From contig NZ_QVQT02000006.1 in the NCBI RefSeq assembly GCF_003428625.2, forward strand, positions 186,001-250,000: a stretch of 64,000 nt of DNA. Reading direction: 5' to 3'. A model generated the notes under the pieces. The model ran no database searches. It was not told the DNA's origin and worked only from the letters and a program-made list of their open reading frames with translations. A program made the position numbers and the translations under genes. This DNA is from Paracidobacterium acidisoli. Lineage in GTDB: Bacteria; Acidobacteriota; Terriglobia; Terriglobales; Acidobacteriaceae. Positions 1-64,000 of the stretch are shown one piece after another; positions within the stretch are counted from its first letter, which is position 1, and each line of letters begins with the position of its first letter.

Positions 1-69
1 GCGAGCAAAGAGATTCAGAGAGTTCGTCCGGCCTTTCACGACGCGGTGATCGAAGCACTGACGCGGTAA
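1..69 (+). CDS. 3' end of an unidentified gene
   Basis: The first 69 bases read open in frame 1 and end in TAA, giving a C-terminal tail of 22 residues (ends ..DAVIEALTR). The start lies outside the window. The tail is helical and amphipathic in character but too short to assign to a family. It lies 83 bases upstream of the murQ reading frame on the same strand, so it may belong to the same transcription unit. Confidence 0.55.
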   Translation, partial: ASKEIQRVRPAFHDAVIEALTR

Positions 70-152
70 ACCTTTTGCTCAAAGCGCGCATCTGCAAATC
101 ATTTCTACCTCCTCAGAATTCACATGCATATGCCGCCACAACGCGTTAGAAT

Positions 153-1151
153 ATGGTGTTCGTTCCGGGGAACAAAACAAAGATGGCAACCACACTGACC
201 CCTCAGGCCGAAGTATCTGCAGACGGGCCCGCAAGACCAACAACCAGTCTTCACGATCTGCTTACTGAGAGCATGAACGAAGCTTCTCAGGGTTTCGATA
301 CCAAATCTGCTCTTGAGATTGCCCGCATCATTAATCATGAAGATCAGAAGGTCGCCGCGGCGGTGAAGAAATCGCTGCCCGAGATCGCTTTGGTGATCGA
401 CGCGGTGGCGCACAGCCTGCGCGACGGTGGACGGCTGATCTATGTCGGCGCGGGATCGAGCGGACGGATTGCCGCGCTCGATGCGTGTGAGTGCCCTCCC
501 TATTTCTCGAACGCGCCGCAGACGGTGCAGTACCTGATGGCAGGCGGACCGAAGGCCCTGGCTTCACCGGTCGAGGTCAATGAGGATTCAGAAGAGCTGG
601 GGCAGCGGGACATCGCGCGCCGCCGGCCTACGCGCAAGGATGTGGTGATCGGGCTTTCCGCCAGCGGACGCACTCCCTACGTGGTGGCCGCGGTGGCATA
701 CGCCCGCGCGCGCGGCGCGAAGACGGCCTGCATTACCTGCAACCCGAACACGCCGCTGGCCGGAGCCGCCGATATTGCCATTGTGGCCGAGGTCGGCCCG
801 GAGGTCATCTCAGGCTCGACGCGCATGAAGGCGGCGAGCGCTCAGAAGATGATCACCAACATGATCACGACGGGCGCGATGACGCGTCTGGGCTATGTGT
901 ACGAGAACCTGATGGTGAACGTACACATGCAGAACTCGAAGCTGATCGAGCGCGGTATCGGCATTCTGATGCGCGCCTGCAGCATAAGCCGCGACGAGGC
1001 GGTGCAGGTGATCAAGTCGGCAGGGCGCAGCGTGCCGGTGGCTCTGGTGATGCTGAAGGCCGGCGTGGACAAGCCGGAAGCGGTACGGCGGCTGGCCCGC
1101 TCGGGCGGCAATGTGCGCCTGGCGATTGAAGACACCGCTGCCGAGATCTGA
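153..1151 (+). CDS. murQ: N-acetylmuramic acid 6-phosphate etherase
   Basis: MurQ cleaves the lactyl ether of MurNAc-6-phosphate to give GlcNAc-6-phosphate and D-lactate during cell-wall recycling in the cytoplasm. The 332-residue product has the SIS fold with the family signatures YVGAGSSGR (97-105), DACECPP (110-116), GLSASGRTPYV and GPEVISGSTRMK. The two glutamates used for catalysis in the family correspond to E113 and E144, with the expected spacing of 31. A second in-frame ATG at 183 would give 322 residues, closer to the usual 300, and has a GGGGA tract about 10 bases upstream, so the start is uncertain. A strong hairpin follows the stop codon. Confidence 0.95.
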   Translation: MVFVPGNKTKMATTLTPQAEVSADGPARPTTSLHDLLTESMNEASQGFDTKSALEIARIINHEDQKVAAAVKKSLPEIALVIDAVAHSLRDGGRLIYVGAGSSGRIAALDACECPPYFSNAPQTVQYLMAGGPKALASPVEVNEDSEELGQRDIARRRPTRKDVVIGLSASGRTPYVVAAVAYARARGAKTACITCNPNTPLAGAADIAIVAEVGPEVISGSTRMKAASAQKMITNMITTGAMTRLGYVYENLMVNVHMQNSKLIERGIGILMRACSISRDEAVQVIKSAGRSVPVALVMLKAGVDKPEAVRRLARSGGNVRLAIEDTAAEI

Positions 1152-1173
1152 GCTTTCTTTCCTTCTCTTTATG

Positions 1174-1200
1174 AGGCGCGGCTTCGGCTGCGCCTTTACT
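1174..1200 (+). terminator. Hairpin terminator after murQ
   Basis: A 9-bp stem (AGGCGCGGC with GCTGCGCCT, one G.U pair) closed by a TTCG tetraloop spans 1174-1195 and is followed by TTACTGTTTT. It lies 22 bases after the murQ stop and upstream of the toxin-antitoxin promoter, so it probably insulates the two units. Confidence 0.7.
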
Positions 1201-1203
1201 GTT

Positions 1204-1247
1204 TTGGCGGGATTTGGCGCGGCTTTGTTATAATCATGGTTATAATT
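1204..1247 (+). promoter_or_regulatory. Tandem -10 boxes with a direct repeat upstream of the AbrB/Doc pair
   Basis: GTTATAAT occurs twice, at 1227-1234 and 1239-1246, exactly 12 bases apart, and each copy contains a perfect TATAAT. A possible -35 (TTGGCG, 1204-1209) stands 19 bases before the first -10. AT-rich direct repeats over the promoter are the usual place for an AbrB-type antitoxin to bind its own operon; that role is inferred. Confidence 0.55.
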
Positions 1248-1285
1248 CAGGTGCGCTTTACGGCGACCACTCCTGGAGGTGTTTT

Positions 1286-1513
1286 ATGGCAACTACGGTG
1301 AAGGTAACGACGGTCGGGAACTCTGTGGGGATCGTGCTGCCGAAGGAAATTCTGGAAAAGCTGCAGATTGAAAAAGGCGACATCCTTTGTGTAACGGATA
1401 CTCCGGATGGGGTGCAGCTCACTCCGTATGACGAGAAATTCATGAAGACGATGCAGGCTGCGGATAAGGTCATGCGGCAGTATCGCGATACGCTTCGCCG
1501 TCTTGCTGAGTAG
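1286..1513 (+). CDS. AbrB/MazE-type antitoxin
   Basis: A 75-residue protein with a SpoVT/AbrB DNA-binding fold in its first half (KVTTVGNSVGIVLPKEIL, then IEKGD) and a charged helical tail likely to wrap the toxin. ATG 1286 is chosen because GGAGG lies at 1275-1279; upstream in-frame starts lack a ribosome site and would include promoter sequence. The gene ends 11 bases before a Doc-like toxin gene, the classic antitoxin-first order. The protein presumably neutralises that toxin and autoregulates through the tandem repeat just upstream. Confidence 0.85.
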   Translation: MATTVKVTTVGNSVGIVLPKEILEKLQIEKGDILCVTDTPDGVQLTPYDEKFMKTMQAADKVMRQYRDTLRRLAE

Positions 1514-1524
1514 GCCGATTCTTT

Positions 1525-1920
1525 ATGGACATTTTCTGGATCACAAAGGAAGAAGCACTGGCGATTCATCGCAGACAGCTCTCGGTTCACGGAGGGTCGG
1601 ACGGGATACGCGATGAGGGATTGCTGGAATCCGCTCTGGCGCGGCCGCAGAATGTTGCGGCTTATGCGAGCGAGGCTCCTTCTCTGCACCGGCTGGCCGC
1701 GTCTCTGGCGTTCGGAATCGCGAAGAACCATCCGTTCGTTGACGGCAACAAGCGGACTGCGATGGTCACATCGTTCACTTTTCTGGCGATGAACGGTCTG
1801 GCCATGACGGCCACGCAGGAAGAGGCCTATTTCGTGATCTACGACCTTGCCGCGGGGCAGGTGACGGAAGATCAACTCACGGCATGGTTTGAAGACCACT
1901 CCGCGCCTGCGGAGGAGTAA
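1525..1920 (+). CDS. doc: Death-on-curing (Doc/Fic-fold) toxin
   Basis: The 131-residue product carries the Doc variant of the Fic motif, HPFVDGNKRTA, near residues 72-82. Doc of phage P1 phosphorylates elongation factor Tu and so stops translation; that activity is the family precedent and is not proven here. The length is normal for Doc (about 126). The gene follows the AbrB-type antitoxin in one operon. The lysine after GN, which distinguishes Doc kinases from AMPylating Fic enzymes, is present. Pairing Doc with an AbrB rather than a Phd antitoxin is known in chromosomal modules. Confidence 0.88.
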   Translation: MDIFWITKEEALAIHRRQLSVHGGSDGIRDEGLLESALARPQNVAAYASEAPSLHRLAASLAFGIAKNHPFVDGNKRTAMVTSFTFLAMNGLAMTATQEEAYFVIYDLAAGQVTEDQLTAWFEDHSAPAEE

Positions 1921-2037
1921 GCGTACCTTCGCAGGCACCCGCTTCCCCACAGTCTGCGGATTTACACTACTGCTTTAAAGGAGCACTTCCGCAGGGTGGT
2001 TACGGCCTCGGCCGGATGGTTCTGCCGGAAATCGTAT

Positions 2038-3348
2038 ATGGATAAATTCGTTATTCGAGGCGGCAATCCGCTGATCGGCACGATTCGCGTGAGCGGCGCG
2101 AAGAATTCGGCGCTTCCCTGCATGGCGGCAGCCATTCTGACTGAGGACGAGGTGGTTCTCGAGAATATTCCGCAGGTGCAGGATATTGAGACGGAGCGGA
2201 AGCTGCTGGTCTCGATGGGCGCGGAGGTCGAACTGGGCTATGGGCGGGCGCAGCATCGCACGACGATCAGCTGCCGCGTGCTCTCAGACCCTGTGGCGAA
2301 GTACGAGATCGTGAAGACAATGCGCGCGTCGTCGCTGGTGCTCGGACCTCTTGTTGCGCGGACGGGGCTGGCGCGCGTGGCGATGCCGGGCGGATGCGCG
2401 ATCGGCGGGCGGCCGATCGATCTGCACATCAAGGGCCTCGAGACGATGGGCGCCACCATCACCTACGAGCATGGGTACATCGAAGCCCGCGCCGAGCGGC
2501 TGAAGGGCGCGGCGATCCATTTCGACAAGATCACCGTGACCGGCACCGAGGACCTTCTGATGGCGGCGGTGCTGGCCGAGGGTGAGACGATTCTTGAAAA
2601 CTGCGCGCGCGAGCCAGAGGTGACCGATCTGGCGGCGCTGCTGACGGCGATGGGCGCGAAGATCGAGGGCGCGGGCACATCGACGATTCGCGTGCAGGGC
2701 GTGGAGAAGCTGCACGGCGCGCGGCACAGGATCAATCCCGACCGCATCGAGGCGGGAACGTTTCTGGTGGCGGGCGCGATCACGGGCGGCGACCTGTGCG
2801 TGGCGAGCTGCAATCCGTCGCATCTGGGAGCGGTGATCGGCAGACTGCAGGAGGCCGGGGCGCGCATCGACGTTCTGGGTAAGGACCAGATTCGCGTGCG
2901 CAGCGAAGGCCGTCTGAAGGCGGTGGATATTTCGACGGAAGAGTATCCGGGCTTTCCGACCGATATGCAGGCGCAGTACATGGCGCTGGCCACGCAGGCC
3001 GAAGGCGCTTCGGTAGTGACCGAGAATATCTTCGAGAACCGCTTCATGCACGTGCAGGAGCTGGTGCGGATGGGCGCGAACATCCGCGTGGATGGCCGCT
3101 CGGCGACGGTGCGCGGCAAAACGCCGCTGTCGGCGACGGCGGTGATGTGCTCGGACCTGCGGGCTTCGGCCTCGCTGGTGCTGGCGGCGCTGGTGGCCGA
3201 TGGCGAGTCGATTCTGGATCGCGTGTACCATATGGATCGCGGCTACGAGCATATCGAAGAAAAGCTGCGCGGCGTGGGCGCGCAGATCCGGCGGATGGGC
3301 AACGTGTTCAGCGATCGCCGCGAGCCGGTGGCTGTGGAAGCAAATTAA
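2038..3348 (+). CDS. murA: UDP-N-acetylglucosamine 1-carboxyvinyltransferase
   Basis: MurA transfers enolpyruvate from PEP to UDP-GlcNAc, the first committed step of peptidoglycan synthesis. The product is 436 residues, typical for the family. GAKNSALP places K22 and N23 exactly as in the E. coli enzyme, the active-site cysteine is C120 in PGGCAIGGRP, and EEYPGFPTDMQ holds the catalytic aspartate region. The fosfomycin target cysteine is retained. ATG 2038 is preferred over a GTG 42 bases upstream because the family begins MDKFxIxGG. A DinB-like gene follows 57 bases downstream. Confidence 0.97.
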   Translation: MDKFVIRGGNPLIGTIRVSGAKNSALPCMAAAILTEDEVVLENIPQVQDIETERKLLVSMGAEVELGYGRAQHRTTISCRVLSDPVAKYEIVKTMRASSLVLGPLVARTGLARVAMPGGCAIGGRPIDLHIKGLETMGATITYEHGYIEARAERLKGAAIHFDKITVTGTEDLLMAAVLAEGETILENCAREPEVTDLAALLTAMGAKIEGAGTSTIRVQGVEKLHGARHRINPDRIEAGTFLVAGAITGGDLCVASCNPSHLGAVIGRLQEAGARIDVLGKDQIRVRSEGRLKAVDISTEEYPGFPTDMQAQYMALATQAEGASVVTENIFENRFMHVQELVRMGANIRVDGRSATVRGKTPLSATAVMCSDLRASASLVLAALVADGESILDRVYHMDRGYEHIEEKLRGVGAQIRRMGNVFSDRREPVAVEAN

Positions 3349-3405
3349 TCGAATTCGGGAGTCAAATCTCCGCTCGATCGCATCCGATCGAAGCAGGAGG
3401 GTCTT

Positions 3406-3888
3406 ATGCCTGCCGAAAATACTGTGGTGCGTGACACGCTGATCGAATTTATGCGCGGCGGCAGTGCGCACGCAGACCTGAATACCGCTCTCGATCACTT
3501 CCCCGCGCACCATTACGGCACGAAGCCGGAGGGCGCGGCGCACAGCGCATGGCAGCAACTGGAGCATATCCGCATTGCGCTGCACGATCTGCTGGATTTT
3601 TCCGTGAACCCGAAGTACGTCGCGCTGAAGTGGCCGGACGACTACTGGCCGGCGGAGGACGGACCGGCGGGCGCGGAGGAATGGCACGCCTCGATCCGCG
3701 CGCTCAAAGCGGACCTGGCGGAGTTCGAGAAGCTGATCCGCAATCCGCAGACGAATCTGTATGCGGCGATTCCCTGGGGCGATGGACAGACCATACTGCG
3801 CGAAGTGCTGCTGGCCGGCGACCACACCAGCTACCACACGGGTGAGATTGTCGCGCTGCGGCAGCAGCTTGGCATCTGGAAGCCGTAG
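3406..3888 (+). CDS. DinB-like four-helix metal-binding protein
   Basis: A 160-residue protein with the features of the DinB/YfiT-like superfamily: histidines in the second helix (LEHIRIALHD, about residues 52-60) and a distal pair in GDHTSYHTGEIV (about 138-149). The superfamily includes metal-dependent thiol transferases and many uncharacterised stress proteins, so no reaction can be assigned. GGAGG at 3396-3400 supports ATG 3406. It is downstream of murA on the same strand, but nothing ties it to cell-wall synthesis. A second, divergent DinB-like gene lies at 43.6 kb. Confidence 0.75.
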   Translation: MPAENTVVRDTLIEFMRGGSAHADLNTALDHFPAHHYGTKPEGAAHSAWQQLEHIRIALHDLLDFSVNPKYVALKWPDDYWPAEDGPAGAEEWHASIRALKADLAEFEKLIRNPQTNLYAAIPWGDGQTILREVLLAGDHTSYHTGEIVALRQQLGIWKP

Positions 3889-3941
3889 CGCGACGCTTAC
3901 GCGTTAATTCATATTGAACGCGATCCGACGTGCCGCGCCCA

Positions 3942-5042
3942 TCAGACGTGCTGCGCATAATCGCGCCATGCAGGCAGACCGAGCGAAGGAATGCCGGTGG
4001 CCTGCATGACGGCGCGGGCGATGGCGCGCGACATGACGACCGCGCCGATGGCTCCGATGGCGCTTTCATCGGCTTCGACCTTTGCGACGCCGGTGGAAAG
4101 CGCGAAGATGGTGTCTCCGTCGAACATGGTGTGCACGGGATTGATGGCGCGGGCATAGCCGTCGTGGGCCATCTGCGCGATCTTGGTCATCTGCGTTTTG
4201 GTGAAGGGCGCATTGGTGGCGATGGCGCCGATGGTGGTGTTGGCTCCGACGGAGCGGACGACGCGATAGCCTTCGAGTATCTGCTGCATGGCGTTGCGGA
4301 AGCCTTTGCCGTCTTCGGAGCGGGCTCCGGCGAGGATGCGGTGCGTATCGGGGTGATAGACGTCGCCGACGGCGTTGACGGCGACGATGGCTCCGACGAC
4401 GATGCCGGTGTCGCCGACCTTTACGCCGGCGGTGCCGAGGCCGGACTTCATCGCGAACTTCATGCCGAACATTTTGCCGACGGTGGCTCCGGCACCCGCA
4501 CCGACGTTGCCTTCCGGCACCTGGGAAGAGTTGGCAGCAACGCAGGCCTGGTAGCCGGAGTCTGCATTGGGACGGATGTGGAAGTCGCCGACGCCGAGAT
4601 CCATGAGGATGGCGGAGGGCACGATGGGGACGACGCCGAGCGGTCCGATGGGATAACCGAGCTTGTGCTCCTCGAGCCAGCGCATGACGCCGGTGGCGAC
4701 GTCGAGGCCGTAGGCGCTGCCTCCGGAGAGGACGATGGCGTTGACCTTGTCGACGGCATTGATGGGATTGAGGAGATCGGTCTCGCGGGTTCCGGGAGCG
4801 GAGCCGCGCACGTCGACGCCTGCGGTGGCGCCTTCTCCGCAGAGGATGACGGTGCAGCCGGTGGGGCGCTCGGTGAGGGTGTGATGGCCGACCTGGATGC
4901 CGGGGACATCGGTGATGGAGCCGCCGTAAGGATTTGTAACCGTATCGGTATCAAAAGGAGCTTCGGCCAGGCCGAGTGCGGGAAATGCGGCGGCGGCGAG
5001 CGGAAGGCTGAGGAGGGTGCGGCTGAAATCACGACGCTTCAT
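3942..5042 (-). CDS. P1-family (DmpA/NylC-type) peptidase, Tat-exported
   Basis: The 366-residue product starts MKRRDFSRTLL and continues with an Ala-rich hydrophobic stretch to about residue 28, a twin-arginine-like signal. The body matches the P1/S58 family of N-terminal nucleophile hydrolases (ITDVPGIQVGHHT; VLSGGSAYGL; VGAGAGATVGK; ANTTIGAIATNA). Such enzymes self-cleave and hydrolyse aminopeptides, beta-aminopeptides or amide oligomers. Here the presumed nucleophile is a threonine in N268-T269-T270, as in NylC-like members, rather than DmpA's serine; this is inferred from the motif. Its ATG overlaps the symporter stop codon by 4 bases, implying translational coupling. Confidence 0.85.
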   Translation of the reverse strand: MKRRDFSRTLLSLPLAAAAFPALGLAEAPFDTDTVTNPYGGSITDVPGIQVGHHTLTERPTGCTVILCGEGATAGVDVRGSAPGTRETDLLNPINAVDKVNAIVLSGGSAYGLDVATGVMRWLEEHKLGYPIGPLGVVPIVPSAILMDLGVGDFHIRPNADSGYQACVAANSSQVPEGNVGAGAGATVGKMFGMKFAMKSGLGTAGVKVGDTGIVVGAIVAVNAVGDVYHPDTHRILAGARSEDGKGFRNAMQQILEGYRVVRSVGANTTIGAIATNAPFTKTQMTKIAQMAHDGYARAINPVHTMFDGDTIFALSTGVAKVEADESAIGAIGAVVMSRAIARAVMQATGIPSLGLPAWRDYAQHV

Positions 5043-6478
5043 TTTGCGGTCTCCACGGAGGTTGTGTTGCTGAGCGCGGCTGGCGCGGGATGCAGGATGC
5101 GAAAGGCGAGCATGACGATGGCGGAGGTAAGGATTCCGATGGCCGGAGGGGAGAGTATCCACCAGCCCTGTCCGTTCGTGAGCCGCATGGAGGCCAGAGT
5201 GGCCACGAGCGCGGCGGCGATGCTGCTGAGCGCGGCGGAGGAGAGCACGCGGCGCGAATAGAGTCCGGCGATGACGGGAACAAAGAGCGAGACGGAGAGC
5301 AGGCCGTAGAAGATCTGCACGGCGGCAAGGATGTTGGGCAGTTGTATGGCGAAGAGGATTCCGGCGAGACCGGCAAAGACGGATGCAAGACGATTGGCGG
5401 TGAGCAGGCGACGCTCGGTGACGTTCGGATTGAGAAATGTTTTGTAGAGATCGATGGCGAGCGAAGTGGAGAGCATGAAGAGGATGGCTCCGGTGGCGCT
5501 GAGCTCGGCGGAGAAGATGGAGGCCATGGCCCACATGCCGAGCCAGGCGGGGAGAAGCATCTTCATGGCGGCGGGAAGAGCGAGATCGGACGAGGCCAGA
5601 TGCGGCGCGGCAACGAAGACGCAGATGCCGAGGATGGCGGGCACAAAGGCGAAGAGGAGCTGCGCGACCGCATTGACGGTGATGCCGATGCGCACGGTCT
5701 TTACATCTTTTGCACCGTAGAGCTTTTGAACGAGGCCAGGCGAGATGATGAAGGACGGCGTGAGGATGGCGATGTAGCCGAGGATCTGTCTCAGTCCGAC
5801 GCCGGTGATGCTGAGCATGAAGCGCCGGCCGGGCTGCGCAGCGACGGCGGAGGTAACGTGGGTCCAGCCGCCGAGGGCGTGGAGCGCAAAGGGCACGGCG
5901 AGGACGAGGCCGGAGAGGGTGACGATGAGCTCGAAGATATTGACGAAGGCCGATGAGACGAGTCCGCCGGCGGTGCAGTAGACGATGGCGACGATGCCGC
6001 CGATGAGGCAGCCGAGCCACTTCGGAGTTCCGACGGAGACGTTGAGGATGGTAGAGATGGCGATGAGCTGCGCGGCGAGAAGCGCGAGGGTTCCGACCCA
6101 GAGCAGGATGGCGATGACGGCTTTGACGGCCTTGTTATAGCGGAACTCAAGGTAATCGCCCATAGTGCTGAGGTTGTGCTCTTTGGCGATGAGCCAGAGG
6201 CGCGGGCCGAGGAGCTGCGCGAGGAAGAATCCACCGATGCCCGCGGCACCGACCCACCACCAGGCGGAGAGTCCATAGCGGAAGCCGAGGCCGGTGGCGT
6301 TGACGGTGGAACCGGCTCCGATATTGGCGGCGAGGAATGTGGCGAAGAGCATGCCGGGGCCGAAGGAGCGGCCGGCAACGAGGAAGTCGGACGAGGTTTT
6401 GACGCGGCGGCTGATGAAGAGGCCGAGGGCCATCAGAAATACGGAGTAGACGATCAGCGCGGTGAGGTAGAGGTTCAT
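5039..6478 (-). CDS. Sodium:solute symporter (SSS family)
   Basis: A 479-residue integral membrane protein with about 13 hydrophobic segments. N-terminal features are typical of the SSS/LeuT-fold family: FISRRVKTSSDFLVAGRSFGP followed by LAANIGAGST, the sodium-site region. It presumably couples inward Na+ flow to uptake of an organic solute; substrate is unknown. ATG 6478 places the first membrane helix at residue 3. The upstream gene encodes an M20 peptidase and the downstream, 4-base-overlapping gene a secreted P1 peptidase, so a peptide- or amino-acid-derived substrate is a reasonable inference. Confidence 0.88.
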   Translation of the reverse strand: MNLYLTALIVYSVFLMALGLFISRRVKTSSDFLVAGRSFGPGMLFATFLAANIGAGSTVNATGLGFRYGLSAWWWVGAAGIGGFFLAQLLGPRLWLIAKEHNLSTMGDYLEFRYNKAVKAVIAILLWVGTLALLAAQLIAISTILNVSVGTPKWLGCLIGGIVAIVYCTAGGLVSSAFVNIFELIVTLSGLVLAVPFALHALGGWTHVTSAVAAQPGRRFMLSITGVGLRQILGYIAILTPSFIISPGLVQKLYGAKDVKTVRIGITVNAVAQLLFAFVPAILGICVFVAAPHLASSDLALPAAMKMLLPAWLGMWAMASIFSAELSATGAILFMLSTSLAIDLYKTFLNPNVTERRLLTANRLASVFAGLAGILFAIQLPNILAAVQIFYGLLSVSLFVPVIAGLYSRRVLSSAALSSIAAALVATLASMRLTNGQGWWILSPPAIGILTSAIVMLAFRILHPAPAALSNTTSVETAK

Positions 6479-6510
6479 GCGCGCACTCCGCATTCTGCGG
6501 GGCGAGGGCT

Positions 6511-6555
6511 CAGAGCGCAGGGTGCAGGGCACAGGGCACAGGGTGCAGGACGCAG
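6511..6555. repeat. Degenerate heptanucleotide tandem repeat (CAGGGYR)
   Basis: Six 7-base units (CAGAGCG, CAGGGTG, CAGGGCA twice, CAGGGTG, CAGGACG) plus CAG stand in the 133-base gap between the M20 peptidase and symporter genes. The unit matches the perfect CAGGGCG repeat at 30227-30285. Seven-base periods with substitutions in most units suggest an older, decaying copy of the same repeat family. Confidence 0.8.
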
Positions 6556-6611
6556 TTCCACATCAGCGGAAAACATGCAGAGGGGAAGCACCTGAATCTT
6601 CTTCGTGCGCA

Positions 6612-7898
6612 TTATTCCGTTCCCAGAAGGCGGAGGGCGGTGAGCGCCATGATTCTGGCGGAGGTGACGACGTCTTCGATGCGCACATACTCGTCGGGCA
6701 GATGCGCCTGATCGAGGATGCCGGGACCGTAGGCGATGCACTGATGCACGTTGCCGATGCGGACGACGTGCTTCTGGTCGTAGGTTCCGGGGCTGGCGGT
6801 GAGAGCGGGGCGATAGCCGAGGACCTCTTCGGCGCCGGCGGAGATGGCGGCGACCAGCTCGCAGGCGGGGTCGGTCTGCACGGGATGCACGATCATAAGG
6901 TCTTCGAGATCGTAGCGAAATTCGGGATTTTTTTCGCGAAGGGTTTCGAGCAGCGCGCGCACCTCGCCGCGCACCTGCTCGAAGTCTTCTTCGGCGAGGA
7001 AGCGGCGATCGAAGATTGCTCCGGAGCGGTCGGCGACGCAGGGCGTCTGCGGGCCTTCTTCCGGCTGGCCGCCGAAGAGCGCGTTGACGTTGATGCTGGC
7101 ATAACGCGAGCCAGGGGGCTCGACGGGCATGGAGGTTTTGCGCGTGGCGAGCGACGGCCTGAGGCGGCTGTTGACCTGGTGCAGAAATTCGGCGAGGTGA
7201 TCGATGGCGCTGATGCCGAAGTGCGGCATGCTGCCGTGCGCGATGCGTCCGTGGGTGACGACTTTGAACCAGTAGACGCCGCGATGGCCGAGACAGACGC
7301 GGTCGACGTTAGTGGGCTCGGTGATGATGACGAAGTCGGTTTTATCCTGGCCGATCCAGCCGTGCCTGGCGAGATACGCGACACCGGCGAAGCCTCCGCT
7401 CTCTTCGTCGACGGTGCCGCTTTGCTCGACAGAGCCCTGCAGGCGGACTCCGGCGCGGCGAATGGCTTCGACGGCGAAGATGGAGGCGGCGATGCCGGCC
7501 TTCTGATCGGAGGCTCCGCGGCCGTAGAGCTTTCCATCGGCGATCTCCGCACCGAAGGGATCGCGGGTCCAGCCGGCACCGACGGGAACGACGTCGAAGT
7601 GTCCGTTGAAGTGAAGGCAGGGGCGCGGGCGCGAGCCCGGCATGCGTCCGAAGACGTTGATGCGGGGATAGCGCTCGCTGTGCTCGCTGCTGCCTTCGGC
7701 GGCGATGAAATGGGTCTCGTATCCGAACTGCCGCAGCTTGCTGCCGATGAGCTCGGCGCCGGCGGCATAGTTTTCGCCGGGAGGATTGACGGTGGGAATG
7801 TGCACGAGCTCGCGCAGAAAGGAGATCATCTCATCGCTGATCTCTTCGATCTGCCTGAGCACGGCTGCCTGCGGTGTATCGATCGACCGATGGTGCAT
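6612..7898 (-). CDS. M20-family peptidase/deacylase (ArgE/DapE type)
   Basis: A 428-residue cytoplasmic zinc hydrolase. The metal-binding motifs are visible: HFDVVP (H100, D102), GRGASDQKAG (bridging D131), DEESGG (catalytic E165, ligand E166), and AHLPDEYV near the end. The dimerisation domain lies between, around residues 205-320. Relatives remove acyl groups from ornithine or diaminopimelate, or cleave dipeptides; the substrate cannot be told from sequence. GGAGAAGGA just before ATG 7898 supports the start. It is first in a minus-strand unit with a sodium symporter and a P1 peptidase. Confidence 0.88.
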   Translation of the reverse strand: MHHRSIDTPQAAVLRQIEEISDEMISFLRELVHIPTVNPPGENYAAGAELIGSKLRQFGYETHFIAAEGSSEHSERYPRINVFGRMPGSRPRPCLHFNGHFDVVPVGAGWTRDPFGAEIADGKLYGRGASDQKAGIAASIFAVEAIRRAGVRLQGSVEQSGTVDEESGGFAGVAYLARHGWIGQDKTDFVIITEPTNVDRVCLGHRGVYWFKVVTHGRIAHGSMPHFGISAIDHLAEFLHQVNSRLRPSLATRKTSMPVEPPGSRYASINVNALFGGQPEEGPQTPCVADRSGAIFDRRFLAEEDFEQVRGEVRALLETLREKNPEFRYDLEDLMIVHPVQTDPACELVAAISAGAEEVLGYRPALTASPGTYDQKHVVRIGNVHQCIAYGPGILDQAHLPDEYVRIEDVVTSARIMALTALRLLGTE

Positions 7899-7994
7899 GG
7901 TCCTTCTCCCCCGGAGATGAATTAGAGAGCAGCCCAGGAGCGGCGAAAGAGCGCGGCTCCGAAAAAGATACGGGCAAAAAGATACCGGCGCGGA

Positions 7995-10900
7995 TCAGAA
8001 ACTGATCTTAGCTGTGAGCTGCAGCCAGCGCGAGCTGCCTGCGGTGTTGTAGAGGCCAAAGGATGCGTTGGCGAGATTGTTCCAGGTCTCGTATCCGGTG
8101 GCGGTGAGAAACGGAATGTTGAAGACGTTGAAGGCGTCGGCGCGGAGCTCGAAGCTCCACGGGCCGGAGCCGAGGAGGCCGCTTTCGAGAAAGCGCGTGT
8201 CTTTGGCGAGCGACCAGTCGATGGTGGGAAGCATATTCATGCGAAAGGTATTGCGGCCGATGGTGCCGATGTTGCCCACCAGCGTCTGCACATATCTGAA
8301 GCCGCTGGAATTGGTGTCTGCGGGCAGCCCTCCCACACCGCGATCCTGCGGAGCGGGGATGGTGGAGGGGCTGCCGAATTTAAAGCCCTTTCCGCCGGGG
8401 TTGAGCGTGGCGCGGGTGTTGTCGCTGCCGGTGGTCTGAACGAGATTGCCGTCGAGGTTCACGTCGGAGATGGCGATCTGTTTTCCGGTGGAGGGATCGG
8501 GCGGGCCGAGGCGTGAGCCGGAGTAGAGGGTTGCGGGGGCTCCGGACTGCCAGGAGTTGATGGTGGAGAGGGTCCAGCCGCCGAGGAGATGGCCGATGAG
8601 GCCGAGCTGATTTTTATACCAGGGTAGCTGCCAGACGGTGGTGAGGAGGAAGCGGTTGGTGATGTCGAAATCAGAGGGGCCGTACTCGAGCTTGTGCAGC
8701 GCGGCTGCCTGCCCCTGCGGGAAGCTCTCTTCGTTGCTGATCTGCGCGAGGTTGTAGTCGGAGTCGTCGTCGAGCGATCGCGACCATGTATACGAGGCCT
8801 GCGCCTGCAGACCGTAGACGGCGTTCTGCTTCCACTGAAGGACGAGACCGTTGAAGTTGGAGCCACCGTCGGCGGCGAGCTGATCGACCTGATCGAAGCG
8901 CGGGTCGATGCGGTTGTTACCTGGGCCGTATTCCTGCGCGACGGTAGCGGCGCATGGACCGGGACTGGTGGTGGTGCCGATGCAGGCGGCCTCTTCAGCG
9001 AGAGATTTTGGAGCGGGCGGAGGCGCGGCGACAGAGTTGATGGGGCCGAGATCGGTGAGTTTGCGGCTGACGCTGCCGAGATAGTCGGCACTGAGCGCGG
9101 TGCGGCGGGCGAGCTGATACTGCACGCCGAGCATGTAGTTCTGCGTGTAGGGATTGGGCAGGTGCTTTGTGACGGAGACGATGCTGCCGAAGTTGGCCAG
9201 CGAGCCGAAGGAGCCGATCTGCGCGCTGGTATCGGAGACGATGGGCGCGGTGCCGTTGACGATGTTGTCGAAGCTGTTGCCTCCGGTGAACTGCGCGAGC
9301 GAGACGGTGTAGTTGAGCGGCGGGCCGAAGCGCGTGTTGGCGAGCAGAGCGAAGTTATGCGTGTCGAAGTAAACGCCGTAGCCGCCGCGTACGAGCAGCC
9401 TGTGATTGCCGGGGCTCCACGCGAAGCCGATGCGCGGCGAGACGTTGCCGTAGTTGGCGGCGATGCCGGGATTGCCGGAGCGGAAGGCTCCGAGCGGACC
9501 GGTTCCGGCGGCGCCTACGGTGACGCCCTGGAGTGCGGTATCGAGCTCGGAGATGAGGCCGTGAACCTCATTCAGAGCGCCCTGCACCTCATAGCGCAGA
9601 CCATAGTTGATCGTGAGGCCGGGCAGGGCCTTCCACTCATCCTGCGCGAAGAAGCCGGGCACTCCCATGCGGTAGCCCTCGTAGGTTGCGCCGAAGACGC
9701 GCGACCAGGAGACGGGCTGCCCGGCGAGGTAGCTCTCGATGGAGTCGAAGGCAAAGGTGCCGCGAATGCCGCCGCTGGTGGTGCTGCTGGAGTTGTCCTG
9801 AATGTAGCGGATGTCGGCGCCGAATTTGAGCGCGTGGCGGCCGTGAATCCAGCTGAAGGTATCGCTGACCTGATACGTGTTGAAGAGACGGCCCTGGGGA
9901 AAGAACTGCGCCTCGCCGAAGCTGTAGTAGGCATTGAGAAAGTCGATGCGGGGAATGCCGGTGGTGTCCTGCGCGTTGAACTGCGCCGAGGAGCGGCCGT
10001 AGGCGATGCGCAGCTCGTTCACTCTGTTGCTGCCGTAGAGATACGTGTCCGAGATGTTGACGCTGTGCGCGCCGGTGTCGAAGTCGGCGCCGAAGCCGGG
10101 CAGGAAGTTGACGGTTCCGGCGTAGGGCAGCACGGCGGTTCCCTTGTTGAAGAGATAGCGGATGGAGAGCGAGTGATTGCCGGAGAAGTGATGATCACCG
10201 CGCAGCAGATAAAAGTAGCTGTCGTTCGGCGAGCTCATGGTCTCGGTGATGTTGGCGCCGGCGGCAGCGGCGGGAGCATTCGACGGCAGCGGCACGTTCT
10301 TCTGAAAGAGCTGCAGAGCAAGAGTGTCGGTGGCTCCGGCGAGCGCAGCGGCGGTGGGAACGGGAAAGGTGAAGGTGGAACCGGCGCCGCGGGTGCTGAT
10401 CTTCTGAAAGCCACCGAAGAGGAAGGTGCGATTGCGCCACAGCGGTCCGCCGGCATTGAGGCCGTAGTTGTTCTGTTTGAGCGGAGTGGGCTTGCCGGTG
10501 GTGTCGAAGTAGCTGCGGGCGTTGAAATAGTCGTTCTCGACGTAGTCGTAGGCGGTGCCGTGCAGATGGTTGGTGCCGCTCTTTGTGACTTCGACGATGT
10601 TGGCGGCTTCGACGCCGTACTCGGCTTCAAAGGGACCGGTGATGGTGTTGAACTCGGAGATCATGTCGACGTTGGGCTGCGTGCCGAGCGCGATGCCGCC
10701 GAACTCCCAGTCGGTGATGTCGGTGTAGTCGAGCGATGCGGCGGTGGCGCGGGCGCGGCTGCCGTAGGCGGAGATGAGGCCGGTCTGCGCGCCGCTGACG
10801 GCGACGAGCGCGCCGCCTCCGCGAAGATAGACGGGGGTGACGCCGGGCTCGAGGGTGGCGAGATCGGATGGGCTGCGCGTGGAGGCAGGAAGCTGGCTGA

Positions 10901-11330
10901 GCTCGACGGAGGAGCGGCTGGTCTGCAGCTCGGGGCTGGTGATGCTGAGGTTCGATGCGGCTGCATCGACCTCGATGGTGGTGGTCTGCGCGCCTGGTCT
11001 GAGGGCGAAGCTCTGCGAAACGGTTTCGCTGCTGACGGCGGTGACGACGGCCTTTGTCTGCTCGAAGCCGGTGGCGATGAGGGTGAGATCGTAGCGGCCG
11101 GGCGGCAGAGCGGGAAAGACATACTCGCCGGCCTGTCCTGTGGTGAGAGAGCGCGCCTGACCGCTCTCTTCGCTGCGAAGCGTGACGGCGACACCGGGCA
11201 GAACGGCGCCGGTGGAATCGGTCACGGTTCCGGCGATGGTTCCTGTGGTGTATTGCGCCAGAGCGGTATTGACTGCCCCCGTCATACAAAAAGAAACAAG
11301 CAGCACAGCAGGGAGGTACCTGATTCGCAT
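7995..11330 (-). CDS. TonB-dependent receptor, Oar-like, with carboxypeptidase-regulatory-like domain
   Basis: A 1111-residue outer-membrane protein. Residues 1-25 form a signal peptide ending in ALA; about 27-110 is a CarboxypepD_reg-like beta-sandwich (GTIAGTVTDSTGAVLPG and LPPGRYDL); a plug domain follows (to about 260), then a large beta-barrel ending in the aromatic terminus AKISF. Receptors of this class import large or scarce nutrients using TonB energy; the substrate is unknown. It is divergent from a GntR/FadR-type regulator across 298 bases containing a 12-base operator-like palindrome, which suggests ligand-responsive control. Confidence 0.92.
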   Translation of the reverse strand: MRIRYLPAVLLVSFCMTGAVNTALAQYTTGTIAGTVTDSTGAVLPGVAVTLRSEESGQARSLTTGQAGEYVFPALPPGRYDLTLIATGFEQTKAVVTAVSSETVSQSFALRPGAQTTTIEVDAAASNLSITSPELQTSRSSVELSQLPASTRSPSDLATLEPGVTPVYLRGGGALVAVSGAQTGLISAYGSRARATAASLDYTDITDWEFGGIALGTQPNVDMISEFNTITGPFEAEYGVEAANIVEVTKSGTNHLHGTAYDYVENDYFNARSYFDTTGKPTPLKQNNYGLNAGGPLWRNRTFLFGGFQKISTRGAGSTFTFPVPTAAALAGATDTLALQLFQKNVPLPSNAPAAAAGANITETMSSPNDSYFYLLRGDHHFSGNHSLSIRYLFNKGTAVLPYAGTVNFLPGFGADFDTGAHSVNISDTYLYGSNRVNELRIAYGRSSAQFNAQDTTGIPRIDFLNAYYSFGEAQFFPQGRLFNTYQVSDTFSWIHGRHALKFGADIRYIQDNSSSTTSGGIRGTFAFDSIESYLAGQPVSWSRVFGATYEGYRMGVPGFFAQDEWKALPGLTINYGLRYEVQGALNEVHGLISELDTALQGVTVGAAGTGPLGAFRSGNPGIAANYGNVSPRIGFAWSPGNHRLLVRGGYGVYFDTHNFALLANTRFGPPLNYTVSLAQFTGGNSFDNIVNGTAPIVSDTSAQIGSFGSLANFGSIVSVTKHLPNPYTQNYMLGVQYQLARRTALSADYLGSVSRKLTDLGPINSVAAPPPAPKSLAEEAACIGTTTSPGPCAATVAQEYGPGNNRIDPRFDQVDQLAADGGSNFNGLVLQWKQNAVYGLQAQASYTWSRSLDDDSDYNLAQISNEESFPQGQAAALHKLEYGPSDFDITNRFLLTTVWQLPWYKNQLGLIGHLLGGWTLSTINSWQSGAPATLYSGSRLGPPDPSTGKQIAISDVNLDGNLVQTTGSDNTRATLNPGGKGFKFGSPSTIPAPQDRGVGGLPADTNSSGFRYVQTLVGNIGTIGRNTFRMNMLPTIDWSLAKDTRFLESGLLGSGPWSFELRADAFNVFNIPFLTATGYETWNNLANASFGLYNTAGSSRWLQLTAKISF

Positions 11331-11628
11331 CGGTGTTCTCCGAATTTTTTATCGAGGACCGCTTTTGTTACAGGCCCCTGTTGCAGTTGTAACCGGGGAA
11401 CGCGGACTGCGCCAAATCAGGGCCGCGACGATGCCGCCGGCACGCTGCAAAATGCGAACACACAGAACGAAGAAACTCTGCAGAAAGCCGCGAAATACGG
11501 GCACTGCAGAGCATTCGTATATGGATTGAGCGACACAGTACACCTGAGGGCAGAGACTGTCAACACTCGGTATACCGATGTGCAGCGTTCTTGACACAGC
11601 CGGATGCCGCTGATACACCAGAGTCCGC
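11331..11628. other. Divergent promoter region between receptor 1 and GntR regulator
   Basis: A 298-base gap with no supported gene. It holds the palindrome at 11567-11578 and, for the plus strand, TTGACA (11591-11596) followed after 17 bases by the weak -10 TACACC (11614-11619), only 10 bases before the GntR start codon. A largely leaderless GntR transcript is therefore possible. Confidence 0.5.
11567..11578. promoter_or_regulatory. Candidate GntR/FadR-type operator
   Basis: TCGGTATACCGA is a perfect 12-base palindrome with the GTATAC core common in operators of FadR-subfamily GntR proteins acting on sugar-acid genes. It sits 13 bases before the GntR promoter's -35 and between the two divergent genes. 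The match is to the general operator pattern only; no binding data exist. Confidence 0.5.
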
Positions 11629-12348
11629 ATGCAAACGATTGTCGAGCGTCTTTATCAGAAGGTTCGTCAGGACATAGTCGAGTGTGAGCTTTCGCCGGGG
11701 GCCGCGTTTTCAGAAGCCGAGCTGGGACGCCGCTACCACGCAAGCCGCACGCCGGTGCGTGAAGTGTGCCGGCGGCTGGAGAACGACGGACTGATTCGCA
11801 TCATTCCCTTTCGCGGCTACGCGATCGCACCGCTGTCGGTCACGGAGTTTCACAACCTCGAAGAGCTGCAGATGATCTTCGAGCCTTCCGCGGCGGCCTT
11901 TGCCGCGGAGCGGGCAACGAGCGCAGAGCTGGACGAGATGGACCTGCTGGCCGAGTACGAGTACCAGGTCGGAGACCGGCAGAGCTATCGCCAGTTCATC
12001 CGGCAGAACTATCAGCTGCACTGCCTGATTGCGCGGGCGACGCGCAACCAGCAGCTTTACGACGTGGTGAGCAATGTACACGTGCGCCTGATGCGCTTCT
12101 TCTACCTTGGCCTGCCCTTCGATTCCTACGGTCCCGCGCTGGTGAAGGAACACGTGGGACTGGCTGCCGCGATCCGCGCGCGCGATCCGGAGATGGCGCG
12201 GCTGCGGGCGACCGAGCACATTACCAATGCGATGCAGCGCAGCGCGAGCCTGCTGATGAGCGCGCTGCGATTCGGCGAAGCGGTCTTCGAGCCGGTGAGG
12301 GACGAGCAGCGCCTGTCGGTTTCCGCGAGGCTGAGCGTAAAGCCGTGA
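11629..12348 (+). CDS. GntR-family regulator, FadR subfamily (FCD domain)
   Basis: A 239-residue one-component regulator. The N-terminal winged helix (1-70) shows the GntR signature SEAELGRRYHASRTPVREV, and the C-terminal all-helical FCD domain (about 80-220) includes the histidine-rich metal/ligand region around HCLIARATRN and KEHVGLAAAI. Such proteins bind short palindromes and release DNA on binding carboxylated metabolites. It is divergent from the TonB receptor and 5 bases ahead of an SDR dehydrogenase gene, so both are candidate targets, perhaps in sugar-acid use. Confidence 0.92.
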   Translation: MQTIVERLYQKVRQDIVECELSPGAAFSEAELGRRYHASRTPVREVCRRLENDGLIRIIPFRGYAIAPLSVTEFHNLEELQMIFEPSAAAFAAERATSAELDEMDLLAEYEYQVGDRQSYRQFIRQNYQLHCLIARATRNQQLYDVVSNVHVRLMRFFYLGLPFDSYGPALVKEHVGLAAAIRARDPEMARLRATEHITNAMQRSASLLMSALRFGEAVFEPVRDEQRLSVSARLSVKP

Positions 12349-12352
12349 TGCG

Positions 12353-13189
12353 GTGACGGACCTGGAGAGAACGAAGGGAAGTTCTCTGCGGAATGGAGTG
12401 AGGGCGTTGTTCGATTACAGGAAGCTGTTCGATCTGTCGGGAAGAAAAGCTCTGGTGGTGGGCGCGGGAAGCGGCATTGGCGAAGCGGCGGCGCGGGGCA
12501 TGAGCGCGCACGGCGCGGAGGTGATCTGCGCCGATATGAATGCGGACGCGGCAGAGCGCGTGGCGAAGAGCCTGAGCGAAACGGGCGGACACGGCTCGGC
12601 GCTGGCGCTCGATATTCGCGATGGCGATGCGGTACTGCAGACGATGGCGGCGCTGTCGGATCTGGACGTTCTGGTGAGCACGCCGGCGATCAACGTGCGG
12701 AAGCCGCTGCTGCAGATGACCGAGGACGAATTCGATCGCGTGATCGCGCTGAACCTGAAGGGGACCTTCCGGCTGATGACGGCGGCGGGGCGCACTATGG
12801 CGAAGCGCGGCCGAGGCAGCATCATCGCGATGGCCAGCATTCGCGCGCTGACGGTGGAGCCAGGCCAGGGCGTGTATGCCGCGACCAAGGCGGGCGTGCT
12901 GCAGATGTGCCGCACGCTGGCCGCGGAGCTGGGTCCGCAGGGAGTGCGGGTGAATGCGATTGGCCCAGGAGTGGTGGACACTCCGCTGACGGCACCGATC
13001 TCGGCGAACCGCGAATGGTATGACGCCTACGCGAAGAAGAGCGCACTGGGACGGTGGGCGCAGCCGCACGAGATTGCCGGAGCGGTGGTGTATCTGGCCT
13101 CGGATGCGGCCTCGTTCGTGACCGGAACGCTGACGCTGGTGGATGGCGGATGGACGGCCGTGGATGGGCGCTTTACGCCTCCGCTGTGA
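12353..13189 (+). CDS. Short-chain dehydrogenase/reductase
   Basis: A classical NAD(P)-dependent SDR of up to 278 residues. The cofactor loop GAGSGIGEA is at 37-45, D88 follows in LDIRD, and the catalytic set S162, Y175 and K179 (YAATK) is present. The usual NNAG structural motif reads STPAIN, a notable substitution. The C-terminal half (GWVDGG-like VDGGWTAVDG) is typical. GTG 12353 follows the GntR stop by 4 bases; a later GTG at 12398 is also possible. Co-transcription with a FadR-type regulator suggests oxidation of a sugar acid or polyol. Confidence 0.88.
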   Translation: MTDLERTKGSSLRNGVRALFDYRKLFDLSGRKALVVGAGSGIGEAAARGMSAHGAEVICADMNADAAERVAKSLSETGGHGSALALDIRDGDAVLQTMAALSDLDVLVSTPAINVRKPLLQMTEDEFDRVIALNLKGTFRLMTAAGRTMAKRGRGSIIAMASIRALTVEPGQGVYAATKAGVLQMCRTLAAELGPQGVRVNAIGPGVVDTPLTAPISANREWYDAYAKKSALGRWAQPHEIAGAVVYLASDAASFVTGTLTLVDGGWTAVDGRFTPPL

Positions 13190-13231
13190 AGCGGCGGGTG
13201 TAAGCTCGGAGGGTTGGGATAGGCTGAAACC

Positions 13232-14929
13232 ATGTTCTTTTCTGCTGGCGGCAGGCGCGGACGGCGCACTTCCCTCTTCTTCTCGCTGACCTCGCTTTCC
13301 TCTCTGGCCTGTGCTGCTGTTCTCGCTGCGTGCGCAACGGCGACGCTCTATGCGCAGAGCGCTCCGCCGGCGGCGGCAGCGCCGACGCACGCGGATATTC
13401 TGCGCGGCGCGTACGGGCCATACAGAGCGAACAACGACCTGCTGTTCTATCACCTCAGCGTGCGCGTCGATCCGGAGAAGAAGTTTCTCAGCGGCAGAAA
13501 TACGATTCGCTTCCGCATGCTGAAGGACGGAACGAGGATTCAGCTCGATCTGTATCCGGAGCTGCAGATCGACAAAATTCTGCTGGGACAGACGGAACTG
13601 AAGTACGAGCGCGACGCGGGCGCGGTCTTCGTGGATTTTCCGCAGACGCTGCGCGCCGGGCATGTGTACTCGATCGATTTTTATTACTCGGGGCATCCGC
13701 TGTCGAAGGGAAGGTTCGGAGGGATCACCTTCGAGAAGGATGCGTCGGGGCATCCGTGGATCACGACCTCGTGCGAAGACGACGGCGCGAGCATCTGGTG
13801 GCCGAACAAGGACCAGTGGCGCGATGAAGTGCGCGAGATGGAGATCAGCGTCGAGGTGCCGAAGGGGCTGGTGGATGTATCGAACGGAAAGTTCCTGGGC
13901 AGCACGGACCTGGGCGATGGATACACGCGGTGGGACTGGTTCGTACACTATCCGATCAACAACTACGACGTGGCGCTGAATATCGGCAACTACGTTCACT
14001 TCTCCGATCATTTCGGCAAGCTGCCGCTCGATTACTATGTGCTGCCGGAGGATCTGGAGAAGGCGAAGAAGCAGTTCGCGCAGGCGCCGGGAATGCTTGC
14101 GGCCTACACGCATTACTTCGGGCCGTATCCGTTTGCGAAGGACGGATACAAGCTGGTGGAGGTGCCGTACTCGGGCATGGAGCACCAGAGCGCGGTGGCG
14201 TACGGCAACCAGTTCCGGAACGGATACCTGGGGCGCGACTGGACGGGGACCGGCATCAGCCTGAAGTTCGACTTCATCATCATTCACGAGAGCGGGCATG
14301 AATGGTTCGGCAACAGCATTACGGCGCAGGACCGCTCGGATATGTGGGTCCACGAGGGATGGACGACGTATCTGGAGGGGCTGTATGTCGAGTACCGGTG
14401 GGGGCACGACGACGCGATCCGCTATCTAGACGGGCTGAAGCCGAAGATCAAAAATCAGCGGCCGATCATTCAGGAGCGCGGCGTGAATGCGACGCCTCCC
14501 GAGGATCAGTACTTCAAGGGCGCGCTGATGCTGAATACGCTGCGCAGCGTGGTGGACAACGATCCACGCTGGTTCCGGCTGATTCACGACTTCTATCAGC
14601 ACTTCAAATATCAGAACATCATGACCGAAGACGTGGTGGCGTACTTTAACCAGCACACGGGGATGAATCTGACGCCGATCTTCAACCAGTATCTGCGGCA
14701 TCCGGATATTCCCACGCTGGAGCTGAAGTTCGACGAGGCGGCGGGCACGGTGGCTTATCGATGGAAGGTCGATGAGGCGGATTTCGCCATGCCGGTGCGC
14801 GTGGGCACGAAGGAGCACTGGGAGATTGTTCATCCCACGACCACGTGGCAGACGATGAAGACGGACCTGAACAAAGACACGTTCGAAGTGGCGACCGATC
14901 TGTACTACGTGAACGTGAGCAGGCAGTGA
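13232..14929 (+). CDS. M1-family-like zinc metallopeptidase, secreted
   Basis: A 565-residue protein with an N-terminal signal sequence (hydrophobic about 15-42). The zinc site is complete: HESGH at 352-356 and the third ligand E375 in HEGWTTYLEG, 18 residues after the second histidine as in gluzincins. The M1 exopeptidase loop, normally GAMEN, reads GMEHQ here, so aminopeptidase specificity may be altered. The N-terminal beta domain (RVDPEKKFLSGRNTIRF) is of leukotriene A4 hydrolase type. The enzyme probably degrades peptides in the periplasm or outside the cell. Confidence 0.88.
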   Translation: MFFSAGGRRGRRTSLFFSLTSLSSLACAAVLAACATATLYAQSAPPAAAAPTHADILRGAYGPYRANNDLLFYHLSVRVDPEKKFLSGRNTIRFRMLKDGTRIQLDLYPELQIDKILLGQTELKYERDAGAVFVDFPQTLRAGHVYSIDFYYSGHPLSKGRFGGITFEKDASGHPWITTSCEDDGASIWWPNKDQWRDEVREMEISVEVPKGLVDVSNGKFLGSTDLGDGYTRWDWFVHYPINNYDVALNIGNYVHFSDHFGKLPLDYYVLPEDLEKAKKQFAQAPGMLAAYTHYFGPYPFAKDGYKLVEVPYSGMEHQSAVAYGNQFRNGYLGRDWTGTGISLKFDFIIIHESGHEWFGNSITAQDRSDMWVHEGWTTYLEGLYVEYRWGHDDAIRYLDGLKPKIKNQRPIIQERGVNATPPEDQYFKGALMLNTLRSVVDNDPRWFRLIHDFYQHFKYQNIMTEDVVAYFNQHTGMNLTPIFNQYLRHPDIPTLELKFDEAAGTVAYRWKVDEADFAMPVRVGTKEHWEIVHPTTTWQTMKTDLNKDTFEVATDLYYVNVSRQ

Positions 14930-14968
14930 AGATTGAGAAGTGTCTCAGTTTGAAAGAGGAGCACATCA

Positions 14969-15179
14969 GGGGCTAAAGCCCGGCTTATTTTTCCCGAGTT
15001 CCGGCACGGCTGAAGCCGTGCCCTGATACAAAGCAATTGCAACTGAGACACTACCGAAGATTGGAGTAGTTTCTACGACTGTAGTAGTTTCTACCACTGT
15101 GGCAGTTTCTCTTCAGGGGCTGAAGCCCTCTCTTTTTCCGGCTTTTACGGCACGGCTGAAGCCGTGCCCTGATACAAAA
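14969..15179. repeat. Two tandem intergenic hairpin-repeat units
   Basis: Two similar units lie here, each a GGGGCTRAAGCCC hairpin followed 20-35 bases later by GGCACGGCTGAAGCCGTGCC and CTGATACAAA (copies at 15003-15033 and 15149-15179). The same pairing in the same order recurs at 25.1 kb and 26.95 kb, so the pair behaves as one composite REP-like unit. Transcribed, each half folds into a perfect hairpin with a TGAA or TAAA loop. Confidence 0.8.
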
Positions 15180-15209
15180 CAATGACGGCACTGACAGAAA
15201 GACCGGTCT

Positions 15210-15308
15210 CCCACCCTTCACTTCGTGAAGGATGGGGCACCCAGGGATGTTGCCTGGGGAAGAAGAAAGCAGATCCCTCGACTTCGCTCGGGATGACAAG
15301 GGGAAGGT
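15210..15308. repeat. CCCACC..GGTGGG-type hairpin and TCGCTCGGGATGACA motif
   Basis: CCTTCAC-TTC-GTGAAGG flanked by CCCA/TGGG forms a hairpin at 15210-15236, followed by GGGGCACCC. At 15269-15308 a GCAGATCCCTCGACTTCGCTCGGGATGACA-like unit appears (shown here in parts: GCAGATCCCTCG, then ACTTCGCTCGGGATGACA). Close relatives are at 25191-25252 (hairpin) and 27012-27050 (second motif). Confidence 0.65.
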
Positions 15309-15372
15309 GTTTGGGATGACAAGGGGAGGGTATTTTCGTTTCCCTGTCAGAGAGTGAGCGGCTTGCTCCTCA

Positions 15373-16881
15373 TCACGGAAAATTGATGTAGACGGGGTTG
15401 CTGAAGAGCAGCAGCCTGCCGCTGCTGTCGTGGACTTCGGCGCGAATCCAGTGGCGGCCGCTGCCGGCTGCGGTCCATGTGGCGCTGAGGGTCTGATCGG
15501 GCTGATCGATGGAGATGGCGGGAAGCGCGGCGGTCTCTTTGCCGTCGACAAAGAGGTGCAGCGCATCGTGCGCGCAGGCGGCGACGTGTACGGAGAGATG
15601 CACGGCTTCTCCGTTTTTGAGGACGAGGTCTTCGCCCATGCGGGCGTGCGCGGCTCCGGCCTCAGCGTCGATGTCGATGCGTTTGTCGCGTGAGCCGGTG
15701 AGGTCAATGAAGACGCGGCCGTGACGGATGCCGTCGAGGATGGCGGCGACGGAGAGCTCACGGGCCTCGACGACGGTGGTGGGAAAGCCGATGGAGTTGG
15801 GCGGCTGCGCGGGTGCGAGCGCGTTGTGACTGTCGCTGCCGCCGACGGCGGTGAGGCGGTGGCCGTCGCGAAGCTGCTGCTCCCAGAAGGCGTCGCTCGA
15901 AAAGAGCATGCTGCCGCCGTTGATGACTTCGACGCCGGTGAAGAGGCTCATGTCGACGGGCATGGGCGGCTCCCAGCGGCAGCCCATGCAGACCTCTCCG
16001 CCGGGCGCTTCGGCGTGATTGATGGAGGCGATGGCGCCTTTGGCGGCCACTTCGCGCAGGATGGCGTTGTAATCGCGACCATTGTGCGCGGCGACGCGAT
16101 AGTCGATGGGCTGAGTGGTGCCGTAGATGTTGAAGTGTCCCCAGAAGGTGGTCATCTCGCGGGCGGGGATGAAGAGCAGCCGGTCGAACCAGGGCTGCAG
16201 CTCGCGCATCTCGTTGTACTGCGATTCGACGTTGTGGTCGGAGATGGCGATGAAGTCGAGGCCGCGCGAGGCCGCGGTCTGCGCGGTGAAGAAGAGCGGG
16301 CAGGGCACACGCCGGCCGCTCTGGCCGGCGCAGCTTCCGTCGCTGTGCGCGGTGTGCATGTGCAGGTCGCCGCGATACCAGCGGCTTCCCTGCTCCAGCG
16401 GCGCGAGGGTGAAGCTGCTGTCTTCAAGGTGCGAGTTGAAGCGGATCTCGGCGCGAAAGGTGGCGACGGAGGCGGCGCGAATGTTGGGCACGGCGAGCAG
16501 CAGATGCCAGCGGCCAGCGAGAATGGGGCCGGGCAGATAGGACGGCGTGGCGTCGGTCTCGCTGAGAGTGAAGTGGCTCTTGTTGCCGCCGCTTTCACCG
16601 CGGAAGCGATAGGGATCTTCAATGCCGAGATCGAGCGTGGTGCGGGCCTCGTGGCCGGTGTAGCTGAAATCGACGCTGATGCGGTGGATGCCGGCGGGCA
16701 CCTCAAACGGAACTTCGATGTAGGTGTGGTTCTGTGTGCCGGTGACCTTTCCGCTGAGGACGAGGTCGGGAGGGGCGGGATCGTTTTGTGCCGGAGGGGT
16801 CTGCGCGGATGCGGCGAGAGAGAGTGCGAAGAGCGCGATGGGCAGCAGACGTGCGGAGGAGAGGCGCGCAGAAAGCTTCAT
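15373..16881 (-). CDS. CehA/McbA-type PHP-domain metallohydrolase, secreted
   Basis: A 502-residue protein with a signal peptide (1-26, SLAASAQ). Residues about 40-165 form a beta-rich N-terminal domain; the PHP domain begins at DLHMHTAHSDG (H174, H176) and continues with ISDHN (D215, H216), INHAEAPGG and GGSDSHN, all metal-ligand positions of the CehA/McbA family. Members hydrolyse phosphoesters or carbaryl-type esters, but the natural substrate here is unknown. A C-terminal beta domain follows. The gene starts 72 bases after receptor 2 ends on the same strand, with a terminator between. Confidence 0.85.
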   Translation of the reverse strand: MKLSARLSSARLLPIALFALSLAASAQTPPAQNDPAPPDLVLSGKVTGTQNHTYIEVPFEVPAGIHRISVDFSYTGHEARTTLDLGIEDPYRFRGESGGNKSHFTLSETDATPSYLPGPILAGRWHLLLAVPNIRAASVATFRAEIRFNSHLEDSSFTLAPLEQGSRWYRGDLHMHTAHSDGSCAGQSGRRVPCPLFFTAQTAASRGLDFIAISDHNVESQYNEMRELQPWFDRLLFIPAREMTTFWGHFNIYGTTQPIDYRVAAHNGRDYNAILREVAAKGAIASINHAEAPGGEVCMGCRWEPPMPVDMSLFTGVEVINGGSMLFSSDAFWEQQLRDGHRLTAVGGSDSHNALAPAQPPNSIGFPTTVVEARELSVAAILDGIRHGRVFIDLTGSRDKRIDIDAEAGAAHARMGEDLVLKNGEAVHLSVHVAACAHDALHLFVDGKETAALPAISIDQPDQTLSATWTAAGSGRHWIRAEVHDSSGRLLLFSNPVYINFP

Positions 16882-16895
16882 ACAGAGAATCTCTC

Positions 16896-16934
16896 AAAAA
16901 AAAGACCCGGGAGGCACGCGAGGTGCTCCCGGGT
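16896..16934 (-). terminator. Rho-independent terminator of receptor 2
   Basis: On the minus strand a GC-rich hairpin (arms ACCCGGGAG and CTCCCGGGT with further GTG/CAC pairing, 16905-16934) is followed directly by a run of eight T residues. It lies 20 bases after the receptor 2 stop, so it should end that transcript before the PHP hydrolase gene. Confidence 0.85.
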
Positions 16935-16953
16935 TAAGAGGGAGGCACAACTT

Positions 16954-19900
16954 TTACCAGTTGAGGCGGACAGCGAACTGCATGACGCGGGGATCACCGG
17001 AGAGCGTAGTGATCTGCGCGGCGCTGCCGCTGCTGATGTTGCCGCCGGGCTGGCCGAAGAGGGCGTGGTTGGCTACGTTGAAGACCTCCCAGCGGGCCTC
17101 GGCGCTCCAGCTCTCGTGGATGGGAATGTTGCGGATAAGAGCGGCATCGAAGGCCTGGGTCTGGGGTCCGCGCAGGCTGTTACGCGAGCCGTTGCCGATG
17201 ACGTTCTTACCGGCATCGACGAAGGGGTTGACATAGCTTCCGCTCGAAGCTTTACACGCGCTGTTGGCGGCGGTGTAGAACCAGCAGTTGGTGCTGCCGA
17301 GGTAATGCACTTTGCCGACGACGTTCGGAACGGCGGTGGCATAGCCGTAGGGATCGAGCAGGCTGCTCTCGCTGCCCCAGCTCGCGGTGAAGGGATGGCC
17401 GCTGTAGAAGGTGTAGACACCGGAGGTGCGCCAGTTGCCGAAGATCCAGGAGAGCGGCCCGGAGTTCAGCATCTGTTTGCCGTGTCCGAAGGGGAGATCG
17501 TACACGTAGTTGGCCGAGAGACGCTGCGGCACGTTGAAGTCGCTGGGACCGTACCAGGCGGCGTAGTTGCGGCCGTTCGGCGCATCGCCGGAGTTGTTCT
17601 CGAGCTCTTCGGGCGTGTTGTCGAGGCTGCGCGACCAGGTATAAGCCGCGCCGAAGCTGAGGCCGTTGTGCATGGCGTGGCGCAGGCTGGCCTGCAGACC
17701 GTTGTAGTTGCCGAAGCCGATGGGGGTGGTGTATTCGACCTGGCCGAAGTTGGGATAGGGAATGACGCCGGTGTTCTGGTTTCCCTGGATGATGGGCTGG
17801 TTGTAGTCGTAGATCACGTCGAGGTGCGTGGATTTAGTGCCGACGTAGTCGACCTCAGCCAGCCAGTTGTTGCCGATCTGGCGCTGGATGCCGCCGCTCC
17901 ACTGCTGCACCATCGGAGCGTGCGCGACGGGGTTGATGGAGCGGATGTGGAAGGCCTGCAGGCTGTTCAGGTTGATGGTGGAGGGATCGAGGTAGTTGGA
18001 GGGGAAACCGATCTCAGGCACGATAACCGACTGAGTGTTGCTGGCCTGCGTCTTGTTGATGAGGTTGGGCGGGTTGAGAGCCAGCTCGTCTTCGCTGCCG
18101 ATGCGCTCGAAGACGGTGTAGTAGACGCCGTAGCCGGCGCGCAGCACGGTGTTGCTGTCGAGCGAGTAGGAGATGCCGATGCGGGGGCCGAAGTCGGTGG
18201 TGTTGGGATCGACCAGAGCGCGGTCGCCGAGCGAGCCGGATTTGGCGAAGACCAGAGAGCCCGAACCGGCGGGATTGAAGTTGGCCATGCGGTTTTTGCC
18301 GTCCACGGCCGGCGCGGCGAAGTCATAGCGCAGACCGAGGTTGAGGGTGAGGCGCGGCGTGACCTTCCAGTCGTCTTCGATGAAGCCTGAGGCCATCCAG
18401 AGGCGCTGATCGACGAAGAAGACGTTGGTGAGCTGGTCGGACTGGGTGGCGCCGAAGAGACCGTCGGCGTAGTCGCGGGCGTTGGTGGTGCCGCCCTGGG
18501 TGGCGGAGCCGAGGCCGGAGAAGACGCCGGTAAAGGTCAGATCGCCACGCATGCCGGGCTCATCCTGGAAGAGGTTGCGCATGGGCAGGAAGAGGGTGAC
18601 GCCGGCCTTGAGGTTGTGGCGGCCCAGCTCCCAGGAGAGCGTGTCGTTGTACTGCCAGAGCATGGGAACCTGCTGCTTGGGCAGGAAGTCGGGCGATCCG
18701 ACGAAGGCGTTGGAGTGGTTGGAGAAGGTGGTGAGCGGCACGCCGCCGCCGATGGATGGGTTGTCGGGCACGCCGGGCAGGAAGCTGCCGGCAAGCTGGC
18801 TGAGGCTGAAGGGCTGCTGCGAGGCGAAGGAGTAGTCGCGCACCCAGCCCAGACGGAAGTCGTTGACCATGCGCGGACTGAGGATGCGCGTCCAGCCGAG
18901 AACCACGCTGTTGCCCTTGAGGATCTGGTTGCCCCAGGCGGAGGTGGAGGTGCCGTCGGCGAGGCCGCCGAGATAGCCGGGGATGCTGCGGGTGCGGTTG
19001 AAGTAGTTGTAGCGCACGAAGACGGTGTCGGAGGAGGACGGCGCCCAGTCGATACGCGCGTCGTAGCTGTCGTTGAAGTCGGTCGATCCGCCGGTGCGGG
19101 AGTAGTTATTGTTGTCGGGGAAGGTCGACGAGCCGGGCTTGTAGTTCGGCTCCGGGAAGAGCGCGATCAGCTTAGCCACCGCTGTGTCGATGTGGGCGTT
19201 CGGATCGGACTGAAAGCTGTTGTTGACCAGCGGCGCCGGCGTGCAGGTCTTGATGTTGATGGGCTCAGGGCAGGTGGAGAGGTTGTAGATGGTCGGATAG
19301 GGACCGACTCCGGCCTGCGAGGCAGCGGCGGCGCTGAAGTCGCCGATGCGCTCGTTATCGAGCGGCACGGTGGAGATGCGCGACAGACCCTGCTTGATGC
19401 GGGTGCCCTCGTAATTGAAGAAGAAGAAGAGGTGATCGCGCTGGATGGGGCCGCCGAGGCTGGCTCCGAACTGGTTCTGATTGTCTTCGGCCTTTTTGGT
19501 CTGGGTGCGCTTGGTGAAGTAGTCGAAGGAGTCGAAGTACTGGTTGCGCACGTACTCATACACGGTACCGTGCAGCTTGTTGGAGCCGCTGCGTGTGTTA
19601 ACGGAGACGACGGCACCGGGGCTGCGGCCGTATTCGGCCGAGTAGGGGTTGGTGATGACGTTGAACTGGGAGATGACGTCGACGGAGGGGTGCGCGGACT
19701 CGGTGCTGAGCTCCTGCACATTCTCGGAGAAGGTGTTGTTGTCGATGCCGTCGAGGATGAAGTCGTTCTGCAGGGAGTGAACGCCGTTCACGTTGAAGCT
19801 GCCGGTGCGTCCGGAAGAAGTAGCGCCTGCCTGATTGGTGTAGCGGTTGATCTGGACGCCGGGGACGGTGCGGAGCAGGTCGTCCCAGTTGCGGAGGAAG

Positions 19901-20409
19901 AGCGGCGTGCCGCTGATGGTGTCGCTGGTGACCAGGGTGCCGATGGAGGCGTCGTCCTGGGAGAGGCTCACGTTCTTCGCTTCGACGTTGACGGTCTGGG
20001 TGGCGGCGCCGACCTGGAGGTGGAAGTCGAGGCGCATACGCATACCGACGCCGATGGAGACCTCCTGGTTCAGAGTAGAGAAGCCGGCGGCGGTGACGGC
20101 GACGTTATAACGGCCGATGGGGAGGTCGGGGATGAGATAGTTGCCGTCGCCTTCGCTGTGGACGGCGCGGGTGTATCCGGTGGCGGGAGCGGTAACGGTT
20201 ACGCCGGCACCGCTGACAATGGCTCCTGTGGGGTCCACGACCAGACCGCTCAGGTTTCCTGTATTGACCTGGGCCTGAAGACCGGCGGCCAGGAAGATCA
20301 GTCCGGAGAGTGCGGCGATGCTTCGGGGACGACACCGCATGCGCATCGCTGCCTGGGTAGTCTGCAGCGACAGGAAGATTTTTTGAACTGCGGTCGATAA
20401 GGTGTTCAC
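16954..20409 (-). CDS. TonB-dependent receptor, Oar-like, with carboxypeptidase-regulatory-like domain
   Basis: A 1151-residue outer-membrane receptor, second of this type in the window. A hydrophobic signal (about 30-46, GLIFLAAGLQAQ) is preceded by an unusually long N-terminus; starting at the ATG at 20346 would give a conventional signal peptide. The CarboxypepD_reg-like domain (NTGNLSGLVVDPTGAIVSG) is followed by plug and barrel. Sequence resemblance to receptor 1 is at family level only, so they probably bind different ligands. It is divergent from a membrane-anchored winged-helix protein that may control it. Confidence 0.92.
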   Translation of the reverse strand: MNTLSTAVQKIFLSLQTTQAAMRMRCRPRSIAALSGLIFLAAGLQAQVNTGNLSGLVVDPTGAIVSGAGVTVTAPATGYTRAVHSEGDGNYLIPDLPIGRYNVAVTAAGFSTLNQEVSIGVGMRMRLDFHLQVGAATQTVNVEAKNVSLSQDDASIGTLVTSDTISGTPLFLRNWDDLLRTVPGVQINRYTNQAGATSSGRTGSFNVNGVHSLQNDFILDGIDNNTFSENVQELSTESAHPSVDVISQFNVITNPYSAEYGRSPGAVVSVNTRSGSNKLHGTVYEYVRNQYFDSFDYFTKRTQTKKAEDNQNQFGASLGGPIQRDHLFFFFNYEGTRIKQGLSRISTVPLDNERIGDFSAAAASQAGVGPYPTIYNLSTCPEPINIKTCTPAPLVNNSFQSDPNAHIDTAVAKLIALFPEPNYKPGSSTFPDNNNYSRTGGSTDFNDSYDARIDWAPSSSDTVFVRYNYFNRTRSIPGYLGGLADGTSTSAWGNQILKGNSVVLGWTRILSPRMVNDFRLGWVRDYSFASQQPFSLSQLAGSFLPGVPDNPSIGGGVPLTTFSNHSNAFVGSPDFLPKQQVPMLWQYNDTLSWELGRHNLKAGVTLFLPMRNLFQDEPGMRGDLTFTGVFSGLGSATQGGTTNARDYADGLFGATQSDQLTNVFFVDQRLWMASGFIEDDWKVTPRLTLNLGLRYDFAAPAVDGKNRMANFNPAGSGSLVFAKSGSLGDRALVDPNTTDFGPRIGISYSLDSNTVLRAGYGVYYTVFERIGSEDELALNPPNLINKTQASNTQSVIVPEIGFPSNYLDPSTINLNSLQAFHIRSINPVAHAPMVQQWSGGIQRQIGNNWLAEVDYVGTKSTHLDVIYDYNQPIIQGNQNTGVIPYPNFGQVEYTTPIGFGNYNGLQASLRHAMHNGLSFGAAYTWSRSLDNTPEELENNSGDAPNGRNYAAWYGPSDFNVPQRLSANYVYDLPFGHGKQMLNSGPLSWIFGNWRTSGVYTFYSGHPFTASWGSESSLLDPYGYATAVPNVVGKVHYLGSTNCWFYTAANSACKASSGSYVNPFVDAGKNVIGNGSRNSLRGPQTQAFDAALIRNIPIHESWSAEARWEVFNVANHALFGQPGGNISSGSAAQITTLSGDPRVMQFAVRLNW

Positions 20410-20722
20410 ACTGGCACTCCTGCGAAATATTTGTGGGGGATTTCGCCAGGATCAAGCTAGGACCGCACACTTTCGAGGAAAAGGGTTTACCCCTCGGGAA
20501 ATCCCGTGTATACCCCTGGGTAAACAGAGGTTAAGCCATTTATAATTAAATGCTTACCGATGTCATAAATTCTCAGTGAACACGGTCTTTTGAAGGCGGA
20601 ATGCGGGCGGCATTCATCGCATATTTACCAAAAACAGATAGCCTGGAAGTGCCAGGAAACCGCCGGCAGGACACTTCACCGCCTGGGTGAGATGGCTTGC
20701 GAATCGAGAAGGGAGCCTGACG
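20410..20722. other. Divergent regulatory region of receptor 2
   Basis: A 313-base gap with no supported gene. It contains the nested inverted repeats at 20485-20525 and an AT-rich island with TATAAT at 20541-20546 on the plus strand. TTATAATTAAATG gives possible -10 elements on both strands. A convincing -35 was not found. Confidence 0.5.
20485..20525. promoter_or_regulatory. Nested inverted repeat, candidate operator for receptor 2
   Basis: GTTTACCC (20485-20492) and GGGTAAAC (20518-20525) are perfect inverted copies. Between them CGGGA-AA-TCCCG (20495-20506) forms a second inverted repeat. The block lies 76-116 bases upstream of the receptor 2 start. Such dyads usually mark dimeric regulator binding; the adjacent winged-helix membrane protein is the obvious candidate. 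Confidence 0.5.
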
Positions 20723-22039
20723 ATGAAAAGCGCACCGGTCTCTTTTCCTGCCATAGAGCCGGCCGGATACAGCCTTCATGACGATCCCCGATGGCAGCTT
20801 GTTCAGCGGATCGTCGCCAGCCGCCAGTTTGCGCGAGCGCCGCTGCTGTCAAAGTTTCTGCTGTTTGTGTGCACGGAAATGCTGCAGGGGCGCCAGGAAG
20901 AAATCAGCGAATACCAGATCGGCGTGACGGTCTTCGACCGGCCGCACGGCTACCGCACGGTCGAAGACAATATTGTCCGCAACTATGCCCGGCAGCTGCG
21001 AAAACGGCTGGCGGAGTACTTTGCCGCCGACGGGCTTGAAGAGTCCTTTCGGGTGGAGATTCCGCTGGGAGGGTATGTTCCGGCCTTTGCCGGGCGCGAG
21101 CCGCGGCAGCCGAAGGTCGTTTCCGGCCCGTTAGCGGTAACGGAGAGCCAGGAGGATGCGGCGGAGGCGGTCCGGAGCGGGGGCTGGCGGAAGTGGGCGC
21201 TCGGCGGGGGCGTGCTGCTGGCGTACTCGGCGATCCTGGTATGGGCAACGATGGTGGTGCGGGCGCGGTATCCGGAGACGCACCTGCCGCCGGAGCCTTC
21301 GCAGCTTTTGTGGTCGGCGATGTTCCACTCGCCGCTGAGCACGTTTATTGTTCCGGCCGACTGCGGCTTCAACATGATTGAAGACCTTTCGCACCGGCAG
21401 ATCTCGCTGGCGGATTATCTGAATGGAGATTTTCTGACGCAGCCGCTGCCGGCGATGGACGAACACAGCTCGAACGATCTGCGCACGCAGGAGTACACGA
21501 GCTTTGTGGACCTGGAGATCGTGTCGGCGCTGTCGCGGCTTTCGGAGATCGATCCGCGGCGGCTCTTTCTGCGCTTTCCGCGCGATCTGCGGCTGGACGA
21601 CCTGAAGCGCGGGAACGTGGTGCTGATCGGATCGCTGGGGAGCGACCCCTGGGCCGGCGTGGCGCAGAAGAACATGAACTTTAAGATCGATTACCGCAAC
21701 GAGATGCAGCAGGCGTGGGTGATCAACACCAAACCCCGGCCGGGCGAGGCGGCGGAGTACGTGAGCCACTGGAACGAGCCGGTACACCAGACGTATGCGG
21801 TGATCGCCTACATTCCTAACCTGAGCGGCAACGGGCACATTCTGCTGGTGGAAGGGCTGGACGTGGCAGGGACGCAGGCGGCGGCGGAGATGCTGCTGAG
21901 AAAAGACGCGCTGGAGACGGTGCTGCACGCGGCATCGCTGCCGGAGGGCGGACTGAAGCCGTTCGAGATTCTGCTGCAGTCGACGAGCATCGAGTCGAAC
22001 GCGGCGAATACGCAGATCATTGCCAGCCGGATCGGCTGA
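20723..22039 (+). CDS. Winged-helix-like DNA-binding protein with one transmembrane helix
   Basis: A 438-residue protein of an architecture seen often beside acidobacterial TonB receptors. Residues 25-122 form a helical domain (RAPLLSKFLLFVCTEML; EYQIGVTVFDRP; EDNIVRNYARQLRKRL) ending with a beta-wing VEIPLGGYVP, which I read as DNA-binding. A membrane helix spans about 157-179, leaving a 255-residue C-terminal domain that would be periplasmic, as in ToxR-like one-component sensors. GGGAG at 20711 supports ATG 20723. It probably senses an envelope signal and controls the divergent receptor; this is inferred. Confidence 0.7.
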   Translation: MKSAPVSFPAIEPAGYSLHDDPRWQLVQRIVASRQFARAPLLSKFLLFVCTEMLQGRQEEISEYQIGVTVFDRPHGYRTVEDNIVRNYARQLRKRLAEYFAADGLEESFRVEIPLGGYVPAFAGREPRQPKVVSGPLAVTESQEDAAEAVRSGGWRKWALGGGVLLAYSAILVWATMVVRARYPETHLPPEPSQLLWSAMFHSPLSTFIVPADCGFNMIEDLSHRQISLADYLNGDFLTQPLPAMDEHSSNDLRTQEYTSFVDLEIVSALSRLSEIDPRRLFLRFPRDLRLDDLKRGNVVLIGSLGSDPWAGVAQKNMNFKIDYRNEMQQAWVINTKPRPGEAAEYVSHWNEPVHQTYAVIAYIPNLSGNGHILLVEGLDVAGTQAAAEMLLRKDALETVLHAASLPEGGLKPFEILLQSTSIESNAANTQIIASRIG

Positions 22040-22071
22040 GCGCGGTCTGCTGGCGATGGAGTAAAGAAAAG

Positions 22072-22153
22072 CCGGCCGGTTCGGATCGAACGATCGGTTT
22101 GATCGCTGCCTTCGATCTTTTTCGATCGCTGTTTTTCGATCGTTCCCGGCCGG
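22072..22153. terminator. Large inverted repeat between convergent genes
   Basis: CCGGCCGG plus GAACGATCG (22072-22096, with an 8-base interruption) is matched by CGATCGTTC directly followed by CCGGCCGG (22137-22153). The 40-base centre contains further GATCG copies. It lies between the convergent 20723-22039 and 22161-23528 genes and could end both transcripts, although there is no clear T-run. Confidence 0.45.
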
Positions 22154-22160
22154 GCTGAGG

Positions 22161-23528
22161 TTAGTGCGAGCCGGCGCTCTCCAGCTCGCGGATGTATTCG
22201 ATGACGGCCTCGCTCCAGCCATCGATGTGGGTCCACGCGCCATAGCCGACACCGTTGCGATAGCTGGCCACGTTGATGATGTAGCCGGTTCCGCGAGGAG
22301 CGGGCACGCGGTCGTGCGACTGCTCATCGGTGATGACGATGATGCGGTCGTACGGCTCCCGGTTTTTGCCGCACGTCTCGTCGAGCCGGCTCAGCGCCAG
22401 ACCGAGGTTGGTGCCGCTGTGCTCCTGGCTCGTCTCGAGCGCATCGCGCAGAGCGAAGCCGCGACGCGCAGGCACCTGCTTCAGCTCGTCGGAGAAGGTA
22501 AAGATGCTGATCTCCTCCGCGATCTCGCGCAGCAGGATGGCGAGGCCGTATGCGGCGTCGGTGCGGTACATCTCCGACCGCTGCGAGAGCGGCGCGACCA
22601 TGCTGCCGGAGACGTCGACCAGCAGCGCGGTGCGGCCGGCGAGCTTCGCGTGCGCGCCCGGCTTCTCCGTGCTGACCGAGCGGAACATCGCCCGCTCCAG
22701 AGCCTCTTCCCACTGCGGCGCGTAACGCGCGGCGGCCAGGAAGCGGAACGGGAGCACCCAGCCGGTGTTCATCGCGCTGAGCGCGGCGAGCACCAGATCC
22801 TCGCCGACGCCCGCCTCCTTCATGTTGCGAAGGTTGCGGAGCAGAGCGAGCGCGCCCAGCCTGCGCTCGGTGAGCAGGCGCTCCCAGGTGGCGAGGCGGT
22901 CGCCGCCGGTGGAGAGCGCGACCTCCCAGGTATCGGGCGTGGCCAGCTTACCGTCGATGAGGCGCTTCCACACCTCGGCCTGCTCGGCATCGCGAGGACG
23001 CGCGTGGCAGAGGAAGAGGACGTCGCGCAGACGCACGGCTCCGGCACGGTCGTACTTGGCCAGAGCGTACTCGCCGAAGCGGGGGAAGGCCGCGGCGAGC
23101 CCCTTCTTCACCTGGCCGGAGAGCGGCGCGCGGCCGCCGGCCCAGTAGAGGGCGACGAACTCGGAGAGCTCGTCGGCACGCTGGATGACGCGGGCGAGCG
23201 TCTCAGCCACGAGACCGCGGTGCGTGGCGTGGCGCGCCATCTCGCGCACGAGCAGCAGCGGCGCATGGCGCAGCTTCATCTGCTCGCGGGCCTCGATGGC
23301 AAGCGCGGCGACACGGGCCGGCTCGACGGCTGGAACAAGGCCGCCGATGCGGCCGGCGATCTCGACGCCATCCTCGTAGAACTGGCTCTCCCAGAGCATG
23401 CAGGTGAGGATGCTGCGGCGCAGCATCTGCTCCGGCGTAAGCGTGACGGCCGGCGCGCCTTCATGCGTACGGAAGAGATTTCGCGCCGGTGCCGGATGGC
23501 CCAGCTTCAGAATATTCAAACGCGCCAT
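22161..23528 (-). CDS. rsr: Ro60 ortholog Rsr (TROVE plus VWA domains)
   Basis: A 455-residue protein with the Ro60 architecture. Residues about 15-290 form the helical TROVE ring domain (TPEQMLRRSILTCMLWE; FVALYW; LLRNLRNMKEAGV), and 295-455 a von Willebrand A domain whose MIDAS is intact: D305-x-S307-x-S309 in LLVDVSGSM, T373 in SGTNLG and D401 in ITDEQ. Ro60 rings bind misfolded RNA and Y RNAs; in bacteria they couple Y RNA to the exonuclease PNPase or to RNA-repair genes. AAAGGAG before ATG 23528 supports the start. Y RNA-like elements lie directly upstream on the same strand. No rtcB/rtcA is visible nearby; pnp is 7 kb away. Confidence 0.9.
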   Translation of the reverse strand: MARLNILKLGHPAPARNLFRTHEGAPAVTLTPEQMLRRSILTCMLWESQFYEDGVEIAGRIGGLVPAVEPARVAALAIEAREQMKLRHAPLLLVREMARHATHRGLVAETLARVIQRADELSEFVALYWAGGRAPLSGQVKKGLAAAFPRFGEYALAKYDRAGAVRLRDVLFLCHARPRDAEQAEVWKRLIDGKLATPDTWEVALSTGGDRLATWERLLTERRLGALALLRNLRNMKEAGVGEDLVLAALSAMNTGWVLPFRFLAAARYAPQWEEALERAMFRSVSTEKPGAHAKLAGRTALLVDVSGSMVAPLSQRSEMYRTDAAYGLAILLREIAEEISIFTFSDELKQVPARRGFALRDALETSQEHSGTNLGLALSRLDETCGKNREPYDRIIVITDEQSHDRVPAPRGTGYIINVASYRNGVGYGAWTHIDGWSEAVIEYIRELESAGSH

Positions 23529-23617
23529 AGTGTTTCTCCTTTCGCGACTTAGCCCGGCTTTTTCTTCGGCTAAGTGCCGCTTACTTTTGTTTGGCCAGGT
23601 TCGGCCTATTTTCGTTA

Positions 23618-23752
23618 TCGCCGGGGAATAAGCGGCTGCGGATGTGTTGCCGAGCTACGCGGGCTTTCGCTCGCGGCAGGGATCGAACCTGCACCTCCGC
23701 GTTTTAAGCGGCGCTCTGCCGTTGAAGTATCCGCAGCCTGCGCCACCGGCGA
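23618..23752 (-). ncRNA. Y RNA-like element 1 with a tRNA-mimic domain opened in the D loop
   Basis: Outer helix TCGCCGG/CCGGCGA, an internal loop with TGGCGCA on the 5' side and GCTTATTCC on the 3' side, then a perfect 10-bp helix GGCTGCGGAT/ATCCGCAGCC (23729-23738 with 23634-23643). The inner domain reads, in order: 3' half of a D arm (GGCAGAGC), an anticodon-like arm (CCGC-TTAAAAC-GCGG), a canonical T arm (GCAGG-TTCGATC-CCTGC), an acceptor-like 7-bp helix with one mismatch capped by GAAA, then TAGCTC, which pairs with GAGC as a D stem. So the tRNA mimic is circularly permuted with the Y stem entering through the D loop. The element ends 89 bases before rsr. Confidence 0.8.
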
Positions 23753-23784
23753 GGGTTGGGGTTGCGGCGTTCTGTGAGAAGACC

Positions 23785-23850
23785 GGGGCTGAAGCCCTTT
23801 GTGTTTCGGGCTGCAGTCACCGGGCTGAAGCCCGGTGCTTCTACCGGAAA
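23785..23850. repeat. Two REP-like hairpins inside the Y RNA array
   Basis: GGGGCTGAAGCCC (23785-23797) and CCGGGCTGAAGCCCGG (23820-23835), followed by TGCTTCTACCGG, belong to the intergenic hairpin family present at 15, 25 and 27 kb. Here they lie between element 1 and the 109-residue reading frame. Confidence 0.75.
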
Positions 23851-23890
23851 ACTTCTCTTCTTCGCCAATATTGCCTGGGGGTCCGGCGGA

Positions 23891-24220
23891 CTACTCTTCG
23901 TCTTCCGCCGAAACCTCGGTTTCTGTTTTGTCCGCCGTGGTTACGCTGGTGCGGACCTTGAAGCCGACCGGTTTGAGGGATGCGGAAGGCCGGACATCAA
24001 TAGCCAACTTCTCCATCTGATCCCAGTCAGGGCGGTTCTTATCGCCATAGGCCGAACATTCGTACACCTTAAACGGGAGCGCGATGTTCGGATGCACGTC
24101 GGTACAGATCACCAGCATCTCCGACTCGCGGTATCCGGTGATGATCTGAGCGGAGAGGCAGGTGCCGCACAGCGATACCGAACCTTTCGGCGTTCCACCT
24201 TTCACGTATAAGTTGCCCAT
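23891..24220 (-). CDS. Unrecognised four-cysteine protein encoded within the Y RNA array
   Basis: A 109-residue soluble protein. Cysteines C18 and C21 (LCGTC), C39 (VICTD) and C55 (YECSAY) could bind one zinc ion as a small treble-clef or ribbon. Other notable stretches are LPFKVYEC, DKNRPDWDQME and a highly acidic C-terminus (SAEDEE). GAGGATGTT before ATG 24220 gives a good ribosome site. It lies between Y RNA-like elements 2 and 1, on the same strand as rsr, so co-transcription is likely. I do not recognise the family; a role in handling the RNAs or the Ro particle is speculation from position. Confidence 0.7.
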   Translation of the reverse strand: MGNLYVKGGTPKGSVSLCGTCLSAQIITGYRESEMLVICTDVHPNIALPFKVYECSAYGDKNRPDWDQMEKLAIDVRPSASLKPVGFKVRTSVTTADKTETEVSAEDEE

Positions 24221-24257
24221 AACATCCTCTTCTACCCGGAAGTGCCGGGAAGTTAGT

Positions 24258-24389
24258 GACCGGGGAACGAGCGAAAACGGTCTTTGAGGTGCTCTGCCAT
24301 TGAGCTACACGAACTTACGTCCGCGACAGGAATCGAACCTGCATCCACCCGCTTAACAGGCGAAGTATCCGTTCTCTTCACCACCGGCC
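24258..24389 (-). ncRNA. Y RNA-like element 2: circularly permuted tRNA-Asn mimic on a Y stem
   Basis: Outer helix GGCCGG/CCGGTC, the internal loop GGTGGTGAA/TCGTTCC, and an inner 8-bp helix GAGAACGG/CCGTTTTC. Inside, all tRNA helices appear in permuted order: anticodon arm TTCGC-CTGTTAA-GCGGG (anticodon GTT), five-base variable region TGGAT, T arm GCAGG-TTCGATT-CCTGT, acceptor strands CGCGGAC and GTTCGTG joined by a GTAA tetraloop (7 bp, two G.U), then TA and the D arm GCTC-AATGGCA-GAGC with both conserved Gs. The Y stem therefore enters at tRNA position 26. A normal tRNA gene cannot be drawn because the acceptor ends are internal. Confidence 0.85.
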
Positions 24390-24422
24390 GAGATTGTTTC
24401 GAGCACGCATGACGAAAGAAAG

Positions 24423-24582
24423 CACCGGGGAATAGACGAAAAGAGTTCGGAGCCATGGACATCGCGGTACGTTGTGATTCAGGGCTGCGCCCTCGTCCCG
24501 CGATGTATCTGCTCCGGCAGGGTCTTCTTGGCCCTGCTGGTATTTCAGCAGAAGAAGTAACTCTTCTCTTTCGCCACCGGTG
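24423..24582 (-). ncRNA. Y RNA-like element 3 with a non-tRNA inner domain
   Basis: Outer helix CACCGG/CCGGTG, the shared internal loop (GGTGGCGAAA on the 5' side, GTCTATTCC on the 3' side) and a 10-bp helix GAGAAGAGTT/AACTCTTTTC with one G.U. The 85-base interior folds differently from elements 1 and 2: a hairpin CTGCTG..CAGCAG, a possible GGG/CCC helix, and a long rod in which GGAGC pairs with GCTCC, ACATCGCGG pairs perfectly with CCGCGATGT, capped by AGGGC-GCA-GCCCT. I see no T loop or D loop, so it may present a different partner-binding surface. Confidence 0.75.
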
Positions 24583-24589
24583 ACGGCCG

Positions 24590-24605
24590 TATCTGCGCGC
24601 AGATA
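24590..24605. repeat. 16-base perfect palindrome between elements 3 and 4
   Basis: TATCTGCGCGCAGATA is a perfect palindrome. Next to it AGCATG-CGGC-CATGCT (24612-24627) forms a short hairpin. Together they fill the spacer between two Y RNA-like elements and could be an operator, a processing site or a transcription pause. Confidence 0.6.
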
Positions 24606-24643
24606 TGCACGAGCATGCGGCCATGCTTTCTCAGGTCATGTAT

Positions 24644-24714
24644 CACTGAGGGAACAAGCGAAGACAGTACGTTTGCGTGTCAATCGAAGGAACTGCCTTC
24701 TTCGCCACTCAGTG
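24644..24714 (-). ncRNA. Y RNA-like element 4, minimal form
   Basis: A 71-base element: perfect outer helix CACTGAG/CTCAGTG, the shared internal loop (TGGCGAA / GCTTGTTCC) and a 9-bp helix GAAGGCAGT/ACTGTCTTC with one G.U, closed by a loop of about 22 bases beginning TCCTTCGATTGACACG. No larger inner domain is present. It is the most 5' member of the array on the minus strand and resembles a bare Ro-binding stem. Confidence 0.7.
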
Positions 24715-24756
24715 AAAACAGGTTATGCGTGCGATTGCGCAGGATTCGCCGTAAGC

Positions 24757-24849
24757 TTAGCGATGGGAGAGAAACCAGGCCCGGCGGCCGACGCAGGGAT
24801 AGCTTCCCTGTTCCAGCCTGCGCATCGAGTTATGCGTTTTGTAGTTCAT
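24757..24849 (-). CDS. Possible 30-residue leader peptide upstream of the Y RNA array
   Basis: ATG 24849 is preceded, 9 bases upstream, by AGGAG (24859-24863) and opens a 30-codon frame (MNYKTHNSMRRLEQG.., ending SHR) that stops at TAA 24757. The product is basic, with one cysteine and no recognisable motif. The good ribosome site is the only positive evidence. It precedes element 4 by 42 bases on the same strand and could be a leader or chance. Confidence 0.3.
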   Translation of the reverse strand: MNYKTHNSMRRLEQGSYPCVGRRAWFLSHR

Positions 24850-24989
24850 CGGGCGTTTCTCCTGTGCAGAAGTTACTTTGCCACAGGTAGTCTCGAAAAA
24901 GCAACTCTTAGTGAGAACTATTTTTGATTTATTTCCGGAGTAGCTTTGCTTCAGGGAGGTTTTACGCTTCTCGTTCGCGTTTTGGCAGA

Positions 24990-25161
24990 GCCGGGGCTGA
25001 AGCCCCTCTTTCTCACATCTTTATTCGCCGGGCTAAAGCCCGGCGCTTCTACCGGGTCTCGCTGGCGCGAGACGAGAAGTATTCCGTGGCTGAGTCGCAC
25101 AGGGGCTGAAGCCCCTTCTTTGAGAGATCTTTTCGGCACGGCTGAAGCCGTGCCCTGATAC
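24990..25161. repeat. Composite intergenic repeat, copy A (172 bases)
   Basis: Copy A contains, in order, GGGGCTGAAGCCCC, GCCGGGCTAAAGCCCGGC, the linker CGCTTCTACCGGGTC, GCGCGAGACGAGA, TTCCGTGGCT, a second GGGGCTGAAGCCCC and GGCACGGCTGAAGCCGTGCC. The same seven pieces occur in the same order at 26827-27001 with scattered differences, so this is a duplicated composite rather than a chance cluster. Confidence 0.85.
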
Positions 25162-25190
25162 GAAGCGATGATGCCTCCTATCTTTCGCTT

Positions 25191-25252
25191 CCCACCTTAG
25201 CTCCCACCCCGGCGCACGTTGTTCGCCGGGGACCCCGATTCGCGAAGGTGGG
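25191..25252. repeat. CCCACCTT..AAGGTGGG hairpin
   Basis: CCCACCTT (25191-25198) pairs with AAGGTGGG (25245-25252); CCCCGGCG and CGCCGGGG form an inner hairpin. GGGGCACCCGG follows. Related CCCA..TGGG hairpins followed by GGGGCACC occur at 15210-15236 and around 27058-27090. It ends about 50 bases before the phosphodiesterase start. Confidence 0.6.
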
Positions 25253-25302
25253 GCACCCGGACTCCCGGTGTGCCGCGACGAAGAATGCTCTACTCTGGAG
25301 AG

Positions 25303-25779
25303 ATGCGGATTGGCGTGATCTCCGATACACATGGGCTGCTGCGTCCGGAGGCGGTCGAGGCGCTGCGCGGCTCCGATCAGATTCTGCATGCGGGCGACGT
25401 TGGCGATGCGGCGATTCTGGAGCGGCTCAGCGAGCTGGCGCCGGTGACGGCGATCCGAGGCAATGTCGATCGCACGGGAGCATGCGCGGCGCTGGCGGAG
25501 ACGGAGCTGATCGAGCTGGGCGGCATCGGCTTCTATCTGATTCATGACCGCAATGAGCTTGACCTCGATCCGGTGGCTGCCAGCGTGGGCGTGGTGGTGA
25601 GCGGGCACTCGCATAAGCCGGCCGTCGAAGAGGGAGCGGGCCGTCATGCGGGTGTGCTGTACTTCAATCCGGGAAGCGCGGGACCGCGGCGGTTCTCGCT
25701 GCCGCTTTCGGTGGGCAGGATCGAGATTCGCGAAGGCCGCATCGAAGCGCAGATCGTCCTGCTGGAGGCAGGCGGGTGA
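25303..25779 (+). CDS. YfcE/MJ0936-type metallophosphoesterase
   Basis: A 158-residue binuclear-metal phosphodiesterase. Starting at ATG 25303 the protein begins RIGVISDTHG, as the family does; ligands follow in HAGDVGD, the GNVD motif (RGNVDR), and GHSHKP near residue 105, then NPGSAGPRR. Members hydrolyse phosphodiesters such as bis-pNPP in vitro, and physiological substrates are mostly unknown. The ribosome site GGAGAG lies very close to this ATG; ATG 25285 is an alternative. The gene is bracketed by the two copies of the composite repeat together with the downstream oxygenase gene. Confidence 0.88.
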   Translation: MRIGVISDTHGLLRPEAVEALRGSDQILHAGDVGDAAILERLSELAPVTAIRGNVDRTGACAALAETELIELGGIGFYLIHDRNELDLDPVAASVGVVVSGHSHKPAVEEGAGRHAGVLYFNPGSAGPRRFSLPLSVGRIEIREGRIEAQIVLLEAGG

Positions 25780-25975
25780 GTGTGTAAGCGTTCCGGAATA
25801 AGGCGGCCCTGCCTTCACGGCTTCAGTAACCCGTTGGAGTGATCGCGGGCTTCCACACGGGTAACCTCGAAGGCCCCTCATCGGTGGTATTTTTTGCGGT
25901 TTCTCCGGATGGTACACTGCGCTCAATTGAACCCATGCTGCACGGTTGCTGGCGGAAACGCGGGAGACAAAGTCG

Positions 25976-26821
25976 ATGAGTGTCTTATTCAGTGAAGAAT
26001 ATTTAACGAAGCTGGAGCGTCTGGCCAGGGAAAAGGCGGCGGAGTACAAGGCCAATAAGCCCTTTCCTCATATCTATTTCGACGACTTCCTGCCCCAGGA
26101 GACGGCAGAGGCCGTGCTTCGTGACTTTCCGCAGCCCAAACAGCTGAAGTGGAATGAGTTTTCGAATCAGAACGAGAAGAAGCTGGCCTTCGATATCGCG
26201 GAGAAGCTGCCGGATTCGATCCGCGACGTACTGTATTTTCTGAACAGTCGTCCGATGCTGCAGTTTCTGGAAGTGCTGACCGGCATTCAGGGCGTGATCC
26301 CCGATCCTTACTTCGTGGGAGGCGGACTGCACCAGATCGAACGCGGCGGCCACCTCGAGGTGCATGCGGACTTTAACCTGCACCAGAAGCTGAAGCTGGA
26401 TCGCCGGCTGAACATGCTGATCTATATGAACAAGGACTGGGATGAGTCGTATGGCGGCCACTTCGAGCTGTGGGATCGCGAGATGAAGGGCGCGGAGAAG
26501 AAGATTCTGCCGCTGTTCAACCGCTGCGCGATCTTCAGCACGACGGACTTCTCGTTCCATGGGCATCCGACACCGCTGAGCTGCCCGCCGGATCGCTCGC
26601 GGAAGTCGATGGCCACGTATTACTACTCGAACGGACGGCCGGATGAAGAACGCAGCGATTCGCACTCGACGCTCTTCCGCACCAAAGAGGGCGAAGCGAA
26701 GGAGCCCGAGGCAGTGGTGGTGAAGGAATCGGGCCTGAAGAGCGCGCTGAAGGCGGTAACGCCGCCGATTCTGGTGGACGCCTACAAGAGCATGCGCGGC
26801 CAGAAAGATCCGAACGCGTAA
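25976..26821 (+). CDS. 2-oxoglutarate/Fe(II)-dependent oxygenase, prolyl-hydroxylase type
   Basis: A 281-residue protein with the double-stranded beta-helix signature: HADF (H-x-D iron ligands, about residue 135), distal histidine in FSFHGHPTPL (about 197), and the 2OG-binding arginine in SRKSMATYYYSN. The motif GGHFELWD is typical of P4H-like 2OG-FeII_Oxy_3 members. These enzymes hydroxylate proteins or small molecules; the target is unknown. A C-terminal 50 residues beyond the fold may be a targeting or interaction tail. GGGAG about 10 bases upstream supports ATG 25976. Confidence 0.85.
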   Translation: MSVLFSEEYLTKLERLAREKAAEYKANKPFPHIYFDDFLPQETAEAVLRDFPQPKQLKWNEFSNQNEKKLAFDIAEKLPDSIRDVLYFLNSRPMLQFLEVLTGIQGVIPDPYFVGGGLHQIERGGHLEVHADFNLHQKLKLDRRLNMLIYMNKDWDESYGGHFELWDREMKGAEKKILPLFNRCAIFSTTDFSFHGHPTPLSCPPDRSRKSMATYYYSNGRPDEERSDSHSTLFRTKEGEAKEPEAVVVKESGLKSALKAVTPPILVDAYKSMRGQKDPNA

Positions 26822-26826
26822 AAAGA

Positions 26827-27001
26827 GCCGGGGCTGAAGCCCCCGGTTTCTCACATCTTTACCCGCCGGGCTTAAAGCACGGCGCTTCTACCGGGTCTGG
26901 CTGACGCGAGACGAGATGTGTTCCGTGGCTATCTTACACAGGGGCTGAAGCCCCTTCTTTTCGGAGATCTTTTCGGCACGGCTGAAGCCGTGCCCTGATA
27001 C
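26827..27001. repeat. Composite intergenic repeat, copy B (175 bases)
   Basis: Near-copy of 24990-25161 on the same strand, about 1.8 kb away. Shared blocks include TCTCACATCTTTA, CGCTTCTACCGGGTCT, GCGAGACGAGA, TTCCGTGGCT, GGGGCTGAAGCCCC and GGCACGGCTGAAGCCGTGCC. The central hairpin has decayed (GCCGGGCTTAAAGCACGGC), which shows that copy A preserves the palindrome better. Confidence 0.85.
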
Positions 27002-27011
27002 AAAGCAAAAA

Positions 27012-27050
27012 GCAGATCTCTCGGCTTCGCTCGGGATGACAAAGGGAAGG
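27012..27050. repeat. GCTTCGCTCGGGATGACA intergenic motif
   Basis: GCAGATCTCTCGGC followed by TTCGCTCGGGATGACAAAG matches the unit at 15269-15308 with few differences, and is again placed just after a GGCACGGCTGAAGCCGTGCC repeat. The core CTCGG-CTTCG-CTCGGG is only weakly self-complementary. Confidence 0.65.
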
Positions 27051-27101
27051 TATGTTTCCCACACAGGCAGAAGCAGCTGGTGTGGGGCACCTTTCCTGCT
27101 T

Positions 27102-27132
27102 AAAGACAAAGGCCATTTCTCTCGAAATGGCC
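27102..27132 (-). terminator. Terminator of the WecG/epimerase unit
   Basis: On the minus strand GGCCATTTC and GAAATGGCC form a perfect 9-bp stem with a 4-base loop (27111-27132), followed by TTTGTCTTT. It begins 30 bases after the stop of the WecG-like gene. Confidence 0.8.
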
Positions 27133-27162
27133 TCGTTTCATCCGGGGGAGGGTGAAAATTGT

Positions 27163-27927
27163 TCAGGCAACTTCGCGGTCGTTATGGCCGGGAAGCTGAC
27201 TGCGATGACGCACCATCAGAGGCAACAGCTTGCGCGCCTCCCAGTAGCGGGGCACATAGCGGCCCGGCGCGGAGAAGCAGCGAAAGAGCCAGCCCAGGTA
27301 AAGCTTGTCGGCCCAGGCGGGAATGCGGACCTGATCGCCGCTGAGGAAGGCGATGGCCGCTCCGATGCAGTGGATCGAGGGAGTGTATTCGAGGCTGCGC
27401 TTGAGATAAAGGCCGAGACGCTCCTGCGTTCCGCCGCCGACGGTGATGATGATGTGCTTCGGGCGCAGCTCGCGGAGACGGGCGAGCAGTGCCTCATCCT
27501 GAATTTCGCCGCCGTACATCGGAGCCATATAGACGTAATCCTCGGGAACGAGGATTCCCTGCTCTTCCAGCCACTCCAGATTGCGCTTTGCGTTGGCGGG
27601 ACCGGCCATGATCCAGAGGGTCTCGCAGGGCTTGCGCACCTCGTCCATCTGCAGCAGGCCGCGGAGGTATTCAAGGCCGGAGAGCCGGCGGATCGAATCG
27701 CGCTCCAGAAGATTCCAGATCATGACCATGAAGGCCGAGTCGGTGATGGCGACATCGGCATGGATGAGCGCCTCACGATAGGAAGGGTTTGTCGCGAGAT
27801 CTTTGAGCGCGGGAGCGGCCGGAACGACGAGGAGACCGCCGTGGCGCATACGCTCGAGCGCGCCATGGATGTCTCCTGCGTAGAAACGGATTCCCAGGAT
27901 CTGCCTGTATCCCCGATGCGATTTCAT
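27163..27927 (-). CDS. WecG/TagA/CpsF-family glycosyltransferase
   Basis: A 254-residue GT26 enzyme. Family landmarks are a conserved aspartate in DVAITDSAF (about 58-66), RLSGLEYLRGLL, GGGTQERLGLYLK and the C-terminal YLGWLFRCFSAPGRYVPRYW, a basic amphipathic segment that in relatives mediates membrane association. Members add N-acetylmannosaminuronic acid or ManNAc to undecaprenyl-linked intermediates of surface polysaccharides; the donor here is unknown. The gene starts 15 bases after the epimerase gene ends, with its ribosome site overlapping that stop, so the two are co-translated. Confidence 0.85.
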   Translation of the reverse strand: MKSHRGYRQILGIRFYAGDIHGALERMRHGGLLVVPAAPALKDLATNPSYREALIHADVAITDSAFMVMIWNLLERDSIRRLSGLEYLRGLLQMDEVRKPCETLWIMAGPANAKRNLEWLEEQGILVPEDYVYMAPMYGGEIQDEALLARLRELRPKHIIITVGGGTQERLGLYLKRSLEYTPSIHCIGAAIAFLSGDQVRIPAWADKLYLGWLFRCFSAPGRYVPRYWEARKLLPLMVRHRSQLPGHNDREVA

Positions 27928-27942
27928 TCGCGCGATCAGCTC

Positions 27943-28947
27943 CTAAACAACGCCTGCGAAACTGCGGGTTGAGGAAAGGATCTGACTTTCAATCCACTCG
28001 TAGGTCTTTGCCAGGCCGTCCTTCAACCGGATGGATGGTTCCCAGCCAAGATACTTCTGAATGAGCGTGTTGTCGCTGTTGCGGCCGTTGACGCCCTTCG
28101 GCGCGTCGAGCTTATAGGTGCGCTTCAGGCGGATGCCGGCGATCTCTTCGGCGATATCGACCAGCTGATTGATGGTAACAAGCTCGCTGGAGCCGAGGTT
28201 AATCGGCTCATGAATATCGCTCTCCATAATCATGCGGCTGCCCTGGGTGCAGTCGTCGATGTACATGAAGCTGCGGGTCTGTTTGCCGTCGCCCCAGATC
28301 TCGATGGTGTGATTGCCGGAGTGCTTCGCCTCGATGACCTTACGGCAGACGGCGGCGGGAGCCTTTTCGCGGCCGCCGGTCCAGGTGCCCAGCGGACCAT
28401 AGACGTTGTGATAGCGGGCCACGCGGCACTGGAGGCCGAAATCCTCTTCAAAGTGGCGGCACATGCGCTCGCTGAAGAGCTTTTCCCATCCGTAGCCGTC
28501 TTCGGGGAGGGCCGGATAGGCATCCTCTTCCTTCAGGGCCACGACATCGGGGGTCTTCTGCTTGTCGCCGTTGTAGACACAGGCCGAGGAAGAATAGAAG
28601 AAGCGGCCGACGCCCTTGTCGCGGGCGGCCATGAGCATGTGGGTATTGGTGAGCACGCTGAGCATGCAGAGCGCTTTGTTGTTCTCGATAAAGCCCATGC
28701 CGCCCATGTCGGCAGCGAGCTGGAAGACGGCGGTGACGCCGTCGGCTGCCTTGAGGCAGCTATCCTTATCCTTGAGGTCGAGGGCCAGGTTTTCGACGCC
28801 TTCAGAAGACTGATACCACTCCTCGACAGGCTTGACATCGACTGCCCGCACCACCTCGACACCATCATCCAGCAGATTTTTTACCAGGTGACCGCCAATA
28901 AAACCACCGGCGCCGCAGACAACGACCTTTTCGCCCTTCAGATTCAT
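27943..28947 (-). CDS. GDP-mannose 3,5-epimerase-like NAD-dependent epimerase
   Basis: A 334-residue extended SDR. GAGGFIGGHL (12-21) binds NAD; SSACVY supplies C123, YGWEK supplies Y152 and K156, and GGREKAPAA supplies K195, the same acid/base and catalytic residues used by plant GDP-mannose 3,5-epimerase. The diagnostic AADMGGMGFI (79-87) is also present. The enzyme should convert GDP-mannose toward GDP-L-galactose or GDP-L-gulose. With the downstream WecG-type transferase it suggests an L-hexose-containing surface polymer. GGAGGAG upstream of ATG 28947 supports the start. Confidence 0.85.
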   Translation of the reverse strand: MNLKGEKVVVCGAGGFIGGHLVKNLLDDGVEVVRAVDVKPVEEWYQSSEGVENLALDLKDKDSCLKAADGVTAVFQLAADMGGMGFIENNKALCMLSVLTNTHMLMAARDKGVGRFFYSSSACVYNGDKQKTPDVVALKEEDAYPALPEDGYGWEKLFSERMCRHFEEDFGLQCRVARYHNVYGPLGTWTGGREKAPAAVCRKVIEAKHSGNHTIEIWGDGKQTRSFMYIDDCTQGSRMIMESDIHEPINLGSSELVTINQLVDIAEEIAGIRLKRTYKLDAPKGVNGRNSDNTLIQKYLGWEPSIRLKDGLAKTYEWIESQILSSTRSFAGVV

Positions 28948-29359
28948 GCCTTGAATGCTCCTCCAGAGAGAGTTGTGCTCAATCCTGCGTTACCGCAAAC
29001 CAAGTACCAGAGTAATTGTCTTTTGCTTTGTCGAAAACAGCGGTTCGTTTCGTCGATGTGGGCTCAGAAGGTGAGCAGGGACTGAACGATATGCGAAGGT
29101 GATGTCCCTGAAAATATTGTCGAGGCGATTACCCTGGACTGTCAAGCTCATGGTGGCCTGCCTTGTAGCAGTGACTATAGCAGTGACTCGTTTTCGTTAC
29201 TTCAGAGAGCCCATTTTTTCCGCAGCCAATTCAGGTTAATGTCTGCTTAGACGGCAAATCAGATGAAACAGATGCTTGTCCCTTTATTATGAGTGTTTCA
29301 GCTGACTTCATGATGCATCGTTCATTGAACCCCGGAATAATACTTTGACCGGACCACTT
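28948..29359. other. Divergent promoter region, no gene seen
   Basis: A 412-base AT-richer interval between the divergent epimerase and ABC permease genes. I find a direct repeat TAGCAGTGACT at 29166-29176 and 29178-29188 (12-base period) and a possible -10 TATTAT at 29285-29290 for the permease, without a good -35. No open frame with a ribosome site was found. Confidence 0.45.
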
Positions 29360-30223
29360 ATGAATCCTTCGCAGGATCGGGCGGGGCTGCGGACGGCGCT
29401 GCTGAGGCAGCCGCTCGGCGCTGTCGGGGTCGCGCTGCTGATTCTTTTCCTGGTGCTGGCGCTGTTTGCGCCCTTCCTCGCGCCGGCCAGTCCGGCGGCG
29501 ATCCATCTGAACGACCGGCTGGCTGCGCCGAGCCACGCGCACTGGTTCGGGACGGACGAGCTGGGGCGGGATATTCTTTCGCGGGCGATTTATGGAGCGA
29601 GAATTTCGCTGACGGTGGCGGTTTCCGTGGTGGGGCTGTCGCTGGCTCTGGGGCTGGTTCTGGGCGGGCTGGCGGGCTTTTACGGCGGCGCGCTGGACAC
29701 GTTTCTCAACATCTTCGTGATGAATGCGTTCCTTTCCCTGCCGGGGATTCTGCTGGCCATTGCCTTTGTGGCCTTCGTGGGGCCGGGGCTGCTGAACCTG
29801 ATTCTGGCCCTGTCGATCGGGGGCTGGGTGGGCTACGCGCGGCTGGTGCGGGCGCAGGTGCTGGCGGCGCGGGAGCGTGAGTTTGTGGAGGCCGCGCGGG
29901 CGCTGGGCGCAAGCGATCTGCGGCTCTTTCTGCGGCACATTCTGCCGAATATTCTGCAGCCTCTGATCGTTCAGTCGGCGATCGGCATGGCGGGAGCGGT
30001 GCTGGCCGAGGCGACACTCAGTTTTCTGGGACTGGGTGTTCCGCCGCCGGCAGCGAGCTGGGGCTCGATGCTGAACGACGCGCGGCCGCACCTGTTCGAC
30101 GCGCCGCATCTGGTGATCTTTCCGGCGATTGCCGTGATGCTGTGCGTGCTGGCCTTCAACTTTATCGGCGATGCGCTGCGCGACTTCCTCGATCCGAGAA
30201 CGAGGATGAGCGTCGGGATATAG
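29360..30223 (+). CDS. ABC transporter permease, DppC/OppC family
   Basis: A 287-residue inner-membrane permease of the peptide/nickel class. The N-terminal OppC_N segment (LLRQPLGAVGVALLILFL) is followed by HWFGTDELGRDILSR and five membrane helices; the EAA loop that contacts the ATPase reads EFVEAARALGASDLRLFLRHILPN. TTG 29345 could add five residues. Its partners (DppB-like permease, ATPases, binding protein) are not next to it, which is unusual for this family. The coding region ends 4 bases before a perfect heptamer repeat. Confidence 0.88.
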   Translation: MNPSQDRAGLRTALLRQPLGAVGVALLILFLVLALFAPFLAPASPAAIHLNDRLAAPSHAHWFGTDELGRDILSRAIYGARISLTVAVSVVGLSLALGLVLGGLAGFYGGALDTFLNIFVMNAFLSLPGILLAIAFVAFVGPGLLNLILALSIGGWVGYARLVRAQVLAAREREFVEAARALGASDLRLFLRHILPNILQPLIVQSAIGMAGAVLAEATLSFLGLGVPPPAASWGSMLNDARPHLFDAPHLVIFPAIAVMLCVLAFNFIGDALRDFLDPRTRMSVGI

Positions 30224-30226
30224 AGA

Positions 30227-30285
30227 CAGGGCGCAGGGCGCAGGGCGCAGGGCGCAGGGCGCAGGGCGCAGGGCGCAGGGCGCAG
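30227..30285. repeat. Perfect heptanucleotide tandem repeat (CAGGGCG x 8.4)
   Basis: Eight identical CAGGGCG units plus CAG, starting 4 bases after the permease stop codon. The absence of any substitution suggests recent slippage-driven expansion. A degenerate version of the same unit is at 6511-6555. Confidence 0.95.
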
Positions 30286-30356
30286 AATTGGAACTGCACA
30301 GCATGGCAGGAGTTGCACAATGTGTGCGATTTTTGTGTGAACCGGTACAAAGCAGA

Positions 30357-30389
30357 AGCGCCACCCGGATGGGCGGCGCTTTGCTGTTT
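30357..30389. terminator. Hairpin between permease and pnp
   Basis: AAGCGCC pairs with GGCGCTT around an inner CCC/GGG (30356-30381), followed on the plus strand by TGCTGTTTC. It lies between the convergent permease and pnp genes and may terminate from either side. Confidence 0.55.
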
Positions 30390-30423
30390 CTGAGCGCTGT
30401 GATCTGCGCTCTGTGACCTGTGC

Positions 30424-32910
30424 TTACTGCGGTCCGCGGCTTCCACCGCCGGCCGGGCCACGTCCACCACCACTACCGGTGCCAGGACCACGGCCGCGGC
30501 GGCGACGGCGTCCACGTCCAGGACCGCCTCCGGAACCACCAGCGGGACGGCGCTCGCCGTTCCCGGCAGCGGCCGGCACTCCGTCGGCACGGTTGAAGTT
30601 GATCTCCTCGCCCTCCTCATCACCCTCTTCGCCGTCTTCGAAGTCGTCGCCGCCTTCGATGGTGATGGTGCTGGCGTTGGAAGAAGGCTGGCGCTCGACC
30701 GGCTCAGGGCGCGGCTGGCGGCGCGGACGCTCCTCGGATGAGGCAGCGACATCGCCCACAGGCGCTTCCTGCGAACCTTCGGCCGCGGGCTGTTCAAGAC
30801 CCAGCTTCTGGCGCTGTTCGCGGATGAGGGCCTTGCGCGAGAGCTTGATGCGGTTGCCCTCGATGCCAAGGACCTTGACCATGACCTGATCGCCTTCACG
30901 CAGCTCGTCCTTGACTTCGCGGACGCGGTGCTCGGCGATTTCGCTGATGTGCAGCAGACCGTCGGTGCCGGGGAAGAGCTCGATGAAGGCGCCGAACTCG
31001 GCCAGGCGAACCACCTTGCCAAGGTAGGTCTTGCCGATTTCAGGGACAGCGGTGAGGTCGTTGATCATGGCGAGCGCCTTCTTCAGGCCTTCCTCGTCGC
31101 TCGACGCCACATTGACGCGGCCGGTGTCGTCCACATCGATCTTGACCTGCGTGGCCTCGATGATGCCGCGGATGGTCTTGCCGCCGGGCCCGATGAGGTC
31201 GCGGATCTTGTCGGTGGGAATCTGCAGGGTGCGGATCTGCGGAGCGTACCTCGACTTTTCGGTGCGGGGTCCGATGAGGGCCGCGTCCATCTTGTCGAGC
31301 AGGAAGAGCCGGCCGCGGCGCGCCTGTTCGAGGGCTTCGCGCATGATCTGGAAGGTGATGCCGGTGATCTTGATGTCCATCTGCAGCGCGGTGATGCCGT
31401 TGCGCGTGCCGGCCACCTTGAAGTCCATATCGCCGTAGTGGTCTTCGGCTCCGGCGATGTCGGTCAGGATGGCGTAGCTCTCGTCTTCCTTGACGAGGCC
31501 CATGGCCACACCGGCCACAGCCGCCTTCAGGGGAATGCCGGCATCCATGAGCGCGAGGCTGGCGCCGCAGACCGAGGCCATGGACGAGGAGCCGTTGGAC
31601 TCGAGGATGTCGGAGACGATACGCAGCGCGTAGGGCGACTCGGCTTCAGAGGGAAGAACGGCGCTGATGGCGCGCTCGGCGAGAGCTCCGTGGCCCACTT
31701 CGCGACGGCCGACGCCGGTCATGCGGCCGACTTCGCCGACCGAGAAGGGCGGGAAGTTATAGTGCAGCATGAAGCGCTTCTTCTGCTCACCTTCGAAGCT
31801 CTCGAGACGCTGAGAGTCATCGTTGGTGCCGAGCGTGGCGGTGACCAGAGCCTGGGTTTCGCCGCGGGTGAAGAGCGCGGAGCCGTGGGTGCGGGGCAGA
31901 ACGCCGGTTTCGATGCTGATGGGGCGAATCTCGTCGAAGGCGCGGCGGTCGGGGCGGACGCGGTCCTTCGTGACCTGCTCGCGGAAGATGCGCTCGCGGA
32001 GGGTCTCGTAGTATGTGGCGAGCTTCTTCTTCGCGGCGGGCTGTTCGGCCTCGGGCAGCTGCTTCAGGCTGGCGGCCAGCTCGTCCCTGATCTGTTTGAC
32101 GAGGGCGTAGCTCTCGGTCTTGGGATGAGTCTTCGTGTCGAGAGCGTCGCTGAGGCGCGCGCCGATCTGCGCTTTGATGGACTCGTAGTAGCCGGTGTCG
32201 AACTCGGGGGCGTTGACGGCGCGCTTCTGTTTGCCGGCCTTCACGACCAGCTCGTCGATCACGGCGACGATCTTCCTGATCTGCTCGTGGCCGAACTCGA
32301 TGGCTCCGAGAACGATCTCTTCGCTGACCTCGGTCGATCCGCTTTCGACCATCACGATGCCGTCGCGGGTGCCGACGACCATGATGTTGATGCTGCTCTC
32401 GCGGCGCTCGGTGTAGGTGGGATTGACGACGAACTCTTCGCCAACGCGGCCGATGCGAACGGCTCCGACGGGACCGGCGAAGGGAATGTCGGACAGAGCG
32501 AGCGCGGCGCTGGCGGCGTTGATGCCGATCACGTCGGGATCGTTTTCCCTGTCGGCGGAGAAGACCAGGGCGATGACCTGGGTCTCATTGCGGAAGCCTT
32601 CGGGAAAGAGCGGGCGGATAGGGCGGTCGATCTGGCGGCTGGTGAGAATCTCACGCTCGCTGGGACGGCCTTCGCGCTTGATGAAGCCGCCGGGGATGCG
32701 TCCGCCGGCGTAGGCGTACTCGCGGTAATCGACGGTGAGGGGGAAGAAGTCGATGCCTTCCTTCGGATCGGGTGAGGCGACAGCGGTTGCCAGCACAACG
32801 GAATCCCCCTGGGTGACAAGGGCGGCGCCGGAGGCCTGCTTGGCCATGCGCCCGGTTTCAAAGCTCAGTCGCCTGCCACCGGCAAGTTCGACGAACACTT
32901 CCTGTTTCAT
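30424..32910 (-). CDS. pnp: Polyribonucleotide nucleotidyltransferase (PNPase)
   Basis: An 828-residue 3'-5' phosphorolytic exonuclease. Two RNase PH domains (about 10-230 and 320-550, with GRIPGGFIKREGRPSERE and the second-core LPRTHGSALFTRGETQ) flank an all-helical linker; KH (PGGKTIRGI) and S1 (GKVVRLAEFGAFIELFPG) domains follow at about 560-700. A further 100 residues form an acidic then Gly/Arg-rich tail (GRGRRRRRGRG), absent from the E. coli enzyme. rpsO lies upstream, the classic pair. In other bacteria PNPase forms a complex with Rsr and Y RNA, relevant to the rsr locus 7 kb away. Confidence 0.97.
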   Translation of the reverse strand: MKQEVFVELAGGRRLSFETGRMAKQASGAALVTQGDSVVLATAVASPDPKEGIDFFPLTVDYREYAYAGGRIPGGFIKREGRPSEREILTSRQIDRPIRPLFPEGFRNETQVIALVFSADRENDPDVIGINAASAALALSDIPFAGPVGAVRIGRVGEEFVVNPTYTERRESSINIMVVGTRDGIVMVESGSTEVSEEIVLGAIEFGHEQIRKIVAVIDELVVKAGKQKRAVNAPEFDTGYYESIKAQIGARLSDALDTKTHPKTESYALVKQIRDELAASLKQLPEAEQPAAKKKLATYYETLRERIFREQVTKDRVRPDRRAFDEIRPISIETGVLPRTHGSALFTRGETQALVTATLGTNDDSQRLESFEGEQKKRFMLHYNFPPFSVGEVGRMTGVGRREVGHGALAERAISAVLPSEAESPYALRIVSDILESNGSSSMASVCGASLALMDAGIPLKAAVAGVAMGLVKEDESYAILTDIAGAEDHYGDMDFKVAGTRNGITALQMDIKITGITFQIMREALEQARRGRLFLLDKMDAALIGPRTEKSRYAPQIRTLQIPTDKIRDLIGPGGKTIRGIIEATQVKIDVDDTGRVNVASSDEEGLKKALAMINDLTAVPEIGKTYLGKVVRLAEFGAFIELFPGTDGLLHISEIAEHRVREVKDELREGDQVMVKVLGIEGNRIKLSRKALIREQRQKLGLEQPAAEGSQEAPVGDVAASSEERPRRQPRPEPVERQPSSNASTITIEGGDDFEDGEEGDEEGEEINFNRADGVPAAAGNGERRPAGGSGGGPGRGRRRRRGRGPGTGSGGGRGPAGGGSRGPQ

Positions 32911-33177
32911 AGATTCCTCATTTCGGTTGGGGAGACGCTCCGGCGGGGCGAGTTCGCTCGCCGGAAGTGCCGGAGGTCAGAGAGATGGACGCACGAGGCG
33001 GGACGGAAAACGATGAGGAGGTGCGGGAGCGCGCGACTCATGGCGCGACTCTCCGCATAAGGGGCAGAAAATGCCTCTGCACGGAACCAGCGGCGGCCGT
33101 TTGCCCTTCCGCCGGGAAGGTCCATGCTGTTTCCGTTGCTCGTCGCGTGCGCGTCGGAGACAAAGTGCCTGCTGATA
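32911..33177 (-). other. rpsO-pnp intergenic region
   Basis: A 267-base gap with no supported gene. In many bacteria this segment carries the processing hairpin and PNPase autoregulatory leader; several GC-rich short stems can be drawn here (for example around the repeated GGCGCGACT/GCGCGACTC at 33029-33052) but none is convincing by hand. Confidence 0.35.
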
Positions 33178-33444
33178 TTACTTACGGATACCCAGCTTGC
33201 CGATCACGTCCCGATAGCGGTCGGTGTCGTTGGTCTTGAGGTAATCGAGCAGACGGCGGCGCTTGCTGACCAGCTTCAGAAGACCGCGGCGTGAGGAGTG
33301 ATCCTTCGCATGCGTCTTGAAATGCTCGGTCAGCTCGCCGATGCGCTCGCTGAGAACCGCGATCTGCACTTCAGGACTGCCGGTATCGGTGTCATGCGTG
33401 CGAAAGCGGGAGATGATGTCGATTTTTTTTGCAGGTGCCAGCAC
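33178..33444 (-). CDS. rpsO: 30S ribosomal protein S15
   Basis: An 88-residue protein of normal length for S15, which binds the three-way junction of 16S rRNA and bridges to the large subunit. Signature [16 protein letters not shown] and the conserved [25 protein letters not shown] are intact. It precedes pnp on the same strand as in most bacteria. A start at the third codon group (residue 4-5) is unlikely because MLAPAKK is common in acidobacterial homologs. Confidence 0.96.
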
Positions 33445-33574
33445 GGGTGTGCGCTACTCCTTGATGAATCTCAGTCAAATACACTTCCTAAGTGTCTGCA
33501 TCAAGAGTAACATGGGTAGCTTTTTGCGGCCAGTGAAAAGCTGCGTGGCAGGCGCTCCGGATTACTCTTCCGCA

Positions 33575-33958
33575 TTACTCTTCAGCACGGAGCGCGAGAC
33601 CGCAGCTCAGGCACTGTTTTGTGAAGGGGTTACCGGAGACCGGACCCAGTCCGGCGAGAGCTGAGCGGCCGGCGCGGCGCTTTCCGGCCCCGAAGGGATG
33701 ACCGCAGCGCGGGCAGCGGAAGAAGAGGCTCCAGACCCAGACCAGGTTCGCCATGAAGAGCATGGGGAAGGCAAAGCCGATGGCGAGCGCTGCCCACATC
33801 TGATGGCGCAGCTCGGCGAAGGTACCGGTGAGAAGCAGGAGAACGGCGACGATGAGGAGCTTCAGAGCCGCAGTGCGGCGGGCGCGGCGGCGCGCCCAGA
33901 TCAGCGGGTAGTCGCGTTCCACGCTGAGTCGGGCGGAGCTCACGGAAGGATCATACAT
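33575..33958 (-). CDS. Two-helix membrane protein with C-terminal zinc ribbon
   Basis: A 127-residue protein of unknown function. Two hydrophobic segments (about 32-50 and 56-78) follow a basic N-terminus rich in arginine (WARRRARR). After the second helix come CPRCGHPF (about 83-90) and CLSCGL (about 117-122), a four-cysteine zinc ribbon exposed in the cytoplasm if the positive-inside rule holds. It starts 17 bases after the MFS gene stop on the same strand and is probably co-transcribed. I cannot assign a family. Confidence 0.65.
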   Translation of the reverse strand: MYDPSVSSARLSVERDYPLIWARRRARRTAALKLLIVAVLLLLTGTFAELRHQMWAALAIGFAFPMLFMANLVWVWSLFFRCPRCGHPFGAGKRRAGRSALAGLGPVSGNPFTKQCLSCGLALRAEE

Positions 33959-33975
33959 GGCGGCGAAAGGGCTCT

Positions 33976-35316
33976 TCAGTTCCCTGCCTGCTCTTCGACG
34001 AGGCGGACGGGGCGGGGCGGGATGATGCCGAGCTGTTCGTAGACGGGCCGCATCTCTTTGCGGATGGCGGGCAGGCGGCTCCAGAACCAGAGAGCGCCGA
34101 GGATGCAGCAGGAGCCGGTGAACATGACGGTGCGGGGCGCGCCGATCCAGTGCGCGAGCGAGCCGGCGAGCAGGCTGCCGAAGGGCGCCATGCCGACGAA
34201 GGCCGCGGTGTAGTAGCTCATGACGCGGCCGCGCTTGTCCTCGGGCACGAGCGTCTGAATGATGGTGTTGCTGGCGGTGAGGCCCTGCATCATGCCGAAG
34301 CCGGTGAAGAGCATGAGCGTCATGGAGAGCCACTGAACGGACGAGAGGCCGAAGAGAACGAGGCTGGCTCCGAAGACGGCGGCGGCGATGGGGATCATTT
34401 TGGTGAGGCCGCGGACGGATTTGCGGACGACGAGCGAGAGGGCGGAGACGACGGCTCCCACGCCGGCCGCGCCCATAAGGAAGCCGAGAGTGTGCGGGCC
34501 GCCGTGCAGCACCTGCGCGGCGAAGACCGGCATGAGCACCATGTAGGGCATGCCCATGAGACTGACCACGGCAAAGAGCAGCAGGATGGTGCGGACGGGC
34601 GTAAAGGTGGAGACGTAGTCCCAGCCTTCGCGCATCTGCACCAGCATGGAGGTGGCCGCGCGGCGGACTTCGGCGATCTTTACGCGCATGAGCAGCAGCG
34701 AAATGATGACGGCGATGTAGCTGATGCCGTCGATGAGGAAGCACCAGCCTTCGCTGCTGGCGGCGATGATGAGCCCGGCGAGCGACGGGCCGATGAGGCG
34801 GGCGATGTTGACCATCGAGGAGTTGATGGCGATGGCGTTGGAGAGGTCGTTGCGGTCCTCGACCATCTGCACCATGAAGGCCTGGCGGCCGGGCATGTCG
34901 AAGGCGTTGATCATCCCCTGAAAGATGCTGAGGACGAGGATCTCCGTGATGTTGATGCGGTGCATCAGCGTGAGCACGGCGAGGGCCAGGGACTGCACCA
35001 TGGCCAGGGTCTGCGTCCAGACAAGAACGGCGCGGCGGTCGGCGCGGTCGACGAGGACACCGGCAAAGGGCGCGAGGATAAAGGTCGGAATCTGACCGGC
35101 GAAGCTGACGAAGCCGAGCAGCAGAGCCGATTTTGTGAGCCGGTAGACGAGCCACGCGGTGGCGATGCGCGTCATCCAGGTGCCGATGAGCGAGATGCTC
35201 TGGCCGCCGAAGAATAACCGGAAGTTTCGATGGCGGAGCGCACGCCATGCGTGGGAAAAATCGCGCGGTGCCCGGGATTTGGCGGCGGGAGGCTGTCCCT
35301 GCGACTCGTCTGTCAT
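33976..35316 (-). CDS. MFS transporter, EntS/MFS_3-like
   Basis: A 446-residue major facilitator with about 12 membrane helices. The start MTDESQGQ is preceded by AAAGGAGAGC. The N-terminal motif RNFRLFFGGQSISLIGTWM and loop 2-3 DRADRRAVLV are typical of the MFS_3 group that includes the enterobactin exporter EntS and related multidrug pumps. GRQAFMVQMV and IARLIGPSLAGLI match the motif-C-like region of exporters. It probably exports a small molecule, with substrate unknown. Confidence 0.85.
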   Translation of the reverse strand: MTDESQGQPPAAKSRAPRDFSHAWRALRHRNFRLFFGGQSISLIGTWMTRIATAWLVYRLTKSALLLGFVSFAGQIPTFILAPFAGVLVDRADRRAVLVWTQTLAMVQSLALAVLTLMHRINITEILVLSIFQGMINAFDMPGRQAFMVQMVEDRNDLSNAIAINSSMVNIARLIGPSLAGLIIAASSEGWCFLIDGISYIAVIISLLLMRVKIAEVRRAATSMLVQMREGWDYVSTFTPVRTILLLFAVVSLMGMPYMVLMPVFAAQVLHGGPHTLGFLMGAAGVGAVVSALSLVVRKSVRGLTKMIPIAAAVFGASLVLFGLSSVQWLSMTLMLFTGFGMMQGLTASNTIIQTLVPEDKRGRVMSYYTAAFVGMAPFGSLLAGSLAHWIGAPRTVMFTGSCCILGALWFWSRLPAIRKEMRPVYEQLGIIPPRPVRLVEEQAGN

Positions 35317-35561
35317 GCTCTCCTTTATTTTCGATGCCGCAGGGTGGATGGAGGTGCGAAAAGCGCCGGATTTCGTGCCCTGGATTTCTCGATACGGGAT
35401 TTCCCATTCCAGGATTTCCCGCTGCACGGACTTCCCTCCGCGATTTTTCTTCCGGACCAGAGGCAGGAAAAACAGCGCCGCAGAGCGATGCCCTGCGCAA
35501 TCGTCGCTTCCGGAGAATGGCTCGGTATCGGCTCCGGACGCATGCGCTGCCGGGCCTTCGC

Positions 35562-36236
35562 TTACGTGGTCAGGTGCTCTTTGAGAAAGGCGAGCGAGCG
35601 CTCCCGGGCCAGCTTTGCCGAGGCCGCGTCGTAGCTGGGGCGGGGATCGGCGTTGAAGGCGTGGCCGGCGTCATACCAGAAGACCTCGACGGAGGGGTTG
35701 GCGGCCTGCACCTTGTCCACCTCTTCCTTCGGGATGTGCTGATCGAGTTTGCCGAAGTGGAGCTGAACGGGAGCCGTGGAGTGCTCGGAGGCGAAGCGGC
35801 CGATGCCCCCGCCGTAGTAGCCGACGGCGGCGTCGGGATGGAGGCGTGTCGCGGCGAGCCATGCGACGGTTCCTCCGAAGCAGTAGCCGATGATGCCGGT
35901 CTTCTTTCCGCTTTCGCCGCGGGCATAGTCGAGGGCGACGGCGACGTCGCTGACGGCGAAATCCATATTGAGGTGGGGCAGGAACGTTCTTGCCTTCTCC
36001 ATGTCGGGGCCCTGATAGCCAAGATCGACGCCGCGCTCATAGCGGTCAAAGAGCGCGGGAGCGACGGCGAGGAAGCCGTCCTTCGCATAGCTGTCGGCGA
36101 CGGAACGGATGTGGCTGTTGACGCCGAAGATCTCCTGCACGACGACGAGACCGGCGATGGGCTCTCCGGCGGGGCGTGCTACATAGGCATCAAACTCATG
36201 GCCGTCGCCGGCCTTCAGCTTCACAGTTTCACTCAT
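35562..36236 (-). CDS. Dienelactone hydrolase-family protein
   Basis: A 224-residue alpha/beta hydrolase. The catalytic set of the family is complete: nucleophile C119 in GYCFGG, D165 in GKLDQHI, H192 in DAGHAF, and E35 in VQEIFG, which primes the cysteine. Classical members open dienelactones in chlorocatechol breakdown, but most chromosomal homologs hydrolyse other, often unknown esters. CGGAGA eight bases before ATG 36236 supports the start. The VWA gene ends 85 bases upstream on the same strand. Confidence 0.88.
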   Translation of the reverse strand: MSETVKLKAGDGHEFDAYVARPAGEPIAGLVVVQEIFGVNSHIRSVADSYAKDGFLAVAPALFDRYERGVDLGYQGPDMEKARTFLPHLNMDFAVSDVAVALDYARGESGKKTGIIGYCFGGTVAWLAATRLHPDAAVGYYGGGIGRFASEHSTAPVQLHFGKLDQHIPKEEVDKVQAANPSVEVFWYDAGHAFNADPRPSYDAASAKLARERSLAFLKEHLTT

Positions 36237-36321
36237 GACGGTATCTCCGAAGAAGTTGGGGGTTGGATGGTGTTCGGACTGCTTGCAGAATGCGGCAGAG
36301 ACGGAGCGGCATGCGGCCGCG

Positions 36322-37617
36322 TCAGTTGTTCCCAGGCGGAGTTTCCGGAGCAGGAACGGGGGACGGCGCGGGCGTCTGGCTGTCGGCGTTGACGGCCCAG
36401 TAGCTGGCACGGGCCACGATGTGCGCTCCGTAGTCCTCGGTCAGCTTTACCTGAATGGAGTGGAGGCCGGGCGTGAGATCGGAGGGATGGAAGCTGAGGA
36501 TGTAGCGGTTGCGGGCGTGGCTGGCCTCTTCGGCAACGCGATCCTGAAAGCCTTTGTCTTTGGTGAAGGGCGCATATTCGCCGCCGCTCATCTCGGCGAG
36601 CGTCCTCGGCGTGTTGCGGCGCATGGCGTTCATGGTCATCATGAGCGGGGCGAGGATGTTGAGCTCCGACCCGCCGCCGGTGTTGCCGCGCGCCCAGTCG
36701 ATGAGCTCGGCTTTGGAGGGCGAGAAGACGAGGCTGAGCACGAGCGTGTTGCTGACGCCGATGCGCTGCACGAGCTGCGGGATGGTGACCTTGTGGCTGC
36801 CGTGGTCGCGCGATTCGCTGATGAGCAGCAGCACGCGGCGGTGATCGGGCGGACGGCTTTCGAGCAGATGCTCGGAGAAGCCGACGGCGTCCATGATAGC
36901 GGCGCCGCCATCGCCGGGAGGCAGACGGGCGAGATCCTCTTCGATGTAGGTGGTGTCCTGCGAGAACTGATCGAGGTATTCGGGTTGCGAGTCGAAGGCG
37001 ACGAGGGCGACTTCGCCGTGTCCCTGGCCGGTGAAGAGCTGGAGCAGCGAGCCGAGGTGGCTGATCTTGCTGAATTCGAGGGCAGCGTCGCGTCCGCGCT
37101 CGACGCAGATGACGAGCGAGACGGGCTGCGTGTCCATGTCGTCGTCGACGCGCACCTTCTGCGGCACGCCGTTGTCGAGCAGGGTGAAGTCTTTGGACTG
37201 CAGGCCGTAGATGACTTCGCCGTCGGATTTTTCGACGAGCGTGGGAACGAGCACGACGTTGGTGGTGACGCGAATGGTGGGCGCCTGGTAGGCGGAGTCA
37301 GGGACGGACAGCGGAGCGTGTTGCGGGGGCCCGGGCGGCTGACCTTCCGGCTGGGACTGGGACTGGCTTTGGGCCGGAGGCTGGGCGGGCTCGCCGGGGA
37401 ATGGCTCCTGCGCGAGGGCAAAGGATGCGGCGGCGAAGAGGCTGCCGAGCGCGAGCAGGCGGAAGAGACGCGTCCGGAGACGGGTGTGGAGACAGGTCTG
37501 GAGATGATTCCGGGAATGGTTTTGCGAAACGGCCACGCGGTCCTCTGTTTTCTGAGACGCAGAGCGCGCCGATTTAGTCTTCAGCATCCGTGGTTTCGTC
37601 CCCGGCCGTGGTTTCAT
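36322..37617 (-). CDS. Secreted VWA-domain protein (VWFA-related, acidobacterial type)
   Basis: A 431-residue protein. A long basic N-terminus precedes the signal segment LFRLLALGSLFAAASFALAQ (about 51-70); a start at the internal ATG near 37587 would shorten it. After a Gln/Pro-rich linker comes the domain TNVVLVPTLVEKSDG..LQSKDFTLLDNGVPQKV, characteristic of VWFA-related proteins expanded in Acidobacteria, then a VWA-like fold with a degenerate MIDAS (VERGRDAA in place of DxSxS). Its ATG overlaps the xylanase stop by 4 bases. The role is unknown; it may be an adhesive or scaffold. Confidence 0.8.
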   Translation of the reverse strand: MKPRPGTKPRMLKTKSARSASQKTEDRVAVSQNHSRNHLQTCLHTRLRTRLFRLLALGSLFAAASFALAQEPFPGEPAQPPAQSQSQSQPEGQPPGPPQHAPLSVPDSAYQAPTIRVTTNVVLVPTLVEKSDGEVIYGLQSKDFTLLDNGVPQKVRVDDDMDTQPVSLVICVERGRDAALEFSKISHLGSLLQLFTGQGHGEVALVAFDSQPEYLDQFSQDTTYIEEDLARLPPGDGGAAIMDAVGFSEHLLESRPPDHRRVLLLISESRDHGSHKVTIPQLVQRIGVSNTLVLSLVFSPSKAELIDWARGNTGGGSELNILAPLMMTMNAMRRNTPRTLAEMSGGEYAPFTKDKGFQDRVAEEASHARNRYILSFHPSDLTPGLHSIQVKLTEDYGAHIVARASYWAVNADSQTPAPSPVPAPETPPGNN

Positions 37618-38783
37618 TCCCGGCCCGGTTGCGGCGCGGGTTGCGGGGCGGCCACGGGACGGGAGTCGATGGCGTCGCGCTCGGCGAAGAAGGCGGGCGC
37701 GGGGCGGTAATTGGGGTCGAAGGGCAGCGGGCGCTCGGGAAGGGCGTCGGCGCGGCCGTACTTCGGAGCGTCGAGCCAGGTGTAGCGGTCGGTGATGCCC
37801 CAGGTGAGCAGAGCGGTCACGTTGGGCTCGGCGAGCATCATGGTGAGGTAGTCGCGATAGATGCGGGCCACGGAGGCGTCACGCGCCGCGATGTCAGCGG
37901 GAAGTTTTTTGTCGTTGATGTCGAGCTCGGTGACGAAGACCTGCAGGCCCATGCGGTGCAGCTCGCGGACGAAGTCGCGCAGGCCGTTGCCGGGGAGACC
38001 GGCTGCGGCGTCGAGGTGGCTCTGCACGCCGATGGCGTCGATGGGCACGTTGCGGCTGCGGAGGTGCTTTACGAGGCGCAGGACGGCGTCGCGCTTTTTG
38101 ACCTGCTCGGGCGAGTCGAACTCGATGGAGTAGTCGTTGTAGGTGAGCAGAGCGGACGGGTCGGCTTTGCGGGCGGCGCGGAAGGCGATCTCAATGTAGC
38201 CGGGGCCGATGAAGTCGAGCCAGGGCGAGCTGCGCAGGCTGTCGGGGCGCGTGCTGGCGGGGTCGATGGCCTCGTTCACGACATCCCACGAGTGGAGCTT
38301 GCCGGAGTAGTGTCCGGCGACGGTCTGAATGTGGCGCTCGAGGATCTCGCGGGCGTTGGACTTGTTGACGGTGGCCGCAAACCAGTCGGGCAGCGCCTCA
38401 TGCCAGCAGAGATTGTGTCCGCGGACGCGCTGCCGGTGCGCCTGAGCAAAGGCGAGGATAGCATCGCCGCCGCGGAAGTCGAATTTGTCGGGAGCGGGGC
38501 GCAGCGCCTTCCACTTCATGGCGTTTTCGGGAACGAGGAGATTGCACTGCGAGGCGACGACATTCGCGTAGGCGGGCTCGCTGCTGAGCTTCTCCGGCAC
38601 GACGGCACAGCCGACAAGCAGGCCGCGCGCCTCGGCGTGAGCGCGCAGCGCATGCGAGCCGGTGTACTCTTCGGAGCCGGAGGACGGAGGCTGCGGACGC
38701 CGCTGGAGGCCGAATGCCGCGGGAGCGGCGGCAAGGGCGGCGGTGGCCGCTGAGAGCATCAGAAATTCACGCCGCGTCTGCAT
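37614..38783 (-). CDS. Endo-1,4-beta-xylanase, glycoside hydrolase family 10
   Basis: A 389-residue GH10 enzyme with a twin-arginine-like signal (TRREFLMLSAATAALAA). The acid/base is E171 in WDVVNEAID and the nucleophile E286 in FVTELDI; other family marks are NAMKWKALRP, RGHNLCWHEALPDW and the C-terminal LLTWGITDRYTWL. It should cut xylan backbones by a retaining mechanism in the periplasm or outside. No carbohydrate-binding module is present. The gene is coupled to the VWA gene by a 4-base overlap and ends with a proline/alanine tail. Confidence 0.93.
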   Translation of the reverse strand: MQTRREFLMLSAATAALAAAPAAFGLQRRPQPPSSGSEEYTGSHALRAHAEARGLLVGCAVVPEKLSSEPAYANVVASQCNLLVPENAMKWKALRPAPDKFDFRGGDAILAFAQAHRQRVRGHNLCWHEALPDWFAATVNKSNAREILERHIQTVAGHYSGKLHSWDVVNEAIDPASTRPDSLRSSPWLDFIGPGYIEIAFRAARKADPSALLTYNDYSIEFDSPEQVKKRDAVLRLVKHLRSRNVPIDAIGVQSHLDAAAGLPGNGLRDFVRELHRMGLQVFVTELDINDKKLPADIAARDASVARIYRDYLTMMLAEPNVTALLTWGITDRYTWLDAPKYGRADALPERPLPFDPNYRPAPAFFAERDAIDSRPVAAPQPAPQPGRE

Positions 38784-38828
38784 GTTGCCTCTCCTTCTCT
38801 TGCTGCCTGTTTCTGCCCTGCTTTCCTT

Positions 38829-39065
38829 CTATCTTTTTCGGCCGGGAGCGTGGACGCGCAGGGAGTCGATCTCGCCGGTCCAGCGGAGAAAGCGGAGCAG
38901 GCTCATCTTTTCCCGCCAGAAAAACCGCAGGACATCGCCGCGCGTCATCTCTTCGGCCTTCATGCCGGAGTAGGTCTCGATGCGCCACTTCACATACTCG
39001 CTGCGCCATGGCCGCAGGCGATGGCCGCGCGTCGCGTTCCAGATGAAGCGCAGAGGAGCTGTCAT
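38829..39065 (-). CDS. Small basic protein of unknown function
   Basis: A 78-residue protein rich in Arg and Trp (NATRGHRLRPWRSEYVKWRIETY; MTRGDVLRFFWREK). It has no signal peptide, membrane helix or cysteine. A GAGGGA tract lies about 12 bases upstream of ATG 39065. It sits between the FtsB-like and xylanase genes on the same strand with short gaps (92 and 45 bases), which supports it being real. I do not recognise the family. Confidence 0.55.
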   Translation of the reverse strand: MTAPLRFIWNATRGHRLRPWRSEYVKWRIETYSGMKAEEMTRGDVLRFFWREKMSLLRFLRWTGEIDSLRVHAPGRKR

Positions 39066-39157
39066 GAATGCAAAGGGTTTCCCTCACAGAGTATAGCGGC
39101 GAAGGTTGCCTGTACAAAGAAAGAAGCGTGCGGGGGCGGTTGCCCTGAAGTGATCGC

Positions 39158-39544
39158 TTATTTTTTGGCGGGGGCGGCTGGGTTTGCCGGGGCGGCGGTG
39201 TCCGAGGGTCTGTCGTTCAGTGTCCAGATGACCTCGCCGGGGCGGGCGTAGTGCAGGCGCTCGCGCGCTTCGTGCTCGATGGCGTCGGGATCGCTCTTCA
39301 ACTGCTGCACGTGCTGGTGCAGGTGGTCGTTCTCCTGCTTCAGATCGACGATCTGCTTCTGCAGGCTGCGGTCTTCCGCGCGCTTCTGCTCGTAGACGTT
39401 GACACCGTTCTCACCGAAGACCGCGTGGTAGCCGAAGAAGACGGCCGCAACGATGGCAATGCCGGTGGCGATGCGGCGGCGCATGCGGTAGAGCCAGCCG
39501 GCAGTGCGGCGGGGCATGGCGATGTGTGGGGCCGGTGGGTTCAA
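39158..39544 (-). CDS. FtsB/DivIC-like septum formation initiator
   Basis: A 128-residue bitopic membrane protein. A short cytoplasmic basic segment (RMRRRIATG) is followed by one membrane helix (about 27-43, IAIVAAVFFGYHAVFG), a coiled coil (about 50-88, LQKQIVDLKQENDHLHQHVQQLK) and the family's terminal motif DPDAIEHEARERLHYARPGEVIW. FtsB/DivIC helps recruit septal peptidoglycan synthesis through the FtsQLB complex. The alanine/proline tail is variable. Residue M10 is an alternative start. Confidence 0.85.
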   Translation of the reverse strand: MNPPAPHIAMPRRTAGWLYRMRRRIATGIAIVAAVFFGYHAVFGENGVNVYEQKRAEDRSLQKQIVDLKQENDHLHQHVQQLKSDPDAIEHEARERLHYARPGEVIWTLNDRPSDTAAPANPAAPAKK

Positions 39545-39723
39545 GGTCTTCTCGCTTCGACTGCTCTTTCCTTTTCGACTGCTCTTTCTTTTCCTATGAA
39601 CTGCTTTCCTTATGAACTGCGTCTTTCCTTCTATCGGCTGCGTCCGGCCGGAGCGTCAGCATGGCTTCGGCCGGTCCGCGTCACTTCCCTGCTGTGGCTG
39701 AGATGCGCCGCAGCGAAGATCCG

Positions 39724-41124
39724 TTATTCGAGCACCCAGTTCTTTGCCGCCTCGCTGAGCGGCGCGAGATCGCTCTCCTGCCGCGCTTCGGCATAGACCC
39801 GCACCACCGGCTCGGTGCCGCTCAGCCGGTAGCAGACCCAGGAGCCGTCTGCGAGGATGAGCTTGAGACCGTCGGTACGAACGATCTGCGTCACCCTGCG
39901 GCCGCCGAGGTCCACCGGATCGGTCTTCACCTTTTCAGTGAATTTGGCTTTCACCTCGGGCGTCAAGCGGAAGTTCTCACGATTGGGGTAAAAGGAACCA
40001 ACTCCGGCAAATAATTCTTTGAGCTGGGCTCCGAGGCTTTTGCCGCGAACGGCGACCATCTCGGCGATGAGCAGGCCGGCGATGACGCCGTCCTTCTCGG
40101 GAACGTGGCCGCGAATGGTGAGTCCGGCGCTCTCTTCGCCGCCGATGGCGATTTTGTCGTCGATGATGAGCTCGCCGATGTACTTGAAGCCAACCGGGGT
40201 TTCGTAGAGCGGGATGCCGTAGTGTTCCGCGAGCGCGTTGATGAGGTTGGTGGTGGCGACCGACTTGGCGACGCCGTTGCGCCAGCCGCGGGTCTGGACC
40301 AGGTAATCGAAGAGCAGGGCGATGATGTAGTTGGGCTGAATGAAAGAGCCGTCGGCGTCGACGATGCCGAAGCGGTCGGCGTCGCCGTCGGTCGCGATGC
40401 CGAGAGCCGCGCCGGTCTCCTTCATCTTCGCCCTGCAGCCGGAGAGGAGATGGTCATCGGGCTCGGGCGCGTGGCCGCCGAAGAGGACATCACGGTAGTC
40501 GTGCACGGTTTCAACCTGAACGCCATGCTCGCGCAGGATGTCGCTGCTGTAGCCGCGGGCCGCGCCCCAGAAGGGATCGAAGACCACCTTCAGATTCGCT
40601 TTTTTGATGGCGGGAAAGTCGACCAGCTCGCCGAGGCGCTTCAGGTAATCGGGTTTCACGTCGACTTCCTGGAACTTCGTCTGCGACTCAGGCACGGGAA
40701 CGGGCGTGCTGCCGAGGGCGATGATATCGGCCTCGATCTGCTTTGTGGCTTCGGGCAGGGCGGGCGCGCCGTCGGGGGTGGAGTACTTGATGCCGTTGTA
40801 TTCGGGCGGATTGTGCGAGGCGGTGAAGTTGATGGAGCCGCCGGTCTTCAGACGGCGCACGGCATACGCGATGGCCGGCGTGGGAGCGGCCTCGGGGATG
40901 ATGAGCGGCGTGACGCCGTTGGCCTCAAGAACGCGGGCGGCTTCGGCGACGAAGGCTTCGCCGAGAAAGCGGGGATCGCGGCCGACGAGCACGGTCTTCG
41001 GTCCTGGCTGCGAGGCCACATACTTTGCGATTCCGGTAACGGCGCGGCGAATGTTCGCCAGCGTGAACTCCTCGGCGACGATGGCGCGCCAGCCGGAAGT
41101 GCCGAATTTGATCTCTGCGGGCAT
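39724..41124 (-). CDS. Phosphohexomutase (phosphoglucomutase/phosphomannomutase family)
   Basis: A 466-residue alpha-D-phosphohexomutase. The phosphoserine loop is TASHNPPEYNG (about 103-113), the metal loop ATDGDADRFG (three aspartates), the sugar-specificity loop GGEESAG, and the phosphate-binding loop RLSGTEPVVRVYAEA. The GEESAG loop fits phosphoglucomutase/phosphomannomutase rather than GlmM. It interconverts hexose 1- and 6-phosphates and so feeds nucleotide-sugar synthesis such as the GDP-mannose used by the epimerase at 28 kb. GAGAGGGA before ATG 41124 supports the start. Confidence 0.9.
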   Translation of the reverse strand: MPAEIKFGTSGWRAIVAEEFTLANIRRAVTGIAKYVASQPGPKTVLVGRDPRFLGEAFVAEAARVLEANGVTPLIIPEAAPTPAIAYAVRRLKTGGSINFTASHNPPEYNGIKYSTPDGAPALPEATKQIEADIIALGSTPVPVPESQTKFQEVDVKPDYLKRLGELVDFPAIKKANLKVVFDPFWGAARGYSSDILREHGVQVETVHDYRDVLFGGHAPEPDDHLLSGCRAKMKETGAALGIATDGDADRFGIVDADGSFIQPNYIIALLFDYLVQTRGWRNGVAKSVATTNLINALAEHYGIPLYETPVGFKYIGELIIDDKIAIGGEESAGLTIRGHVPEKDGVIAGLLIAEMVAVRGKSLGAQLKELFAGVGSFYPNRENFRLTPEVKAKFTEKVKTDPVDLGGRRVTQIVRTDGLKLILADGSWVCYRLSGTEPVVRVYAEARQESDLAPLSEAAKNWVLE

Positions 41125-41254
41125 GCTTTTCCCTCTCGAAATGTTCTGCCGGTTTGGATGCTTCGCGGGGCGTTCAACCGCCGGACGGAAGCGGCAAATG
41201 TAAATGTTGCGGGACAGCGGTCGCCGGCATCGGGCCGTGACCCTGCAAGACATA

Positions 41255-41343
41255 TCATGACACCGGCGGCGGCTGCCACTACTCTGCCGCCGTATGCGCC
41301 GATCGTGACGTGATTGTCAGGCCGTACGCCGGTCGTGTCATGA
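41255..41343. promoter_or_regulatory. Long inverted repeat upstream of cutA
   Basis: TCATGACAC (41255-41263) is matched by GTGTCATGA (41335-41343). Inside, CGGCGGC and GCCGCCG form a nested hairpin (about 41265-41292) and GTGACGTGATTGTCA adds another partial dyad. The block fills the divergent region between the phosphohexomutase and cutA and ends 10 bases before the cutA start, so it could be an operator or a leader structure. Confidence 0.45.
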
Positions 41344-41353
41344 TGGGTGCGCC

Positions 41354-41692
41354 ATGACTGTTGCCGCCGCCGATGTCCGCATCGTTCTCTCGACCGCCGG
41401 GTCACGGGAAGAGGCGGAGCGCATAGCCCATACCCTGGTCGAGGAGCGGCTGGCGGCGTGCGTGAACCTGGCGCCAGGGCTGACCTCGATTTACCGCTGG
41501 CAGGAGAAGATCGAATCGGCGGAGGAGGTGCTGCTGCTGATCAAGACTTCGGCGCGGCATCTGGAGAATCTGGAAGCGGCGCTGAAGCGGCTGCACTCGT
41601 ATGAGGTGCCGGAGCTGCTGATTCTGCGGGTCGAATCGGGCAGCCGGGAGTATCTGGACTGGCTGGCGGGCTGCCTGCGTCCCGGAATCTGA
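41354..41692 (+). CDS. cutA: CutA1-type divalent-cation tolerance protein
   Basis: A 112-residue protein of the PII-like CutA family, normally a very stable trimer. Conserved marks are VEERLAACVNLAPGLTSIYRW, WQEKIESAEEVLLLIKT and HSYEVPELLIL..EYLDWL. Members are linked genetically to copper tolerance in E. coli but their molecular role is unsettled. It is followed after 51 bases by a short membrane protein gene and then bioY, all on the same strand. Confidence 0.93.
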   Translation: MTVAAADVRIVLSTAGSREEAERIAHTLVEERLAACVNLAPGLTSIYRWQEKIESAEEVLLLIKTSARHLENLEAALKRLHSYEVPELLILRVESGSREYLDWLAGCLRPGI

Positions 41693-41743
41693 CACAGCGG
41701 GCTGTGCCCCGGAGGCGCTGTTTGTTATTCTGACACTGCTCGT

Positions 41744-41896
41744 ATGCGAGTTTTGTACGCGGTTTTTGTGTTGTGCACCGTGGCGCTGCTCTGGGCGGTC
41801 GTATCCGTCACGCGCCATATCCGCCGGCATCAGATGATGAGTGTGCGACGCAGCGCCGAACATTCGGACGAAACGGCGGGACCGGCAAAGAACTGA
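41744..41896 (+). CDS. 50-residue single-helix membrane protein
   Basis: An open frame of 50 codons from ATG 41744 to TGA 41894-41896. Residues 3-22 (VLYAVFVLCTVALLWAVVSV) form a membrane helix, followed by a basic, histidine-rich cytoplasmic tail (RHIRRHQMMSVRR). It lies between cutA and bioY with gaps of 51 and 20 bases in the same direction. GGAGG at 41711 is too far upstream to be its ribosome site. No family recognised; codon use fits its neighbours. Confidence 0.5.
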   Translation: MRVLYAVFVLCTVALLWAVVSVTRHIRRHQMMSVRRSAEHSDETAGPAKN

Positions 41897-41916
41897 TCCC
41901 GACGTGGAGATGATCC

Positions 41917-42516
41917 ATGAATTTTGCTTCTTCTTCTGCCACATCCCAGGGTCTTTCGCTCAGACAAAATATCGCACTGCGCAAACTGGCGGCGGTTCTT
42001 CTGGGCAGCGCCTTCGTCGGCGTCTGCGCCCATATCGCCGTGCCGATTCCCATCAGCCCGGTGCCGCTGACGCTGCAGACCTTTGCCGTGCTGCTGATCG
42101 GGCTGGCCTTCGGGCCTCCCGCGGCGCTGACCACCCTGGCGCTCTACCTGTTCGAAGGGCTGGCGGGACTTCCGGTCTTCAGCCCGCATGGTCCGGGCGG
42201 AGTGCTGCAGATTATGGGACCGACGGGCGGCTACCTGCTTTCGTATCCGCCGGCCGCGGCGCTGACCGGATGGCTCTTCCGGGCGACCCGCCGGCACGGC
42301 ATGATCGCCGCTTCGCTTTCGGCAGCGGCCGGAAGCCTCTTCACGCTCGCAGCGGGCGCCACGTGGCTTGCCATGCTGACGCACCTGCATGCGCGCGCCG
42401 CGTTTTCGATCGGAGTATTACCGTTTCTGCCGGGAGATCTGCTCAAAACGCTCGCGGCCGGAGCGGCGGGAGCCGGAATCTGGCGCTTTCGTCAGCGCAG
42501 ATACCGCGCCAACTAA
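41917..42516 (+). CDS. bioY: Biotin transporter BioY (ECF S-component)
   Basis: A 199-residue inner-membrane protein with six hydrophobic segments. Family motifs are visible: IPISPVPLTLQTFAVLL, GPPAALTTLALYLFEGLAGLPVFSPHG, GPTGGYLLSYPPAA and LPFLPGDLLKTLAA. BioY binds biotin with high affinity and works alone or with an ECF module (BioMN), not seen here. TGGAGATGATCC before ATG 41917 gives a ribosome site. The next gene on the strand, mqnD, follows after 104 bases. Confidence 0.93.
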   Translation: MNFASSSATSQGLSLRQNIALRKLAAVLLGSAFVGVCAHIAVPIPISPVPLTLQTFAVLLIGLAFGPPAALTTLALYLFEGLAGLPVFSPHGPGGVLQIMGPTGGYLLSYPPAAALTGWLFRATRRHGMIAASLSAAAGSLFTLAAGATWLAMLTHLHARAAFSIGVLPFLPGDLLKTLAAGAAGAGIWRFRQRRYRAN

Positions 42517-42620
42517 CATCCACCTGTTTTGCGTTTCCTCTGCCTGCAGGATTTACGGGATTTCTTTGCCCCCGAAGGAATATCCGCAGCGCTTTGCAGG
42601 ACAATCAGAGAGGAACGCCG

Positions 42621-43523
42621 TTGAAAGGAACTAACCCAGCAGTGACTGCCTCGACTCCGGCTCAGGCCGAAACACCGACCACCAGCGGCGTGCGCGAAAT
42701 TTCGGTTGCGCACAGCCCGGACTCCGATGACGCATTTATGTTTTACGGTCTTGCGACCAACAAGGTGCGCGTCAACGGCTATAAGTTCGTCCATACGCTG
42801 TGCGACATTGAGACGCTGAACCAGAAGGCGATTCACGAGGCCTTCTACGATGTGACGGCGATCTCGTTTCACGCCTATCCATACCTGCAGGATAACTATG
42901 CGCTGATGGCGTGCGGCGGCTCGGTGGGTGAGGGATACGGTCCGATGATCGTCGCGCCGCGGCCTTACGATCTGGACGAGATCAAAAAGATCCGCATCGC
43001 CGTGCCCGGCACGCTGACGACGGCGTATCTGACGCTGAAGCTGTTTGCGCCGGAGATCGAGACGGCCGTGGTGCCCTTCGACCAGATCATTCCTCAGGTG
43101 GTGGCGGGCAACTTCCAGGCGGGGCTGATCATTCACGAAGGCCAGCTCACCTATTCGCACAACGGGCTGCACCGCGTTCTCGATCTGGGACAGTGGTGGC
43201 GCGAGCAGACGAAGCTGCCGCTGCCGCTGGGCGGCAACGCGATTCGCCGCTCGCTGGGCGAGAAGGCGATGCTGACCGTGACCCAGGCACTGCGCGACAG
43301 CATTCAGCACGGGCTCGACCATCGCGAAGAGGCGCTGGCATACGCGATGCAGTTTGCGCGCGATCTGGACACGAGCCTCGCCGACAAATTTGTGGGCATG
43401 TATGTGAACGAGCGCACGCTGAGCTACGGCGAGGACGGACGCGAGGCAATTCGCAAACTGCTCACGATGGGCCACGAGCGCGGCATCATTCCTCACTCGG
43501 CAAAGGTGGATTTCGTCGGCTGA
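42621..43523 (+). CDS. mqnD: 1,4-dihydroxy-6-naphthoate synthase (futalosine menaquinone pathway)
   Basis: A 300-residue enzyme of the futalosine route to menaquinone, converting cyclic dehypoxanthinyl futalosine to 1,4-dihydroxy-6-naphthoate. Typical sequence: AHSPDSDDAFMFYGL, DIETLNQKA, AISFHAYPYL, GPMIVAPRPY, IPGTLTTAYL-like VPGTLTTAYLTLKL, IIHEGQLTY, and NERTLSYGEDGREAI. TTG 42621 is chosen as start because GAGAGGA lies six bases before it and no ATG is nearby; an internal start would remove conserved residues. A strong terminator follows. Confidence 0.92.
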   Translation: MKGTNPAVTASTPAQAETPTTSGVREISVAHSPDSDDAFMFYGLATNKVRVNGYKFVHTLCDIETLNQKAIHEAFYDVTAISFHAYPYLQDNYALMACGGSVGEGYGPMIVAPRPYDLDEIKKIRIAVPGTLTTAYLTLKLFAPEIETAVVPFDQIIPQVVAGNFQAGLIIHEGQLTYSHNGLHRVLDLGQWWREQTKLPLPLGGNAIRRSLGEKAMLTVTQALRDSIQHGLDHREEALAYAMQFARDLDTSLADKFVGMYVNERTLSYGEDGREAIRKLLTMGHERGIIPHSAKVDFVG

Positions 43524-43551
43524 TTCAGGGCTGAAAAGCTGTAAGGACATG

Positions 43552-43578
43552 CGGGCGGCCAGGTGCCGCCCGTTTCCT
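43552..43578 (+). terminator. Rho-independent terminator after mqnD
   Basis: CGGGCGGC and GCCGCCCG form a perfect 8-bp stem with a 5-base loop, followed by TTTCCTTTT. It lies 29 bases beyond the mqnD stop, between convergent genes. Confidence 0.88.
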
Positions 43579-43586
43579 TTTCCGCT

Positions 43587-44093
43587 TCAGCTCTGGTCGG
43601 CGGAGGGGCCGTAGGCGCCGGGGATGGGCACGCCGAGGAGGCGCAGATACACGCCAAGCTGCGCGCGGTGATGCACCATGTGGCTGATGACCCACCTGCG
43701 ATAGACCGCGGTTCTGGGGTCGTCGATGATGGCCTGCCCGTTCCAGATCATCTTCCAGTGCGCGTTCATGGCGTCGTCGCTGGCTGAGGCCAGTGCGGCG
43801 CGCGCCTGGGGCAGATTTGCATCGAAGCGCGACAGCATGTCGGCGCGCTGTTTCCCCTGCCATCCGCCGGCAGAGTCGGCCGCGTCGGTGTCGCTGAGGT
43901 CGAGCTTATCTTTGGTGATGGTGCTGGAGCACCACTCCGGAAAATCCGAGACGTGCCAGGCGAGGCGTCCCAGCTCCATGGATTTTTCGTGCGGCTTCCA
44001 GGTGAGTTTGTCGTCGGGCACGAGGGCGAGAAATTTGCGGGTACAGGCATACTCCTCGTCGAATTCGGGCAACAGGGTTTCGGCGATGCTCAT
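43587..44093 (-). CDS. DinB-like four-helix protein
   Basis: A 168-residue protein. Histidines in LAWHVSDFPEW (about 47) and in the closing SHMVHHRAQLGVYLRLLGVPIPGAYGPS mark it as a DinB/YfiT-type metal-binding bundle; the C-terminal GVPIPGAYGPSAD is common in this subgroup. Function is unknown; relatives include stress-induced and mycothiol- or bacillithiol-dependent transferases. GGAGGAGACATC before ATG 44093 gives an excellent ribosome site. It shares the superfamily, but little sequence, with the gene at 3406. Confidence 0.8.
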   Translation of the reverse strand: MSIAETLLPEFDEEYACTRKFLALVPDDKLTWKPHEKSMELGRLAWHVSDFPEWCSSTITKDKLDLSDTDAADSAGGWQGKQRADMLSRFDANLPQARAALASASDDAMNAHWKMIWNGQAIIDDPRTAVYRRWVISHMVHHRAQLGVYLRLLGVPIPGAYGPSADQS

Positions 44094-44162
44094 GATGTCT
44101 CCTCCTGATCGCGGCTCAGCATACACGAGGACGCGCGGGCTCGCCGTTAAAAACGGGAGCGC

Positions 44163-46247
44163 TTACTGCGTTGTGGGCAGGTGCCACTGAAAGATGGGCA
44201 GAAGGCTCGATGCGTCGTCGGTCCAGGCGCGGAGGCCGGGCTTATCGGGGATGAGAAAGGCGACGTCGGCGATCTGCGGGCGGGCGAGAAAGGCGGTGTT
44301 GTTCGTGACCAGCACCCAGGTGGCGCGGTACTCGCCGCGGGCGTCGTCGGTGTGGGTGTCGATGACGCGGGCCTGCATGCCGGAGGCTTCGGCGAGTTTT
44401 TCGACCTCAGGCGGCAGATCGAGATAGCGGTTCGAAACATGGAAGGCCAGGATGCCGCCCGGCGCCAGATGGCGGCGATAGACCTGCATGGCCTGCACGG
44501 TGAGCAGATGCAGCGGAATCGCGTCGCCGGAGAAGGCGTCGATGGCCAGCACATCGAAGTGCTGCGGCGGCTCGGAGGCGAGAGAGATGCGGGCGTCGCC
44601 CGGAATGATGGAGATCTGCGCGGGCGATTCGCGGATGTAGGCGAAGAGGTTTCGGGCGATGGGCAGCACGGCGGGGTTGATCTCGTAGAACTGCATGCGG
44701 TCGCCCGCATCGCCATAGGCGGCGAGCGTTCCGGCGCCGAGGCCGATGACGCCGATGGTGCGCGCACGGCCTTCACAGCAGAAGCGCAGCGCGAGACCCA
44801 CGCCGGAGTCGAAGGCGTAATAGGTGGTCGGAATGCGGCGCATGTCGGATGCGAACCACTGCGTGCCGTGCTCGATGGTTCCGTTCAGCAGCGTTCGCAT
44901 GGTGTGCGCCTGGGGCGGCCAGTGCGATTCGCGGACGCGGAGCGAGCCGTAGAAGTTGCGCACCTGAACCAGAGTGCTGCGCCCGTAGACGATGTGCAGC
45001 ATGATGACGAGCGCGAACATCAGCGCCGTTCCCGTGCCCCAGAGCAGCCGCTGCCCCCATCCACTTTGCCAGGCGACGGCGAGCGCCAGAGCGGCGGTGG
45101 CGAGGAAGGAGAGCACGACATCGTAGTTTGCGGCGAAGAGGAGCGGGCAGAGGATGCCGATGAAGATGGTGCCTGCGGCTCCGCCGGCGGCGATGAGCAG
45201 ATAGAAGAGCGTCGACTCGGAGGGATCGGCGGGACGAAGCGCCCAAGTTTCGGCGTGGCAGAAGAGACAGGCGATGAAGAGCTCAAGCAGGAAGAAGCCG
45301 ATGATCATCAGGATCGGCCAGGTGACGCCGGTCTTCGAGAACATGAGCCCGAGGCCGGCGAGCATGACGGCAAGCAGACGCAGCGCGATCCAGCGGCGGT
45401 AGAGGTGCGGCGTCTCGAAGGCGAGGATGAAGGTAAGCAGATAGACGCCGAGAGGCAGTACCCAGAGGAGCGGAATGGCGGCGACGTTCTGGCTGAGGTG
45501 TCCGGTGACAGCGCAGAGCTGCATGGAGGCTCCGGCGGGCAGCAGAAACCACAGCAGACGCGCGCGCAGGGTGCTGCGCGGCGGAGTCTCGAACGATGGA
45601 ACAGATGCAGATGGCGCGGCAGGCTCGGAGAGAGCGGAAGCGTGGGTGCGGCAGGCGAGCGCGGCAGAGAAGACGGCATAGACGACGAAGCCGATGGCCC
45701 AGATGCGCCGCTGCAGACTGAGCGAGATGTACGGCTCGATGACGGAGGGATACAGGACGAGAGCGAGAAGCGATCCGGCATTCGAGAGCGCGAAGAGCTT
45801 CCAGGGCACGCCGCTTCCCTCTTCCCGCGCCTGCCAGAGCTGCAGCAGCGGACTGGTCGAGGCGAGCAGAAGAAAGGGCAGCCCGATGGTGAGGATGAGC
45901 GTGTGAAAGATGGCGAGGAATGGATGAACGGAGGCGCTGGCGAGGTCGGGCTGAAAGCCGATGAGCGAGATGGCGGCGGCGACCAGCAGCAGCGGCAGGT
46001 GCAGCGCGCGGGTAAGCGGCAGGCGGCGGGCGCATCCCAGCCAGTGCGCGTAGAGATAGCCGAGCAGCAGCGCCACCTGAAAGAAGACCAGGCAGGTGAG
46101 CCATACGGCGGAGGAGCCTCCAAGGGCCGGCAGCAGTTGCTTTGCGGCCATGGGCTCGACGGCAAACAGAAGAAAGGCCGCCAGAAAGATCGCGCAGCCG
46201 TAGAGGATGCGAGCGGAGCCGCGCGTCAGGCTTCGGGTTGAAGACAT
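44163..46247 (-). CDS. Membrane-anchored spermidine synthase-like protein
   Basis: A 694-residue fusion. Residues about 10-440 contain about a dozen hydrophobic helices (opening FLLFAVEPMAAKQLLPALGGSSAVW, a hallmark of this family), and 480-680 a Rossmann methyltransferase/aminopropyltransferase fold with GVIGLGAGTLAAYG, EINPAV, GDAR and DAFSGDAIPLHLLT. Soluble spermidine synthases transfer aminopropyl groups; for these membrane fusions the reaction is unproven, and the polyamine-binding residues are not clearly conserved. The gene stands alone between a DinB gene and tRNA-Arg. Confidence 0.85.
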   Translation of the reverse strand: MSSTRSLTRGSARILYGCAIFLAAFLLFAVEPMAAKQLLPALGGSSAVWLTCLVFFQVALLLGYLYAHWLGCARRLPLTRALHLPLLLVAAAISLIGFQPDLASASVHPFLAIFHTLILTIGLPFLLLASTSPLLQLWQAREEGSGVPWKLFALSNAGSLLALVLYPSVIEPYISLSLQRRIWAIGFVVYAVFSAALACRTHASALSEPAAPSASVPSFETPPRSTLRARLLWFLLPAGASMQLCAVTGHLSQNVAAIPLLWVLPLGVYLLTFILAFETPHLYRRWIALRLLAVMLAGLGLMFSKTGVTWPILMIIGFFLLELFIACLFCHAETWALRPADPSESTLFYLLIAAGGAAGTIFIGILCPLLFAANYDVVLSFLATAALALAVAWQSGWGQRLLWGTGTALMFALVIMLHIVYGRSTLVQVRNFYGSLRVRESHWPPQAHTMRTLLNGTIEHGTQWFASDMRRIPTTYYAFDSGVGLALRFCCEGRARTIGVIGLGAGTLAAYGDAGDRMQFYEINPAVLPIARNLFAYIRESPAQISIIPGDARISLASEPPQHFDVLAIDAFSGDAIPLHLLTVQAMQVYRRHLAPGGILAFHVSNRYLDLPPEVEKLAEASGMQARVIDTHTDDARGEYRATWVLVTNNTAFLARPQIADVAFLIPDKPGLRAWTDDASSLLPIFQWHLPTTQ

Positions 46248-46433
46248 GTCGATAGAAAGCTAACACGCCCGCTGCCGGAACTCATCCCGCGGGAGTGACC
46301 GATGATGATGTTTTGAAGCGGTGCGGCGGGGGCAAAGCTCGTGTTAAACGGAGAGGATGTGGGCCGTAATTCGGGTTTGCTCTGCGGCGCGCATCCTGAT
46401 ATCTTTACAGAAGTTCGCGGTCATTTCTTTTGT

Positions 46434-46510
46434 GCGCCCATAGCTCAGTTGGATAGAGCGACTGACTACGAATCAGTAGGTCGGAGGTTCGAATCCTTCT
46501 GGGCGCACCA
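46434..46510 (+). tRNA. tRNA-Arg (anticodon ACG)
   Basis: A complete cloverleaf: acceptor GCGCCCA/TGGGCGC, D arm GCTC-AGTTGGATA-GAGC, anticodon arm CTGA-CTACGAA-TCAG with anticodon ACG at 46468-46470, T arm GGAGG-TTCGAAT-CCTTC, and an encoded CCA end. The ACG anticodon, edited to ICG by TadA, reads CGU/CGC/CGA arginine codons. Confidence 0.97.
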
Positions 46511-46617
46511 TAGATCCCTTCCACGCACAACCGGTAGTGAAATGCGGCCTGCTCCGGCCGGAATCTGATCGATTTCTGGAAACACCCATTCTGTTAGCCT
46601 CATGCAGAGGTGAAAAG

Positions 46618-47064
46618 ATGCGTTATTCCAGGTTTTTCGGTTCACTCGCCCTTGCTGCTGGAATCCTCTTCACAACCAATCTGAAAGCCCCGGCTCAAAT
46701 CTCGATCAACATCGGGCCGGCACCGGTATGCCCTTACGGTTACTTCGATTACCCACCGTATGACTGCGCTCCCTATGGCTACTATGGACAGGACTGGTTC
46801 ATCAACGGGCTCTTCATTGGAGCAGGCCCGTGGTTTCATGGTCCTCACGGCTTTTACGGCCATGTCGACAACCGCTGGGACCCCCACCACGGATATGCCG
46901 GACCGCTGCCGCAGCGCGGCCAGCGACCATTCAATGGCTTCCACGCGAACGAGGCCCGCGACGGACGCGGTCATGCCGGCACGGCCGGTCATGACGGACG
47001 CGGGGAGCACAGCGGCGGGTTCCAGGGAGGCGGTCATGCCGGTCATGGCGGAGGACGCCGCTAG
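46618..47064 (+). CDS. Secreted Gly/His/Tyr-rich protein
   Basis: A 148-residue protein starting at ATG 46618 (AGAGGTG upstream), with a signal peptide cleaved after about residue 27 (NLKAPAQ). The mature part is aromatic and low-complexity: CPYGYFDYPPYDCAPYGYYG with two cysteines, GPWFHGPHGFYGH, then a Gly/His-rich end (GHAGHGGGRR). Similar short YXXP/GH-rich secreted proteins are common and uncharacterised in Acidobacteria. The histidine-rich tail could bind metal; this is inferred from composition only. Confidence 0.65.
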   Translation: MRYSRFFGSLALAAGILFTTNLKAPAQISINIGPAPVCPYGYFDYPPYDCAPYGYYGQDWFINGLFIGAGPWFHGPHGFYGHVDNRWDPHHGYAGPLPQRGQRPFNGFHANEARDGRGHAGTAGHDGRGEHSGGFQGGGHAGHGGGRR

Positions 47065-47130
47065 AGACTGACTCCACGAAGCGAGTGAGGCGTAGCCGCC
47101 AACAGTCGCTTCGCGAGACAAATCAGAAAC

Positions 47131-47163
47131 AGGCCTGGTGAGACGGACGCGCTCACCGGGCCT
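47131..47163 (-). terminator. Hairpin between convergent genes, terminator of the TonB-like gene
   Basis: AGGCC-T-GGTGAG and CTCACC-G-GGCCT form a 11-bp interrupted stem. On the minus strand it is followed by TGTTTCTGATTTG. It begins 4 bases after the TonB-like stop codon. Confidence 0.65.
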
Positions 47164-47166
47164 CAC

Positions 47167-48279
47167 TCAGTAGATGTGGAAGTTGACTTCGACCTGAATT
47201 TCGACGGCGACGGCGTGTCCCTGATACATGGCCGGCTTGAATTTGTACTGGCGGACGGCCTCTTCGGCCTTTTCGTCGAGGCCCATGCCGAGCGGACGGA
47301 TGACGCGCACATTCTGCGGATTGCCGTGTGCGTCGACAATGAGTCCGACCAGACAGATGCCCTGATACTTGGCGCGGCGCGCTTCGTCGGAGAACTCCGG
47401 ATCGGGCGCATAGATGACCTGCGGATTGGAGACGCCGCCGCCGAGGCGCATGACTCCGCCGCCGTAGCCGCCGCCGGTGCCGGGACCGACGCCGTTTCCG
47501 TTGCCTGAGCCGATACCGCCGCCGCGGCCCGAACCAAAGCCGGAGCCGCTGCCGCCGCCCTGCGAGGCCAAAGCCACCTGCGGAGACTGCGGAATTCCAA
47601 TGTTCGGCATGTTGGTGTCAGGCAGCTTGATGGCCTGCGGCATGACCACGGTCGGCTCGACGGCGAGCTTGGGGTGGTCGATGCGGAGAAGCTGCGGAGG
47701 CGCTATCTGCGTCTTCGACATTTTGGGCAGCTTGCCCTTCGAGGCTTCGACGATCTCGTGGTTGCCGCCGCCACCGCCGCCGCCCATCGACTGGTTCATG
47801 TGGAGCGTGGGCGGGATGTACGGCTTGAGGTCCACATCGGTCGCGACCTCTTTTTTCACGATCGGGCGGGTACGCCAGGTTTCGAGAGCAAAGAGGAGGA
47901 TGAGCCCGATGATGACCGCGTGCACGACGAAGGAGATGGAGCTGGAGACCGGGCTGCGCTTCACCGCCATGGGATCGGCGACGGCGACGGGCTGCGAGGT
48001 CAGCTCAAGGGGCGGAAGCTTCTTCGGGAAAAAGGCATCCTGAACGTTGGTCCAGAGGGTCTTCCAGACCGGTTCCTCTGCGAAGGTATCGGCGACTGCG
48101 ACTGGCTGAGAGCTTAATTCGAGCGGGGGCTGCTTCGAGGAGGAAAAAGCATCGCGCAGATTCGAGAGCAGCGATGCCCACATGGAACCGTCCGCTTCCT
48201 GCAGAGGGTCGGCCTTCACGTCCGCGGTCCGTTTTGTTTCTGGTTCCAGTTCCGGAGGTGTCAAAAGCTGATTGCCCAT
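47167..48279 (-). CDS. TonB-like energy transducer
   Basis: A 370-residue protein. The cytoplasmic N-terminus (1-115) contains a duplicated segment, PPLELSSQPVAVAD and PPLELTSQPVAVAD, each preceded by an AFSSSK/AFFPKK-type stretch. One membrane helix follows (about 122-142), then a periplasmic linker with Gly-rich tracts (MGGGGGGG; GGGSGSGFGSGRGGG) and a C-terminal TonB domain (about 285-370: DPEFSDEARRAKYQGICLVGLIVDAHGNPQNV..PAMYQGHAV). It should transmit proton-motive force to TonB-dependent receptors such as the two in this window. The 115-residue cytoplasmic extension is unusual for TonB. Confidence 0.85.
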   Translation of the reverse strand: MGNQLLTPPELEPETKRTADVKADPLQEADGSMWASLLSNLRDAFSSSKQPPLELSSQPVAVADTFAEEPVWKTLWTNVQDAFFPKKLPPLELTSQPVAVADPMAVKRSPVSSSISFVVHAVIIGLILLFALETWRTRPIVKKEVATDVDLKPYIPPTLHMNQSMGGGGGGGNHEIVEASKGKLPKMSKTQIAPPQLLRIDHPKLAVEPTVVMPQAIKLPDTNMPNIGIPQSPQVALASQGGGSGSGFGSGRGGGIGSGNGNGVGPGTGGGYGGGVMRLGGGVSNPQVIYAPDPEFSDEARRAKYQGICLVGLIVDAHGNPQNVRVIRPLGMGLDEKAEEAVRQYKFKPAMYQGHAVAVEIQVEVNFHIY

Positions 48280-48629
48280 AGTACTTCCCCGGAAGCGGAA
48301 CTTCCGGTTTTCCCCATTATCCATGACCGCTGCCCCGGTTGTCGCGGACAGCAAGGACCATCCGTATTTGTGATGCCAACAGCAAAAACGCGGCAGCACG
48401 AAATCCGGAGGGGGACGGCCTATGATAAGCGAAAATCGGGCCGTTGCCCATTCCTCTCCCGATAGACGGATTCCCGCAGACGAAGTCACATCATTATTTA
48501 CAGGATGGAGAGCTTTTGGTGACACGCCCCTTACACGCGAGGCCCGGTTTACGGCACGGCGGATACAATAAAGGTTTCCGGCCGTTGCAATAAAACCGAG
48601 TCCTGATCCTTTTGTTTTTCGGAGATACG
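48280..48629. other. Divergent region between the TonB-like gene and ileS
   Basis: A 350-base interval without a supported gene. TACAAT at 48564-48569 is a possible -10 for ileS, without a clear -35. A CGTTGC/GCAACG-type dyad (ATCGGGCCGTTGCCC near 48437, GGCCGTTGCAA near 48580) recurs as a direct repeat GGCCGTTGC. No T-box leader features were recognised. Confidence 0.4.
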
Positions 48630-51527
48630 ATGTCCGCTGCACCCCGCTCCGGCGCGCAGGAAGCCTCTGCGCCGGAGAAAACGCCCCTGAAGGCGACGCT
48701 CACGCTGCCCCAGACCGAATTCCCCATGAAGGCCAACCTGCCGCAGAACGAACCGGCGCGGCTGGAGGAGTGGGCCACGACGCATCTGTATGACCAGATT
48801 CGGGAGGCGCGGCGGGGCGCGGAAAAGTACATTCTGCACTATGGCCCTCCTTATGCGAACGGGCCGATCCACCTGGGCCACGCGTTACAGAAATGTATTA
48901 AGGACTTCATTCTCAAATCGAAGACGATGGCCGGCTATGACGCGCCGCTCATTCCGGGATGGGACTGCCACGGCCTGCCGATTGAGATCAAGGTGGATGA
49001 GCAGCTCGGGCGCAAAAAACTGTCGATGCCGGCGACGTCGGTGCTGCGCGCCTGCCGGGAGTATGCGCAGAAGTTCATCGACCTGCAGCGCAGCCAGCTG
49101 ATCCGCCTGGGCGTCTTCGGCTACTGGGAGAAGCCTTATCTCACGATGTCGAAGGCGTATGAGGCAAAGACGCTCGAGACCTTTTACGACTTTTACGAAA
49201 AGGGCTTTGTCTATCGCGGCCTCCGGCCGGTGTACTGGTGCATCCACGACTGCACGGCGCTGGCCGACGCGGAGATCGAATACGAGATGCACACCAGCCC
49301 GAGCGTCTATGTGCGCTACGCGCTGACCAGCGATCCGGCGGCGATTGACACGGCGCTGGCCGGGAAGAAGGTCGCAACGATTATCTGGACGACCACCCCG
49401 TGGACGCTGCCCGCATCGCTGGCGGTGGCATTTCATCCGGATTTCGAGTACGTGGCGCTGGAGAAGGACGGACAGGTCTATATCGTTGCCGAAGCGCTGG
49501 CGGCGCAGGTGCGCGAGGCGTGCAGGCTCGACGGCGCGGTCGAAGTTGCGCGTTTCAAAGGCGCGAAGCTGGAGCGTGTGACCTTTCAGCATCCGTTTCT
49601 GGATCGCAGCGTGCTGGGCGTGCTGGCGGATTACGTGACCGCCGATGCGGGCACGGGCGCGGTCCATACGGCTCCGGCGCACGGCGCAGACGACTTTTAC
49701 ACGGGCGCGCGCTACGGGCTCGATCAGACCTGTAAGGTCGACAACGCGGGCATTCTGCGCGATGGGCTGCCGGAGTACGACGGCCTGACGGTCTTTGCCG
49801 CCAACGAGCCAATCATCGCTCTGCTGACGGCGCGGGGCGCGCTGCTGGGGCGGAACGATATCTATCACAGTTATCCGCACTGCTGGCGCTGCCATAACCC
49901 GGTGATCTTCCGCGCGACGGAGCAGTGGTTCATCGGGCTCGAAACGCCGATGAGGAATGCCGACGGCTCGGAAACGACCTTCCGGCAGCGGGCGCTCGAC
50001 GAGATCAAAAAAGTGACGTGGGACCCGGCGTGGGGCGAGGAGCGCATCTCGAATATGATCGCCACGCGTCCGGACTGGTGCATCTCGCGGCAGAGGATCT
50101 GGGGCGTGCCGATTGCGGTCTTCTTCTGCAGCGGCTGTAATGCGACGCTGAACGATCCGGCGATCAACCGCTCGGTGGTGAGACTGTTCGAGACCGAAGG
50201 CATCGAAGCCTGGCATACGCAGAGCGCGGAGCAGATTCTTCCGGCGGGAACGAAGTGCCCGGGCTGCGGAGGAACGGAGTTCCGCAAGGAGACGGACATT
50301 CTCGATGTCTGGTTCGACTCGGGGATGAGCTGGAATGCAGTGCTGGCCGGCAATCCGGAGCAGCGCTTCCCTGCCGATCTCTATATTGAAGGAGCCGACC
50401 AGCATCGCGGATGGTTCCACTCGTCGCTGCTGTGCGCGGTCGCGGTGCGCAATCAGGCTCCTTATAAACATGTCACGACGGTGGGGTGGACGCTCGACGA
50501 GCAGGGGCGCGCGTTCTCGAAGTCGCTGGGCAACGGCGTGGACCCGGTGGATGTGGCGAAGCGCTTCGGGGCCGAAGTGGTGCGGCTGTGGACGGCGAGC
50601 GTCGACTTTCGCGAAGATGTGCGCGCGAGCGAGAACCTGATGCAGCGCGTCGCGGATAACTACCGCAAGCTGCGGAACACCTTCCGCTTCCTGCTCGGGA
50701 ATCTGCACGGGTTCGATCCGGCGCGGGATGCGGTCGCGTACGACGAGCTGCTGCCGCTGGACCGGTACATGCTGGGCCGCACGCGCGAGCTGGTGGAGAA
50801 GGTCAGCGGCGCGGACGGAAAGGGCGGATGGTACGAGGCCTTCGAGTTCCACCGCATTTATCACGCGCTGACCGAGTTCTGCGTGACCGATCTGAGCGCG
50901 GTGTATCTCGACGTGCTGAAGGACCGCATGTACACCTTTGCTCCGGTAAGCCATGAGCGGCGGTCGGCGCAGACGGTCATCTGGAAGATCACCGAGACGC
51001 TGGTGCGGCTGGTAGCTCCGATGATGAGCTTTACGGCGGATGAGGTGTGGCAGTATCTGCCGAAGGTGGAAGGGCGCGAAGCGAGCGTGCATGCGGCGCT
51101 GTTTCCGATGGCGGATGAGATTGCGCCGGCCGATCCGGCGCTGCTGGGAGAGTGGCAGAAACTCTTCATCGTGCGCGATGAAGCGTTGAAGGCTCTCGAA
51201 GAGGCGCGCAAAGAAAAGCGCATCGGCAAGGCGCTCGAAGCGAAGGTGCGCATCGAAGCGGGAGCGGAGCAGTATGCTCTCGCAACGAAGTATGCGTCGT
51301 CGCTGAAGGAGCTGTTCAACGTCTCGGGCGTGGAGATTGCGGCGGCGGCGGATGGAGCGCTGCATGCCGCGACCGCTCCCGCTGACGGCTCGAAGTGCGA
51401 GCGCTGCTGGAACTACTACGCAGACGACGGCCCCGACCGGGTGCAGGCCTTTGGCGCGTGGCCGCAGGTGTGCGGACGCTGCGCGCGGGCGCTGCGGCAG
51501 ATGGGCCACGACGGAGACGCGGCGTGA
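48630..51527 (+). CDS. ileS: Isoleucyl-tRNA synthetase
   Basis: A 965-residue class I synthetase. The HIGH-type motif is PPYANGPIHLGHA, the editing-domain signature GTGAVHTAPAHGADDF is present, the KMSKS loop reads AFSKSLGNGVDP (about residue 627), and a C-terminal zinc finger CERCWNYY...VCGRCARAL closes the protein, as in the bacterial type. The first methionine/lysine of the KMSKS loop are replaced (RAFSKS). GGAGATACG before ATG 48630 supports the start. The stop codon overlaps the GTG of lspA, the same ileS-lspA order as in E. coli. Confidence 0.97.
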   Translation: MSAAPRSGAQEASAPEKTPLKATLTLPQTEFPMKANLPQNEPARLEEWATTHLYDQIREARRGAEKYILHYGPPYANGPIHLGHALQKCIKDFILKSKTMAGYDAPLIPGWDCHGLPIEIKVDEQLGRKKLSMPATSVLRACREYAQKFIDLQRSQLIRLGVFGYWEKPYLTMSKAYEAKTLETFYDFYEKGFVYRGLRPVYWCIHDCTALADAEIEYEMHTSPSVYVRYALTSDPAAIDTALAGKKVATIIWTTTPWTLPASLAVAFHPDFEYVALEKDGQVYIVAEALAAQVREACRLDGAVEVARFKGAKLERVTFQHPFLDRSVLGVLADYVTADAGTGAVHTAPAHGADDFYTGARYGLDQTCKVDNAGILRDGLPEYDGLTVFAANEPIIALLTARGALLGRNDIYHSYPHCWRCHNPVIFRATEQWFIGLETPMRNADGSETTFRQRALDEIKKVTWDPAWGEERISNMIATRPDWCISRQRIWGVPIAVFFCSGCNATLNDPAINRSVVRLFETEGIEAWHTQSAEQILPAGTKCPGCGGTEFRKETDILDVWFDSGMSWNAVLAGNPEQRFPADLYIEGADQHRGWFHSSLLCAVAVRNQAPYKHVTTVGWTLDEQGRAFSKSLGNGVDPVDVAKRFGAEVVRLWTASVDFREDVRASENLMQRVADNYRKLRNTFRFLLGNLHGFDPARDAVAYDELLPLDRYMLGRTRELVEKVSGADGKGGWYEAFEFHRIYHALTEFCVTDLSAVYLDVLKDRMYTFAPVSHERRSAQTVIWKITETLVRLVAPMMSFTADEVWQYLPKVEGREASVHAALFPMADEIAPADPALLGEWQKLFIVRDEALKALEEARKEKRIGKALEAKVRIEAGAEQYALATKYASSLKELFNVSGVEIAAAADGALHAATAPADGSKCERCWNYYADDGPDRVQAFGAWPQVCGRCARALRQMGHDGDAA

Positions 51528-52039
51528 GCGGCGCCGGGAGCAATCGCCGCGGCTGGCTGCTGCTGCTTTCGGCGCTGATTGTGGCGCTGGACCGGTGGTC
51601 GAAGATCTGGGTGGGCCGCCACATCGAGGAAGGCAGCGCGATCACGGTCATTCCGCGCTACTTCCGCATTACGCATGTGGAGAATCCGGGCGCGGCCTTC
51701 AGCCTGTTTACGGAGACGGCGCATCCGGAGCGGACACACTGGCTGCTGACGGGGTTTTCGATCTTTGCGGCGGTTGTGGTGCTGGTGGTGCTGCTGCGCA
51801 TCGGACGGCGGCTTTCGGTGGCGTCGCTGGCGCTGGCGCTGATTCTGGGCGGGGCGATCGGGAATGTGTGGGACCGGCTGCGCTATCTGACGGTCACGGA
51901 CTTCCTGGAGGTTCACCTGCGCTGGGGCGCGTGGAGCTATCACTGGCCGGACTTCAACGTTGCCGATTCGGCGATTGTGACGGGAGGCATTCTGCTGCTG
52001 CTCGACGCGCTGATGCCTGTGAAGAAGAAGATCGACTGA
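51524..52039 (+). CDS. lspA: Lipoprotein signal peptidase (signal peptidase II)
   Basis: A 171-residue inner-membrane aspartyl protease that removes signal peptides from diacylglyceryl-prolipoproteins. Family motifs are ALDRWSKIWV, ENPGAAFSL, GGAIGNVWDRL (first catalytic Asp) and WPDFNVADSAI (second catalytic Asp), in four membrane helices. GTG 51524 overlaps the ileS TGA by 3 bases, so translation is coupled; this start gives a normal length. The C-terminus VKKKID is basic and cytoplasmic. Confidence 0.95.
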   Translation: MSGAGSNRRGWLLLLSALIVALDRWSKIWVGRHIEEGSAITVIPRYFRITHVENPGAAFSLFTETAHPERTHWLLTGFSIFAAVVVLVVLLRIGRRLSVASLALALILGGAIGNVWDRLRYLTVTDFLEVHLRWGAWSYHWPDFNVADSAIVTGGILLLLDALMPVKKKID

Positions 52040-52150
52040 GGCCGTCTTTACAGGATTTTCATCTTTTTCGGCTCCCTCCGCGGCCTCTTCCGCATGCTCC
52101 ACGCAGGCAAAAAAGGCCTGAGCGGGCTATCTTTTTAAGATTCTCTTAAG

Positions 52151-52191
52151 GAAATAAAAAGGGCGGCGGCTGGTTTTTCCAGCCACCGCCC
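52151..52191 (-). terminator. Rho-independent terminator of the 52.2-53.9 kb gene
   Basis: GGGCGG-x-GGCTGG pairs with CCAGCC-x-CCGCCC around a 5-base loop (52161-52191). On the minus strand TTTTTATTTCC follows at once. It starts 19 bases after the stop codon. Confidence 0.9.
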
Positions 52192-52210
52192 GCTGACTGC
52201 CGGGTGTTTT

Positions 52211-53929
52211 TTACCAGCGGTCGTGATCGTGATCGTGGCGATCGGCCACGCCCGTTCCGGGAGTGAAGGAGACGCCGCGCAGCACCTCGGCGAAGCCGGC
52301 GGAGCGAAGCGTGAAGAAGCGCTCCTTTGCGGCAACGGTCGAGCTGGTGCTGGCGAGGCGGTCGGTGATGACGACCAGGCGGTTGGGGTCGGCGCCGGTG
52401 TCTCCGCCGCCGCTGACGGTGGAGGTGATGGCCCAGATGGTCACGGTGCCGTCGGGATTGACTTTACCGGTGATGTTGCGCAGGCCATCGGTGGCAGGCG
52501 ACCAGGGAAGAGTGGTGGCAGAGTTTATTCCGGTGGGATAGCCGTGAACGGTGTAGGGCGTGCCGAGATCGAGGCCGTTCGTGAGCGTGTAGGCCAGGGT
52601 CCAGGTGCTGGTGGTGGGGTTGAAGACCCACTTTTCGAGCCCGGCGGTGGTCTGCTTTGCGGCGTGCGTGTAGAGATCGGTGCCGCCGGTGTAGCCGTCG
52701 CCCTCATCGGCAACATAGAGGGTGTTGGCGTCGGCAAACCAGAGGCCGAAGGGGAAGGCCGTGATCGTGGTCTGGCTCTTGTTGGGAATGGAGGGGAAGC
52801 CGGCGAGGATGCACATGTTGCTGGACAGGCCGGTGCTCTGCAGAGTGCCCAGGTTATAGCTGAGGGCCGCGTCAGGCAGCGCCGCGGAAGGAGACGGCAG
52901 ACCGACGCCTTTGGGGCAGGCTTTGCCGGTGGTGTCGAGGAAGTAGACGGTGTTCACGCCGTTGCTTCCGCTGCCCTTGGTGAAGTACACGACGTTGTTG
53001 AAGACGGCGATGCCGCGGTAGTTGTCGTCCTTGCCGATTTTGTCGGCCTTGGCGCCGAGCTCGGTGACGGAGAAGCTGCCGAGCGGCGAGGGCGTGCCGG
53101 GGTCCTGCTCCGCTTCGGGGGCCTTCAGCGCCTCGATGAACTGCGTGCCGGCGCCGAGGATGATGCCGTCGGGCTGCGGGTTGTTGCCGTTACCGGCGTT
53201 GCCGGCGGTGTAGAAGATGCCCGCGCCGTTGTCATTGTTCAGAATGGCGGCGCGCCCGTTGTTGCCGCTGTAGGCGTTGGTCTCGGTGAAGTGGAAGCGG
53301 CCCTGGCGGTCGACGGTGGCCACGGCGCGGTAGTAGTTTTCACCGACGGGATTGGTGAGATCGACGGCTCCGGGGGTGTTGGAGTTCGAGACGTCAAGAG
53401 TATTCACGGGCGCGACGTAGCCCATGAAGGTGAGGTATCTGCCGTCGGTCGAGAGGTGAAGGGCAATCTCGGATTTGGAGCTGAAGCTGGTCACGAGCTG
53501 ATCGCTGTCCGCCTTTACGCCGCGATCGAGGCTGTTGGGCACCTCAAGCGAGTCGATGAGCCAGCCGGACGGGGTGATCTGATCCAGATAAATGCGCGAG
53601 GTAATGCCGAAGCTGCCATCGTAGGTGTCGTTGTTGAAGACGTACGGATAGGTTCCGTTGCTGATGGCGCCGGTGGAGGCGGAGCAGCCGCCCTGGGTGC
53701 TGGCGCAGTTCGGAGGAAGAACCTCGCCCAGCTTCACGTTCGATGCGCGGTTGTCGTAAACGCTCCGGCTGACCACCAGGTTGCCGGGAAAGAATGCCTC
53801 GCCGCGATCGGAGCGGCCGTTCTGGGCATGCGCGATCAGACCACCAGCCAGCGCAATGACAGAAAAAGCAATGCCACCTCCGGCGACAATGCGCCGAAGA
53901 CCTTGATTTTCAGGAACTTTGGAATTCAT
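52211..53929 (-). CDS. Large secreted protein, beta-propeller-like, unknown function
   Basis: A 572-residue exported protein with a signal segment at about 14-35 (GGGIAFSVIALAGGLIAHAQ). The mature part is rich in Gly, Asn, Thr and short beta-strand patterns (GRYLTFMGYV; NNVVYFTKGSG; ANTLYVADEGDGYTGGTDLY; TVTIWAIT), suggesting a propeller. It ends in HDHDHDRW, a possible metal-binding tail. Similar proteins occur in acidobacterial and plant-associated genomes without known function. A second smaller propeller-like protein at 62.1 kb has a comparable RHDNDADD stretch just after its signal peptide. Confidence 0.65.
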   Translation of the reverse strand: MNSKVPENQGLRRIVAGGGIAFSVIALAGGLIAHAQNGRSDRGEAFFPGNLVVSRSVYDNRASNVKLGEVLPPNCASTQGGCSASTGAISNGTYPYVFNNDTYDGSFGITSRIYLDQITPSGWLIDSLEVPNSLDRGVKADSDQLVTSFSSKSEIALHLSTDGRYLTFMGYVAPVNTLDVSNSNTPGAVDLTNPVGENYYRAVATVDRQGRFHFTETNAYSGNNGRAAILNNDNGAGIFYTAGNAGNGNNPQPDGIILGAGTQFIEALKAPEAEQDPGTPSPLGSFSVTELGAKADKIGKDDNYRGIAVFNNVVYFTKGSGSNGVNTVYFLDTTGKACPKGVGLPSPSAALPDAALSYNLGTLQSTGLSSNMCILAGFPSIPNKSQTTITAFPFGLWFADANTLYVADEGDGYTGGTDLYTHAAKQTTAGLEKWVFNPTTSTWTLAYTLTNGLDLGTPYTVHGYPTGINSATTLPWSPATDGLRNITGKVNPDGTVTIWAITSTVSGGGDTGADPNRLVVITDRLASTSSTVAAKERFFTLRSAGFAEVLRGVSFTPGTGVADRHDHDHDRW

Positions 53930-54066
53930 TTTTTCTTGTGTCTCCTCGCGCCGGCCAGGCCTGGCCCAGCGCGGGGATAACCGTAGCAGCGGTCTGTTAA
54001 TAAACTGTTGCGGCTCGAAGGGTCCAAATGACGCTTAAATTAATTCCCGGAAAGGTTTGGAGGCGG

Positions 54067-54591
54067 TTACTGCTTTGGAAGACGGGCTTCCACAGCCGCC
54101 AGGCGCTCGCGGAGCGAGATCTCCACAGAAACCTGCTGCATAAAACTGCGAATCAGATTTTCCAGGCCTTCGATTCGGGTACCCAGAGCACGAATCTCCG
54201 CCCGAAGGGTTTCCTTCGTGTCCTCGACCTTCGCATCGACCGCACGGATATTCCCGGAAAGCCCGGCATCGACGGCGCGTATCTCTCCGGAAAGCCTCGC
54301 ATCGACGGCACGGATTTCCGCGCGGAGGGTCTCCTTCGTGTCCTCGACCTTCGCATCGACAGCGCGAATCTCAGCACGGAGGGTCTCCTTCGTATCTTCG
54401 ACCTTCGCATCGACAGCGCGGATATCCCCGGAAAGCTTCGCATCGACGGCGCGGATCTCAGCACGGAGGGTTTCTTTCGTGTCCTCGATCCGGTGCTCGA
54501 TCGCATCCAGCCGCACCGAATGCGTGCGAATCTCCGGGGCCAGGATGTCCTGGACCGTTGCGCGAATCGTTTCGAGGAGGTTTTCCGTCAT
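54067..54591 (-). CDS. Coiled-coil protein built of 11- and 18-residue repeats
   Basis: A 174-residue, wholly helical protein without signal peptide or membrane helix. Residues about 35-140 consist of 18-residue units (VEDTKETLRAEIRAVDAK) alternating with 11-residue units (LSGDIRAVDAK, LSGEIRAVDAG, LSGNIRAVDAK); 18 is 11 plus 7, so hendecads and a heptad are combined. The C-terminus (IRSFMQQVSVEISLRERLAAVEARL) is a further coil. The DNA repeats are nearly identical, which implies recent duplication. Function is unknown; a rod or oligomerisation role is inferred. Confidence 0.7.
   Translation of the reverse strand: MTENLLETIRATVQDILAPEIRTHSVRLDAIEHRIEDTKETLRAEIRAVDAKLSGDIRAVDAKVEDTKETLRAEIRAVDAKVEDTKETLRAEIRAVDARLSGEIRAVDAGLSGNIRAVDAKVEDTKETLRAEIRALGTRIEGLENLIRSFMQQVSVEISLRERLAAVEARLPKQ
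54200..54490. repeat. Intragenic 54/33-base tandem repeats
   Basis: Within the coiled-coil gene the blocks GTCTCCTTCGTGTCCTCGAC and CTTCGCATCGACAGCGCG (read on the plus strand) recur four to six times with few substitutions, in units of 54 bases separated by 33-base units. The high identity makes copy-number change between strains likely. Confidence 0.85.
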
Positions 54592-54699
54592 GGCCGTTCC
54601 CTCGCATCATAGCGGACCTGCCTGCCCGCCGAGCCGATTTTCCGCAGCCTATAATTACTGTTGGGGTATTTTGCCGTTATCTGCATGCAGAGTGCAGGG

Positions 54700-57600
54700 A
54701 TGGCGCACCCGGCAATCAGGGCATCCATTTTGACCGATCAGATCATCATCCGCGGAGCGCGGACCCACAACCTGAAAAATATCGACTGCGCGATTCCGCA
54801 CGGCAGGCTGACGGTGGTCTCCGGGGTCTCCGGATCGGGCAAATCGTCGCTGGCCTTCGACACGATCTATGCGGAGGGCCAGCGGCGCTATGTCGAATCG
54901 CTCTCGGCCTATGCGCGGCAGTTTCTGGAGCGGATCGAGAAGCCGGATGTGGACCTGATCGACGGCCTGGCTCCGGCGATTGCGATCAAGCAGAAGAACT
55001 CGACGCGCAACCCGCGCTCGACGGTGGCGACGGCGACGGAGATCTACGACTATATGCGCCTGCTGTGGGCGCGGTGCGGAACGGTACACTGCACGGTCTG
55101 CGACGGCATCGTGCGCCGCGATACGGTAGACGAGATTGCGGAGGCGGTTCTGGCGCTGGGCGAAGGGACGCGGCTGCATGCGCTGTTTCCGGTACAGAAG
55201 CCGCAGACCACTCCGGTTGCGCCGGAGCCGGAAAAGCCTGCGAAACGGGGGCGCAAAGCCGCTGCGGCTGCGCCTTCTTCCCCGCTGACCGATGCGCTGA
55301 AGGAGCGGCTGACGGATCTGCGCACGCGCGGCTTCAACCGCCTGTACCAGAACGGCAGCATCTACGAGTTTTCGACGCCGGAGTCGCTGCTGGAGATCGA
55401 CTTCTCGCTGCCGGTCTTTGTGCTGGTGGACCGCATTGCGGTCTCGGCGGAGAGCCGGGCGCGCGTTGTCGACGCGGCGGAGATCGGCTATCGCGAGTCG
55501 GGCGAGGTGCTGTTCGAGATTGTGCCGCGGGATGCGGACGGACAGGAGCGCGAGCGGCTGCGGTTTTCGGCGGCGTTCGAGTGCAAGAACTGCCACCGCA
55601 TCTATCGCGAGCCGGAGCCGAGCCTCTTCTCGTTCAACAATCCGGCGGGCGCGTGCCCGCGCTGCCAGGGCTTCGGCAACACGATCGACTTCGATCTGAA
55701 CCTGATTCTGCCGGATAAATCGAAGACGCTCGACGACGGCGCGGTCGATCCGTGGAACCGGCCCAAGTACCGCCCGTACTTCACGGAGCTGAAGCGGGCC
55801 GCGAAGCTGCACGGCGTTCCAACCGATGTGCCGTGGTACGACATGACGGAGGAGCAGCAGAGCTTTGTGCTGGACGGGCACGGCTCGTTCCCCGGCATCC
55901 GCGGCTTCTTCGCCTTTCTGGAGCGGAAGAAATACAAGCTGCACGTTCGCGTGATGCTGAGCAAATACCGCGGCTATGCGCTCTGCCCGGAGTGCAAAGG
56001 CCAGCGGCTGCGCGCCGAGGCGCGAGCCGTGCGCATCGGCAAAGACAGCGTCGGAAAGAATATCTGCGAGGCGGCGGCGCTGACCATCGGCGCGGCGAAC
56101 GAGTTCTTCTCTTCTCTTGCGCTGACGCCGATGCAGGAGGAGATTGCGGGCAGCATTCTCGGCGAGATTCGGCAGCGGCTGCACTTTCTGGATGCGGTGG
56201 GCCTCGATTACCTGACGCTCGACCGGCTGGCTTCGACGCTTTCGGGCGGAGAGGCGCAGCGGATTCAGCTGGCCACGTCGCTCGGCTCGCAGCTGGTGGG
56301 CGCTCTGTATGTGCTCGATGAACCCTCGATCGGCCTGCACACGCGCGATACGGCCAAGCTGATCCGCATTCTGGATAATCTGCGCGATCTGGGCAACACG
56401 ATCCTGGTGGTGGAGCATGATCCGGATGTGATTCGCGCCGCGGATTATCTTCTGGATCTGGGGCCGGGCGCGGGCGAGTTCGGCGGACGGGTGCTGGCGG
56501 GGGGAACGGTGGAAGAGGTGGAGCGGAATCCGGAGTCGATCACGGGCCGCTATCTGAGCGGGCATCTGACGATTCCGGTGCCGGCGCGGAGACGCCAGCC
56601 GGGACCACTTTCAGGCAAAGAATGGCTGCGGCTGCGCGGCGCGCGGGCGCACAACCTGAAGGGCATCGACGTGGATATTCCGCTGGGCATGCTGGTGTGC
56701 ATCACCGGCGTATCGGGCTCGGGGAAATCGACGCTGGTGCACGAGGTGCTCTATAAGGTCATCGCGCACCAGCTTGGAAAGACGGAGGGCGGCGATCCGG
56801 CGAATCTGTATCGCGAGATCAGAGGCGCGGACCGGCTCAACGATATCGTGCTGGTCGATCAGACGCCGATCGGGCGCACGCCGCGCTCGAATCCGGTGAC
56901 CTATATCAAGGCCTTCGACGCGATCCGCGAGCTGTTTGCCTCACAGCCCGAAGCGCAGCGGCGCAGCTACTCGGCCGGACACTTCTCCTTCAACGTGCCC
57001 GGCGGACGGTGCGATGTGTGCGAGGGCGACGGCACGGTGACGGTGGAGATGCAGTTTCTGGCCGATGTGGAGCTGCCCTGCGAAGAGTGTAACGGTACTC
57101 GTTACAAATCGAGCGTGCTCGAGGTGCGCTACAAGGGAAAGAATATCCACGAAGTGCTGCAGATGACCGTAAAGGAGGCGCTGCGCTTCTTTGCCGGCGT
57201 GCCGAAGATTGCAGAGAAGCTGGCGGTGCTGGACGAGATCGGACTGGGGTATGTGCGGCTGGGGCAGTCGGCCACGACGCTCTCCGGCGGCGAGGCGCAG
57301 CGCGTAAAGCTGGCGGCGCACCTGGCGACGGTGCGGTCGGGAACGTCTTCCGCGAACAGCGATGGAAAGAAGGCGAGCCGGGTGCTGTATATTCTCGACG
57401 AGCCGACGACCGGACTGCACTTCGACGATGTGAGCAAGCTGCTGGTGGCCTTTCGCAAGCTGATCGACGGCGGCGCCTCGCTGGTGGTGATCGAGCACAA
57501 CCTCGACATCATCAAGTCGGCCGACTGGGTGATCGATCTGGGGCCGGAAGGCGGATCGCGCGGCGGACAGGTGGTGGCCACGGGCACGCCGGAGCAGATC

Positions 57601-57753
57601 ACGCAGAATGAGCTCTCCCATACCGGCTACTGGCTGGCGAAGGCGCTGGCTCCGCGTGAACGGCAGCGGGAAGCGGCGGCCGAGACCGCGGCGCAGGAAA
57701 CCGCAACCACTGAATCCGCTACCGCTGAATCCGTAGCTACGGGAAGCCATTAA
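54700..57753 (+). CDS. uvrA: UvrABC excinuclease subunit A
   Basis: A 1017-residue DNA-damage recognition ATPase. Two ABC-type ATPase modules are seen: Walker [10 protein letters not shown] near residue 41 and GVSGSGKST near 672, signatures [14 protein letters not shown] and [14 protein letters not shown], and Walker [11 protein letters not shown] and [11 protein letters not shown]. Zinc modules include CKNC..CPRC and [14 protein letters not shown] lysine/alanine-rich insert (about residues 180-205, [14 protein letters not shown]) and an Ala/Thr/Glu-rich C-terminal tail are lineage features. Start ATG 54700 is preferred over TTG 54661 by alignment to the family ([15 protein letters not shown]). 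Confidence 0.97.
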
Positions 57754-57784
57754 TTTTTTAAGTACCGTTAATTTTTTTAAGTAC
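57750..57784. repeat. AT-rich direct repeat between uvrA and the TPR gene
   Basis: TTAATTTTTTAAGTAC (57750-57765) and TTAATTTTTTTAAGTAC (57768-57784) differ by one T. The island contrasts strongly with the GC-rich surroundings. The T-runs might help end uvrA transcription or form the TPR gene promoter, but no hairpin precedes them. Confidence 0.6.
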
Positions 57785-57804
57785 AGGAGCCGTTCATTTT
57801 TCTC

Positions 57805-59121
57805 ATGCGCCAGAGAATCTTTGCATTTGCTTTTGTGGCCGCTCTGGCGGCGGGCTCTTCTTCATTCGCGGCCGCGCAGGCAGCCTCGCTGCCGCCGGGC
57901 ACGCAGGTGGAAGACAACGCGCAGAGTCCGGCGGCGGGTCCGCTGGCCGAGGCCGAGTCATCGCTGGCGGCGAGGGATTATGCGAAGGCGGCAGCCACGC
58001 TGGATATCTGGCTTTCGGCGCATCCCGATGATGCGCGGGCGCTCTTTGACCGCGGCTATGCGGAGGACGCGCAGGGGCACACCGACGTGGCCGCGACCTG
58101 GTACCGGAAGGCGATTGCCGCCGATCCAAAACAGTTTGAGTCGCGCCTGGCGCTGGGGCTGATTCTGGCGGCGAAGGGCGATGACGGCGCGCGCGAGCAG
58201 CTGGAGGCCGCGGCAAAGCTCGAGCCGAATCCGCCGAATCCCGACGCGAAGGCGCAGGCCGACCGCGCTCTGGCTCGCCTGCTGCGGAACAACGATCCGG
58301 AGGGGGCGAAGAACGCTCTGCTGGACGCGCTGAAGCTGAGCCCGGAGACTCCGGACGATACGCTGCTGACGGCTGAGATTGCCGAAGCGGCCGGCGACCC
58401 GGACACGGCGCAGCAGGCGTACCAGCGGGTGCTGCAGGAGCAGCCGGATTCGTCCCAGGCCATTGCCGGGCTGGCCCATCTGCTGATTGCGCAGAAAAAG
58501 TATGCCGATGCGGAGCCGCTGGTCTCTTCAGCACTGAAGCGGGACCCGGACGATCCGGCGCTGAATGCGCAGATGGCGACGATTCTGGCAGGGGAAGGCA
58601 AGGAGGCGGAGGCGGTGTCGGTGCTGGAGAAGCTGCACGGGCTGGCTCCGGGAAACCAGTCGGTCGGCGGCATGCTGGCCGATGCGTATATGCAGACGGG
58701 CGCTCTGGACAAGGCCGATGCGCTGTATCAACAGCTGCTGAGCGCGGCGCCGCGCGATCCGGAGTTTCTGGACGCGCGCGGGCAGATCCTGATCCGGCAG
58801 GAGCACTATGCCGGGGCGATTGCGGCCTTTCAGAAGGCCGTGGCGGCGAAACCGGACGATGCCGATGCCCTGGGGGGAATCGCCTTCGCGGCCTCGAAGA
58901 CGGCGCAGTACCCGCTGGAGCTGCAGGCTCTTTCCACACGATCAAAATATGTGGCTGATACGCCCGTAACCTTGTTTCTTTACGCTACGGCGTACGATAA
59001 TCTGCATCAAACCGAGGCAGCAGCGGATTATTACCACCGGTTCCTCGCTGCAGCTCAGGATAAATTTCCAGACCAGGAGTGGCAGGCTCGTCACCGGCTG
59101 ATTGCTCTTGGTAAAAAGTAA
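57805..59121 (+). CDS. Secreted TPR-repeat protein
   Basis: A 438-residue protein with a signal peptide (1-25, cleaved after AAQA) followed by about ten tetratricopeptide-like units (for example AAATLDIWLSAHPDDARALFDRGYAEDAQG; AIAAFQKAVAAKPDDADALGGIAF). Such solenoids serve as scaffolds in envelope complexes. The first 50 bases upstream contain AT-rich direct repeats, and AGGAG lies about 18 bases before the ATG. The next gene, also secreted, begins 38 bases downstream, so the two may act together. Confidence 0.8.
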   Translation: MRQRIFAFAFVAALAAGSSSFAAAQAASLPPGTQVEDNAQSPAAGPLAEAESSLAARDYAKAAATLDIWLSAHPDDARALFDRGYAEDAQGHTDVAATWYRKAIAADPKQFESRLALGLILAAKGDDGAREQLEAAAKLEPNPPNPDAKAQADRALARLLRNNDPEGAKNALLDALKLSPETPDDTLLTAEIAEAAGDPDTAQQAYQRVLQEQPDSSQAIAGLAHLLIAQKKYADAEPLVSSALKRDPDDPALNAQMATILAGEGKEAEAVSVLEKLHGLAPGNQSVGGMLADAYMQTGALDKADALYQQLLSAAPRDPEFLDARGQILIRQEHYAGAIAAFQKAVAAKPDDADALGGIAFAASKTAQYPLELQALSTRSKYVADTPVTLFLYATAYDNLHQTEAAADYYHRFLAAAQDKFPDQEWQARHRLIALGKK

Positions 59122-59159
59122 CGGCGCTTCAGGCACCGCTGCACCTCAGGAGGTGCAAT

Positions 59160-59612
59160 ATGCGGTTCGTCGCAGTGATTGCTGTTATCGCCCTTCTCCC
59201 CGTCCCGTTTGCCTCGGCGGGCAATCTGGATGAAAAAATCCCCGATGCGCAACAGCTTGCCGCACTGGAAGTGCGCGCAGCCGAGGCGTCTCCACGCGAG
59301 CAGTGCTACCTCTATGCGGAGCTGGTGCACTCGATGACGGAGATCGCCACGATCCAGCTTCAGCAGGGCCAGGGAGCCCAGGCTTCGGCCTCTCTGGAGT
59401 CGGCGAGAAGCTATGCTGCGAAGCTCCAGACCGGCCTGGTGAACAATGCCAGAAAGCTGAAGAATGCCGAGATTCTGATTCGCCACACGGCCTTCCGGCT
59501 GAAGGAGCTGATGATGGGCGCCTCGCTCGACGATCGTCCCACGATGGAGGCGACGCTGCAGCAGCTCAATACGGTCGAAGCCAGGATGATGATGCAGGTC
59601 TTCCAGAAATAG
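59160..59612 (+). CDS. Small secreted helical protein of unknown function
   Basis: A 150-residue protein with a signal peptide (1-20, VPFASA) and a mature part predicted almost entirely helical (PDAQQLAALEVRAAEASPREQC; IQLQQGQGAQASASLESARSYAAKLQ; MEATLQQLNTVEARMMM). One cysteine (C48) remains. AGGAGGTG lies 5 bases before ATG 59160, a very strong ribosome site. It directly follows the secreted TPR gene. I do not recognise the family. Confidence 0.7.
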   Translation: MRFVAVIAVIALLPVPFASAGNLDEKIPDAQQLAALEVRAAEASPREQCYLYAELVHSMTEIATIQLQQGQGAQASASLESARSYAAKLQTGLVNNARKLKNAEILIRHTAFRLKELMMGASLDDRPTMEATLQQLNTVEARMMMQVFQK

Positions 59613-59812
59613 ATCCGGAAGCAGCCGGCCTGGAAGCGGCAGATCAGGAAGCAGCGGGGGCCGGATTAAAGCCAGAGTGTGAGTGATTTTCCGTGCTACG
59701 ACAGCCGCGGAAAACCCTAAAGCATTCCATCCGGAATGCGCCTTATCTCACTCAGGCTACTGCAGGCGGAAGATACGCTGCGTATGGCGGCTGGCGCTGT
59801 CCGAAATGTTTG

Positions 59813-60337
59813 TCAGAGAACGACGCTGCCCTTCGGCGCGGGGGTCTTTTTCGGCCTTCGGAAGGCGTAGACGATGGCCAGCAGCGGCGGCGCAAGGAGA
59901 ACTCCCCAGAACGGGATGAGGATGCCGAGCAGGATGGGCGCGAGCAGCGAGACCCAGAAGGGCACGCGCGTGATGCGGTGGAAGAGCCAGGGCTGCAGCA
60001 CGAGCTGATCGACGATGACGATGACGGCGTAGAGGCCGAGCACGAGGCCGAGGCGGTACTCGTCGTGACCGCTGAAGGCGACGGCAAGCACGGGAAAGAT
60101 GACGGCGATGACGCCGCCCCAGGCGGGGATCAGCGTCATGAGGCCGCCGATGACGGCCCACAGCGGCGCGAAGGGCACCCCGAGCAGAAGCAGTCCGGCG
60201 AGCCAGAGGACGGCGACGCAGAGCCCTTCGATGAGGACCGCCTTCGACCAGGCGAAGAGGGCGCGTCCGGCGGTGCGGCTGTGCGCTTTGAGATCGGACC
60301 AGAAAACAGGCTTCGAGGGAATGATCTTTGAGGGCAT
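59813..60337 (-). CDS. Half-length AI-2E/PerM-family-like membrane protein
   Basis: A 174-residue protein with about four hydrophobic helices. PLWAVIGGLMTLIPAWGGVIAVI matches the conserved core of the AI-2E exporter/PerM family, and YAVIVIVDQLVLQPWLFHRITRVPFWVSLLAPILLGILIPFWGVLLAPPLLAI its C-terminal half. Full members are about 350 residues, so only the second half is present; upstream sequence on this strand shows no N-terminal half, which suggests truncation or a short variant. A ribosome-like GAAGG precedes ATG 60337. Substrate unknown. Confidence 0.65.
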   Translation of the reverse strand: MPSKIIPSKPVFWSDLKAHSRTAGRALFAWSKAVLIEGLCVAVLWLAGLLLLGVPFAPLWAVIGGLMTLIPAWGGVIAVIFPVLAVAFSGHDEYRLGLVLGLYAVIVIVDQLVLQPWLFHRITRVPFWVSLLAPILLGILIPFWGVLLAPPLLAIVYAFRRPKKTPAPKGSVVL

Positions 60338-60474
60338 GGACCTTCGCTGTCTGATTAGACGGCGGCGGGCGGATGATGGATGGATTTATGCATGGACGGC
60401 GGACGGACGGGCGGATGATGGCCTGAGATTTCACCCGCTTGCCGAGGGAGCGAACTGCTATCGTAAAAGCAGCT

Positions 60475-61173
60475 ATGAAATTTGGCGTCCTCGTCTTTCC
60501 CGGCTCAAACTGCGACCACGATACGTACCACGTTATTGCCGAGCTGGCCCATCAGCCAGTCACCTTTCTCTGGCACGATTCGCCGAGCCTTGAAAACTGC
60601 GACGCCATCCTGGTTCCCGGCGGCTTTGCCTATGGCGACTATCTGCGCACCGGAGCCATTGCCCGCTTTTCGCCGGTGATGCAGTCGGTGAAGAAGTTTG
60701 CCGCGGACGGCGGACTGGTGCTGGGCATCTGCAACGGATTTCAGATTCTGTGCGAGGCGGGGCTGCTGCCGGGCGCGCTGATGCGCAACGCGGGGCTGAA
60801 GTACATCTGCAAACAGGTGTGGCTGCGCACTGAGACCGCAGATTCTCCCTTTACGAACCTGCTGACGCCGGGAGAGACGCTGAAGGTTCCCATCGGCCAC
60901 ATGGAAGGCAACTACTTCTGCGACGAATCGACGCTGGCCACGCTGCGCCGCGACGAGCGCATCGCCTTCCGCTATGCGACGCCCGAGGGAGAGATTACGC
61001 GCGAGGCGAACCCCAACGGATCGCTCGACAACATTGCGGGCATCCTGAATGAGGGACGCAATGTGCTGGGCATGATGCCGCATCCCGACCGCTCGAGCGA
61101 GGCGCTGCTTGGCTCCGCCGATGGGTTCCGGATCTTCCAGTCACTGACGGGAGCCCTGGCGGCGCGCTCATGA
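60475..61173 (+). CDS. purQ: Phosphoribosylformylglycinamidine synthase, glutaminase subunit
   Basis: A 232-residue class I glutamine amidotransferase that feeds ammonia to PurL in purine synthesis. The nucleophile is the cysteine of [10 protein letters not shown]; the His and Glu of the triad are in [14 protein letters not shown]. The start [16 protein letters not shown] is the family's. Length is normal. Partner genes purL and purS are not in the window. Its stop overlaps the start of a CpsB/YwqE-type phosphatase gene by 4 bases (ATGA). Confidence 0.95.
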
Positions 61174-61970
61174 TCGATATTCATCATCACCTGCTGTTCG
61201 GACTCGACGACGGCGCGCCCGATCTTGAAACGTCGGTCGCGATGGTCGATGCGGCGGCGGCGGACGGCATCACGCATATCGTCTGCACACCGCATTCGAA
61301 CGAGCACTTCCGCTTCGATCCGGAGGCGAACCAGCAGAGGCTGGCGGCGATACGGGAGCGGATCGGCGACAAGGTGACGCTGGGGCTGGGGTGTGACTTC
61401 CACCTGTCGTGGGACAACATCGAAGACGCGCTGCGCCATCCGGCGAAGTACAGCATCAACGGCGGGCAGTATCTGCTGGTGGAGTTTGCCGAGCTGATGA
61501 TTCCGGCCAGCATCGGGGATTCGTTCTACGAGCTTTCGGTCAAGGGCCTGCGCTCGATCATCACGCACCCGGAGCGCAATCCGATCATTCAGCGCCACCC
61601 GGAGCGGCTGGCGGGATGGCTGCGCGACGGATGCCTGGTGCAGATTACGGCTTCGTCGCTCAACGGACGCTTCGGCAGAACGGCGCAGAGCTTTGCCTTT
61701 GAGTGCCTCGAAAAGAACTGGGTCCACTTTCTGGCCACCGATGCGCACAACGTGAAGGGCCGTCCTCCGCAGATGCGTGAGGCGTGGGAGACGGTGGCGA
61801 AGCGCTACGGCCAGGCGACCGCCGACCGGCTCTGCATCGGGAATCCGCGCGCCGCGTTCAACAACGCGGAGTGGCCCGCGCAGCCCGATCCGGAAGGTAT
61901 TTTCGACAACGAGCCGGACCCGGCGCAGAAGCGCAGGCCCGGCTTTCTTAACAGGCTGTTCACCAAATAG
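61170..61970 (+). CDS. CpsB/YwqE-type PHP-domain tyrosine phosphatase
   Basis: A 266-residue metal-dependent phosphatase of the PHP superfamily. Metal ligands are visible in [15 protein letters not shown] (1-15), [24 protein letters not shown] and LATDAHN. In Firmicutes such enzymes dephosphorylate the tyrosine kinases that control capsule export. No kinase is nearby; the tie to exopolysaccharide is inherited from family knowledge. The ATG overlaps the purQ stop, so it is translated with purQ. The C-terminus has a Pro/Arg-rich extension. Confidence 0.88.
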
Positions 61971-62123
61971 CAAAACAACAGTGACCTGTTCCCGATCCGG
62001 TTTTCAACCGGATAGACGCGGTTTGACGAGATTCTGTCACCAGCCTGTCACTCCTTTGCGCTCTGCTTGACATCCTCCGGAAACGACGCGCACTTTCCAG
62101 AACACAGGGAAAGGACGGATGTT

Positions 62124-63293
62124 ATGCAACCTACGAATACTCTCTCCTTCCGCCGCGTCTGGATGGCAGCAGGCCTCCAGGCCGATCACTCCCGCATGCG
62201 CAGATCCGGTGTGATTTCGGGACTGCTGCTTGCGGGTCTGTTTCTTCTGACGGTGACGGCGGGCTTTGCCCAGCGTCACGACAACGATGCCGACGATGCG
62301 TTTCTTCCCAGCCCGATACGCAGCGTCTCCACCGTTCCCGGCAACGGAGATGTGAATCCCTACGGAGTCGTCTTCATTCCGCGCGATTTCCAGAGCGGAT
62401 CGGGCCCGCTGCGGCGAGGCGATATCCTGGTTTCGAATTTCAACAACGCAGCGAATCTGCAGGGTACCGGCACCACGATTGTGCGCATACCGCAGTCGGG
62501 CGCGCAGTCTCTGTTTTTTCAGGGAACAACGCCGCTGGGACTGAGCACGGCACTGGGCGCTCTGCGGGCGGGGCTGATCGTGGTCGGCAACTTTCCCAGC
62601 AAGGACGGCACCTTTGCCACGGCCACGGCGGGCTCGCTGCTGGTGATCAACAATCGCGGGCAGTGGATCCAGAGCTTCGCGGGGCCGGAGATTCAGGGTC
62701 CGTGGGATATGGCGCTGGTGGATCACGGAGACCGGGCCATCGCGTTTATCGCAAACACGCTGACGGGGAGCATCGCGCGTCTCGATTTCGCGGTGCGGGC
62801 GAGCGGGCTGACGCTGCTGCGCTCGAAGACGATTGCCTCGGGCTACATGCACAGAGGCGATCCGGTAACGTTCGTCGTGTCGCCGACGGGGCTGGTGTAT
62901 GACGAGCACAGCGGTGTGCTCTATGTGGCGTCGACGGGCGACAACGCGGTGTTTGCGATCAATAATGCGGCGGACCGCATGACGGATGCGGGCATGGGAC
63001 GACTGGTTTACCAGGACAATACTCACCTGCACGGCGCGCTGGCGATGGCCGAGGCTCCGAACGGGCACCTGCTGGTGGCCAACAGCGACGGCATCAACAG
63101 CGATCCCAATCAGCCGAGCGAGATTGTGGAGTTCACCAAAGGCGGAACGTTCGTGAAGCAGCTCTCGGTCGATCCGGCGCAGGGAGGGGCCTTCGGGCTG
63201 GCGGTGCGCAGCACGGAGGACGTGGTGACGTTCGCCGCGGTCGATGACAACACGGCGTCTCTGCTGATCTGGCTGCTGAACAGCGAGGAGTGA
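62124..63293 (+). CDS. Secreted NHL/YncE-like beta-propeller protein
   Basis: A 389-residue protein. The start ATG 62124 follows AAAGGACGG; an extended basic N-terminus precedes the signal helix at about 32-50 (ISGLLLAGLFLLTVTAGFAQ). The mature protein has regularly spaced propeller strands (RRGDILVSNFNNAANLQGTG; AGSLLVINNRGQWIQSFAG; GVLYVASTGDNAVFAI; NGHLLVANSDGIN). An acidic RHDNDADD stretch follows the signal. Function is unknown; related proteins in Acidobacteria are exported lactonase-like propellers without shown activity. Confidence 0.75.
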   Translation: MQPTNTLSFRRVWMAAGLQADHSRMRRSGVISGLLLAGLFLLTVTAGFAQRHDNDADDAFLPSPIRSVSTVPGNGDVNPYGVVFIPRDFQSGSGPLRRGDILVSNFNNAANLQGTGTTIVRIPQSGAQSLFFQGTTPLGLSTALGALRAGLIVVGNFPSKDGTFATATAGSLLVINNRGQWIQSFAGPEIQGPWDMALVDHGDRAIAFIANTLTGSIARLDFAVRASGLTLLRSKTIASGYMHRGDPVTFVVSPTGLVYDEHSGVLYVASTGDNAVFAINNAADRMTDAGMGRLVYQDNTHLHGALAMAEAPNGHLLVANSDGINSDPNQPSEIVEFTKGGTFVKQLSVDPAQGGAFGLAVRSTEDVVTFAAVDDNTASLLIWLLNSEE

Positions 63294-63619
63294 CGCGGTA
63301 TCGCAGAAGAGCAGGAAGCGGACCGGACGGGCAGAGGCGACGGCCTCTGTCCGCCGGGCGGCGCGAGGCGTCAGAGGCCGAGAACGCCGTGCTGTCCTCA
63401 CGGGAATGCTTCCGATCTCTGTCTCCGTATCATCGCGTCCCTCCGTGTCTTCGTGTCCGGATCTGAACGCCGGTGTCCGGTTTTTTCGCGCGAAGTGTCC
63501 GGATCGTCCTGTAAAGTCTCTTAAATTTCAGCCACCTGGCATAAAAAGATACTTCCGGCCTTTGGCCCATGATTTGCTCTTCTCCTGTCTGACTTTTCAT
63601 TTTGATGGGGAGGGCCGTC
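63294..63619. other. Intergenic region before the ADOP permease gene
   Basis: A 326-base stretch without a supported gene. CAGAGGC-GACG-GCCTCTG (63332-63349) is a hairpin that may end the propeller-gene transcript. TCTCTGTCTCCGTATCATCGCGTCCCTCCGTG-like sequence (63417-63445) is low in structure. The ADOP promoter was not identified. Confidence 0.45.
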
Positions 63620-64000
63620 ATGTCTGGAATGTTCCCCGTTTCCGCGAGAGATCTGCAGTATGCGATTCGCCAGCTGAGGAAGGCGCCGGGGTTTACTCTG
63701 GTCTGCGTCCTGACGCTGGCGCTGGGCATTGGAGCGAACACGGCCGTCTTCAGCGTGATGAATGCCGTGCTGCTGCGGTCGCTGCCTGTCTCCGATCCGG
63801 CGCACGTTGTCTACCTGCAGACCTCGAATGCGCCTCGCATGACCGGGACGATCGACTCTCATGAAACGTTCTCGTATCCGGTGTACGACGCGCTGCGCCG
63901 CCAGCACAGCGCTTTGTCCGCGGTGATCGCATTCGCACCTCTTTCCGGCAACAAGGTCGCGGTGCGTTACGGAACCGATCCCGAAGAAGCCGAAGGCGAT
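63620..64000 (+). CDS. MacB-like ADOP-type permease (partial, runs off the window)
   Basis: The first 127 residues of an ABC-type permease of the acidobacterial duplicated orphan permease kind. RDLQYAIRQLRKAPGFTLVCVLTLALGIGANTAVFSVMNAVLLRSLP is the diagnostic N-terminus: amphipathic segment, first membrane helix and the LGIGANTAVFS motif; the start of the periplasmic MacB_PCD domain follows. Full members have about 800-900 residues with two FtsX modules and usually lack a neighbouring ATPase. The frame is open to base 64000. GGGGAGG lies upstream of ATG 63620. Confidence 0.9.
   Translation, partial: MSGMFPVSARDLQYAIRQLRKAPGFTLVCVLTLALGIGANTAVFSVMNAVLLRSLPVSDPAHVVYLQTSNAPRMTGTIDSHETFSYPVYDALRRQHSALSAVIAFAPLSGNKVAVRYGTDPEEAEGD

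What the first reader, a model, noticed from the sequence alone, without database searches (positions are those of the whole stretch)
22161..24714. Ro60/Rsr gene preceded by an array of four divergent Y RNA-like elements
Four elements on the minus strand upstream of rsr share a closing helix, a 5' GGTGGYGMA and a 3' RTTCC internal loop, and a second helix, yet their inner domains differ. Covarying closing pairs (CCGG in three, CACTGAG/CTCAGTG in the fourth) argue for conserved structure rather than sequence. Rsr with one or two Y RNAs is known; a four-member array with mixed cargo domains would give Ro60 several alternative RNA adaptors.
Basis: partly seen in the sequence, partly recalled or inferred. 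Interest (0 to 1): 0.95.

Follow-up and report, generated by a model that had tools for sequence, protein, structure and literature searches.

The report
Four Y RNAs before Ro60 gene
In front of the gene for the Ro60 protein this bacterium carries four small RNA genes that share one handle, probably for binding that protein, but end in different, mostly tRNA-like, heads, and the same kind of array recurs in many related bacteria and in some phages.

Summary
Four minus-strand elements (24715-24643, 24582-24423, 24389-24258, 23752-23618) precede an Rsr/Ro60 gene (23528-22161). All share a covarying closing stem, U-bulge-GGYGMAG, a second covarying stem, a UNCUUC motif and RUUCC. One finder gives 230 such elements in front of rsr in 88 loci (79 with at least one, 67 with two or more, 25 with four or more), 0 on the opposite strand. 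So the array is real, but in these loci several Y RNAs per rsr is normal, not exceptional. The heads fall into classes: a ~70-nt minimal RNA, a ~160-nt class with a conserved non-tRNA domain (16 of 23 inner pairs covary), and two permuted tRNA mimics. Seen here and not found in print: anticodon-arm-like hairpins with a canonical 7-nt loop (55 of 230 elements; under 1 expected), often at tRNA spacing from the T-arm; a conserved four-cysteine protein (24220-23891) inside the array; lone Y RNAs inside tRNA-gene arrays, some beside the RNA ligase gene rtcB. Best reading: interchangeable Ro60 RNA adaptors tied to tRNA surveillance or repair. Expression and binding are untested, and the key Y RNA papers could not be read. 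New variant of a known kind.

The parts
24643..24715 (-). E1, minimal Y RNA-like element (73 nt with closing stem); its class in relatives often has an anticodon-arm-like apical hairpin (the stem of which is broken in this copy)
   Evidence: (model R1, 73.6 bits)
24423..24582 (-). E2, ~160-nt Y RNA-like element with a conserved, non-tRNA inner domain
   Evidence: (model R2, 135 bits)
24258..24389 (-). E3, YrlA-type permuted tRNA mimic: T-arm, acceptor-like hairpin, D-arm; possible anticodon-arm-like CGC-CTGTTAA-GCG before the T-arm
   Evidence: (YrlA 39.5 bits)
23891..24220 (-). ORF109: conserved small four-cysteine protein of unknown family, lying between E3 and E4
   Evidence: no Pfam, NCBIfam, PHROG or PDB match
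23618..23752 (-). E4, permuted tRNA mimic next to rsr; the unconstrained minimum-energy fold draws a four-arm cloverleaf opened in the D-loop
22161..23528 (-). rsr: Ro60/TROVE protein, 455 aa, with DVSGSM metal-site motif
24757..24849 (-). small conserved ORF (MNYKTHNSMRRLEQGSYPCVGRRAWFLSHR) in front of the array, overlapping a possible TGCGCAGG/CCTGCGCA stem
24872..24904 (-). conserved promoter-like element TTGCTTTTT...TGGCAAAGTAAC in front of the small ORF
   Evidence: 10 distinct sequences; the sigma-70 scan found no site

Best explanation
The locus encodes a set of Rsr-bound Y RNAs. Each RNA has the same handle (closing stem, U-bulge plus GG/CC, internal loop, second stem, UNCUUC), which most likely docks on Rsr, and a different head. 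E1 is a short RNA of a class that often ends in an anticodon-arm-like hairpin. E2 bears a structured domain of its own class. E3 and E4 are circularly permuted tRNA mimics. Swapping the RNA would swap what Rsr is linked to: by analogy with Deinococcus RYPER the tRNA-like heads may tether PNPase, and the tRNA parts suggest other tRNA-handling partners (nucleases, modification or repair enzymes). The likely job is surveillance, decay or repair of damaged tRNAs under stress. Shown here: the array, the shared covarying scaffold, the classes, their linkage to rsr, the tRNA-like geometry, and genomic links of some relatives to rtcB/rtcA and tRNA arrays. Inferred: transcription, Rsr binding, partner choice and function.
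For: Scaffold and linkage: 230 elements in front of rsr in 88 loci, 0 on the opposite strand, 1 downstream (downstream sequence was held for only part of the loci). Model R1 hits 50 of 54 rsr+ genomes and 5 of 244 rsr- genomes; model R2 hits 43 of 54 and 1 of 244. Covariation: 15 of 17 pairs (short class, 44 sequences), 25 of 40 (E2 class, 27 sequences) and 20 of 34 (E3 class, 18 sequences) have changes on both sides; 0 of 500 shuffles and no slid control reach the observed values. tRNA identity: ARAGORN, YrlA hits here and in relatives, E4 minimum-energy cloverleaf. Anticodon-arm-like hairpins: 55 of 230 against a summed null of about 0.8; only 7-nt loops are in clear excess (62 against 11.2); of 26 cases with a T-arm behind, 17 lie exactly 10 nt before the T-stem, as in class I tRNA (no null was run for the spacing). 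RNA-repair links: rtcB in the fetched sequence of 8 distinct rsr loci, rtcA in L013, rtcA beside the array in L123; lone Y RNAs inside tRNA arrays at 7 places in 6 genomes, rtcB beside 4 of the 7. Literature: Rsr-Y RNA-PNPase, tRNA-like YrlA and the rsr-yrlBA-rtcBA operon (passages of PMC8394870, PMC7790460, PMC4726728).
Against: No transcript or binding data. All YrlA matches are below Rfam's gathering score. 9 of 88 loci give no element with the stricter finder (two of the nine, L062 and L075, have one by the first rule). In the window's own E1 the anticodon-like stem is broken (sequence), and for E3 the minimum-energy fold prefers another local hairpin, so that E3 dropped out of the tally; in its class the anticodon register is paired in 89.9% of cells, but only one of its five pairs covaries. 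The genome has no RtcB match, and PNPase, though about 7 kb away here, is not near rsr in the 14 relatives looked at. No consensus promoter was found.
Confidence: 0.7

Rival explanations
1. Decoys or sensors for tRNA-attacking enzymes: each Y RNA shows a different tRNA part (anticodon arm, T-arm, D-arm) so that Rsr complexes compete with or report on anticodon nucleases or tRNA-modifying enzymes, rather than guide RNA decay.
For: Canonical anticodon-like loops with many different triplets (34 distinct stem-loops in 37 loci; GUN in 12 of 34); arrays in phages; Y RNA inside tRNA arrays, some with rtcB. PMC7790460 itself suggests competitive inhibition of an anticodon nuclease by YrlA (passage).
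Against: No nuclease was sought beside the array; E2 has no tRNA feature that I could see; the canonical loop is absent from most elements (175 of 230; T-arm-only class 1 of 28) and broken in E1 here; E4-class anticodon arms in relatives often have short loops.
Confidence: 0.25
2. Cis-acting leaders: the structures regulate the rsr and ORF109 mRNA (attenuation or processing) and are not free RNAs.
For: All four lie on the same strand upstream of rsr; no terminator-like site was found on the minus strand of 22000-25300; a conserved small ORF and stem open the unit.
Against: Same-class elements occur alone inside tRNA arrays without rsr; elements lie downstream of rsr in two viral contigs (L141, L145); closed terminal stems and tRNA modules fit free RNAs; the known relatives are described as free Rsr-bound RNAs.
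Confidence: 0.06
3. Ordinary or decayed tRNA genes, or a dispersed hairpin repeat.
For: ARAGORN names tRNA-Phe and tRNA-Leu inside E4 and E3; three phage records annotate a tRNA just upstream of their rsr genes.
Against: Rfam tRNA scores 20.7 and 18.0 bits, below the cut-off of 29; in E3 the T-arm precedes the D-arm and the acceptor-like stem is capped by a loop; model R1 finds one strong match in the whole genome, E1 itself, the next being E3 at 23.3 bits.
Confidence: 0.01

Closest known systems
YrlA bacterial Y RNA (Rfam RF02553)
   Same: Encoded beside rsr; basal stem; permuted tRNA-like module with T-arm, acceptor-like hairpin and D-arm (E3).
   Different: Sub-threshold scores (39.5 against 69); stands in an array with three other heads; the E3 class has an anticodon-arm-like hairpin in front of the T-arm; E4 is opened in the D-loop instead. 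Whether published YrlA RNAs have such a hairpin could not be checked.
Deinococcus Y RNA and the RYPER complex (Rsr-Y RNA-PNPase)
   Same: Rsr plus modular Y RNA acting as tether and gate; D. gobiensis plasmid P2 has two elements with the same scaffold in front of rsr.
   Different: No PNPase tethering shown here; heads are more varied. An Rfam family of Deinococcus Y RNA (recalled, RF01053) gave no hit in the stretches scanned.
Salmonella rsr-yrlBA-rtcBA RNA repair operon
   Same: Rsr and more than one Y RNA in one unit; link to RtcB/RtcA in some relatives.
   Different: Y RNAs lie upstream of rsr, number up to six or seven in relatives, include an E2 class and, in many acidobacterial loci, a Cys4 protein; RtcB was not found in this genome.

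Membership tests
Ro60/Rsr (TROVE) proteins | TROVE domain | tested here: met
   PF05731 50.5 bits, cut-off 23, best stretch residues 194-289; phrog_850 RNA-binding protein 1.5e-41; PDB TROVE proteins 9l5y/9kop E=9.9e-30
Ro60/Rsr (TROVE) proteins | C-terminal vWA domain with metal site | tested here: met
   VWA_2 27.0 bits at a cut-off of 27; vWA_Ro60 25.8, just under 27.7; DVSGSM in the sequence
Bacterial Y RNAs | encoded next to rsr | tested here: met
   linkage over 298 genomes
Bacterial Y RNAs | conserved base-paired stem formed by the RNA ends | tested here: met
   closing-stem cells 100% paired, with covariation, in A2, A3 and A4
Bacterial Y RNAs | bound by Rsr in the cell | not testable with these tools
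   needs pull-down
YrlA (RF02553) | score at or above the family's gathering cut-off | tested here: not met
   E3 39.5 against 69; E1, E2, E4 no YrlA match up to E=5
YrlA (RF02553) | permuted T-arm, acceptor-like hairpin, D-arm order | tested here: met
   E3 and its class
tRNA (RF00005) | score at or above the gathering cut-off of 29 | tested here: not met
   20.7 and 18.0 bits
RYPER | Y RNA tethers Rsr to PNPase | not testable with these tools
   a PNPase gene exists in the genome; contact not testable
RNA repair operon | rtcB/rtcA in the operon | tested here: not met
   no RtcB match in this genome; rtcA was not searched for in it; rtcB or rtcA near rsr in some relatives

The most novel reading that the evidence does not exclude
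Rsr Y RNA arrays are a kit of dissected tRNA parts. One handle carries, in separate RNAs, an anticodon arm with a changeable anticodon, a T-arm, a YrlA-type permuted tRNA, a D-loop-opened four-arm tRNA, and a non-tRNA head. Together they act as decoys and sensors for tRNA damage, working with RtcB/RtcA repair and with tRNA-gene arrays in which a lone Y RNA is embedded, plus a new Cys4 partner protein.
Probability: 0.25. Interest if true: 0.9.

Novelty: new variant of a known kind. Interest (0 to 1): 0.72.

Why it matters
As far as I could read, bacterial Y RNAs are known mainly as one or two RNAs with a tRNA-like end. Conserved arrays whose members each have their own conserved head make 'Y RNAs as exchangeable adaptors' directly testable in one organism. 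The anticodon-arm-like loops at tRNA spacing, and Y RNAs inside tRNA arrays beside rtcB, point to tRNA damage as a common theme and give concrete partners to test.

Tried and rejected
Tried without result. AlphaFold model of ORF109: mean pLDDT 58, not used for a fold search. Pfam, NCBIfam, PHROG and PDB searches with ORF109: no match. ORF109 in phages: no match. The idea that PNPase is part of the locus: pnp lies about 7 kb from the array here, but in the other 14 genomes looked at it lies on another contig or hundreds of kb away. The idea that ORF109 needs Rsr: 13 of 244 rsr- genomes keep it, two of them with weak matches. Of the 11 with a strong match, the stretches read from eight (L093-L100) show neither rsr nor a rule hit, though L100's genome (G068) has a weak R1 match of 28.8 bits just upstream of ORF109; L101 and L103 show no rsr and one weak rule hit each, on the strand opposite to ORF109; L102 shows rsr fragments and two rule hits, one of them just upstream of ORF109 and perhaps a relic. 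Y RNA model R1 on six RtcB regions of proteobacterial plasmids: no match. A lone array-type Y RNA in phages by blastn: no match. Sigma-70 promoter scan: none. D-loop-opened cloverleaf search: 28 rows from 230 elements, of which only four (window E4, L026 at 507, L088, L107) show the GAGC/GCTC plus TA pattern; I take the other rows for chance or other pairings and did not count them.

Limits of counts. The 88 loci are 81 deduplicated rsr loci, the window among them (dedup by an identical 100-base stretch; related species remain), plus L106, L107, four phages and one plasmid; some have short upstream sequence, and the loci taken from G handles hold almost no sequence downstream of the rsr start, so the downstream control covers only part of them. 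The loci were found through peptide patterns of the window's own Rsr, which favours close relatives. The stricter finder asks for UNCUUC (one mismatch allowed), so that motif's presence in the 230 is not independent evidence. The ASL null shuffles composition only and does not model relatedness; distinct stem-loops are therefore also given. Structures counted were derived from the same alignments, which favours them over the slid controls. The members of A2-A5 were chosen by length, position and eye: A3 used 44 of the 48 short elements listed, A2 27 of 27, A4 18 of 18, A5 14 of the 34 E4-position elements. A1 used 42 of 61 ORF109 hits, leaving out duplicates and weak or partial ones. A5 was aligned but not counted for pairs. 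Model R2 also picks up other classes through the shared handle: of its matches, those in 24 genomes exceed 110 bits. With the stricter finder the 19 viral loci give 22 upstream elements in 11 loci, 2 downstream and 0 on the opposite strand, fewer than with model R1; L137 and L138 look alike.

Literature. Papers that define the field (Chen 2014 RNA; Sim and Wolin 2018; Wang 2018; Chen 2013; Sim 2020) are not held, so whether arrays of this size or anticodon-like arms are already in print could not be settled. Searches of the held library showed no such report in their listings; passages of eight papers were read, none in full.
Full report
What is there. On the minus strand the window reads: a promoter-like element and a 30-codon ORF (24904-24757), E1 (24715-24643), E2 (24582-24423), E3 (24389-24258), a 109-aa ORF (24220-23891), E4 (23752-23618), and rsr (23528-22161). 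The rsr product has a TROVE domain and a vWA domain with DVSGSM. In the PDB it matches two TROVE proteins, 9l5y and 9kop, at E=9.9e-30; up to E=10 the only other matches were four unrelated proteins, so by this single-sequence search it looks like a divergent branch.

Is it more than chance. A plain rule, closing stem plus TGGYGM plus RTTCC, recovers the four elements, one composite of two of them and one unrelated site in the whole 64 kb. In 43 rsr loci from genome contigs plus the window it gives, with one closing pair fewer asked for, 92 upstream elements against 0-3 in ten dinucleotide shuffles. A finder that also asks for the second stem and the UNCUUC motif gives 230 elements upstream of rsr in 88 loci, 0 on the opposite strand of 671 kb and 1 downstream, downstream sequence being held for only part of the loci. 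79 of 88 loci have at least one, 67 two or more, 48 three or more, 25 four or more; 9 have none. The hosts with elements include Acidobacteria, Bradyrhizobium, Asticcacaulis, a Hyphomonadaceae bacterium, a Deinococcus plasmid and phages (record titles; elements).

Shared handle. Alignments of three classes give one architecture: closing stem, unpaired U, GG paired with the CC of RUUCC, an internal loop, second stem, then UNCUUC. In the short class (44 sequences) 15 of 17 pairs have changes on both sides, in the E2 class (27) 25 of 40, in the E3 class (18) 20 of 34. With the structures written out, 91-97% of cells are paired; 0 of 500 shuffles reach any of the measures, and sliding the partner by 1-3 bases drops pairing to 37-54% (the structures come from the same alignments).

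Heads. (a) Short class, window E1. (b) A T-arm-only class of about 85-112 nt, not seen in this window but present in relatives such as L068 and L046. (c) The E2 class, about 150-190 nt, with a conserved inner hairpin (consensus GGGACGGGGGCGTAGTCCCGAAGCACAAGGTTCC); 16 of its 23 inner pairs covary; no Rfam match for E2 in the window up to E=5. Model R2, built on it, has matches in 44 of 298 genomes, 43 of them with rsr; the forty-fourth, G225, has its array at a contig end. Matches in 24 of the 44 exceed 110 bits; weaker ones include other classes, which share the handle. (d) The E3 class, a YrlA-type order of T-arm, acceptor-like hairpin and D-arm. (e) Window E4: T-arm and acceptor-like hairpin, with the D-stem split so that GAGC precedes and GCTC follows; the unconstrained minimum-energy fold draws this four-arm cloverleaf; a strict search finds the same pattern in three further elements. 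The order short, E2, E3, E4 recurs in relatives, for example L068, L046, L051 and L082, the first two with a T-arm-only element between short and E2.

Anticodon-arm-like hairpins. Directly after UNCUUC many elements form a small hairpin whose loop follows the tRNA rule: pyrimidine 32, U33, triplet, A37, A/C38. 55 of 230 elements match, against a summed shuffle mean of about 0.8. Looking without any loop rule, only 7-nt loops are in clear excess (62 against 11.2; 9-nt loops 19 against 12.2; other sizes near or below the null), and among 55 distinct stem-loops U33 is seen in 37, A37 in 44, G34 in 29. Of 26 cases in which such a loop is followed by a T-arm, the gap from loop end to T-stem is exactly 10 nt in 17 and 9 nt in 5, the class I tRNA spacing being 10; no null was run for this. 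34 distinct canonical stem-loops occur in 37 loci, with many triplets; GUN makes 12 of 34. In the short class this stem is paired in 79.6% of cells, with two of its four pairs covarying; in the E3 class in 89.9%, with one of five covarying. In this window E3 has CGC-CTGTTAA-GCG at a spacing of 10 and E4 has CCGC-TTAAAAC-GCGG at a spacing of 8; E1 keeps a TTGACAC loop but not the stem; for E3 the single-sequence fold prefers another hairpin. These points weaken the claim for this genome but not for the group.

A conserved small protein. The ORF between E3 and E4 has homologues in 58 of the 93 sequences searched (92 loci and the window, duplicates included), in most cases within about 0.9 kb upstream of rsr. 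In 42 aligned sequences C18, C21, C39, G29, A73, G86 and F87 are invariant and C55 is in at least 90%. No Pfam, NCBIfam, PHROG or PDB match was found. In 298 genomes it is in 43 of 54 with rsr and 13 of 244 without; in at least five of the rsr-lacking loci read (L093, L094, L095, L097, L099) a small ORF and promoter-like element like those in front of the window's array are kept too. It may be a zinc-binding partner, but it can live without Rsr.

Links to RNA repair. The rtcB gene lies in the fetched sequence of 8 distinct rsr loci (L007, L009, L013, L029, L034, L035, L041, L066), rtcA in L013, and rtcA directly upstream of the array in L123. The G-handle loci were taken upstream only, so this is a lower bound. 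Model R1 also found lone short-class Y RNAs away from rsr; seven of them in six genomes lie among tRNA genes (8-25 tRNAs called in the stretches read; in six of the seven directly between two tRNA-Gln genes), and four of the seven have rtcB right behind the run of tRNAs that follows the Y RNA, in three of these with one more tRNA after rtcB. Of the six genomes, one (G181) has no rsr match at the threshold used. The window's own genome has no RtcB match.

Phages. Rsr loci of three named phages carry three to five elements each, while crAss001 gave none; tRNA features annotated just upstream of rsr in two of them (10KY502B, Gurke) lie inside Y RNA elements. In IMG/VR contigs model R1 finds elements in 17 of 19 rsr loci, all on the rsr strand, up to six in one locus; the stricter finder gives 22 upstream elements in 11 of the 19.

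Mechanism. Known from passages read: Rsr with Y RNA and PNPase forms RYPER, YrlA has D-, T- and acceptor-like arms and is modified by tRNA enzymes (PMC8394870); the Salmonella operon responds to cut tRNAs (PMC7790460). The simplest extension is that one Rsr is served by several adaptors, each recruiting a different tRNA-handling partner. Decoy or sensor action is the main rival. Nothing here shows transcription or binding.

Novelty. Y RNAs beside rsr and their tRNA mimicry are known. The ordered multi-class array, the E2 head, the anticodon-arm-like hairpins, the D-loop-opened form, the Cys4 protein and the Y RNA in tRNA arrays were not found in print, but the field's central papers were not readable. 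Verdict: real, conserved, a new variant of a known kind.

Noticed in passing
window 24220-23891 (-): Conserved four-cysteine 109-aa protein family without any database family found; second copies in L051 and L070; kept without rsr in some genomes.
   Followed up: partly
window 24904-24757 (-); L093, L094, L095, L097, L099: Conserved promoter-like TTGC...TGGCAAAGTNAC followed by a ~30-codon ORF (HNxMRR...RRA) that also can form a TGCGYAGG/CCTRCGCA stem; found with ORF109 even where rsr was not found.
   Followed up: partly
L117:4022-4088, L119:4003-4071, L115:1325-1391, L118:4030-4098, L114, L116, L120: Short-class Y RNA embedded among tRNA genes, directly between two tRNA-Gln genes in six of the seven; rtcB beside four of the seven.
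   Followed up: partly
L110:2816-2883, L112:3769-3843: Phage tRNA annotations just upstream of rsr lie inside Y RNA elements and are probably mis-annotated.
   Followed up: partly
L112:7345-7690: Permuted tmRNA (RF04321, 57.7 bits, above its cut-off of 47) in a Brevundimonas phage of 321 kb.
   Followed up: no
L102:3444-3871: Broken rsr fragments beside an ORF109 match, with two weak Y RNA rule hits in the same stretch.
   Followed up: no
window ~31531-32877 (-): PNPase gene about 7 kb upstream of the array on the same strand; proximity not seen in 14 other genomes.
   Followed up: yes
window 23785-23798, 24993-25006: GGGCUUCAGCCC-type short hairpins around the array, looking like a dispersed intergenic repeat.
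   Followed up: no
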